The position numbers and the translations under genes are program-made. This document shows positions 1-27,267 of a stretch of 27,267 nt of DNA, piece after piece. The stretch comes from a virus, in IMG/VR virus record IMGVR_UViG_3300031566_000303, positions 1-27,267 of that record; one strand, 5' to 3'. The number at the start of each line of letters is the position of its first letter. Positions within the stretch are counted from its first letter, which is position 1. The notes beneath the pieces were generated by a model that ran no database searches, was not told where the DNA came from, and was given only the letters and a program-made list of their open reading frames with translations.

Positions 1-638
1 CCACCCCACAATATTTCATTGTCCAAATATGAAAATCCGGATGGAGTTTTATTCGATCTGTCATATTTCTTTTTAATCATTTCAACAACATGAGTAAAAT
101 CATCTTTAGATAAATCCAATGATGCTGCTGCTTCAATTGTAACTGTTCTGTTGCTTTCCATCATATTTGAATAAAGAGTTTTAATTGTAACTTCATAGTC
201 CTCTACTAGATCATCAATACAATCAAATGATCCATCTTTAATCGATTCAAGAACTTTATTGAGTTCATCATAATTATCAAACAATGCATTAATTTTCTTT
301 CTCAATCTAATTTGTTTTATAATATCTTGAAACACATGATCTTTGAGATCTTCATTTATCTTAACATCAAGAAAATCTCTATGTTGTTTGAATTTTTCAC
401 TGAAAGCAATACTATCCAAAACATTATCAAGAGTTTTATCTGTTAGTAACAACTCATTGATTTTTTTCAAACACTCAAGTTTTGATTGAACTGAAACAGG
501 AATCTCCAATGTCTCTCTTCCCTCAGCAAATAGCAATACATTCAATATATCTCTATATAAAGCTTTCGTCTTTTTTATTCGTGTAGTTTTATTAAGAATT
601 ATTGAAAAACACGAATTTAAAAATGATTCTGTTATCAC
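1..638 (-). CDS. DnaB-like replicative helicase, N-terminal part (cut by window edge)
   Basis: An open frame runs from a GTG at 638 leftward off the window, giving about 212 residues. The last visible residues read TPSGFSYLDNEILWGG, which is the linker and entry to the RecA-like ATPase domain of phage DnaB-type helicases (usually followed by a Walker A motif, here outside the window). The earlier part is charged and helical, as expected of the N-terminal and linker-helix region. DnaB-family helicases form hexamers that unwind DNA ahead of the polymerase, which fits the PolB gene in the same operon. The GTG overlaps the TGA of the upstream gene (GTGA), so translation is probably coupled. The family call rests on one short motif and the helical layout. 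Confidence 0.72.
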   Translation of the reverse strand, partial: MITESFLNSCFSIILNKTTRIKKTKALYRDILNVLLFAEGRETLEIPVSVQSKLECLKKINELLLTDKTLDNVLDSIAFSEKFKQHRDFLDVKINEDLKDHVFQDIIKQIRLRKKINALFDNYDELNKVLESIKDGSFDCIDDLVEDYEVTIKTLYSNMMESNRTVTIEAAASLDLSKDDFTHVVEMIKKKYDRSNKTPSGFSYLDNEILWG

Positions 639-991
639 AAATAGTTTCCTCCATATGAACTTTGAGTTATTTTTTCTAAGATCTGTTTGTCCACTTCTTT
701 AGCTATTTTCTTTGCCATAATATCCAAGATATATTTATCTAGCGGTGTGTCATTTATATATAATTCACTTGTAGTTATATTGTCTTTGCCCCAAGTAGCA
801 GTAAAATATTTGGGTGCCTGTTCACCCATTGCATTTTGGATCCAGTCAACTTTTTTAGTTCCATAACACTTTGGACATGTTTTCGCTAACTGATCATTGA
901 TAGAAATTCCACCTGTTCCATCACATTTATCACAAATCAATTCACCATCTTCAATTATCAATTCATCTTCCCGGCCCAATCCCCACACCAT
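635..991 (-). CDS. Zinc-finger protein with DnaJ-type CxxCxGxG knuckles and DWI motif
   Basis: The product is about 118 residues if translation starts at the ATG at 991. It has paired cysteine motifs CDKCDGTGG and CPKCYGTKK, followed directly by VDWIQNAMGE. This knuckle plus DW(I/V) plus glycine layout recurs in the next gene upstream (963-1196) and at 24435-24800, so the three are probably related. The frame stays open to 1060, but that region codes for the conserved C-terminus of the upstream gene, so a start near 991 is more likely; I see no strong ribosome binding site and the start is uncertain. The rest of the protein has no recognised domain. Zinc binding is inferred from the cysteine spacing. 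Confidence 0.7.
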   Translation of the reverse strand: MVWGLGREDELIIEDGELICDKCDGTGGISINDQLAKTCPKCYGTKKVDWIQNAMGEQAPKYFTATWGKDNITTSELYINDTPLDKYILDIMAKKIAKEVDKQILEKITQSSYGGNYL

Positions 992-1196
992 ATCTGATTT
1001 TTGATTTTTTGCCGGTTGCTTTTTCAACCCAGTCAATTTTCCCATCTCCAAGACACTCACTACAAATCAACCCCTTTCGTAACAATCTAGGTATTCCTGG
1101 ATAGTTAATGATTCCCTTACCTTTACATTTGGGGCACCACTCTTCTCCATCATTCAAGTCAGCTAGTTGTTTTTTATATTTATTATATCTAGTCAA
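963..1196 (-). CDS. Small zinc-finger protein with DWV motif
   Basis: The 77-residue product has CPKCKGKG and CSECLGDG knuckles followed by KIDWVEKATGKK. It starts at a TTG at 1196 that overlaps the TAG of the TGT-like gene, with AAGGT about ten bases upstream; no in-frame ATG is present near the N-terminus. The pair of CxxCxGxG motifs matches one zinc site of DnaJ, but there is no J domain, so a chaperone role cannot be claimed. It overlaps the downstream gene by about 29 bases. It is one of three members of this small family in the window. Confidence 0.68.
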   Translation of the reverse strand: MTRYNKYKKQLADLNDGEEWCPKCKGKGIINYPGIPRLLRKGLICSECLGDGKIDWVEKATGKKSKIRYGVGIGPGR

Positions 1197-2595
1197 TTAA
1201 TAATACCTTCGTATTCTCTTCCAGATCATTAAATTCATCTTTTGATAGAAATTGATTAACAAGATGGTGACAATAATCCTCATCTAATTGTCCCAATACA
1301 TCTAACGATCTTGTTATACTATGTGCTTTAATTCTTTGTTTTTTAGTTAGATTTCCTTGGTTTAAAACTCTTGTTGCTTCAAGACATTTTCTATAAAATA
1401 ATTCTCTATCTCCGCTTTCATAAATAGGATATACTTCTTTTGCAAATTCTTTCATTGATTCTTGTACTTTAGCATACATATCCAATGTATATAATATTGA
1501 GTATACTTTAACATCTTCCCAAAATGTATTTCTTGCAGGATCATAAAGACCATCAACTGATATTCTTTTAAAGTTGAATCTATCTGCAAATGCATCAAAT
1601 ACCATTTGAGTTTTATCCTCTATTGATATTGTAGATTTAATTGACATTTCTGGAAAAAATTTCAAATGTAATGCATTGCTTTTTATATTCATTTTTCTTA
1701 TACAATTCATTTCATCCTGCACATATATAAACCTAGCATGCATAACTTGTTTATAAATTCCGGAAGAATCATAAGTTATATTGAGATCTATATTATGTTT
1801 TTTCTTAATAACAATCGTGAACAGTTCATAAAATAAAACATCTCTAAAATTAGCACCACCCAAGATGTGAAAATTGAGATGATTTTTTCCATGACTTATA
1901 GCTTCATTGATTAATGGTATCAATGGAAGTATATAAATAACACATGGAATTGACATATCACTTGACATGTTTGCCACAATACCACCTGTTCCATGATATT
2001 GAAACTTATCAAATAAATCATTCTCTCGTAATATTTTTGTATAGATTTCCCATAATTTTGGTGTTCTAAAATGATGGATATAAATTATTTTATTACGAAC
2101 ATGATCTGGCAACGCTGCTGCTCTTTTATACGAATCCAAATTAAGTTTATATACATCTTCAAAGTTATGAAATATCTCACAACCAGGTCCCGGCGGGATA
2201 TCTAAAATAAATGCTTTATCGTAGACTTCACTGTATTCTTCTAACCATTCATAATACATATCATACAATAACATTGATTCACGCCGACTTAATTTTCCAA
2301 TTGATATTTGAAAACCACCGCTATCTGCTATAAGATTACATCCATTAAAGATACCCATATCCCGACATTTTGTATATAATGTTCCTTCTTTCTCTTTATA
2401 CTTATCATACTTCTTTTTACCTGGAAAATCTTGACCAAATGAATGTAAAAATCCAGCCGATGTATTAGCAAGAAATTTTGAAATATCATCACGAGTAAAA
2501 TTATCGTTAAATCGTCCTCGTCTTCCGGCAATAAAATTATCCATGATGGTTGCTAATGTTTCATAACCAGCTAACACATACCCGCTTCTTGCCAT
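1189..2595 (-). CDS. tRNA-guanine transglycosylase-like protein (DpdA-type candidate)
   Basis: The product has 468 residues from the ATG at 2595, chosen because AAAGGAG lies just upstream. Residues 91-96 read DSGGFQ, the active-site signature of the tRNA-guanine transglycosylase superfamily, in which the Asp is catalytic. HGTGGIV (about 201-207) lies where TGTs have a glycine-rich substrate loop, and D276 in ITYDSSG is a candidate for the second, nucleophilic Asp. TGTs exchange guanine for a 7-deazaguanine base. Phage relatives named DpdA do this on DNA to resist restriction. The QueE-like gene in the same operon (4731-5399) would supply precursor. The length and divergence from bacterial Tgt favour a DNA-modifying phage form, but tRNA as substrate is not excluded. 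The C-terminal third is unrecognised. Confidence 0.75.
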   Translation of the reverse strand: MARSGYVLAGYETLATIMDNFIAGRRGRFNDNFTRDDISKFLANTSAGFLHSFGQDFPGKKKYDKYKEKEGTLYTKCRDMGIFNGCNLIADSGGFQISIGKLSRRESMLLYDMYYEWLEEYSEVYDKAFILDIPPGPGCEIFHNFEDVYKLNLDSYKRAAALPDHVRNKIIYIHHFRTPKLWEIYTKILRENDLFDKFQYHGTGGIVANMSSDMSIPCVIYILPLIPLINEAISHGKNHLNFHILGGANFRDVLFYELFTIVIKKKHNIDLNITYDSSGIYKQVMHARFIYVQDEMNCIRKMNIKSNALHLKFFPEMSIKSTISIEDKTQMVFDAFADRFNFKRISVDGLYDPARNTFWEDVKVYSILYTLDMYAKVQESMKEFAKEVYPIYESGDRELFYRKCLEATRVLNQGNLTKKQRIKAHSITRSLDVLGQLDEDYCHHLVNQFLSKDEFNDLEENTKVLLID

Positions 2596-2666
2596 TCTAT
2601 ATTCTCCTTTCACATTTTATACTTTGTTCCAATAAATTCACATATAATCTCAATTATTTAAAAGTT

Positions 2667-3197
2667 TTAATCTTCAAGAAATTCTTCAACTACAAATGGA
2701 GGTCCGGTTGACATATCATACACAGCAGCTATTTTTAAAGCAGTTAGTATTCTTTTTTTCGGACTACTCCAGTCTCTTGTTGTATATAGCGATCCAAGAG
2801 CGTAATCAGATCCAGATCCAATTGATGTAAAATCCTCAATTTCATTCATCTGAAAATCAACCAATATTTCATACAGTTTTCCTTCTGTGGTTGCTATTAA
2901 GAAATTTGATTCATGAATGGAACATTGTGTATCAGAGTCTACAGCTAAACATTTTTTCTTTTCAAACTGTGTCATTAGTTCATCAGGAAAATCACTAATC
3001 TTTTTAGGAGCAGTAAAAAATTCTGGTCTAACTACTTGCCCGACTCTAACGCTACCAATATAACCAATTAAATAAGGACCATTTGTAAATAGTTTATTGC
3101 ATATCATTCGCCTTCGTTCCCCAGCTTTAGTTGTAGCGAAACTATCAGCTCCCATCCAAACTTTTCCGTTATCAACAAGTCCTATAACTGTAGACAT
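2667..3197 (-). CDS. Proteasome-beta/HslV-like N-terminal nucleophile hydrolase
   Basis: The 176-residue product begins MSTVIGLVDNGKVWMGADS, which lines up with the N-terminus of mature proteasome beta and HslV subunits (TT-I/V-x-x-x-x-x-G-x-V-x-x-G-x-D). After removal of Met the first residue is Ser, in the place of the usual catalytic Thr1. Asp17 is then present, and a Lys lies at position 34, close to the canonical Lys33. A later FTSIGSGSDYALGSL matches the conserved GSG region. HslV-type proteins are about 175 residues, so the gene looks complete. It has an AGGGAG site before ATG 3197 and follows the thymidylate synthase-like gene by one base. No HslU-like ATPase is seen here. Its targets are unknown. 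Confidence 0.78.
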   Translation of the reverse strand: MSTVIGLVDNGKVWMGADSFATTKAGERRRMICNKLFTNGPYLIGYIGSVRVGQVVRPEFFTAPKKISDFPDELMTQFEKKKCLAVDSDTQCSIHESNFLIATTEGKLYEILVDFQMNEIEDFTSIGSGSDYALGSLYTTRDWSSPKKRILTALKIAAVYDMSTGPPFVVEEFLED

Positions 3198-3198
3198 A

Positions 3199-4023
3199 TT
3201 ATTCTCCCTTTAATTTCATACCATCTTTCATCCGAAGACATTTAGCAAGGTCAAAAGCATAATCATAAATATGAAGACCTTTACTTGTTGCAATAATTTC
3301 ACCATCTTCGACTCCGATTTCAGATGCACAATATTCTTTTAATAATTGTATTCCACCAAGGTTTGCTGGCATTCCACCATATGCGTCCCATGATCTGAAA
3401 TAGGGATAAAAGTGTAGTTTTCCATCTTGGATTCGAGTATCAATTTGTCTTAAACACGGTGGGTCTTGAAGAAGCATATCTGTTGGGTGTGCTACTTGAA
3501 GAACCATTTGATTATTTCTAAATCCCTTATTTTTATAAGTCCAAATAAGTAATTCAATTTGATTTAAAAGATATGGATTTGTGCCAGTAACTTTACCAGG
3601 ATGCATCCTATATACAATACCAAGATCAACTAACTCATTCATTTCTTTAATAATAATATCTGCCCAAACTTTATCATACTTTGTTATAACAGGATACGCA
3701 ATTGGATATCCGGATAGTCTTTGACCATATGTATATGACTCACCTTCTTTTAATTCAGCAGTCATTAAATACGGAAGATAATCATCAAGATAATCATCTG
3801 CAACTGGATTTGGCACAGCGAAATGAGATTCAATTTGAGGTAACAAAGGTTTTGTTCCCGGATGTTCAATATGAATTGTTATCCAATCAAATTCTAGTCT
3901 TTTTTGTCCTGCATATGAACCACGATCAATCTTAAATACAGTACCGTGGTCAAGCATACGAAAAAGAGTTTGAAACCAAGCATCACTTAAATCCCTCGCT
4001 TTAATATATTGTAAATTTAACAA
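3199..4023 (-). CDS. Thymidylate synthase family protein
   Basis: The 274-residue product starts at a TTG (4023) preceded by AAGGGGTGA. Its C-terminal half contains DPPCLRQID, with the Cys in the place of the ThyA nucleophile (PPCH), then YFRSWDAYGGMPANLGG, matching the QRSxDxxxGxPFN segment that binds dUMP phosphate and base, and SKGLHIYDYAF, matching the GDAHIYxxH region. The N-terminal KIDRGSYAGQKRLEF matches the DRTGTGT loop. ThyA methylates dUMP with methylenetetrahydrofolate; phage relatives can instead hydroxymethylate dUMP or dCMP. The retained Asn in MPANLG favours a uracil substrate. Sequence alone does not separate synthase from hydroxymethylase. Confidence 0.75.
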   Translation of the reverse strand: MLNLQYIKARDLSDAWFQTLFRMLDHGTVFKIDRGSYAGQKRLEFDWITIHIEHPGTKPLLPQIESHFAVPNPVADDYLDDYLPYLMTAELKEGESYTYGQRLSGYPIAYPVITKYDKVWADIIIKEMNELVDLGIVYRMHPGKVTGTNPYLLNQIELLIWTYKNKGFRNNQMVLQVAHPTDMLLQDPPCLRQIDTRIQDGKLHFYPYFRSWDAYGGMPANLGGIQLLKEYCASEIGVEDGEIIATSKGLHIYDYAFDLAKCLRMKDGMKLKGE

Positions 4024-4040
4024 CTAAATCACCCCTTTCA

Positions 4041-4394
4041 TTAAGTAATAATTCTATTTGAACTTACGGGTTGAACAATTGGAGTGTCTTCTGAATCCAT
4101 CCCAATAACAATTTCTTCAAGGTTTGAAAGCATATTTTCATCTGTTAGTGTGCCATAAATTTCATCATCATTCAGAACTTTCATAACACATCTATCAAAG
4201 AGAACATCCATTCCACCCCGAATATGTACTACAATTACATCACCTTCTTTAACCGCAGTTACATCTTCACCAACTGATATAACTTTACAATATGCTTGAG
4301 GATCTTTTACTGCATCTGGAATTATTAATCCTCCAGTAGTTTTTTTCCTAAGCATTATTTTACCAACTACTTTATTCTTGATTGCATTTATCAT
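4041..4394 (-). CDS. GroES-like co-chaperonin
   Basis: The 117-residue product has the GroES/Cpn10 fold signature: KVVGKIMLRKKTTGGLIIP (roof strand and mobile loop, with GGLIIP like GGIVL), then YCKVISVGEDVTAVKEGDVIVV and a C-terminal VLNDDEIYGTL matching the ESDILAIVE ending. Members cap GroEL; phage versions such as T4 gp31 replace GroES to fold capsid or polymerase proteins. The C-terminus runs about 25 residues past the usual end. The start at 4394 overlaps the end of the upstream gene and follows AAAGGAA. No GroEL homologue is in the window, so it would work with the host chaperonin. Confidence 0.82.
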   Translation of the reverse strand: MINAIKNKVVGKIMLRKKTTGGLIIPDAVKDPQAYCKVISVGEDVTAVKEGDVIVVHIRGGMDVLFDRCVMKVLNDDEIYGTLTDENMLSNLEEIVIGMDSEDTPIVQPVSSNRIIT

Positions 4395-4722
4395 TTTCTA
4401 TTCCTTTCCGTTTCTGTTTTTGAATTTTAGCTATTCTTTTTTGTTTATCCTTTATAACTTTTTCTTTCATTGCCTCAATCTTAGCTTCATCTCTTTTTAT
4501 TGTTCTAAGAGATTGTGCTTTCTTGCGTCTTTTCTTATCGCTTGGTTTTTCAAAATACATTCTATCACGTAGTTCTTTTGACAAACCGCTTTTAGAATAT
4601 TTTTTTCTAAACCTTTTAATAAGATTTTCAATCGTTTCTGATTTACGCTTTACCACACAAATACCGCTGTATTCGTCAGGTTTATAATGTTTACTATAGT
4701 TCATTTGTTGAATTGGTGTCAC
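4372..4722 (-). CDS. Small, strongly basic protein of unknown function
   Basis: The 116-residue product is rich in Lys and Arg (for example EKPSDKKRRKKAQSLRTIK) and has a C-terminal helix with many Lys and Glu that may form a coiled coil. I recognise no family. Nucleic-acid binding is only suggested by charge. The GTG start at 4722 sits very close to an AAGGAGGGGG run, so a start at the ATG at codon 7 is an alternative. It lies between QueE and the GroES-like gene and overlaps the latter by 23 bases. Confidence 0.6.
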   Translation of the reverse strand: MTPIQQMNYSKHYKPDEYSGICVVKRKSETIENLIKRFRKKYSKSGLSKELRDRMYFEKPSDKKRRKKAQSLRTIKRDEAKIEAMKEKVIKDKQKRIAKIQKQKRKGIENDKCNQE

Positions 4723-4730
4723 CCCCCTCC

Positions 4731-5399
4731 TTACACAAAACCAAATATGATATGATTTCGTGATGAAAAATTTATTTTATATTTCTCACAAACATCAAAA
4801 ACATCTGATGAATTTCTTATGAGATCTGATCTAGTTGTGCCTTCTGGCATCAACCATACTTTTCTACCCATTTCAAGTGTTAATTGTTTTGAAACTTTTT
4901 CTAAATAATCAATTATCTCTGGTCTATTTTCATATACAAGTTTAATAAAAACTCTATCATCCTTTAAAAATTCTTTTGTTTTAAATAGAGCTTCGTTTAA
5001 ATCTCCTGCATTAAAAATCTTTGGAGAATACATAAAATGAATATTCTTTGATGGATCTGTTTCTTTGAGCAATCTCTTCAAATTAAAACCATTTGATTCT
5101 ACATTAGCAATTGAATAATCAAGATCATTTAGCAACATAAGAGCTTCATCAATGTGTTTCGGTACTGTCGGTTCTCCACCTGTAATCATGATACCAGCAC
5201 GATTTATCGACATATTTTCTTGAATGTCTGAAAGTAAATATGGTGCCTCTGATGAAATTCTCATTTTTACAGATGTATCACACCAAGGACATTTAAGATT
5301 ACATGTTTTAAATCTCAAGATGATCATTGCTTGCCCGCTATCAATTCCTTCTCCCTGCCAACTTACAAAATTCTCAATAAGATGTACTTCTTTTGTCAT
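4731..5399 (-). CDS. queE: 7-carboxy-7-deazaguanine synthase-like radical SAM enzyme
   Basis: The 222-residue product has SWQGEG at 13-18, the radical SAM cluster motif CNLKCPWC with Cys 33, 37 and 40 (CxxxCxxC), and GGEPT at 74-78, all as in QueE. QueE rearranges 6-carboxytetrahydropterin to CDG, the step that creates the 7-deazaguanine core of queuosine, archaeosine and phage DNA modifications. The start at 5399 follows AAAGGAG. It lies in one operon with the TGT-like gene (1189-2595), which supports a base-modification pathway; FolE, QueD and QueC are not in the window and may be elsewhere or from the host. Other small radical SAM activases share the cysteine motif but lack the WQGEG start. 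Confidence 0.84.
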   Translation of the reverse strand: MTKEVHLIENFVSWQGEGIDSGQAMIILRFKTCNLKCPWCDTSVKMRISSEAPYLLSDIQENMSINRAGIMITGGEPTVPKHIDEALMLLNDLDYSIANVESNGFNLKRLLKETDPSKNIHFMYSPKIFNAGDLNEALFKTKEFLKDDRVFIKLVYENRPEIIDYLEKVSKQLTLEMGRKVWLMPEGTTRSDLIRNSSDVFDVCEKYKINFSSRNHIIFGFV

Positions 5400-5433
5400 G
5401 TTATATTACTCCTTTCATATCTATTTGTTCTAA

Positions 5434-8400
5434 TTATATAGTTAGTAACACTGTTTTCTTTTTAACGTCTGTTAATGGTTTTAGCATCAATTCATGTCTA
5501 TCTGTAAAACAAAACTTTAAAGCTCCTTTTAAATCAGGCACAAAGTATGGTGGTAACCGTGGTTCCTCATCGGGTATTGCAATTACTTCAAATTTATTTC
5601 CACCCTCTATAAATTTATCATAGTTTGATCTAATTTGTTCTCTTTGAACAGGATCAGATATTTTATCAAAATCTATTCCTCTAACTCGATACATATATGC
5701 TTTTGCGCCACGCTGATGGATATCATACATGATCTTATTCCACGCTAACATTGCTTTAACCCCCTGCGGGATTACTTTATAGTCTTTTAATGCTTTTCCG
5801 AATGTTACAGGTCTTGATATTCCTTTGTCACCTTCTATAATCATTTGAGTAAATTCTCTTTCTTTTCTAGCAATATATTCAAACGTTCTTGTGATATTAA
5901 ACTTTTCTTCTTTTAAAATCAAATGTGATAATTCTTCTAAAAACTCTTTTGATTTACTTGGGTAATCAGAACGTTTAATTTCAACACCCATATAATTAAT
6001 TTTATCAACATCTTTTCCTTCATTATTAACTACACGAATGGCGTATCGTTTCTTTGCTAGAAACAATCCACGAGAAATAATCAACTCATTTTTTAACTTT
6101 AATCTATTGAAGTCCATATCAACATTATGTTTCTTTACAACCTCAACAATTTTATCTTCATTTAAAAAGTTTTCTATCTGTTTACACCAGCCATTGATAT
6201 TCTTAATTGATGTTTCCTGTTTGAAATTACCAAACATACAGAAAATAGAATCTGTATCTCCAGTTATAATATAATCTCTGCTAACATTTGAAAATTTATA
6301 TATTTCAGGATGTTTATCAGGATCAGCAAACATTTGTGCTTTTGTAATCATTGGAGGTTGTACATATGGTTTCCCTGTATCCAAATGTCTCATAAAAGCA
6401 TCACCTTCAATGATTGATGTTTTCAATGCTTCTTGTCCAGATAACGTAATTGCTGCTGCCAATGATAAATCAAAAAATCTAAATGATTTATTAGCAACAA
6501 CACCATATAATGTATTCGCCAGAACCTTATAAACCAACTGTCTTGTATAATAGAATGTTTCAGCATCTTTATCTTTTGCTTCAATGGCATCAAACATCTG
6601 TCCTTTATATTTCGTTCTTGAGGACATAATCATATCAACAACTTCACCAAATACTGAAAACTCTTTTTTATGTGGTTGAAAGAAACATCCATTTATTGTA
6701 CATACTAATTTATCATCCTTGATCTTTTTAAGTAATTCTTTTGAAGATACACTCACCAGCTTCTTTTCAAACAATGGATCTATTATAACTTTAACTTTTT
6801 CTGGGAGTGCTTCAGGTCTATATGCTATATCGTAGCCAAGATGTGGGTCTTGTGTTTTCATTACAAAACTATTAATACCAATATTATATGTAATCATAAG
6901 ACTTGGGTACAGTGATGCAAAATCGAAATCTGTAATCCAATCATATGCACCAGGTATAGGTTCTAATACAAATGCACCTGGATATTTCTTTTTCTGAATA
7001 TGTGGATCAGAGTTCTTTGATGCTAAACCTTTTTCTTTCAGATATGACACCATCAATGAATCAATCTGACCGAATGATGATACAGAATCAAAGGACGTAT
7101 TACAGATAACCCTCAGCTCGTTTAACAGGTTAATATGAGCGAGTTTATTCTCAAGTTGTTCTAATAATTCAGTATCTCTAATGTTGTAATCAATAGTTGT
7201 ATTTAACATTTTCCAATACATTTCATTGAATGGTAATGGTAGATCAAGTTTGGTTACGCCAAGTTCATGCTGTGCAATAAACCCAAGTTTATAATTTTCC
7301 ATTTTTGTAAATGTGAATGTTTTATAAACAAAATCCTGATCTATTGCCACAATTCCTGGTATATGACAAATGTATCTTTGCCCATCAACATAAAACTCAT
7401 TGAAGTTTGTTAAGCTCGTTTGTCTAATTCCTATCTGTGGCAACCTTGTGAAAATATACTGTAAATCGAAACTTATAGCATTCCATCCACATATATAATC
7501 AGCATCCTGATTTTTAAAATCAGAAATAAACTCGTTCATCATTTTCTTTTCATTGGTAAATATTTTGTATGTAATACCATCTTTCTTTTCAATTGGTTCT
7601 GTTTTATTATCAACAACATAGCAAGTCTTAGCGCCGTTGAAAATTGTGGTCAGCATGTTTATTGGAAACTTTGCTTCTGTTGGGGTTGGAAACACTCTTG
7701 ACTTTCCCGTGTCAACTTCAATATCAAAAAACATAATATTTGAATGTGTTTTAGATGGTTCACCTTTACTATAATGATAATAATCCATGGCATGTTTTGC
7801 TGTTATTTTAACATCGCCTTCGTATGTGATATCCGGGTCTAAATTAGATCTGTCTTTATAATGAACCGATATTTGATTAAGTTGCTCATATGACAAAATC
7901 TTTTTGGCGGGAACTCCTTCTGGAACTTGATAACAAACATACTCATCTGTTTCTTTATGAATTATTTTATTGTTATCTTTATCTCTAAACATATATAATA
8001 CCTGTTGACTTTTACTTAAAAATTGAACGTCAACAAGTCTATAATCTTCTGTATAATATTTTTCGGGAATTCTATATCTATGAATACCATGTCCAATTGA
8101 TTTTGCATGAACGTCTGTTTTAATTTCCTTTTTACCAGTCATCATTGAAGCTATTTTGTTCATAGCATCTTCGTACTTTGGCTCCCATAAATTTAAATTT
8201 CTATTAACAAATGATGGGTGAACGATAACAATTGTTTTATATCCATCCCATTCAACAACATTCCCATGTAATTTTGTAATGCCTGATTTTGCAATTCCAA
8301 ATGCTGACATTGGACTTGTACCCATAAGCACAACAAGTTTTGGATTACATGATCTAATCAGAGACATACAATTAATTTTGCACATATCAATAACATCATC

Positions 8401-8694
8401 TGTTGGATTACCTGTTGTACCATCTTCATTTAATGTTTGGCACAACACACAATTCGTTAATAAATATTTAGTTTTATCCAAACCAAATTTGGTAAAATAT
8501 TTTCTAAACATTTTACCTGCCTTACCTACTAATGGCAGACCTTTTTTAGTTTCCTCTTTACCCGGATTTTCAGCTATAACTATAAGTTCAACTTTACTTA
8601 AATCATCCATACAATTCGTCTCCATAATACATGATGGAGCATCAAGCAAAGGACAAACCGAGCAGTTAGCAAATGAATTTTTTATTGAAAACAA
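5434..8694 (-). CDS. Family B DNA polymerase with N-terminal family 4 uracil-DNA glycosylase domain
   Basis: The product has 1086 residues. Residues 1 to about 170 form a family 4 UDG: Cys11 and Cys14, the AENPGKEE motif at 41-48 followed by GLPLVGKAG (52-60), further Cys at 85 and 105 or 109 that complete an iron-sulfur set, and HPS at 159-161. The rest is a PolB: exonuclease motifs FDIE (323-326), NAISFD (405-410) and YNIRD (503-507), the YPGAFV segment near 571, motif A DFASLYPS (591-598), motif B KVLANTLYG (723-731) and motif C DTDS (813-816). The exonuclease acids are intact, so proofreading is expected. The start is a TTG at 8694, the only fit to GGAGG nine bases upstream. It heads the leftward replication operon. 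The fusion would couple uracil detection to synthesis. Confidence 0.93.
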   Translation of the reverse strand: MFSIKNSFANCSVCPLLDAPSCIMETNCMDDLSKVELIVIAENPGKEETKKGLPLVGKAGKMFRKYFTKFGLDKTKYLLTNCVLCQTLNEDGTTGNPTDDVIDMCKINCMSLIRSCNPKLVVLMGTSPMSAFGIAKSGITKLHGNVVEWDGYKTIVIVHPSFVNRNLNLWEPKYEDAMNKIASMMTGKKEIKTDVHAKSIGHGIHRYRIPEKYYTEDYRLVDVQFLSKSQQVLYMFRDKDNNKIIHKETDEYVCYQVPEGVPAKKILSYEQLNQISVHYKDRSNLDPDITYEGDVKITAKHAMDYYHYSKGEPSKTHSNIMFFDIEVDTGKSRVFPTPTEAKFPINMLTTIFNGAKTCYVVDNKTEPIEKKDGITYKIFTNEKKMMNEFISDFKNQDADYICGWNAISFDLQYIFTRLPQIGIRQTSLTNFNEFYVDGQRYICHIPGIVAIDQDFVYKTFTFTKMENYKLGFIAQHELGVTKLDLPLPFNEMYWKMLNTTIDYNIRDTELLEQLENKLAHINLLNELRVICNTSFDSVSSFGQIDSLMVSYLKEKGLASKNSDPHIQKKKYPGAFVLEPIPGAYDWITDFDFASLYPSLMITYNIGINSFVMKTQDPHLGYDIAYRPEALPEKVKVIIDPLFEKKLVSVSSKELLKKIKDDKLVCTINGCFFQPHKKEFSVFGEVVDMIMSSRTKYKGQMFDAIEAKDKDAETFYYTRQLVYKVLANTLYGVVANKSFRFFDLSLAAAITLSGQEALKTSIIEGDAFMRHLDTGKPYVQPPMITKAQMFADPDKHPEIYKFSNVSRDYIITGDTDSIFCMFGNFKQETSIKNINGWCKQIENFLNEDKIVEVVKKHNVDMDFNRLKLKNELIISRGLFLAKKRYAIRVVNNEGKDVDKINYMGVEIKRSDYPSKSKEFLEELSHLILKEEKFNITRTFEYIARKEREFTQMIIEGDKGISRPVTFGKALKDYKVIPQGVKAMLAWNKIMYDIHQRGAKAYMYRVRGIDFDKISDPVQREQIRSNYDKFIEGGNKFEVIAIPDEEPRLPPYFVPDLKGALKFCFTDRHELMLKPLTDVKKKTVLLTI

Positions 8695-8719
8695 ATATCA
8701 TTACCTCCAAAAGATTTGT

Positions 8720-8728
8720 ATTATGTTC
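8720..8728 (-). promoter_or_regulatory. Possible leftward promoter element upstream of the polymerase
   Basis: On the minus strand this reads GAACATAAT. The same nine bases occur on the minus strand at 12817-12825, upstream of the other leftward operon, and CATAAT resembles a -10 box. No clear -35 box was found. Minus-strand TATAAATA also occurs just upstream. Weak support; the shared sequence is the main reason to list it. Confidence 0.3.
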
Positions 8729-8777
8729 CTATTTATAATAGAAACATCCATATACAAATTTCATTTATAATACACCT

Positions 8778-8800
8778 ATCTATATATATTAATTACTGAA
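8778..8800 (+). promoter_or_regulatory. Copy 1 of an exact 23-bp repeat, likely rightward phage promoter
   Basis: This sequence ends in TATATATATTAATTACTGAA and is identical to 12843-12865. Both copies sit in divergent intergenic regions, in the same orientation, ahead of the first rightward transcript. Here it lies 64 bases before the start of the DnaJ-type zinc-finger gene at 8865. An AT-rich core followed by a conserved ACTGAA is compatible with a promoter for a phage or phage-modified polymerase. A protein-binding site is an alternative. Confidence 0.5.
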
Positions 8801-8864
8801 ATGGCTAAATGTATTTTTTATTTTTTTTATTAAGGCAAACATACATATGAAAGGAGTAATAAAC

Positions 8865-9587
8865 ATGACAGAAAAAAATCAGGTTGCAATCCCAACCCCA
8901 TTACCTGCTACTGCCCAAGATGTAGCAAATGAAAAACTCCTAGTAGAAATTAGAGACGCCGAAATACTACTTGGTTTTAGAAAAAAGAAAGATTATTCGA
9001 TTAATGAATTACTCAAAAGCTTCCAGGTGTGTTTTGAAGTCTTCGATGAAAATGATGAAGCGGAAAAAATTCTTCCGTTAACCAATGCCAAAAATTCTCT
9101 TTTGCGGTATCAGCTGGATATGATGGTTGCCAAGAATAATGGCCATTTTGATCTGAAAGGACAGATCCCATTTGAAAGTGTGTGTGTGTCATGTCATGGT
9201 ACTGGAGAATTGTATAAATTCTTCCGAAATTCCATCCCGGTTCCATGTAAATTTTGTACAGGGAAGCCAGTAAAGATGGTACCTTGTAGAAACTGTAAAG
9301 GTAGCGGCAAGGTCAAAAAATCCAAAGAAGATGGATATGTCAATGACGCATGTCCTGCCTGTAAAGGAAAGGGGACGTTCACATTGAAGTGTCGTAAATG
9401 TCGTGATACGCGCATCTTTCACAAGATGGTGCTTGATTCCATCAGGTCAACGACACCGTGCAAAAAATGTAACGGTCGTGGTTTCGATATACCCAAACCG
9501 GTAAAGAAGGAATATGTTCGTGTTCCAGACAATCCGGTTATCAGTGCAGATTTGGGTCAAGAAATCAAAAAAGTTTTTAAAACATAG
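8865..9587 (+). CDS. Protein with six DnaJ-type zinc knuckles, no J domain
   Basis: The 240-residue product starts at the ATG at 8865, eight bases after AAGGAG; an earlier ATG at 8847 overlaps that site and is unlikely. The N-terminal 100 residues are mainly helical and unrecognised. Residues about 105-215 carry six CxxC motifs (CVSCHGTG, CKFCTGKP, CRNCKGSG, CPACKGKG, CRKCRDTR, CKKCNGRG), which should bind three zinc ions. In DnaJ this region holds unfolded proteins; here the J domain is absent. Base composition is less AT-rich than the neighbours and resembles the gene at 19934-20461, which may reflect high expression or a different origin. It stands alone between two minus-strand blocks and has its own upstream promoter-like repeat. 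Confidence 0.82.
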   Translation: MTEKNQVAIPTPLPATAQDVANEKLLVEIRDAEILLGFRKKKDYSINELLKSFQVCFEVFDENDEAEKILPLTNAKNSLLRYQLDMMVAKNNGHFDLKGQIPFESVCVSCHGTGELYKFFRNSIPVPCKFCTGKPVKMVPCRNCKGSGKVKKSKEDGYVNDACPACKGKGTFTLKCRKCRDTRIFHKMVLDSIRSTTPCKKCNGRGFDIPKPVKKEYVRVPDNPVISADLGQEIKKVFKT

Positions 9588-9643
9588 ACACCTCTTCCCG
9601 AACATCAGTTGATTATTCAAACATTTAGCCAAATGGATTGAAA

Positions 9644-9681
9644 ATGGAGAGGTAATCCTAAATATCGGATTACCTCTCCAT
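9644..9681. terminator. Convergent hairpin, probable bidirectional terminator
   Basis: The arms 9644-9658 and 9667-9681 are a perfect 15-bp inverted repeat (ATGGAGAGGTAATCC) around an 8-base loop. It lies between the convergent ends of the zinc-knuckle gene and the minus-strand gene at 9670, whose stop codon falls inside it. Only a short T run follows on the minus strand (TTTT) and none on the plus strand, so it may also act as an RNA-stabilising hairpin. Confidence 0.75.
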
Positions 9682-10221
9682 ATCACATTCATATAAAGAA
9701 AAGTTATCTTCTAAAAAGTTCTTCAACGATATTTTTTCCGCTACAATTTTTTTCTTCTTTTTCATTTTTATTTTTTTTGGTTTTTCTAAACCCATTGAAT
9801 CATATACACCATCTCTGTTTTCCGATTCCTCAATCTTTTCACATAGTAAAAGCACATCATCATTTTTCAACAATGGCATTCTTTCTCTAAGTTTTTCATA
9901 CAACAATTGTCTTGGTTGTCTTTTATAAAACATTACATCTCTTTTGCTTATCTTAAAATCCATTACACATTTCTTAATAAATTTGAATAATTCTTCTTTT
10001 GTTATATATCTTAAATTAATATCATTGAAATATGTATCTAAATAATAATTCAACGGACCATTCTTTAAGAATAATGATATGAGAAATGTATGTGTAATCG
10101 GTGAATTATATTTTAAAATATCTGGAGTTTTAATCTTACCGTTATCATCATACGTTGGTCTTGGAATCGGACTATCCCTACGTCTATCAAATAACCAGTT
10201 GTTGAAAATTCGGTATGGCAT
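9670..10221 (-). CDS. Unrecognised protein with lysine-rich C-terminal segment
   Basis: The 183-residue product begins MPYRIFNNWLFDRRRDSPI and has an AAAGGATAG site upstream. No family is recognised. It is rich in charged and aromatic residues and carries a KKIKMKKKKKIV run near residue 150, which may bind nucleic acid or simply link domains. It is the last gene of the second leftward block and ends in the convergent hairpin. Confidence 0.65.
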   Translation of the reverse strand: MPYRIFNNWLFDRRRDSPIPRPTYDDNGKIKTPDILKYNSPITHTFLISLFLKNGPLNYYLDTYFNDINLRYITKEELFKFIKKCVMDFKISKRDVMFYKRQPRQLLYEKLRERMPLLKNDDVLLLCEKIEESENRDGVYDSMGLEKPKKIKMKKKKKIVAEKISLKNFLEDNFSLYECDMER

Positions 10222-10236
10222 TATCTTCTATCCTTT

Positions 10237-10740
10237 TCAATGTTTGTTCTGTATAGCAAATTTAGGATGCTCTGTATTTAAACATAGCAATCTATTAATT
10301 TCTCTATCATCCCAATATTTTTCATTTTCATGATGCATATGCCATAAAAAGTTTCTTCCATTTTTTGGATCAATTCCCAATTCTATTGCTTTTTCTTTGC
10401 TGATTATTCCCCAAAGATCTTCGTCAGGAAGATCTGGAAATGTAAAATCCATTTCTGGGTTATCTAAAAAATGAAAAAATGCATGTTTCCCCATTGCCGG
10501 ACAATTTATTAATCCATATTGCCCAAATATCTTTTGGCTTGGATATACTCTTGTTCTTTTGCTTCCATCAACATATTCATATACACTGTTTGATCTAAAA
10601 CAACAGTTTGGACAGAGGGTCCCTTGCATTTTCATTTCATTGTGATTGCATACTCTACAATCGCCTTCCATACTTAATATAACCTTTTGCATACCATCAT
10701 AATCAATTGGCCCGTTTCCTTTAAAATTAATATTACCCAT
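10237..10740 (-). CDS. Zinc-binding protein, possible HNH-like nuclease
   Basis: The 167-residue product has CRVCNH near residue 33 and CPNCC near 49, a likely zinc ribbon. Its C-terminal part reads WHMHHENEKYWDDREINRLLCL and then NTEHPKF, which resembles the H-H-N-x-N-x-x-L-x-x-L-C-x-x-H layout of HNH domains. The second CxxC pair that usually supports the fold is absent, so nuclease activity is a guess. It starts at 10740 after AAAGGAGG and overlaps the end of the glycosyltransferase gene by eight bases. Confidence 0.5.
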   Translation of the reverse strand: MGNINFKGNGPIDYDGMQKVILSMEGDCRVCNHNEMKMQGTLCPNCCFRSNSVYEYVDGSKRTRVYPSQKIFGQYGLINCPAMGKHAFFHFLDNPEMDFTFPDLPDEDLWGIISKEKAIELGIDPKNGRNFLWHMHHENEKYWDDREINRLLCLNTEHPKFAIQNKH

Positions 10741-11677
10741 CCTCTACCTCCTTTACTATTCTATTATAAAAATCATTCATTTTTTCTTTACACTTCAATT
10801 TAGGTAATGGCAACAATCCCCATAGTGCTCTATCAAGTAAACCAAACAATTCTTCTTTATTATCATATAGATATTGTCTTGATAACAACTCCGGATATGC
10901 AAAGTCGTTTCTAGCTATCGGTATACAATTATTGTTTATAGCATCTACGATTTGATATCCGAAGGTGTCTTCATGTGATGTTATTAGCAACACTTGTGAT
11001 TCACCAAGAAATTTATAATACTCTTCAAAATCCCTGGTTTCTTTTCTTGTAATGGGACCAAATTTATCCTCAACCTTGGCTTCCAATTCTGAATCGACTT
11101 TTTGCAATCCTGGTCTTGATGCTGATACGATTCTATATTGTTTTGTTTCATTTTTAAAGCATTTAAGATGCGTTGGACCTGGCAATGATGTAACAACTGT
11201 ATTTGCCCATTGAAGTTTCTTATCATGATATTTACTCCCCACAAATATTTTATTGAACAATCCTGCGTGTGCTGTCTCAACCGGGAATTTAAACTCTGCA
11301 AAATCTGCAAAATAATCAAGCGTATTGATGCTTGTTGCATGACAAAACGCAAACAATTTGGGTGGTTGATGATGAAACAATACACCTGAAAATATACCCG
11401 GAAAACTAATATCAGATAGAAATAGTATATCATCTGGAGTTATTATAAGCTCTAAGTATTCTCTAATCTGTTCTGTTTCAAATTCAATAGACATATTAAT
11501 TGGTGAAAACATATTCAAATTTCCACGTCTATGAACCATCATGTTTGCATATCTCGCACCCAATGTTATAACTTCAAATCCTGCCTTTCTAAATTCCTCA
11601 GGAAATTTCCACATCCACCATTCAGGATATCTGTTGGGAACTGGGTATTGTGGTACAAATATTATTCTTTTGGACAC
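10733..11677 (-). CDS. GT-B-like glycosyltransferase
   Basis: The 314-residue product has an N-terminal Rossmann-like strand (RIIFVPQYPVPNR) and a C-terminal EDTFGYQIVDAINNNCIPIA, which matches the E-x7-E nucleotide-sugar site of GT4-type enzymes (typical form ESFGLVxxEAMACGxPV), with Asp in the second acidic position. Phage glycosyltransferases of this type modify DNA bases or cell-surface glycans. It starts at a GTG (11677) inside the end of the upstream gene. The neighbouring PIG-L-like deacetylase makes sugar metabolism or modified-base decoration a reasonable reading, but the acceptor is unknown. Confidence 0.62.
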   Translation of the reverse strand: MSKRIIFVPQYPVPNRYPEWWMWKFPEEFRKAGFEVITLGARYANMMVHRRGNLNMFSPINMSIEFETEQIREYLELIITPDDILFLSDISFPGIFSGVLFHHQPPKLFAFCHATSINTLDYFADFAEFKFPVETAHAGLFNKIFVGSKYHDKKLQWANTVVTSLPGPTHLKCFKNETKQYRIVSASRPGLQKVDSELEAKVEDKFGPITRKETRDFEEYYKFLGESQVLLITSHEDTFGYQIVDAINNNCIPIARNDFAYPELLSRQYLYDNKEELFGLLDRALWGLLPLPKLKCKEKMNDFYNRIVKEVEDG

Positions 11678-11877
11678 TTTCTTCCCCTTTCAATCAGCAA
11701 ATTTGGTATATCTAATTTTTCAGCATATCTACATATCCAACAATAACACCCAGGAATATTACTCTTTATTGGGCAATCTTTAAAATATTTACACCAATCT
11801 TTCTTTTCTAAAATTAAGTTGTAATACTCTTTAAACTTTGGAGGATCTTCTCCAAATTCCGACTGTCCTGAACTCAT
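11662..11877 (-). CDS. Small cysteine-containing protein
   Basis: The 71-residue product has the cysteine series DWCKYFKDCPI, GCYCWICRYAEK and GRKCPKE, suggesting a compact zinc fold. GAGAGGA precedes the ATG at 11877. It overlaps the glycosyltransferase start by 16 bases, so the two are probably co-translated. No family recognised. Confidence 0.62.
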   Translation of the reverse strand: MSSGQSEFGEDPPKFKEYYNLILEKKDWCKYFKDCPIKSNIPGCYCWICRYAEKLDIPNLLIERGRKCPKE

Positions 11878-11890
11878 ATCATGTCCTCTC

Positions 11891-12049
11891 TTAGTCTATT
11901 AATTTAGATAATTGTTTTGTATCCTCAATTTGTTTCTTCAATATATCAACTACTGCATACTCAACAAAAAAATTTATTTCCTTTTCGGAAAACTCACATT
12001 CTATTGTGCAAAAACCATCTTTGGCGTCATGAACTTTTAAGACTTTCAT
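11891..12049 (-). CDS. Small acidic protein, 52 residues
   Basis: A short frame reads MKVLKVHDAKDGFCTIECEF and continues to a lysine- and glutamate-rich helix ending KLID. It starts inside the last codons of the membrane-protein gene (12027-12269), has GGGAGAG upstream, and fills an otherwise empty gap in a tightly packed operon. These context points support it despite its size. Function unknown. Confidence 0.58.
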   Translation of the reverse strand: MKVLKVHDAKDGFCTIECEFSEKEINFFVEYAVVDILKKQIEDTKQLSKLID

Positions 12050-12269
12050 TTTCACTCTCCCATTTAATAAAGTTTATTAAAGAAAATATAAAAAGAACTA
12101 TCATTTGAAATAACAAAAACCAGTATTGCTCATAATAGAATATAATAACTTGTAAAACATAACTTGGTAAAAACACTAACCAACCATAACTATTTTTATT
12201 TCTCAACATATACAAAGCGATACAGGTTAGTATAAAAGCACCCCCTCCAAGTATATTTAAAAAATCCAT
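12027..12269 (-). CDS. Small three-helix membrane protein
   Basis: The 80-residue product is almost wholly hydrophobic, with about three membrane spans (near 5-20, 28-46 and 50-68) and a charged C-terminus (KWESENESLKSS). The size and topology recall half-transporters such as SemiSWEET, and the aromatic spacing recalls one segment of PnuC, but no diagnostic motif is visible. It overlaps the PIG-L-like gene by 13 bases. Confidence 0.65.
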   Translation of the reverse strand: MDFLNILGGGAFILTCIALYMLRNKNSYGWLVFLPSYVLQVIIFYYEQYWFLLFQMIVLFIFSLINFIKWESENESLKSS

Positions 12270-12763
12270 TTACATCTTCCTTCAAATAGAATATATTTTT
12301 TCTCATATTCCCAAAGAGATTTTTGGCTTGGATATACAGAATTAAGCAATGCTTCTTTTAAAGTTGTTTGCTCAACCTCATGTATATATGGAACATTCAT
12401 CAATGTAGTATAAAAAATAATATCTCTTCCTTCTCTTGCAAGAGATTCACCAATGAATCCCCACCCCCTATGTGCTGGATGAATTTCATTTATTGGATCA
12501 GGAAAATAAAATGTTACATTTTCTTTAGGTATTGATAACAACGGCATTGGAATAGAGTTTTGAAACATCTGTGCTTTGACGTTCTCTTTGTATTTTCTTA
12601 GAGTTATAGCTTCTTGTTTTCTTTCTATATTCATTTCACCAGAATATACAATTGTTATTCTCTTACTCGGGTCACATAGAATTTCATAACACCCAATAAT
12701 TTCATCATCCGCATGTGGTGCTATAATAATTGTTTCATGCCTTGCCTCTTTTTCTTCACTCAT
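12257..12763 (-). CDS. PIG-L/LmbE-like zinc deacetylase
   Basis: The 168-residue product has APHADDEIIG at 15-24, matching the PHPDDE zinc and catalytic motif of the LmbE/PIG-L family, and IHPAHRG at 94-100, matching the HPDH that completes the metal site. Family members remove acetyl groups from N-acetylglucosamine linked to various carriers. The length is at the short end of the family. It is the first gene of the second leftward operon, has AAAAGGAG upstream, and lies three genes from a glycosyltransferase. The substrate cannot be told. Confidence 0.8.
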   Translation of the reverse strand: MSEEKEARHETIIIAPHADDEIIGCYEILCDPSKRITIVYSGEMNIERKQEAITLRKYKENVKAQMFQNSIPMPLLSIPKENVTFYFPDPINEIHPAHRGWGFIGESLAREGRDIIFYTTLMNVPYIHEVEQTTLKEALLNSVYPSQKSLWEYEKKYILFEGRCKWIF

Positions 12764-12842
12764 GCAAAATCTCCTTTTTATTTATTTGTTACCGTCAATA
12801 AAAAATTTGTCTCAACATTATGTTCTCATTTTTATCATGCTC

Positions 12843-12865
12843 ATCTATATATATTAATTACTGAA
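12843..12865 (+). promoter_or_regulatory. Copy 2 of the 23-bp repeat, likely rightward promoter
   Basis: This is identical to 8778-8800 and in the same orientation. It lies 12 bases upstream of the closing stem of the structured segment at 12878-13211, so transcription starting just after the repeat would begin at or near the base of that stem. The region from 12764 to 12842 is otherwise AT-rich leader for the leftward operon. Confidence 0.5.
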
Positions 12866-12877
12866 TGGGAAAGTTTT

Positions 12878-13211
12878 GGTTTAAATTAGATGGGGTTTTC
12901 CAGTTTGTAAACCCAGCCGATCAACTGGATTTTCAGTATCGATAGTTAATTCTGGCTCCTTGGCGCGCCGCCGGGAAGATAACTTAGATATTCGAGAAGA
13001 TCAACTATAGCCAACGAACAGGTTACAGCACCTGGTGGTCTAGAACACAAAGCTGTAAACGGTATGGTTCATATTTCGCCACAGGGCGGGCCATTTTCAA
13101 ATCGCGCTCGCCCATCGAGGAACAGTCCTCCGGCGCCCAAGCAGACCGCAGCCAAGAAGAAATTGCTCCGGATAGCTTTTTTGAACAATCCGTTCCCCAT
13201 CTAATTTAACC
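12878..13211 (+). ncRNA. Large structured segment, candidate non-coding RNA
   Basis: No frame of useful length covers these 334 bases, and they are clearly richer in G and C than the flanks. The ends form a long stem: GGTTTAAATTAGATGGGG at 12878-12895 pairs with 13195-13211 (17 pairs, one bulged T). Inside are further local helices: TTACAGC with GCTGTAA (near 13023 and 13052), GGGCG with CGCCC (near 13084 and 13108), GAGGA-ACAG-TCCTC (near 13117), CGGAT with ATCCG (near 13169 and 13187), and a long-range CTTGGCGC with GCGCCCAAG. It does not show the conserved cores of tmRNA, RNase P RNA or group I introns. It could be a free RNA or a long leader for the gene at 13245. Confidence 0.65.
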
Positions 13212-13244
13212 CATTCATTTAATATTTTAGAAAGGAGGAATAGT

Positions 13245-13562
13245 TTGGATTTCAAGAATAGGGTACAGCTACAAAGTAGAGATGAGTTAATTTCTGGTCA
13301 GTTATTTTTTCGCCAAATGGGAAAAGCAATGGAACTTGATATGTCACATAGAAATCTTTTTGCAGCTGTTGGGTTGGTTGCACTTCCTCAAAAACATTTT
13401 TCTATTAAAACAGAATATCAATATACATTCGCTGGATGGGAAGATCTTATTGAGGGAGGTCTTATCTTAGGAATTGATCCCACAACAGGAAAAAACTTAA
13501 AAAAAATGGCTCGGGGTGATAATATTGGGTCATTATTAACCAAACCTATTTGGAGGATTTAA
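13245..13562 (+). CDS. Unrecognised 105-residue protein
   Basis: A TTG start at 13245 follows AAAGGAGG. The product begins MDFKNRVQLQSRDELISGQL and contains an LFAAVGLVALP stretch; no family is recognised. It lies between the structured segment and the nicotinate phosphoribosyltransferase gene, ending two bases before the latter, so the two are likely co-transcribed and perhaps functionally linked. Confidence 0.62.
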   Translation: MDFKNRVQLQSRDELISGQLFFRQMGKAMELDMSHRNLFAAVGLVALPQKHFSIKTEYQYTFAGWEDLIEGGLILGIDPTTGKNLKKMARGDNIGSLLTKPIWRI

Positions 13563-13563
13563 T

Positions 13564-14721
13564 ATGACAGGTATGATAAGAAGTATATTAGATAATGATC
13601 AATATAAGTTCACTATGCAACAGGCATTATTAAAATTGGGATTTGCTTCAGTTCCAGTTGTATATAAATTTAAATGTCGAACCAAAGGTATTAATTTTTC
13701 AAAATCTTTTCACCACATTATACATCAAATTGAGTGTCTAAAAGATTTATCAATTTCAGAACAAGAGATAGAATTTATGAAGTCTCTTCGTTATTTTTCT
13801 GATGAATATCTATGTTTCTTAAAACAGTTTCGATTTGATCCCGATCATGTCGATATATTGTTGAGTAAAGGTGAATTAAACATTACCATTTCAGGACCAT
13901 GGTTTCACACTATTCTATTTGAAGTCCCCATATTAGCAATTGTTAGTGAGTCATATAGACCTGATGGAAACTTTCAATATGCTGATAACAAACTTCATAA
14001 AAAAATTAAGAATTTACATTATGCTCCGGCATTTAAATTTATGGAATTTGGTACTCGTAGAAGAAAATCATTCGATTGGCAACATCATGTTGTTAATACA
14101 TGTAAGAAGCAAGTTCCCAATAACTTCATTGGGACAAGCAATTTGTTATTAGCAATGACAAGTAAATGCAAACCTATGGGAACCATGGCACATGAATGGT
14201 TACAAGCTCATCAACAACTTGGTTATCGTGTGGGTGAAAGTCAAAAGATGGCATTTGAAAATTGGATTAAAGTATATAGAGGAGACTTGGGAATCGCTTT
14301 GTCAGATGTAATCAATACAGATGCATTCTTAAGAGACTTTGACGATCCTCTTTTCTATAAACTTTTTGATGGGGTGAGAGAAGACTCAGAACCCGACCCA
14401 ATTACATTCGGTCATCGAATAATCAATTTCTATTATAGAAGAAAGATAGATCCTCTTACAAAAACCATTGTATTTAGCAATGGATTGACATTTGAACAGG
14501 CGTCAAAACTATATGATGAGTTTCATCGCTTGATAGGTGTCTCGTTTGGCATTGGAACAAATCTCACTAACGATTGGGAATACGACCCATTGAATATCGT
14601 TATCAAGATGGTTTCTTGCAATGGAGAGCCAGTAGCGAAAATATCAAATTCACCTGGCAAAGGTATGTGTGAAAGTCCTGAGTTTGTTTCTTATCTAAAA
14701 TCAGTTTATAAAATTGACTAG
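13564..14721 (+). CDS. pncB: Nicotinate phosphoribosyltransferase
   Basis: The 385-residue product matches PncB along its length: ILDNDQYKFTMQQALL at the N-terminus, EFGTRRRKSF at 161-170, GTSNLLLA at 190-197, GTMAHEW with the His at 210 (the residue phosphorylated in bacterial PncB), SDVINTDAFLRDF, FSNGLTFEQA, SFGIGTNLTND and KMVSCNGEPVAKISNSPGK. The enzyme makes nicotinate mononucleotide from nicotinate and PRPP, with ATP, in the Preiss-Handler route to NAD. In the typical SDTFGTDAF motif the sequence here is SDVINTDAF. GGAGG precedes the ATG. The NAD synthetase gene follows after two tRNAs and one small gene; the adenylyltransferase step between them is not encoded in the window. Confidence 0.95.
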   Translation: MTGMIRSILDNDQYKFTMQQALLKLGFASVPVVYKFKCRTKGINFSKSFHHIIHQIECLKDLSISEQEIEFMKSLRYFSDEYLCFLKQFRFDPDHVDILLSKGELNITISGPWFHTILFEVPILAIVSESYRPDGNFQYADNKLHKKIKNLHYAPAFKFMEFGTRRRKSFDWQHHVVNTCKKQVPNNFIGTSNLLLAMTSKCKPMGTMAHEWLQAHQQLGYRVGESQKMAFENWIKVYRGDLGIALSDVINTDAFLRDFDDPLFYKLFDGVREDSEPDPITFGHRIINFYYRRKIDPLTKTIVFSNGLTFEQASKLYDEFHRLIGVSFGIGTNLTNDWEYDPLNIVIKMVSCNGEPVAKISNSPGKGMCESPEFVSYLKSVYKID

Positions 14722-14790
14722 TTTCATTCTCGGTGTTGTTGCTAAAATTTTTTAGAACAAAATAGAGAATTGATAAAATTTTAATTGTTT

Positions 14791-14868
14791 CGGAGTATAG
14801 CTCAGCATGGCCAGAGCACTCGGTTTGGGTCCGAGGGGTCGCAGGTTCAAATCCTGCTACTCCGACCA
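14791..14868 (+). tRNA. tRNA-Pro (anticodon TGG)
   Basis: A full cloverleaf is visible: acceptor CGGAGTA with TACTCCG, D arm, anticodon stem CTCGG/CCGAG around TTTGGGT, T arm GCAGG-TTCAAAT-CCTGC, and an encoded CCA. The C1-G72 pair is typical of bacterial tRNA-Pro. Confidence 0.95.
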
Positions 14869-14893
14869 ATTCAAGTTTTAAACACAGTGATGT

Positions 14894-14977
14894 GCCTGCG
14901 TGGTGAAACGGTAGACACGCTGGTTTTAGGAACCAGTGCCGGATGGCGTGTGGGTTCGACTCCCTCCGCAGGTACCA
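14894..14977 (+). tRNA. tRNA-Leu (anticodon TAG)
   Basis: The acceptor GCCTGCG pairs with CGCAGGT, the anticodon stem CTGGT/ACCAG holds TTTAGGA, and a long variable arm (TGCCGGATGGCGT) marks a class II tRNA. The T arm is GTGGG-TTCGACT-CCCTC and CCA is encoded. Confidence 0.95.
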
Positions 14978-14996
14978 ACAAAAAAAGGATGTTGGA

Positions 14997-15410
14997 ATGA
15001 GCGAAGAATTTATTCAATATAGATTTCCATGTAATACATGCCTTGTTCAAGCTGCTTGTCGTGATCGTGATCGGATGTCTATTAAAGATACAAAAATTAA
15101 TCATGAAATTTCTTCATTGGGTGTTCCATTATTTAAAGATAAAGATAAAAGCTGGCATAAAGGTCTTTTAGAATGTATGTTGAATCTTCAAAAACAGATA
15201 ATGGATAAAGTGTCCAGAACTGAGGGTAAAGAAGATTTTAATAAACAGGAAACTGATAGATTGCCTATGCAGTATATCTATTTGATGATTGATATGTCAC
15301 AAATTTTATGTCATATGGCTAATTCAACAAGTTGGAGAGAAGGTGAACTATTTGAATTTGATCGAATTGAAATTAAGCGAAGATTAACTCGACTGACGAG
15401 GTGGTTATGA
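14997..15410 (+). CDS. Unrecognised protein with N-terminal CxxCLV cysteine motif
   Basis: The 137-residue product starts at 14997, after AAAGGATG. Near the N-terminus it reads PCNTCLVQAACRDRDRM, a motif shared in form with the small membrane proteins at 17047-17307 and 26089-26376. The remainder is charged and helical. The stop overlaps the start of the NAD synthetase gene (ATGA), which implies coupled translation and perhaps a linked role. No family recognised. Confidence 0.68.
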   Translation: MSEEFIQYRFPCNTCLVQAACRDRDRMSIKDTKINHEISSLGVPLFKDKDKSWHKGLLECMLNLQKQIMDKVSRTEGKEDFNKQETDRLPMQYIYLMIDMSQILCHMANSTSWREGELFEFDRIEIKRRLTRLTRWL

Positions 15411-16267
15411 TATACTTACCAAGTATGAATCCAGAAGTAGTTTCTAAAGAAATACAGAAGTTTATTTTAAACACAGTTAACAAACATAAAAAAAGTGGGG
15501 TTGTTCTTGGTCTTTCTGGTGGGATAGATTCTTCAGTTGTAGCTGTTCTTTGTGCTAAAGCATTTATGGGAACTACATATAATGTAGTTGGTTATTATCT
15601 TCCGCATGGCGTTGAAGATGGAAGTAGACTTTTTGTTAATCATCTCATAGATACTTTTCCTAGTATAAACTATCGACTAGTATCAATATCTGATCAATGC
15701 TTATCTCATGTAGATGTGGTAGAAGCTTATTCTTCACCATTAACTAATTATCAAAAAGGGAATGTTTACTCAAGAGTTAGAGCGAATGTTTTATCAACGT
15801 TCGCTGAAAAGGAAAATAAAGTTCTGTCGGGTACAGGAAATCGTGATGAAGATTATGGAGTTGGATATTACACGATGTTTGGAGATGGTGCAGTTCACAT
15901 GAATCCCATAGGATGTCTTTCAAAACGACTGGTGTATCAAATGGCAGAATATTTAGAAATACCAAAATCAATTATTGAAAGAACTCCTACAGCTGGATTA
16001 GAACCAAACCAAACAGATTTTGATGATCTTGGTTATGAATATAGTACAGTTGAAATTATCATGGAAGCTCTCAATCAAGGATCTAATGCGGCCAATATAA
16101 TTGAAATACTTGAATCGAAGATAATTATATTTTCTTATGATAAATTCACAAGTATGGCAGATATAGTTCAAGATGTATTATCAAGACATCTTATTGCTTT
16201 ACAGAAAAGCGAAATCATCAACCCACCAATTCCAAAAGTAACCTTACATTATGGTGATCTAAAATAG
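15407..16267 (+). CDS. nadE: NH3-dependent NAD+ synthetase
   Basis: The 286-residue product has LGLSGGIDSSVVAVL (about 34-48), the ATP-pyrophosphatase P-loop, then GTGNRDEDYGVGYYTMFGDG and TAGLEPNQTDFDDLGYEY, all diagnostic of NadE. It converts nicotinate adenine dinucleotide to NAD with ATP and ammonia. There is no glutaminase domain, as in the short bacterial form of about 275 residues. I chose the ATG at 15407 over the GTG at 15401 because it overlaps the previous stop and follows GAGGTGG. With PncB upstream it forms two of the three Preiss-Handler steps. Confidence 0.95.
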   Translation: MIYLPSMNPEVVSKEIQKFILNTVNKHKKSGVVLGLSGGIDSSVVAVLCAKAFMGTTYNVVGYYLPHGVEDGSRLFVNHLIDTFPSINYRLVSISDQCLSHVDVVEAYSSPLTNYQKGNVYSRVRANVLSTFAEKENKVLSGTGNRDEDYGVGYYTMFGDGAVHMNPIGCLSKRLVYQMAEYLEIPKSIIERTPTAGLEPNQTDFDDLGYEYSTVEIIMEALNQGSNAANIIEILESKIIIFSYDKFTSMADIVQDVLSRHLIALQKSEIINPPIPKVTLHYGDLK

Positions 16268-16275
16268 TTAATTAA

Positions 16276-16363
16276 GCCACCGTTGCTTAGCTGGACGATA
16301 GCGCCGGTCTTGTAAACCGGAGGCACACAGCCCTCGCAGGTTCGAATCCTGCCGGTGGCTCCA
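16276..16363 (+). tRNA. Class II tRNA with anticodon TGT (Thr by anticodon)
   Basis: The acceptor GCCACCG pairs with CGGTGGC, the anticodon stem CCGGT/ACCGG holds CTTGTAA, and the T arm is GCAGG-TTCGAAT-CCTGC followed by T and CCA. The variable region has about 15 bases and contains a GGC-ACACA-GCC stem, which is the class II form found in Ser, Leu and Tyr tRNAs, not in tRNA-Thr. The anticodon stem-loop differs from a typical bacterial tRNA-Ser(TGA) stem-loop at one anticodon base. The amino acid carried is therefore uncertain. Confidence 0.85.
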
Positions 16364-16386
16364 CACAAAAAAAGAAAGGAAATAAA

Positions 16387-16515
16387 ATGACACTTCCAAG
16401 CGAGTATTATGAAAATCGTAGAGAAAAATTGACTGGCAAACAACTTGTAACTGCAATTATTGTATCTGCATCATATGTTGCTTTGATGGTTTGTTTTGTT
16501 GTCTGGTTAGGGTAG
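16387..16515 (+). CDS. Small single-span membrane protein, 42 residues
   Basis: The frame begins MTLPSEYYENRREKLTGKQ and ends in one membrane helix (about residues 20-41). AAAGGAAATAAA precedes the ATG, and it fills the gap between a tRNA and the next gene. Function unknown. Confidence 0.6.
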   Translation: MTLPSEYYENRREKLTGKQLVTAIIVSASYVALMVCFVVWLG

Positions 16516-16557
16516 GTAGGTCAAAATATTAATATTATCTCAGGAAGGAGTTTTATA

Positions 16558-16827
16558 ATGCCTTTATTTGATGAAGAATACGGAATGTATAATGATGATG
16601 CCAGAGCACTCGATGACGAAGTTACTAAACTAATACGTCCATTGTTTGATAAATATGTTAGAATGGGGCACAGGTATCGAGAAATTTCATATGTTATTTC
16701 TTCTAATGTTAAAATGGAGGAATGTGAACGAAGACTTATAAGAAATGGTAATATAGCTCATGAAAAGAATAAAAAACGAAAGAGCTGTATAAGACCCAAA
16801 CTCTCAATCATTAGAAAAGAAGTATAA
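16558..16827 (+). CDS. Unrecognised 89-residue protein
   Basis: The ATG follows GGAAGGAG. The product begins MPLFDEEYGMYNDDARALDD, is acidic in its first third and basic at the C-terminus (KNKKRKSCIRPKL), and looks helical. No family recognised. It ends six bases before tRNA-Arg. Confidence 0.62.
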   Translation: MPLFDEEYGMYNDDARALDDEVTKLIRPLFDKYVRMGHRYREISYVISSNVKMEECERRLIRNGNIAHEKNKKRKSCIRPKLSIIRKEV

Positions 16828-16832
16828 CCTGA

Positions 16833-16910
16833 GCCCCCGTAGCTCAGCGGAATGAGAGCATCTGACTTCTAATCAGAAAGTCGCAGGTTCGAATCCTGCC
16901 GGGGGTACCA
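16833..16910 (+). tRNA. tRNA-Arg (anticodon TCT)
   Basis: The acceptor GCCCCCG pairs with CGGGGGT, the anticodon stem TCTGA/TCAGA holds CTTCTAA, the variable loop has five bases, and the T arm is GCAGG-TTCGAAT-CCTGC. CCA is encoded. It reads the AGA codon favoured in AT-rich phages. Confidence 0.95.
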
Positions 16911-16918
16911 TTTATAAT

Positions 16919-17015
16919 AACACCACGTTGAAGGAATGAAACAATTCCAAAGCCCAAATCCATGAGAAGAAGGGACGCCGATGCAACTCATGCAGTAAGT
17001 AAGCTACGTGGTGTT
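16919..17015 (+). ncRNA. Structured intergenic element of 97 nt
   Basis: The ends form a perfect 10-bp stem: AACACCACGT (16919-16928) with ACGTGGTGTT (17006-17015). Inside, GGAAT/ATTCC (16933-16937, 16944-16948) and CATGAG/CTCATG (16961-16966, 16987-16992) form two hairpins, and CCC at 16953-16955 could pair with GGG at 16972-16974 as a small pseudoknot. No reading frame explains it. It lies between tRNA-Arg and a membrane-protein gene. Confidence 0.55.
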
Positions 17016-17046
17016 GTTCATTTTAAATGACATAAAGGATTTAATA

Positions 17047-17307
17047 ATGAAGACCTTCCATTACATTGTTTATGGTATTCCATGGTTTTTGGAACTTCTA
17101 TTTGGAACAATGTTTGCCAAAGACCCTTGTAAAAGTAATAAATGCTTAGTTAGAGCATGTTGTTCAGAAGAATGTAATAAAAAATTAAATTATCTACGTT
17201 ATTGCGGAGGAGGGTTATTTTTTCAAAGATTTTGTGCTATAACAATAGTTATATCATGTTTAGCATTAATATTAGCACTCAGTCACATAATGTTTGTAGC
17301 CCTGTAG
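17047..17307 (+). CDS. Small membrane protein with CxxxCLVxxCC cysteine motif
   Basis: The 86-residue product starts at 17047 after AAAGGAT. It has a hydrophobic N-terminal segment, then DPCKSNKCLVRACCSEECNKK, and ends in one clear membrane helix (about 62-84). The same motif form (C-x2-3-CLVxxxC) is present at 14997-15410 and 26089-26376. The stop codon lies inside the 5' end of tRNA-Gln. Function unknown. Confidence 0.65.
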   Translation: MKTFHYIVYGIPWFLELLFGTMFAKDPCKSNKCLVRACCSEECNKKLNYLRYCGGGLFFQRFCAITIVISCLALILALSHIMFVAL

Positions 17308-17371
17308 CTCAGCGGTAGGGCGGGAGGCCTTGGACCTCCGATCCCGGGTTCGAATCCTGGCAGGGCCACCA
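17298..17371 (+). tRNA. tRNA-Gln (anticodon TTG)
   Basis: The acceptor AGCCCTG faces CAGGGCC with an A1-C72 mismatch; a weak or open first pair is a known feature of bacterial tRNA-Gln. The anticodon stem GGAGG/CCTCC holds CCTTGGA, the T arm is CCGGG-TTCGAAT-CCTGG, and CCA is encoded. Its first ten bases overlap the upstream coding frame. Confidence 0.92.
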
Positions 17372-17389
17372 AAATAATGAAAGGATGTT

Positions 17390-17617
17390 ATGATTAAGAA
17401 TAAAATAGGCGTTCATCGAACTCATTGTTGTCTATTACATGGGTGTAAATATAGAGATGAAAATTGCCCAGTTGAATTGGGTGAAATTGATCAAGATTAT
17501 ATATGCGAAGATTGTGATGGATATGGGATACAGTCTGTTGCTGAAGTAAAAGCTTTAAAGAAATTAGGTATTAGAAGATGCGGAGAATGTGGAAATTATT
17601 ATACACCAAAACAATGA
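17390..17617 (+). CDS. Small cysteine-rich protein of a common phage type
   Basis: The 75-residue product reads GVHRTHCCLLHGCKYRDENC, then YICEDCDGYG and CGECGNYY, giving eight or more cysteines and likely two zinc sites. AAAGGATG precedes the ATG. The THCCxxHGCKY start is a recurrent one among phage hypothetical proteins as far as I recall; its function is not known. Confidence 0.7.
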   Translation: MIKNKIGVHRTHCCLLHGCKYRDENCPVELGEIDQDYICEDCDGYGIQSVAEVKALKKLGIRRCGECGNYYTPKQ

Positions 17618-17691
17618 AAGGATAAAAGAAATAATATTATCAAAAGAGATAGAACAAACAATAAAATCAAGGTTTGTTAAGAGGAATTGTT

Positions 17692-18123
17692 ATGAAAAAA
17701 TTTATTGTACTTATTCTATTTATTATTCTAATAAGTTTCCCAATTATTTCTTATAGTGCTGATTGGGAATCAAAAGAAGTCACAACAGAAGTTGGATATA
17801 CAAGCAAATTCATAACGATTGAATGGGATATATCTAGTAGAGCAACATCGTATAAAATACGAATTAAACATGTTGAGAGAGATGTTTATGGTCCAATTAT
17901 AACCACAAGCGATCCTCAATATACATTTCAGCTTCCCAGAACAGGACACTATATTTTTGAAGTAAAGGGTGTCAATGAATACGGTGAAGCTCCTTGGTCA
18001 GTATCTGATAATGTATATACATATTCAAATCCAATGTATAAACCTTTTTGGATTTATGGTTATACAGAACCAGCTGGCGATATAATAATAAACAGTTCGA
18101 CAACACTGGATAAAAAATTGTAA
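17692..18123 (+). CDS. Secreted fibronectin type III-like protein
   Basis: The 143-residue product has a signal peptide (MKKFIVLILFIILISFPII, then SYSA) followed by one Fn3-like beta domain: TIEWDISSRATSYKIRI, YTFQLPRTGHYIFEVKGVNEYGEAPWS. The ATG at 17692 follows GAGGAA. Fn3 and Ig-like domains in phages usually bind carbohydrates or decorate virions, but a signal peptide means export from the infected cell. The stop overlaps the next start (TAATG), so the pair is co-translated. Confidence 0.75.
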   Translation: MKKFIVLILFIILISFPIISYSADWESKEVTTEVGYTSKFITIEWDISSRATSYKIRIKHVERDVYGPIITTSDPQYTFQLPRTGHYIFEVKGVNEYGEAPWSVSDNVYTYSNPMYKPFWIYGYTEPAGDIIINSSTTLDKKL

Positions 18124-18671
18124 TGAAAAAATTCCTTACAATAATAGCCATTATAATTTTTTCAATGAGTTTTGGGATATGTTTGGCAGGATCATTAACT
18201 TTAGGGTGGACACCAAATTCTGAATCGAATCTTGCAGGATATAAAATTTATTATGATATAGATTCTGGAGATCCATATCTTGGAACCACATCAACAATGG
18301 ATGGAATGTCCCAAGGCGATTCTCCAATTATTTATTGGTTAAAAGGAAAAAGACCACCAGGAAATACAACTGATTATGAACTTGAAGATAATAGCGATCC
18401 TGAAGTAACAATTCATGTCATTGATACTAACAAACAATGGTTTTTAGTCGTTACCGCTTTCGATACTGGGGATTATGAAAGTGATTATAGTAATGAAGTA
18501 AACACAGTTGATGATGCACCACCACCAGACCCAAATACACCCCCATCCAAAATTTATAATATAAGAGCATTAAATACTATTGTTGTAGAAGATGTAAATA
18601 ACGCCAGTGGTTATAGTAATGAGCCACCGTTACCAGAAGTAATTCAGAACATAAGAGTAGTAAAACAATAA
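18123..18671 (+). CDS. Second secreted Fn3-like protein
   Basis: The 182-residue product has a signal peptide (MKKFLTIIAIIIFSMSFGIC, cleavage likely after CLA) and an Fn3-like domain with TLGWTPNSESNLAGYKIYYD and WFLVVTAFDTGDYESDYSNEV. A proline-rich linker (DDAPPPDPNTPPS) leads to a short tail that repeats a SGYSNEP-type segment. No lipobox is clear. It overlaps the previous gene by one base. The likely place is the periplasm or cell surface; a role in blocking adsorption by other phages is only speculation. Confidence 0.72.
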   Translation: MKKFLTIIAIIIFSMSFGICLAGSLTLGWTPNSESNLAGYKIYYDIDSGDPYLGTTSTMDGMSQGDSPIIYWLKGKRPPGNTTDYELEDNSDPEVTIHVIDTNKQWFLVVTAFDTGDYESDYSNEVNTVDDAPPPDPNTPPSKIYNIRALNTIVVEDVNNASGYSNEPPLPEVIQNIRVVKQ

Positions 18672-18726
18672 TGAGGTAAGTAATTACCAAAAAATACATT
18701 ATTGATTATATTAGAGGTATAATAAT

Positions 18727-19035
18727 ATGCCAGTTAAAAACGTAACTCTTAGTTTCCCACCATCAAATTCACCGGACGTTGTTGGATACAAACTGTATGT
18801 ACAAGAAGCACCTGGTCCAGTAGATTATGATTCAGAATCATTTGATTTGGGCAATGAAACAAGCATTGATTTGTCAGCTTTACCAAACATGACTACAAAA
18901 GATGGAACTTACAATCTTGGTATAACTGCAGTAGATGATGCTGGTAATGAATCAAGTATGTCAAAAATCAATGATGTTCCTCTTGACTTCGTACAGCCGG
19001 ACCCTCCGGGCCAGATCACGATAACTCGGGTATAA
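18727..19035 (+). CDS. Fn3-like protein without signal peptide
   Basis: The 102-residue product is a single Fn3-like domain (VTLSFPPSNSPDVVGYKLYV, NLGITAVDDAGNESSMS) ending PDPPGQITITRV. Unlike the two genes before it there is no signal peptide. The minus-one frame beyond the stop encodes an amphipathic helix, described as a separate finding. The 122 bases up to the next gene (19036-19157) hold nothing else that I can identify. Confidence 0.68.
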   Translation: MPVKNVTLSFPPSNSPDVVGYKLYVQEAPGPVDYDSESFDLGNETSIDLSALPNMTTKDGTYNLGITAVDDAGNESSMSKINDVPLDFVQPDPPGQITITRV

Positions 19036-19157
19036 TAGGCGAGATAATTCGCTGGATCAGGGATATCTTTAAAAAACTTAGAGATTGGATATTTTAAAGT
19101 TATTTCTTCGTGGTCTTGTTGATATACCCATTACTTTAAAATTTTGAAAGGATTAAT

Positions 19158-19379
19158 ATGTGTGATACCCCAAGTTGTACAAGCGAAAGAATATTATCAG
19201 TAGACGCCAAATGCAGTGATCTATGTATGTTAGAATTTAATGGTGTGCAAAGAAGCGACTATGTTCCGAATGATATTGGTCTTAGTGATGCGGAAGATTA
19301 TATCTCATTTGAATATTGTTTGGAGTGTGGAAAAGTTCAAGGACAGTTTCCTATTGAGGATCCTGAGTTTGCATCATGA
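19158..19379 (+). CDS. Small zinc-ribbon-like protein
   Basis: The 73-residue product has CDTPSCTSERILSVDAKCSDLC at the start and CLECGK near residue 57; the cysteines suggest one or two zinc sites. AAAGGAT precedes the ATG. Similar short proteins occur in many phages, as far as I recall, with no known role. It overlaps the next gene by four bases (ATGA). Confidence 0.68.
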   Translation: MCDTPSCTSERILSVDAKCSDLCMLEFNGVQRSDYVPNDIGLSDAEDYISFEYCLECGKVQGQFPIEDPEFAS

Positions 19380-19714
19380 TGATCTCTACATGGACTTTCA
19401 CAAGTGCAGATCTTGAGCGTTTAGCAAATATAATTAGAATAGATATGATATATCATTTTTATAGAAAAGATATAATAGATGAAGATACCCTCAATGATTA
19501 TGAAAGTAATTATGCTTATATAGTAAGAAGACCTTCTTTCTTTGGAAAAGTGTGGACAAAGTTCTTTGATAAAAAAAATGAGAAAGATGATATTCGATAT
19601 ATATTAGTCAAGCAAGCTTCATTGGGTGATATTGATGATCTCAATGAACCTGTAGAGCAGAAGAATTATCTACAGGTTGTTGAATCAAAACCTGAGGATA
19701 AAAAGAAGGAATAA
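19376..19714 (+). CDS. Unrecognised 112-residue protein
   Basis: The product begins MMISTWTFTSADLERLANII and ends in a lysine- and glutamate-rich tail (ESKPEDKKKE). The middle contains RRPSFFGKVWTKFFDKKNEK. It appears soluble and mostly helical. Translation is coupled to the gene upstream by a four-base overlap. No family recognised. Confidence 0.65.
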   Translation: MMISTWTFTSADLERLANIIRIDMIYHFYRKDIIDEDTLNDYESNYAYIVRRPSFFGKVWTKFFDKKNEKDDIRYILVKQASLGDIDDLNEPVEQKNYLQVVESKPEDKKKE

Positions 19715-19739
19715 TTTTTCAAGTATAAGGAGATATATC

Positions 19740-19904
19740 ATGGCATTATGTATTGGTTCTGCAATGAAAGAGGATCTTCAAGCAGAAAGAAATCGTTATG
19801 ATGATTCATCTCTTGCCATTGGTTCTGCAATGAAAGAGGACCTTCAAGCAGAAGAAGAAAGGTTAAGAGACGGAACTACAATCGTTGGTTCTGATAACAA
19901 ATAA
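19740..19904 (+). CDS. 54-residue protein with a tandem 12-residue repeat
   Basis: The ATG at 19740 follows AAGGAG. IGSAMKEDLQAE occurs twice, at about residues 5-16 and 27-38, with nearly identical DNA for both, so this is a recent internal duplication. The protein is acidic and helical. Function unknown. Confidence 0.6.
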   Translation: MALCIGSAMKEDLQAERNRYDDSSLAIGSAMKEDLQAEEERLRDGTTIVGSDNK

Positions 19905-19933
19905 TAAAGCTTAAAGTTTAAGGAGAACAAAAA

Positions 19934-20461
19934 ATGGAAATGACAATCACTGAGGGGCTTAAGAGATTACGGCTTCTTGACAAGCGAATGGCAAAGAATT
20001 GTGAAGAAATCGAAAAATATTCTTCACTCCTTTCAAATGAGAAACCGATCTTCGATACTGAAGCAAATCAGAAAGAAGAAGTTCGAAAACTCATCCAGGC
20101 AAACACGGATTTGGAAAAAGAATACTGTGGAATCAAATCATGTGTTGATTATACAAACCTGGTAACACATGTTCAGATTGATGATGAAAATCGAACAATT
20201 CACAGTTGGTTAACTGTTTTGAGAAAAACAGGTGGTCTGTTGATCAAAACATATAAATCCCTTTCTACTCAAGAAGCATCAAGAAATCAAACGCGATACC
20301 AGGGAAAAGATCAATTGGCACCAACAGTTATCAGACTATATGATGAAAACGATAAACGGGCAGGTCAAAGAAAGTGGGAAGACTTGACAGCTGGAAAGAC
20401 CATTGAAGGTCGTCTTGAAGTTATCAATGCAACAACTCAACTCTTGAGCCCGCCTGCATAA
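19934..20461 (+). CDS. Unrecognised coiled-coil-containing protein
   Basis: The 175-residue product begins MEMTITEGLKRLRLLDKRMA. Residues 1-70 are a long heptad-like helix, followed by a mixed region (YTNLVTHVQIDDENRTIHSW) and a C-terminus ending LLSPPA. AAGGAG precedes the ATG. Codon use is less AT-rich than in the neighbours and resembles 8865-9587. A structural or abundant protein is possible. No family assigned. Confidence 0.68.
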   Translation: MEMTITEGLKRLRLLDKRMAKNCEEIEKYSSLLSNEKPIFDTEANQKEEVRKLIQANTDLEKEYCGIKSCVDYTNLVTHVQIDDENRTIHSWLTVLRKTGGLLIKTYKSLSTQEASRNQTRYQGKDQLAPTVIRLYDENDKRAGQRKWEDLTAGKTIEGRLEVINATTQLLSPPA

Positions 20462-20469
20462 CAAATTAA

Positions 20470-20765
20470 TTGGATTCGGTAGTGTAAACATTGAAACAGA
20501 TAAGCCCTCATATTGGGTAAATATGAAAATACAGGAGTAGCCTTGAAAGCTATCCATTGATTAGCGTAGCCGCTTATAATAGTTCAAGTTTCAAGTCTCA
20601 AGACTTTAAGTTTAACTCGGGCCGCAACGAGAATAAATAAGGCGGTTTTAAAGTTTCAAGGGCTGAAGAATCAAGTTTAGAGGTATGAGAAATACCGAGA
20701 TAAATCCAGGTCAAGTGAAGCTACTTATCAGCAACAATTCACTTCTGGCTGCTATTTGGATCCAA
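20470..20765 (+). ncRNA. Large structured segment, candidate non-coding RNA
   Basis: About 300 bases without a plausible gene. TTGGATTC (20470-20477) pairs with GGATCCAA (20758-20765) to close the domain. Inside are CATATT/AATATG (near 20510), GGAGTAGC with GCTATCC (near 20535), CCGCTTAT with ATAAGGCGG (near 20570 and 20638, one bulge), AAGTC-TCAA-GACTT (near 20595), GGTAT-GAGAA-ATACC (near 20682) and AAGTGAA/TTCACTT (near 20714 and 20737). The helices nest without conflict. It lies between the coiled-coil gene and a small gene at 20800. Confidence 0.58.
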
Positions 20766-20799
20766 AACATTTTAATGAAAGGATATTCAAGGTGTTATT

Positions 20800-20961
20800 A
20801 TGGCATCTATTCAAAATGAAGTAGAACTTTCAGAACACAAAGAAGGTGATCTATGTATCGACTGTGGTAAGGACGGTATTTCTAACTGCTACTCTGATAT
20901 GGGAAGATCAGTATTTTTGATAACTGGTCTTTGTGAAAAGTGTTTTGAATCTACAGAATAA
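20800..20961 (+). CDS. Small zinc-ribbon protein, 53 residues
   Basis: The frame begins MASIQNEVELSEHKEGDLC and has CIDCGK and CEKC pairs, a standard zinc-ribbon spacing. AAGGTG lies upstream. It fills the space between the structured segment and tRNA-Leu. Function unknown. Confidence 0.6.
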   Translation: MASIQNEVELSEHKEGDLCIDCGKDGISNCYSDMGRSVFLITGLCEKCFESTE

Positions 20962-20964
20962 CAT

Positions 20965-21049
20965 GGCCCAGTGGCGTAACTGGTAGACGCGAAAGATTTA
21001 AGATCTTTTGTCTTCGGGCGTGGGGGTTCGAGTCCCTTCTGGGCTACCA
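20965..21049 (+). tRNA. tRNA-Leu (anticodon TAA)
   Basis: The acceptor GGCCCAG pairs with CTGGGCT, the anticodon stem AAAGA/TCTTT holds TTTAAGA, the variable arm is long (TGTCTTCGGGCGT), and the T loop is TTCGAGT. CCA is encoded. Confidence 0.95.
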
Positions 21050-21055
21050 AATTAT

Positions 21056-21143
21056 GGCGATATGGTGGAAAGGGTAGACACGCTGGTTTCAAAAACCAGT
21101 TCTTTGATCGAGAGTGTGGGTTCGAGTCCCTCTATCGCCACCA
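21056..21143 (+). tRNA. tRNA-Leu (anticodon CAA)
   Basis: The acceptor GGCGATA pairs with TATCGCC, the anticodon stem CTGGT/ACCAG holds TTCAAAA, and a class II variable arm is present. The T arm is GTGGG-TTCGAGT-CCCTC and CCA is encoded. It lies six bases after the previous tRNA. Confidence 0.94.
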
Positions 21144-21191
21144 TAGTTGTTAATTATTACTTTAAGAACAAATTATAAAAATTAATGTTGA

Positions 21192-21270
21192 TGCGCGGTG
21201 GGGGAGTCTGGCCGTCCCCGGTGGTCTCATAAGCCATAGATCGAGAGTTCGAATCTCTCCTGCGCTCCCA
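21192..21270 (+). tRNA. tRNA with anticodon CAT, class I
   Basis: The acceptor GCGCGG pairs with CTGCGC; if the acceptor has seven positions the first is a T-T mismatch, as in the next tRNA. The D stem is GGGG/CCCC, the anticodon stem GTGGT/GCCAT holds CTCATAA, the variable loop has five bases, and the T arm is GAGAG-TTCGAAT-CTCTC. CAT may mean elongator Met, initiator Met or lysidine-modified Ile. An open first pair is a feature of bacterial initiator tRNA. Confidence 0.85.
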
Positions 21271-21286
21271 AAAAATTGTTATTTAA

Positions 21287-21375
21287 TGCGGAGTTGAGAA
21301 GTCTGGTCCATCTCGGGGGTCTCATAAGCCCTTGGATATTTATCCTCCCGGGTTCAAATCCCGGCTCCGCTACCA
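21287..21375 (+). tRNA. tRNA with anticodon CAT and a class II variable arm
   Basis: The acceptor TGCGGAG faces CTCCGCT with a T1-T72 mismatch, the D stem is GAGA/TCTC, the anticodon stem GGGGT/GCCCT holds CTCATAA, and the T arm is CCGGG-TTCAAAT-CCCGG. CCA is encoded. The variable region of 15 bases forms a GGAT-ATTT-ATCC stem, which is not seen in Met or Ile tRNAs. The amino acid is uncertain. Confidence 0.85.
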
Positions 21376-21382
21376 TTTTTAA

Positions 21383-21469
21383 CGCACCAGAGCTGTGGGA
21401 TGTTATTAAGTATTTAATCTGGCCAGATTAAATGCGATACATAATAACTACCATTCCGGATATGGTGCG
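21383..21469 (+). ncRNA. Cruciform-like structured element
   Basis: CGCACCA (21383-21389) pairs with TGGTGCG (21463-21469). Inside, GTTATTA (21402-21408) pairs with TAATAAC (21442-21448), and within that is a perfect 22-base palindrome at 21412-21433 (centre CTGGCCAG). A small CCAT/ATGG hairpin lies next to the closing stem. No gene covers it. It could be an RNA element or a DNA cruciform. Confidence 0.5.
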
Positions 21470-21476
21470 ACCAATT

Positions 21477-21647
21477 TTGGATGCCTTACAAAAATAATTG
21501 TGAGAAAGCAACCCAGATGGGTCTAAGACGAGCCACAGAAAACTCATGGTCATTGGACGCATTGGTCATGGTAAGTCCTGTTGACGTGAGCCAGAGCAAT
21601 GGTATAAGCGGCGCTCCTAAGTGCAGATCTTGCCAAAAGGCATCCAA
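21477..21647 (+). ncRNA. Structured segment of about 171 nt
   Basis: A perfect 11-bp stem, TTGGATGCCTT (21477-21487) with AAGGCATCCAA (21637-21647), closes the segment. The interior is GC-richer than coding neighbours and contains several GG-rich motifs including GGACGCAT, which is also present in the element at 23274-23400. No frame of useful length. Candidate non-coding RNA. Confidence 0.5.
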
Positions 21648-21656
21648 TTAAAAATT

Positions 21657-21803
21657 CTGACCTATTCCTGTACACCCAAGCGTTTGGCTGGAAGTGCTAT
21701 AAGGGGGGTTTAAGCCTGCTTTACAAAGTAGGTGCTTCCGATTGGCTGGTTTCAAAGGGGAAAATCTAGAAAAGTACCCAGAGATAAAATTAGGGTAGGT
21801 CGG
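21657..21803 (+). ncRNA. Structured segment of about 147 nt
   Basis: CTGACCTATTC (21657-21667) pairs with GGGTAGGTCGG (21793-21803) over 11 positions including G-T pairs. Inside, CCTGCTT/AAGTAGG (near 21716) forms a hairpin, enclosed by GGAAG/CTTCC. TTGGCTGG occurs twice, on either side of that hairpin. No gene covers it. Less convincing than the neighbouring elements because of the wobble pairs. Confidence 0.4.
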
Positions 21804-21819
21804 GCATGTTTTATTGTGA

Positions 21820-21926
21820 TTGTGGGAAGGGTGGTGAGACGCTTAGCGATTCAGCGATCCTTTCCATAACAACAAATGTGGGGATGGCGGTGAGATGCTT
21901 AGCAACTCGGCGGTCATCCCCACATT
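21820..21926 (+). ncRNA. Tandem pair of homologous hairpins with compensatory changes
   Basis: Hairpin 1 (21820-21869) has the stem TTGTGGGAAGG/CCTTTCCATAA; hairpin 2 (21875-21926) has AATGTGGGGATG/CATCCCCACATT. The stems differ in sequence, but both carry a 28-base apical part that is alike at 22 positions, with the shared cores GGTGAGA and GCTTAGC. Of the six differences, two pairs are compensatory (T-A to C-G at positions 2/27, C-G to T-A at 10/18) and the other two keep pairing through G-T. The pattern is that of selection for RNA structure. It lies just upstream of the gene at 21945, so it could be a leader element or a separate RNA. Confidence 0.7.
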
Positions 21927-21944
21927 TTAACAAAGGAAAATTTT

Positions 21945-22313
21945 ATGATAAGTAAAAATGCAATGAAAACATTTGAGTTTGATGACTCTATATTTTATCG
22001 TGTTGCTTGCTCTTGTGGAGCTGATGAACATGATATTACTGTTGAGTTTGAAAGAGATAATCAAATTGAATCTATGATCTTTTTAAATTTTCATAAAAAT
22101 GTTAGTTGGTGCCCTGGATGGGAGAAAGCCAATATATTTCAAAAATTTTGGAAAAGATTAACAGGGTCACTTAGGATGTTGTTTACCGGTTATATTGAGG
22201 TAGAGGAGAGCTTTATTTTAAGCGAAAATAACATTCAACCTTTTATAGATGCTCTTATAGAAGGAAAGGGTTATATTGAAAATAAAAGGACTGATCATGG
22301 AGAAGAGGTGTAA
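21945..22313 (+). CDS. Unrecognised phage protein with CSCG motif
   Basis: The 122-residue product contains VACSCGADEHDITVEFERD, then FWKRLTGSLRMLFTGYIEVEESFIL. Proteins with this CxCG plus LFTGYIE layout occur in many tailed phages as far as I recall, with no known function. AAAGGAAAA precedes the ATG. The last 15 bases lie inside the following tRNA-like sequence. Confidence 0.68.
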   Translation: MISKNAMKTFEFDDSIFYRVACSCGADEHDITVEFERDNQIESMIFLNFHKNVSWCPGWEKANIFQKFWKRLTGSLRMLFTGYIEVEESFILSENNIQPFIDALIEGKGYIENKRTDHGEEV

Positions 22314-22408
22314 CTGGTAGACACAACGGGCAGAGGTTGAAGTTGTAACCGTAGGGAAAGGACGTCCTCAAATGCCTCCCTGTACAGGTTCGAGTCCTGT
22401 CTTCTCCG
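22299..22408 (+). tRNA. Oversized tRNA-like gene, probably degenerate
   Basis: The acceptor GGAGAAG pairs with CTTCTCC, the D arm GTGT-AACTGGTAG-ACAC looks like tRNA-Leu or tRNA-Ser, and the T arm ACAGG-TTCGAGT-CCTGT is intact. Between them are about 58 bases in place of the usual 17 plus a variable arm: ACGG/CCGT would enclose a loop far longer than seven, and AGGGA/TCCCT makes an unusually long variable arm. The 3' end reads GCA, not GCCA. I cannot assign an anticodon. A pseudogene, an intron-bearing gene or a tRNA-like RNA are all possible. Confidence 0.5.
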
Positions 22409-22423
22409 CAGAATTATTAAAAT

Positions 22424-22458
22424 GGTGAGTTGCCCGAGTATGGCTAAAAGCACCAGAT
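22424..22458 (+). pseudogene. Truncated 5' part of a tRNA-Ser-like gene
   Basis: GGTGAGTTGCCCGAGTATGG followed by CTAAAAGC resembles the acceptor 5' strand and D arm of a class II tRNA. The sequence then breaks off into AT-rich leader of the homing endonuclease gene, and no matching 3' part follows. Similarity is by eye over about 35 bases. Confidence 0.4.
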
Positions 22459-22498
22459 TAATTTCTTTTTAGAACAAAAATAAAAAAGGAATTAAGTT

Positions 22499-23197
22499 AT
22501 GATTTGTAATTACGGTTGTGGGTTAAAAGCTTCATTTCAACTGAAAAATAAAAAATGGTGTTGTTGTAAATTTCCAAATCAATGTCCATCTGTTAGAAAG
22601 AAAAACTCAAATTCTCTTAAAAATATTACTAAAAAAAGAGTTCGCTCGGGTCCTGGCCCAATGACTGGAAAAATACCATGGAATAAAGGGCTAACAAAAA
22701 AAGACGATATACGAATAGCTATTGGTACAGAAAAAGCAAAAAGAACTAATAAAAAAAATGGACCTAGTTTCTTAGGAAAAAAACATTCTATAGAAACAAG
22801 AGAAAAAATGAGTAAAACCAGAACAGAAATGTATATTAATGGATGGAAAGCAACTTCTTGTGGAAGGGCAAAAAAATATGATTATATAAGTCCTATTGCA
22901 GGAAAAATTAAAGTTGATGGTAAATGGGAATTAGCAGTCGCAAAGTATCTAGACAGTTTAAATATTAATTGGTATAGAAATACAAAAAGATTTTCATATA
23001 TAAATCTCAAGGGAAAAAAATCAACCTATTGTCCAGATTTTTATATTTATGATTGGAATTCTTATTTAGAAATTAAAGGTTATAAGACAGATCTTGATAA
23101 ATGTAAATGGTCTCAGTTCCCAAAAAAGTTAGAAATTTGGACTTATAATATTTTACTTCAAAAAGGTTTAATTAATAAAAGTGGAGAGATGGTGTAA
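22499..23197 (+). CDS. Putative homing endonuclease (NUMOD3-like repeats, PD-(D/E)XK-like C-terminus)
   Basis: The 232-residue product has an N-terminal cysteine cluster (CNYGCG, CCCKFPNQCP), then GKIPWNKGL and GKKHSIETREKMSKT, which match the NUMOD3 DNA-binding repeats of phage homing endonucleases. The C-terminal domain has WELAVAKYLDSL, then YCPDFYIYD and YLEIKGYK, which fits E, PD and ExK of the PD-(D/E)XK nuclease fold. It is placed exactly between a truncated tRNA-like sequence and tRNA-Ser, as expected of a mobile intergenic endonuclease. AAAAAGGAA precedes the ATG. The final 15 bases overlap tRNA-Ser. Confidence 0.75.
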   Translation: MICNYGCGLKASFQLKNKKWCCCKFPNQCPSVRKKNSNSLKNITKKRVRSGPGPMTGKIPWNKGLTKKDDIRIAIGTEKAKRTNKKNGPSFLGKKHSIETREKMSKTRTEMYINGWKATSCGRAKKYDYISPIAGKIKVDGKWELAVAKYLDSLNINWYRNTKRFSYINLKGKKSTYCPDFYIYDWNSYLEIKGYKTDLDKCKWSQFPKKLEIWTYNILLQKGLINKSGEMV

Positions 23198-23269
23198 TGG
23201 TATCACAACGCCCCGCTAAGGCGTCCAGGTGAAATCCCTGTGCAGGTTCGAGTCCTGTTCTCTCCGCCA
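23183..23269 (+). tRNA. tRNA-Ser (anticodon GCT)
   Basis: The acceptor GGAGAGA pairs with TCTCTCC (one G-T-type variation near the base), the anticodon stem ACGCC/GGCGT holds CCGCTAA, and a long variable arm and G73 before CCA are typical of tRNA-Ser. The T arm is GCAGG-TTCGAGT-CCTGT. Confidence 0.93.
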
Positions 23270-23273
23270 TTTT

Positions 23274-23400
23274 GACAAGAGAGGTCTGGGTGAAGAAAGT
23301 TTGGTCAACCCCAGTTCAGTGGATAGGATGCGAGTGTAGTAAGACAATGGTTCGCCAAACAGTCTAATCTTACACACTGCGGACGCATGTCGCTCTTGTC
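23274..23400 (+). ncRNA. Structured segment with possible kissing-loop pseudoknot
   Basis: GACAAGAG (23274-23281) pairs with CTCTTGTC (23393-23400). Inside are CTGGG/CCCAG (23286-23290, 23310-23314), ATGCG/CGCAT (23328-23332, 23384-23388) and GTGT plus TAAGA with TCTTA plus ACAC (23334-23344, 23368-23377). The loop of the first hairpin holds GTTTGG (23299-23304), which is complementary to CCAAAC (23355-23360) in the loop of the last, suggesting a kissing interaction. No gene covers it. It follows tRNA-Ser by four bases. Confidence 0.6.
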
Positions 23401-23433
23401 ATTACAACCAATTTTTAAAAGAAAGGATTGAAT

Positions 23434-23610
23434 ATGAAAAAGCAAGTGCCATGGCACGCTAACCTCCTATGTCGAATCATAGGGCACAAGTTTACTGCAA
23501 CAGAATTGATTATATTTAAGATAAAGAATAGTCCGGTAAATGTAGAAAGAAATGGGTACAGTAGCATTACATGCCCAAGATGCAAGGAAGTATTCAACCC
23601 GGGAGAATAG
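23434..23610 (+). CDS. Small zinc-binding protein (DUF1660-like)
   Basis: The 58-residue product begins MKKQVPWHANLLCRIIGHKF and ends CPRCKEVFNPGE. The LCRIIGHKF start and C-terminal CxxC resemble the phage DUF1660 family. The ATG at 23434 follows AAAGGATTG. Function unknown. Confidence 0.66.
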   Translation: MKKQVPWHANLLCRIIGHKFTATELIIFKIKNSPVNVERNGYSSITCPRCKEVFNPGE

Positions 23611-23633
23611 CAACAATAAAATAAGGAGTTGAT

Positions 23634-23960
23634 ATGTTATATAATATAATCATACTTTTGTGGTTGCACTTTATTGCTGATTTCGTTTTACAATCTACAT
23701 ATATGGCAATGAATAAGAGTAAAAATTCATTAGCTCTTTTGTGGCACTGTTTTGTTTATGCATTACCATTGATTGGTTTCGGATGGCAATTTGCTATTCT
23801 AAATGGTTTATTACATTTTCCAGTTGACTTTATTACATCAAGAATTACTTCCAGATTATATAATAAAAAGGATGCACATTGGTTCTTTGTTGTCATTGGA
23901 TTAGATCAAGTAATACATATGACAATATTAATCTTAACCTTAAATTGGTTATTCATATGA
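23634..23960 (+). CDS. DUF3307-like membrane protein
   Basis: The 108-residue product has [20 protein letters not shown] near the N-terminus, the signature of DUF3307 membrane proteins, and about three to four hydrophobic helices. AAGGAG precedes the ATG. Function of the family is unknown. A diverged copy of its last 18 codons lies downstream at 24107-24174. Confidence 0.78.
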
Positions 23961-23972
23961 AAGGATAAAAAA

Positions 23973-24077
23973 ATGTTTTTTGAATATTTTATAAAGTATC
24001 TCCTAGCGTGTGGAATTGCTCTTAATATAATGTTCTTAATTATAATACTCGGTAGTATATTCCTTAGAAGATGGTAA
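23973..24077 (+). CDS. Single-span membrane peptide, 34 residues
   Basis: MFFEYFIKYLLACGIALNIM continues into a hydrophobic helix and ends FLRRW. AAAGGAT precedes the ATG and the frame starts 13 bases after the DUF3307-like gene. It resembles holin-like or regulatory membrane peptides only in size. Confidence 0.55.
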   Translation: MFFEYFIKYLLACGIALNIMFLIIILGSIFLRRW

Positions 24078-24174
24078 AGTAATATGCAAACGCTGTATTA
24101 TAATTAAGATCAAGCAATACACATGACAATTTTAATTTTAACCTTGAATTGGTTATTCATATGAAAGGATAAAA
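24076..24174 (+). pseudogene. Gene remnants: start of a CKRC gene and tail of a DUF3307 paralogue
   Basis: Bases 24107-24174 match 23903-23970 with five substitutions, four of which are silent in the DUF3307 frame; the copy still reads [18 protein letters not shown] and a stop. Just before it, 24076-24098 matches 24446-24468 at all but about two positions (shared ATGCAAACGCTGTA). Both are fragments left by recombination between repeated gene modules. Confidence 0.65.
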
Positions 24175-24178
24175 AATT

Positions 24179-24427
24179 ATGACTGCATCATTACAAGATA
24201 TAAGATATTGGCTTGAAAAAGCTAAAGAACTTAAAGCAACACATCTGATTGTAGCATTGGATAGTTATGATCATATCAATTATCCAGTTTATATTACTGC
24301 TAATAAAGATGTAAACAAAGAATATAATCGAATTGTGAAATCAAATATGCAAAGTGTTGATGAGGTTTATAATATGTCAATATCCCTTGACAAACAACTT
24401 TCTGAATTTCGATCGCATAATATATAA
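24179..24427 (+). CDS. Unrecognised small phage protein
   Basis: The 82-residue product reads MTASLQDIRYWLEKAKELKA, then THLIVALDSYDHINYPVYIT. AAAGGAT from the remnant upstream serves as ribosome binding site. The ATHLIVxxDSYDxxxYPVYI layout recurs in phage hypothetical proteins as far as I recall. Function unknown. Confidence 0.68.
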   Translation: MTASLQDIRYWLEKAKELKATHLIVALDSYDHINYPVYITANKDVNKEYNRIVKSNMQSVDEVYNMSISLDKQLSEFRSHNI

Positions 24428-24434
24428 AGAACAT

Positions 24435-24800
24435 ATGGAAACAGGAAAAGTAAAATGCAAACGCTGTAATGGGCGTGGTGAATATCGAGTCAGGGTTACT
24501 TATAAGGAAAAAATTTATTATTATTTTTCCAAATGTGGTCATTGTTATGCGAGAGGGTGGAATGACTGGATTGAAGTTGCAAGAGGAAGAATACCTGGAA
24601 TAGAAGGAATATTTTTTGATAATCATCCAGCAGGTTCAGCGATTATCGCTCCAACTAATATGGGCGGATGCAGTATTTATGATGGTCACAACTATATTAA
24701 ATTAAACACTCCAAGGGGTACAGCTCTATGGAATGAACTAATATCAAAAGAGAATGAAAGGATGGTACATGATAAAAAAGCGAAGATGCAAGATATGTAA
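24435..24800 (+). CDS. Zinc-finger protein with DnaJ-type knuckle and DWI motif
   Basis: The product from the ATG at 24435 has 121 residues and reads VKCKRCNGRGEYRVRVTY, then SKCGHCYARGWNDWIEVARG, and ends in an extended tail with TNMGGCSIYDGHNYIKLNTP. The CxxCxGxG pair followed by DWI and glycine is the same layout as in the two genes at 635-1196. No strong ribosome binding site precedes this ATG, so coupling to the upstream stop eight bases away is likely. Confidence 0.65.
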   Translation: METGKVKCKRCNGRGEYRVRVTYKEKIYYYFSKCGHCYARGWNDWIEVARGRIPGIEGIFFDNHPAGSAIIAPTNMGGCSIYDGHNYIKLNTPRGTALWNELISKENERMVHDKKAKMQDM

Positions 24801-24960
24801 CGCTATTCTATGTGGATATAATAAAGATGATGTATGTTATTGTCACAACGAGTCAGCTGATGAAATGATTACTGTTTCATATCCCATTTGTTGCACTAGC
24901 AGGGGGTATGAAAAATTTTTATTTACATTATATGAGTACAATGGTGGACATAGTGAATGA
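24769..24960 (+). CDS. Small zinc-binding protein, 63 residues
   Basis: The product begins MIKKRRCKICNAILCGYNKD and continues DVCYCHNE, a four- to six-cysteine zinc site. AAAGGATG before the ATG at 24769 fixes the start. It overlaps the previous gene by 32 bases. Function unknown. Confidence 0.62.
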   Translation: MIKKRRCKICNAILCGYNKDDVCYCHNESADEMITVSYPICCTSRGYEKFLFTLYEYNGGHSE

Positions 24961-25243
24961 TATAATATATACAGTTGTAACAATGCGTCAAAACTCAAGG
25001 AGTAGATGTGTTGGGTGGTTTCCAAACAAAGAAGATGCAATAGAAGTAATTATTGAAAACTACGGAGATATCAATGAAGCTGGATATTATCCCTATGCAC
25101 TAGTTGAGGGTGTCAAACCAGGATTGTATAATTTTGATCTTCGTGAAGAGATCTGGTTTAAATGGGATGACGATAAACATCAATATATACAATGTGATAA
25201 ACCAGATAAATTTCATAACACGCTTTGTTATTCAATGGGGTAA
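24953..25243 (+). CDS. Unrecognised phage protein (MRQNSRSRCVGWF type)
   Basis: The product of about 96 residues contains IIYTVVTMRQNSRSRCVGWF, then ENYGDINEAGYYPYALVEGV and EEIWFKWDD. This layout is frequent in phage genomes as far as I recall, with no known role. I favour the GTG at 24953, which has GGTGG five bases upstream and overlaps the previous stop; the in-frame ATG at 24941 is an alternative. Confidence 0.68.
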   Translation: MNDIIYTVVTMRQNSRSRCVGWFPNKEDAIEVIIENYGDINEAGYYPYALVEGVKPGLYNFDLREEIWFKWDDDKHQYIQCDKPDKFHNTLCYSMG

Positions 25244-25259
25244 TGGAAGGAAGTTAATA

Positions 25260-25499
25260 ATGAGCAAACAAACAGTAAAGGAATTTATATCAACATTTGA
25301 TAGTTACAGAAGAGTTCATGATACAGGAAATGTTATTATTCATCCGGGATTAAAATATAACTTCATTGAATTAAAAAGTGATTTTGTTGATTCCTTAAAG
25401 GATGATCTATTAAAAAAAATCGCTATGGCAGAGGCTGGGGTTGATGAGATAGATTCAATAACACAATTTGCTATAATGATTTTAGAAGATTCATATTAA
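25260..25499 (+). CDS. Unrecognised 79-residue protein
   Basis: The product begins MSKQTVKEFISTFDSYRRVH and is acidic and helical towards the C-terminus (AEAGVDEIDSITQFAIMILE). GGAAGGAAG precedes the ATG at 25260. It ends four bases before tRNA-Ser. Confidence 0.64.
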   Translation: MSKQTVKEFISTFDSYRRVHDTGNVIIHPGLKYNFIELKSDFVDSLKDDLLKKIAMAEAGVDEIDSITQFAIMILEDSY

Positions 25500-25502
25500 T
25501 GA

Positions 25503-25586
25503 GGAGGGGTGGCGAGTGGTAGCGAGCGGTCCTGAAAACCGTCGGGTGTAACAGCCTTGCAGGTTCGAATCCTGTCCCCTCCGCCA
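25503..25586 (+). tRNA. tRNA-Ser (anticodon TGA)
   Basis: The acceptor GGAGGGG pairs with CCCCTCC, the anticodon stem GCGGT/ACCGT holds CCTGAAA, the variable arm is long, G73 precedes CCA, and the T arm is GCAGG-TTCGAAT-CCTGT. Confidence 0.94.
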
Positions 25587-25608
25587 TTTTAAAAAGAAGG
25601 GAGTAAAA

Positions 25609-25692
25609 ATGGACATATTATTTTTAGGTATGGGTGTGATATGTGGAGTGATAGTTTTTTTCATATTTAAAAAAATTACGCGAAAGGAGTAA
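25609..25692 (+). CDS. Single-span membrane peptide, 27 residues
   Basis: MDILFLGMGVICGVIVFFIF is followed by KKITRKE. AAGGGAG lies upstream and its own end provides AAAGGAG for the next gene. Very short, so the call rests on spacing and the clear helix with a basic tail. Confidence 0.5.
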   Translation: MDILFLGMGVICGVIVFFIFKKITRKE

Positions 25693-25694
25693 TT

Positions 25695-25838
25695 ATGATT
25701 TGCCCGATCTGTGAAATAAAAGTAGAGGAATTTGACGAGGATCCCGATGAAGCAATTAGATATGTATGCTGTCGTTGTAAGACCCTCATAACATTAAGAG
25801 AATTAAAAGATGACGAAGCATGTCAAGACGAAAGGTGA
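25695..25838 (+). CDS. Small zinc-ribbon protein, 47 residues
   Basis: MICPICEIKVEEFDEDPDEA is followed by YVCCRCKTLITL, giving two CxxC pairs. AAAGGAG precedes the ATG. Acidic; function unknown. Confidence 0.58.
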   Translation: MICPICEIKVEEFDEDPDEAIRYVCCRCKTLITLRELKDDEACQDER

Positions 25839-25842
25839 TAAT

Positions 25843-26013
25843 ATGTTGAAAAGCTATAGGATTGAATCTAATAAGGTTGAAGTTTACTTTATATGTGAAG
25901 ACTGTGATATAAGGGAAAATGAAACTATATTTAATAGCATTCAAAATGGCGCACCAATATGTATTAATTGTGGTGAAGAAATGTCAATAAATTATGTTAA
26001 AATAATGCCTTAA
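25843..26013 (+). CDS. Small zinc-ribbon protein, 56 residues
   Basis: The product reads MLKSYRIESNKVEVYFICED with CEDC and CINCGE pairs. AAAGGTGATA precedes the ATG and overlaps the previous stop region. Function unknown. Confidence 0.6.
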   Translation: MLKSYRIESNKVEVYFICEDCDIRENETIFNSIQNGAPICINCGEEMSINYVKIMP

Positions 26014-26082
26014 AAAAGAAAGGAATTTGTCAATGAAATGTATTGAAAAGCATGGAGACATTAAAAGAGTCAAGGATGAAGT
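26014..26082 (+). repeat. 69-bp exact direct repeat, copy 1
   Basis: Identical to 26375-26443. The repeat covers the ribosome binding site (AAAGGAA) and the first 16 or so codons of the small gene at 26394-26522. The two copies flank the membrane-protein gene at 26089. Confidence 0.9.
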
Positions 26083-26089
26083 AACATAG
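26033..26089 (+). pseudogene. Truncated copy of the gene at 26394-26522
   Basis: It reads MKCIEKHGDIKRVKDEV like the full gene, then VT... ends at a TAG after 18 residues. It is probably a left-over of a duplication or insertion. The end of this frame overlaps the GTG of the next gene (TAGTG) and may still support its translation. Confidence 0.7.
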
Positions 26090-26376
26090 TGAAAAATCCT
26101 TTTTGTAGAAAATGTTTGGTAAAAACTATGTGTACAAAGAAATGTGATTATATGCGAAAGATATTACATATATTTGATATAGCAACATCACTTATATGGC
26201 CCATATACTTCTTTCTTATTATTATAGTAGTTGTTTTTATATTAATGATGACTGAGGTTATTCCAGATCAAATGATAGCTATATCAATAGTACCATTTCA
26301 ACTCCTGTGGATTCTTGCAATTGCAGGTCTAATAAAAGTAAAAGAAAAGATTGAATCTCAATTTGAAAATAACTAA
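26089..26376 (+). CDS. Small membrane protein with CxxCLV cysteine motif
   Basis: The 95-residue product starts at a GTG and reads MKNPFCRKCLVKTMCTKKCD, followed by two membrane helices (about 36-60 and 67-84). The cysteine motif is shared with 14997-15410 and 17047-17307. It sits between the two copies of the 69-bp repeat, which suggests it arrived or was duplicated with that segment. Confidence 0.66.
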   Translation: MKNPFCRKCLVKTMCTKKCDYMRKILHIFDIATSLIWPIYFFLIIIVVVFILMMTEVIPDQMIAISIVPFQLLWILAIAGLIKVKEKIESQFENN

Positions 26377-26443
26377 AAGAAAGGAATTTGTCAATGAAAT
26401 GTATTGAAAAGCATGGAGACATTAAAAGAGTCAAGGATGAAGT
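26375..26443 (+). repeat. 69-bp exact direct repeat, copy 2
   Basis: Identical to 26014-26082. This copy continues into the intact small gene. Confidence 0.9.
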
Positions 26444-26522
26444 TGCAGCAGATATGGTCGATAACAAAGGTTGGGCATACTGTCCAAAGTCAAAATGGAA
26501 AGAATCAGTTCGAGATAAATAG
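26394..26522 (+). CDS. Small basic protein, 42 residues
   Basis: It begins MKCIEKHGDIKRVKDEVAAD and contains GWAYCPKSKWKESVRDK. AAAGGAA precedes the ATG. The two cysteines and basic tail give no family. The intact partner of the truncated copy upstream. Confidence 0.62.
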   Translation: MKCIEKHGDIKRVKDEVAADMVDNKGWAYCPKSKWKESVRDK

Positions 26523-26530
26523 GTGATCAC

Positions 26531-26905
26531 ATGATTAGAATCCATATTGATTGGGAATTTATGAGTCCATTATTAGGAATAGCATCAGGTATTTTAGAAG
26601 TTCGTGATATGTATCAAGGTAGAAGTACACTACTTCTGCAATGTAGAGTTAAAAAAGAACAAGGAACAACTGGATATGAATCCGTAGATCGTAGCAAACC
26701 AGGAATACCAGCTAAATTATTTGAGGAATTAAAACCTCAAATTGATATAATGGTAGATTCATATTTCCATGGTATGTTACTAGAAGAAATGACGTATACT
26801 TGGGTAGATGATTCAGCAGATGATGGATGGGAGGCTTGGGCAAAAAAACATGATATAGACCCAAAACAAATTAATGCAATTTCATATTCAGATCAACAGA
26901 CTTAA
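26531..26905 (+). CDS. Unrecognised 124-residue protein
   Basis: The product begins MIRIHIDWEFMSPLLGIASG and contains YQGRSTLLLQCRVKKEQG and EMTYTWVDDSADDGWEAW. It seems soluble and acidic. AGGTGA precedes the ATG. No family recognised. Confidence 0.65.
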   Translation: MIRIHIDWEFMSPLLGIASGILEVRDMYQGRSTLLLQCRVKKEQGTTGYESVDRSKPGIPAKLFEELKPQIDIMVDSYFHGMLLEEMTYTWVDDSADDGWEAWAKKHDIDPKQINAISYSDQQT

Positions 26906-26911
26906 TAGTTG

Positions 26912-26987
26912 GGGGGTTTAACTCAGCGCGCAGAGTGTCGCTTTTACAAGGCGAAAGTCGAAGGTTCAAATCCTTCAACCCCCACCA
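26912..26987 (+). tRNA. tRNA-Val (anticodon TAC)
   Basis: The acceptor GGGGGTT pairs with AACCCCC, the D stem is ACTC/GAGT, the anticodon stem TCGCT/GGCGA holds TTTACAA, and the T arm is GAAGG-TTCAAAT-CCTTC. CCA is encoded. Confidence 0.94.
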
Positions 26988-27008
26988 GATATAATGAAAG
27001 GAACAACA

Positions 27009-27236
27009 ATGAAAGGCGGTTATTGGGTTCCAGCAGTAATTGAAGATAAGGAGATTAAATATTCATATGAACGACATGAATCAGTTCAATTAAAAGGCAC
27101 TCCATGGTTATACTGTAAATTTTGTGGATTATTATATCTTAATAATGCAATCACAAAATGGTGCATCCGAATGGGGTGTAGTAATAGCTATCATAGAGAT
27201 TATAAAAAGATGCTTTATAAACACACTAGGAGGTAA
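27009..27236 (+). CDS. Small cysteine-containing phage protein
   Basis: The 75-residue product contains YCKFCGLLYLNNAITKWCIR and MGCSNSYH, a likely zinc site. The CGLLYLxNxxTKWCIRMGC segment is common in phage hypothetical proteins as far as I recall. AAAGGAAC precedes the ATG at 27009. Confidence 0.68.
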   Translation: MKGGYWVPAVIEDKEIKYSYERHESVQLKGTPWLYCKFCGLLYLNNAITKWCIRMGCSNSYHRDYKKMLYKHTRR

Positions 27237-27242
27237 CAAATC

Positions 27243-27267
27243 ATGGGGAAGCAAAACTTAAAACTAC
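27243..27267 (+). CDS. Start of a further gene, cut by window edge
   Basis: An ATG at 27243 follows AGGAGG and opens MGKQNLKL before the window ends. Only the ribosome binding site and eight codons are visible. Confidence 0.5.

Follow-up and report, generated by a model that had tools for sequence, protein, structure and literature searches.

What does a GC-rich segment without a gene encode in the genome of a large, uncultured phage? The segment in question lies on the + strand of the 27,267-nt stretch of DNA analysed here, which we call the window (Table 1). An earlier note, made from the letters alone, had described 334 nt of GC-richer sequence covered by no gene, its ends joined in a 17-bp stem that has a single bulge, and had interpreted it as a phage RNA. 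Our analysis confirmed its coordinates, stem, bulge, and composition: the GC fraction is 0.47-0.52 inside the segment and 0.26-0.35 outside it, in a phage of about 32% GC overall, and the closing stem, P1, pairs 17 bp with a single bulged U. The longest perfect run in P1 is 15 bp, against a maximum of 13 bp (mean 5.1) for any stem joining the ends in 3000 dinucleotide shuffles of the region. The fold is also better than dinucleotide shuffles, both for the region with its flanks (12866-13245; -110 kcal/mol, z -2.5, 1 of 100 shuffles equally good) and for the exact segment (-106.8 kcal/mol, z -4.0, none of 300). Because the reverse strand of the segment also reaches a z of -3.3, folding energy alone does not decide the strand; the + strand was chosen on the direction of the promoter and on G-U pairs in the relatives described below, where the third RNA (in P10) and the short relative (in P1) have pairs that suit the + strand only. 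The segment contains no + strand ORF of at least 50 aa, and a six-frame comparison with two relatives revealed no open frame in common, so that the statement that no gene covers it also stands. The single local match in that comparison, on the minus strand, was rejected as coding because both sequences contain stop codons.

The segment follows a repeated sequence that the earlier note had considered promoter-like and had placed 12 bases before the stem. This spacing is correct, with copies of the element at 8761-8800 and 12826-12865, and the pattern CTATATATATTAATTA-N-TGAA is found in the window at 8780 and 12845. Of 45 related phage records, 21 contain the exact 14-mer CTATATATATTAAT, with 92 copies in all, and a reversed control pattern gave no match; nearly all copies are on one strand in most genomes, and they precede genes or RNAs in the relatives examined. 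In record G008, a tmRNA with the tag ADNLAFAAADDYATAALAA begins 25-30 nt behind a copy. The suggestion thus holds for a genuine, strand-biased class of element, and its position and recurrence make it very likely that this is a promoter of the phage group, one that would also serve structured RNAs. A sigma-70 promoter was tested at the window locus and rejected. The G008 tmRNA itself (L264:106-480; G008:150220-150930) scores 132.6 bits and is carried by a 244-kb contig related to the window's phage. Other leaders were seen behind the same promoter. One, of about 195 nt (L192:85-280; record G009:108134-108840), is RNA-like with a 17-bp closing stem (z -2.8) and lacks the core of the family described here; another is non-coding with long hairpins (L239 ~77-330; record G044:27190-27900; z -5.2), and a further one has strong hairpins 160 nt behind the promoter (L245; record G003:60430-61150; z -3.6). 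Neither of the last two has an Rfam match at E up to 0.5.

To place the segment among related phages, we gathered orthologous sites via the neighbouring genes. The 248-kb phage contig 3300040801_004532, whose polymerase is 71% identical, has a GC-rich RNA of 356 nt at this site (L155:6925-7280), located between the promoter and a small gene and divergent from the same deacetylase-like gene as in the window. Both RNAs contain GGGGTTTTCC[A/G]GTTTGTAA and CTGTA[A/G]A[C/T]GGTATG. At 66% polymerase identity, the 223-kb contig 3300021511_000003 has a shorter segment at the orthologous site (L003 ~5800-5965) that retains P1-like ends, with a G-U-rich P1, as well as GGGGNNUUCC and AGAAUCCAUU. Its folding is no better than that of shuffles (z ~ -1) and P6 and P9 were not recognised, and we take it to be a relative that has been shortened or is decaying. 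In the closest phage, 3300009149_000276 (polymerase 87%), about 50 nt separate the promoter from the downstream gene, with no RNA between them, and the RNA is absent from 3300033151_000808 too. As it is present in more distant phages and absent from a nearer one, the distribution fits an old, dispensable element that would have been lost at times. The closest relative has its nicotinate phosphoribosyltransferase broken into two frames that overlap (L006:5995-7153), through either a frameshift or an assembly error.

A third full-length member emerged when the regions that follow promoter copies in related records were scanned for closing stems. In record G009 (3300009488_000018, 124 kb), this RNA of about 347 nt (L187:138-484) follows a copy of the promoter, has a tRNA next to it, and is itself followed by a gene; it folds better than all of 300 shuffles (z -6.75) and has the same core as the window RNA at a non-orthologous site. 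Wider searches were less productive. With the segment, the 356-nt homologue, and the third RNA as queries, blastn detected no homologue in 50,697 phage records, nor in 72,556 plasmids with the 356-nt homologue, and a blastn match in LR756500.1 was rejected because it lies in AT-rich sequence that has no relation to the RNA. Scanning viral contigs for exact motifs returned only the 248-kb contig again, the promoter pattern also recovering the known 223-kb contig; the same kind of scan of genome contigs gave chance matches only, a search with the 105-aa neighbour gene found only the two contigs already known, and motif searches in 90 related records yielded no fourth full-length member.

Table 1. 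Positions in the window of the RNA, its helices, and the adjoining elements.
Feature	Position	Strand	Remarks
Promoter-class element CTATATATATTAATTACTGAA (very likely a promoter)	12845..12865	+	Starts 33 nt before the stem; recurs in related records
Second copy of the element	8780-8800	+	Precedes another + strand gene
Structured RNA, 334 nt	12878..13211	+	Folding z -2.5/-4.0; core with compensatory changes in two relatives
P1, 5' strand	12878..12895	+	9 of 13 core P1 pairs changed on both sides among three sequences
P1, 3' strand	13195..13211	+	Closing stem; fold and three-sequence core
P2 hairpin	12899..12929	+	12899-12905 / 12923-12929
P6 hairpin	13025..13056	+	13025-13029 / 13052-13056; inner pairs 13035-13037 / 13046-13048
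P9, 5' strand AACGG	13058..13062	+	Conserved UAUG follows
P10 and the peripheral domain it closes	13067..13186	+	P10 = 13067-13071 / 13182-13186
P7 hairpin, inside the P10 domain	13084-13091 / 13106-13113	+	
P9, 3' strand CCGUU	13190..13194	+	Conserved AAU before; directly abuts P1
Ribosome-binding site and 105-aa gene of unknown family	13231..13562	+	Read from the same promoter

The three full-length RNAs have P1, P2, P6, P9, and P10 in common. P2 comes after a short U-rich linker in all of them, and the conserved stretch GGGGUUUUCC[A/G]GUUUGUAA spans P1 into P2. The strands of P6 are ACAGC/GCUGU in the window, ACAGU/ACUGU in the 356-nt homologue, and ACUAU/AUAGU in the third RNA; a single A then separates P6 from P9, whose strands are AACGG/CCGUU, GAUGG/CCAUC, and AACGG/CCGUU in the same order. 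Next to P9 and P10, UAUG or UAGG faces AAU, P10 itself being GUUC/GAAC, CUGU/ACAG, and UUUC/GGGA, and the 3' strand of P9 directly abuts that of P1. Written as a family definition (P1 behind CTATATATATTAAT; P2 after a U linker; P6-A-P9-UAKG-P10...AAU-P9'-P1'), this arrangement was found in the window, L155:6925-7280, and L187:138-484. Pairing holds in 80 of the 81 cells (98.8%) of the spliced core of 62 columns, and 17 of the 27 pairs have changed on both sides and still pair, counts that lean towards the structure, as the alignment of three sequences, all metagenomic, was spliced by hand around it. Sliding the structure by 1-3 columns left 1-4 two-sided changes and 36-56% paired cells, and none of 500 shuffles was equally good in pairing and covariation. 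The closing stem predicted from the window alone is thus kept in its homologues with compensatory changes.

Individual folds agree with this core to differing degrees. The unconstrained minimum-energy fold of the window RNA has P2, P6, P9, and P10 in full and P1 minus its outermost bases, that of the third RNA has P1, P2, P9, and P10 with P6 at low probability, and that of the 356-nt homologue is without P6, P9, and P10, a fold including them costing 3.1 kcal/mol. A strict motif-and-stem descriptor matched the three RNAs only among all loci collected and nothing in reversed controls. The three also ranked top in a looser scan of 292 promoter leaders, where the first two scored 20 against 18 for the best shuffled control and the third was level with that control. 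A home-made program for simultaneous folding and alignment gave P1, P2, and P6 reproducibly and over-paired the remainder, and the core was therefore fixed by hand; no covariance model of the whole RNA was built, since its ~330 positions exceed the calibration limit and variable domains interrupt the core. A long-range helix P3, suggested by one homologue, was left out, being about 5-6 kcal/mol worse in the window. On this comparative evidence the segment is a real RNA, which supports its interpretation in the earlier note.

The position of the RNA in its transcript raises the question of whether it acts in cis, as a 5' leader whose fold would either stabilise the end of the transcript or respond to a ligand and regulate translation of the downstream genes. 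Every copy is placed after the promoter and before a ribosome-binding site, which follows together with a gene within about 50 nt, as a cis leader would likewise show. In the window, the ribosome-binding site with its gene starts some 20 nt after the stem and no intrinsic terminator separates the RNA from the 105-aa gene; the RNA therefore appears to be made as a leader, and a stand-alone form would need processing. A nicotinate phosphoribosyltransferase comes next in the short relative, and the window's operon has NAD-salvage genes, which could point to a ligand-controlled switch. However, the first gene differs in all four phages: the window has the 105-aa gene, the 248-kb contig a small ORF ahead of the 105-aa homologue, the 223-kb contig the phosphoribosyltransferase, and the 124-kb contig an unrelated ORF of 206 aa. 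The closest phage keeps the promoter and genes without the RNA, another relative also lacks it, no riboswitch model reaches its gathering score, and 334-356 nt with a core closed by P1 is large for a leader switch. Because of the varying first gene and the two relatives without the RNA, we favour a role in trans over the control of one gene, and we consider the cis-acting leader unlikely, if still worth bearing in mind.

The clean absence from the closest phage, the GC content unlike that of the surroundings, and the different genomic place in the third phage could also be explained by a mobile element or insertion, MITE-like or intron-like, with the stem as terminal inverted repeats and the empty site as the state before insertion. 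Yet the same site is occupied at only 71% polymerase identity, which fits descent plus loss, no target-site duplication is apparent by eye, the internal helices covary as RNA, the window has no group I or II intron match, and every copy lies directly behind the promoter. We therefore regard an insertion as improbable.

A much diverged tmRNA, RNase P RNA, GOLLD, or ROOL that present models miss would account for the position of a tmRNA behind the same promoter in relatives, and for ACAGAAUCC at the 3' end of the 356-nt homologue, beside P1, which we take by eye to resemble the last conserved stretch of RNase P RNA. Nevertheless, Rfam at gathering scores returned tRNAs only in the window, and cmscan to E=10 gave nothing credible for the segment, the 356-nt homologue, or the short relative. 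The third RNA, scanned to E=0.5, had only a fragment match over the upstream tRNA, outside the span of the RNA, and the helix order is unlike that of RNase P RNA, with the 5' strand of P9 coming late, after P6. ARAGORN found 12 tRNAs downstream in the window and no tmRNA. The earlier note had been unable to match the segment to tmRNA, RNase P RNA, 6S RNA, or group I introns; with no Rfam family matching it even at E=10, these are ruled out within the reach of the Rfam models, and a missed known class seems to us very improbable. Chance folding of a GC-rich spacer, for which one could cite the short relative that folds no better than shuffles and the reverse-strand z in the window, deserves almost no credence, as it is refuted by the compensatory changes and common core in three phages unless the homology calls are wrong.

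Our preferred reading, which we hold to be reasonably probable, is that the segment encodes a structured phage RNA acting in trans. The RNA would be dispensable and form the first part of an operon leader, from which it is probably released by processing. Transcription would start at the phage-specific AT-rich promoter just upstream, the RNA being the first element of an operon that continues with the 105-aa protein, the NAD-salvage genes, and the tRNA island. Its 5' and 3' parts pair as the long stem P1, on which the abutting P9 probably stacks, and the hairpins P2 and P6 and the variable P10 domain project from the core. Cleavage beside P1, probably by host nucleases, would free a compact, stable RNA from the leader, and the mRNA behind it would be translated from the ribosome-binding site that it carries. 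Most likely, the RNA would have an accessory part in translation or tRNA metabolism while the phage infects its host. We favour this level of action because the full-length copies all lie at tRNA islands, a frequent location of ROOL and GOLLD as well; any cellular target would be a guess.

Several other features of this neighbourhood were recorded. The window encodes a nicotinate phosphoribosyltransferase (13564-14721) and an NAD synthase (15401-16267) near the RNA, and a fragment at 12027-12269 resembles an NMN transporter, just below the Pfam cut-off. The tRNA island contains near-identical direct repeats of 36-70 nt (23903-23972/24107-24176, 26014-26082/26375-26443, and 19752-19787/19818-19853) that look like recent duplications of short stretches. 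In record 3300031566_000025, a tRNA array is immediately preceded by a GC-rich stretch (L113 ~2540-2340, minus strand) that appears to be non-coding and is possibly a further structured RNA.

The P6 loop raises a more speculative possibility. In the window, its apical loop GUCUAGAA holds the palindrome UCUAGA, and that of the 356-nt homologue holds UCCGGA, likewise a palindrome, so that the change keeps self-complementarity, as a kissing dimer would require; duplex energies were computed for both, and a palindrome is not obvious in the loop of the third RNA. It is a doubtful idea that the RNA forms dimers or multimers through kissing of this loop. If it did, it would be a new, small addition to the homo-oligomeric, RNA-only phage assemblies, or RNA cages, for which ROOL and GOLLD are the cases known to date, and it would belong to a phage clade in which one class of promoter serves several structured RNAs. 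ROOL and GOLLD are ornate RNAs of unknown function, and ROOL at least can be very abundant. Beside these two, a third family of half their size, with a clear promoter, a covarying core, pairs of phages with and without the RNA, and relatives in three phages, offers a tractable case, and the AT-rich promoter of this large-phage group, which appears to serve several structured RNAs including tmRNA, could be used to find more.

The RNA can be set against known classes of large structured RNA. RNase P RNA has a closing stem P1 that comes immediately after the 3' strand of a long-range helix, and it is marked by the conserved regions I-V and the P4 helix. The arrangement of P1 and P9 is similar, and one homologue has ACAGAAUCC, but the helices come in a different order and RNase P models have no match to E=10 in the segment or the 356-nt homologue. 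6S RNA is a long irregular hairpin of about 180-200 nt with a central bubble, whereas the 334-nt segment has a branched fold and no cmscan match to it. Group I and II introns have as their catalytic core P3-P7 or domain V, respectively; cmscan found neither in the window segment, and the 356-nt homologue has a weak, sub-threshold match to group II domain V (22.1 bits against a cut-off of 61). Like tmRNA, the window RNA would be stable, and in G008 the tmRNA is behind the same promoter class and is likewise followed by a gene, but the 334-nt RNA is without a tRNA-like T arm, a tag reading frame, or a 3' CCA (ARAGORN and cmscan negative). The ornate phage RNAs are the closest in setting, as all three full-length RNAs are at tRNA islands in phage genomes, with 12 tRNAs 1.6-13.7 kb downstream in the window and tRNAs adjoining the homologues. 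ROOL (Rumen-Originating, Ornate, Large), whose function is unknown, is an intricate RNA that phages encode, frequently close to tRNA islands; its monomers are joined by kissing loops, and the form studied by cryo-EM has 659 nt (PMC12286853). Our RNA is likewise a phage RNA near tRNA islands, but it has 334-356 nt and a core of its own. GOLLD, found at tRNA islands of phages and prophages, rises in expression during lysis and has a conserved 3' part and a more variable 5' part, many members exceeding 800 nt (PMC12286853). Part of the conserved core is likewise at the 3' end of the 334-nt RNA, but the ROOL and GOLLD models gave no match at gathering score in the window and none to E=10 in the segment or the 356-nt homologue. 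The family is thus new to Rfam, while the kind of RNA it belongs to, the ornate phage RNAs, is already known, and the best reading is that it would resemble GOLLD and ROOL in its manner of working, yet is not one of them.

Follow-up and report, generated by a model that had tools for sequence, protein, structure and literature searches.

Tandem RNA hairpins with compensatory base changes in the tRNA array of a probable large phage

Bacteriophage T4 encodes two small structured RNAs, rnaC and rnaD (the species 1 and 2 small stable RNAs, 139 and 119 nt), on the tRNA strand of a tRNA cluster that also holds a homing endonuclease. Both have been described as late RNAs of yet unknown function (PMC9697503). 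The ROOL and GOLLD RNAs, also structured and of unknown function, occur in phages and prophages and often lie near tRNA islands (PMC12286853). A further point of reference is the put RNA of phage HK022, which is about 70 nt long, folds into two stem-loops, and suppresses both intrinsic and Rho-dependent termination with no dedicated protein factor (PMC9378689).

We analyzed an IMG/VR record of viral origin that is 27,267 bases long and is referred to here at its full length as the window. The window carries 12 tRNA genes, all in the stretch from 14.8 to 27 kb, and encodes a T4-type family-B DNA polymerase with about 26% identity to myovirus polymerases, along with a nicotinate phosphoribosyltransferase, an NAD synthase, and a QueE-like protein; its source is probably a large phage. 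Two hairpins in tandem, HP1 and HP2, sit in a 570-nt non-coding spacer that runs from a tRNA-Met gene to a gene encoding a 122-aa protein, with no open reading frame of at least 50 aa covering them. The spacer also contains other compact folding units (X1, X2, and Y), and the tRNAs and genes in this half of the window are encoded on the same strand as the hairpins. We identified orthologues of the 122-aa gene on a 24-kb IMG/VR fragment (L003/L004; 75% identity) and on a 223-kb IMG/VR contig (L006; 60% identity). The relevant elements of the array are as follows:

20462-20700: element W, non-coding, before tRNA-Leu; 79% identical to its counterpart at 6520-6846 of L004
21383-21469: X1, a compact fold closed, like X2, by a helix of 7-11 bp
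21474-21651: X2, a compact fold
21655-21812, + strand: RNA Y, closed by a 14-bp helix, with the tail ATTAGGGTAGGTNGGGCAT, directly upstream of HP1; counterparts at 7136-7254 of L004 and about 7865-7985 of L006
21820-21869, + strand: HP1, a hairpin of ~50 nt
21876-21925 in register, + strand: HP2, with a lower stem that reaches 21874-21927 and has 2 pairs more than that of HP1
21932-21937: Shine-Dalgarno-like AAAGGA, 4 nt past the end of HP2
21945-22313, + strand: gene for the 122-aa protein, conserved in both relatives
22499-23197: candidate homing endonuclease open reading frame, with a weak NUMOD3 match
23271-23403: RNA Z, after tRNA-Ser, closed by TGACAAGAG/CTCTTGTCA, with 39 predicted pairs; counterpart at 7806-7941 of L004

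Like rnaC and rnaD, the hairpin pair is a small structured RNA on the tRNA strand of a phage tRNA cluster, and its array likewise includes a candidate homing endonuclease. The T4 RNAs differ from the pair in having no tandem hairpin duplication and no sequence similarity to it, and neither they nor the T4 tRNA region matched a model of the hairpins. ROOL and GOLLD show a looser likeness, as phage RNAs near tRNAs, and are distinguished by very large size (many GOLLD RNAs exceed 800 nt) and complex folds, in contrast to the ~108-nt pair of simple hairpins found here, which has no Rfam match. In guanidine-II (mini-ykkC) and other tandem-hairpin riboswitches, a gene is likewise preceded by a hairpin and a near copy of it, with ACGR loops in the case of guanidine-II. 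HP1 and HP2 instead have UUA loops and no Rfam match, and the orthologous gene in this lineage occurs without the hairpins. HK022 put resembles the pair in that one stem-loop directly adjoins another in a phage RNA and non-canonical pairs are present (PMC9378689), but the two stems of put differ from one another and put lies downstream of early promoters. By analogy, we would place the pair with the small structured RNAs encoded in phage tRNA clusters, as a member whose own structure is undescribed. For rnaC and rnaD, the phage lineage of the window provides a comparative way in.

From base to tip, HP1 comprises a 13-bp lower stem, a G.G mismatch and a bulged G, a 5-bp middle stem, an A.A mismatch, a 3-bp top stem, and a UUA triloop. 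The middle stem consists of one G-C pair with the bulged G on its 3' side, followed by four further pairs. HP2 adopts the same fold in register with a 15-bp lower stem, and the two copies, offset by a repeat unit of 56 nt, align without gaps. The initial annotation had located both hairpins correctly. Their predicted folding energies are -24.1 kcal/mol for HP1 (z = -5.5), -33.8 kcal/mol for HP2 (z = -7.4), and -60.4 kcal/mol for the two together (z = -7.7), with none of 200 dinucleotide shuffles as good in any of the three comparisons. A scan of the window from 13.2 to 27.2 kb in 100-nt segments reached its lowest z, -6.4, at 21851-21950, a segment that overlaps the hairpin pair. Neither hairpin was listed in a terminator scan and just four U residues follow HP2, ruling both out as intrinsic terminators.

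The two copies are identical at 36 of 50 positions, and all 14 differences fall at paired positions. Despite this divergence, no standard pair is broken in either hairpin (21/21 in each): five pairs are altered on both sides (T-A/A-T, A-T/G-C, G-C/T-A, T-A/C-G, and C-G/T-A), and four are altered on one side via G-U pairing. The eight unpaired bases are the same in both copies, an identity that we calculate would arise by chance about 6% of the time and that is weak evidence on its own. When 14 substitutions were scattered at random in each simulation, with transitions as frequent as those observed, all 21 pairs were kept in 719 of 2,000,000 simulations, and all 21 pairs together with at least five two-sided changes in 4 of 2,000,000; these figures are optimistic, as the structure was derived from the same two copies being scored. 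The pairing is also strand-specific. Read as the - strand, 17/21 and 19/21 pairs survive in the two hairpins, and the pair folds at -40.5 kcal/mol versus -60.3 kcal/mol on the + strand. Since the G-U pairs work solely on the + strand, the element is an RNA structure.

These sequence comparisons, in which covariation is drawn from two paralogous copies in one genome, make it near-certain that the predicted structure is real. Because the copies have diverged by a quarter without losing one base pair, the shape almost certainly serves some use. The initial annotation had described tandem hairpins with a common apex and compensatory changes, and had proposed a selected RNA shape present twice; the former is confirmed more strongly than was claimed, with 21/21 pairs intact and five changed on both sides, and the latter is well supported by the shuffling, two-sided changes, strand comparison, and simulation. 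Its reading, in which the apex is the shared part and the lower stems differ in sequence, needs correction: the lower stems agree at 14/22 positions (64%), next to 22/28 (79%) in the apex. The lower stems are thus homologous as well, and the pair is an old tandem duplication of the entire hairpin, not of the apex alone. With fully compensatory changes between diverged copies, a single contig gives direct evidence of selection on RNA shape.

We searched for further copies in IMG/VR, GTDB contigs, phage and plasmid records, and Rfam, and found none at the sensitivity used; the collection scans relied on exact patterns, which diverged members could escape. A strict apex pattern had 0 hits in IMG/VR. 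A looser pattern returned 34 matches, mostly one recurring sequence and all lacking the stem, and a third returned 17, each of them a version of a single recurring sequence that does not adopt the fold. Among five pattern matches in GTDB contigs, one (L050) lies by our reading inside a folC-like gene, and another (L049), intergenic in a Chloroflexota contig, scores 22.3 bits, which is background level; the remaining matches are weaker. Model scores reached 26 bits across 150 genomes of the class of L049, so the best outside scores of 22-26 bits represent background. A match in Vibrio campbellii has seven broken pairs, and a distant blastn search against phages gave just two 19-nt matches. Only tRNAs pass the Rfam 15 gathering threshold in the window. 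The best Rfam match on the hairpins is snoR135, which scores 16.9 bits where the cut-off is 45, and we dismissed matches to plant and animal snoRNAs and miRNAs at 13-17 bits; no Rfam riboswitch or leader family matched the hairpins, permissive filters included. The initial annotation had looked to further copies as the check on the shape, and the family stands at two copies in one genome. Since the hairpin is short and this phage group is poorly sampled, the empty search does not refute the shape.

The protein encoded by the gene at 21945 could be assigned to no family from Pfam, PHROGs, or PADLOC, nor to any from NCBIfam at its cut-offs, and its AlphaFold model, with a pLDDT of 45, is too poor to judge the fold. 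Y precedes the orthologous gene in both L004 and L006, and a covariance model of the hairpin pair found no copy in the whole records of these two relatives. In L004 the slot between Y and the gene holds a different long hairpin (7258-7345), and in L006 it is empty, with Y directly before the gene. The slot is therefore variable, occupied by the tandem hairpins, by another hairpin, or by nothing. That both orthologues lack the hairpins argues against an obligatory riboswitch for this gene, on a comparison of upstream regions that covers two relatives. The riboswitch or protein-binding leader suggested in the initial annotation is accordingly weakened, as genes of 75% and 60% identity occur without such hairpins. 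L006 carries a larger tRNA array than the window. At 11992-12063 it has a predicted tRNA-Pyl whose anticodon is CTA and which could be an amber suppressor, and at 12655-13040 a tmRNA.

Among the other RNAs of the array, Y differs between the window and L004 by five two-sided changes, and Z is 90% identical to its L004 copy with two two-sided changes; X1 and X2 had no match in the relatives. None of W, Y, and Z reaches an Rfam gathering score, and permissive Rfam searches of 20900-22500 and of Z returned no credible family. These neighboring elements suggest that large-phage tRNA arrays contain several unnamed structured RNAs, with W, Y, and Z conserved and others swapped between relatives.

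As to function, we infer, as our leading but still tentative reading, that the hairpin pair is a lineage-specific, duplicated protein-binding RNA, one of the small structured RNAs of the tRNA array and not an obligatory switch for the downstream gene. The sequence shows that an ancestral RNA hairpin of ~50 nt in the tRNA array was duplicated in tandem and that selection has retained both copies for one structure, from the lower stem to the UUA triloop. Beyond this, the pair would be transcribed with the tRNAs and adjoining structured RNAs, may persist as a small stable RNA, either excised or as a protected piece, and could offer two binding sites to a phage or host protein that recognizes the non-canonical upper part. 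The position of the hairpins in a non-coding spacer on the tRNA sense strand is consistent with this model, as are the other unannotated RNA-like elements of the array (Y, Z, and W), the variable content of the slot between Y and the gene, and the presence of rnaC and rnaD beside the tRNA genes of T4. On the other side, the end of HP2 so close to the Shine-Dalgarno-like stretch is a typical place for a cis element, the unpaired bases are too few for their identity to argue strongly for a sequence-reading partner, and the covariation comes from two paralogues with no copy found in other genomes. We are more doubtful of the broader proposal that the pair represents a class of phage small RNAs not described before, one in which the hairpin is duplicated and its conserved, non-canonical upper part would capture a protein of the phage or its host. 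The pair would then belong to a rapidly exchanged set of unnamed structured RNAs (W, X1, X2, Y, the hairpin pair, and Z) among the tRNA genes of a large-phage lineage.

Because HP2 ends 4 nt before AAAGGA, the main rival is a cis-acting leader, in which a protein or small molecule bound to the hairpins would govern how the downstream mRNA is translated or how stable it is, as with a tandem operator or riboswitch. The placement directly 5' of the Shine-Dalgarno-like stretch, the tandem layout with conserved internal loops, and the occurrence of structured RNA before the gene in 3/3 phages all favor such a leader, but we judge it rather unlikely given the two relatives whose orthologous gene lacks these hairpins, the absence of a match to Rfam riboswitch and leader families even with permissive filters, and the lack of any visible alternative terminator or anti-Shine-Dalgarno arm. 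A processing or stabilizing role, which we rank third, is less probable again. Here the hairpins would be RNase III substrates or 5' protecting structures that part Y from the mRNA, requiring a long irregular duplex and little specific sequence. This role would suit duplexes that are long, have small internal loops, and stand between two functional parts of a single transcript, and the other long hairpin that fills the slot in L004 is consistent with a requirement for shape and not sequence. L006, with Y right before the gene, manages with no such hairpin. Nor would a plain processing site explain why the bulged G, the two mismatches, and the triloop are retained in both copies, although this is modest evidence.

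The remaining explanations carry much less weight. Transcription through a tRNA array that is long and untranslated could call for antitermination, and two stem-loops acting on RNA polymerase in the manner of HK022 put might let it pass terminators; we consider this very unlikely, as the hairpins lie late in the array with no early promoter visible ahead of them, HP1 and HP2 resemble each other while the two put stems do not, and Rfam, through which the comparison with put was made, gave no credible match. Tandem RNA repeats ahead of a small gene also recall type III toxin-antitoxin pairs, whose antitoxin is an RNA, and RNA anti-CRISPRs, the latter in keeping with repeat-mimicking RNAs encoded by phages (PMC10651486). 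That idea is highly improbable: the downstream protein matches nothing in Pfam, PHROGs, or PADLOC and nothing at NCBIfam cut-offs, ToxN/AbiQ-like endoribonucleases included, and its gene occurs without the repeats in two relatives. Finally, the failure to find further copies might speak for a coincidental likeness, or for an inverted repeat that matters in the DNA and lacks RNA function, but such a reading is scarcely credible in the face of z values from -5.5 to -7.7, equal compensation in so few neutral simulations, and G-U changes that pair only as + strand RNA.

The array downstream of the hairpins has further irregularities. At 22424-23269, a 5' piece of tRNA-Ser (GGTGAGTTGCCCGAGTATGGC) is followed by the candidate homing endonuclease gene and then by a complete tRNA-Ser, an arrangement that looks like an insertion into a tRNA gene with duplication of part of that gene. 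A tRNA-like sequence at 22297-22409 has the acceptor stem GGAGAAG/CTTCTCC, a normal T arm, and an overlong middle; it was not called by ARAGORN, matched Rfam tRNA-Sec at 18.8 bits only, and is possibly an interrupted or degenerate tRNA. The window also contains an exact 69-nt direct repeat at 26014-26082 and 26375-26443, 361 nt apart, and a second, 70-nt repeat of 93% identity at 23903 and 24107.
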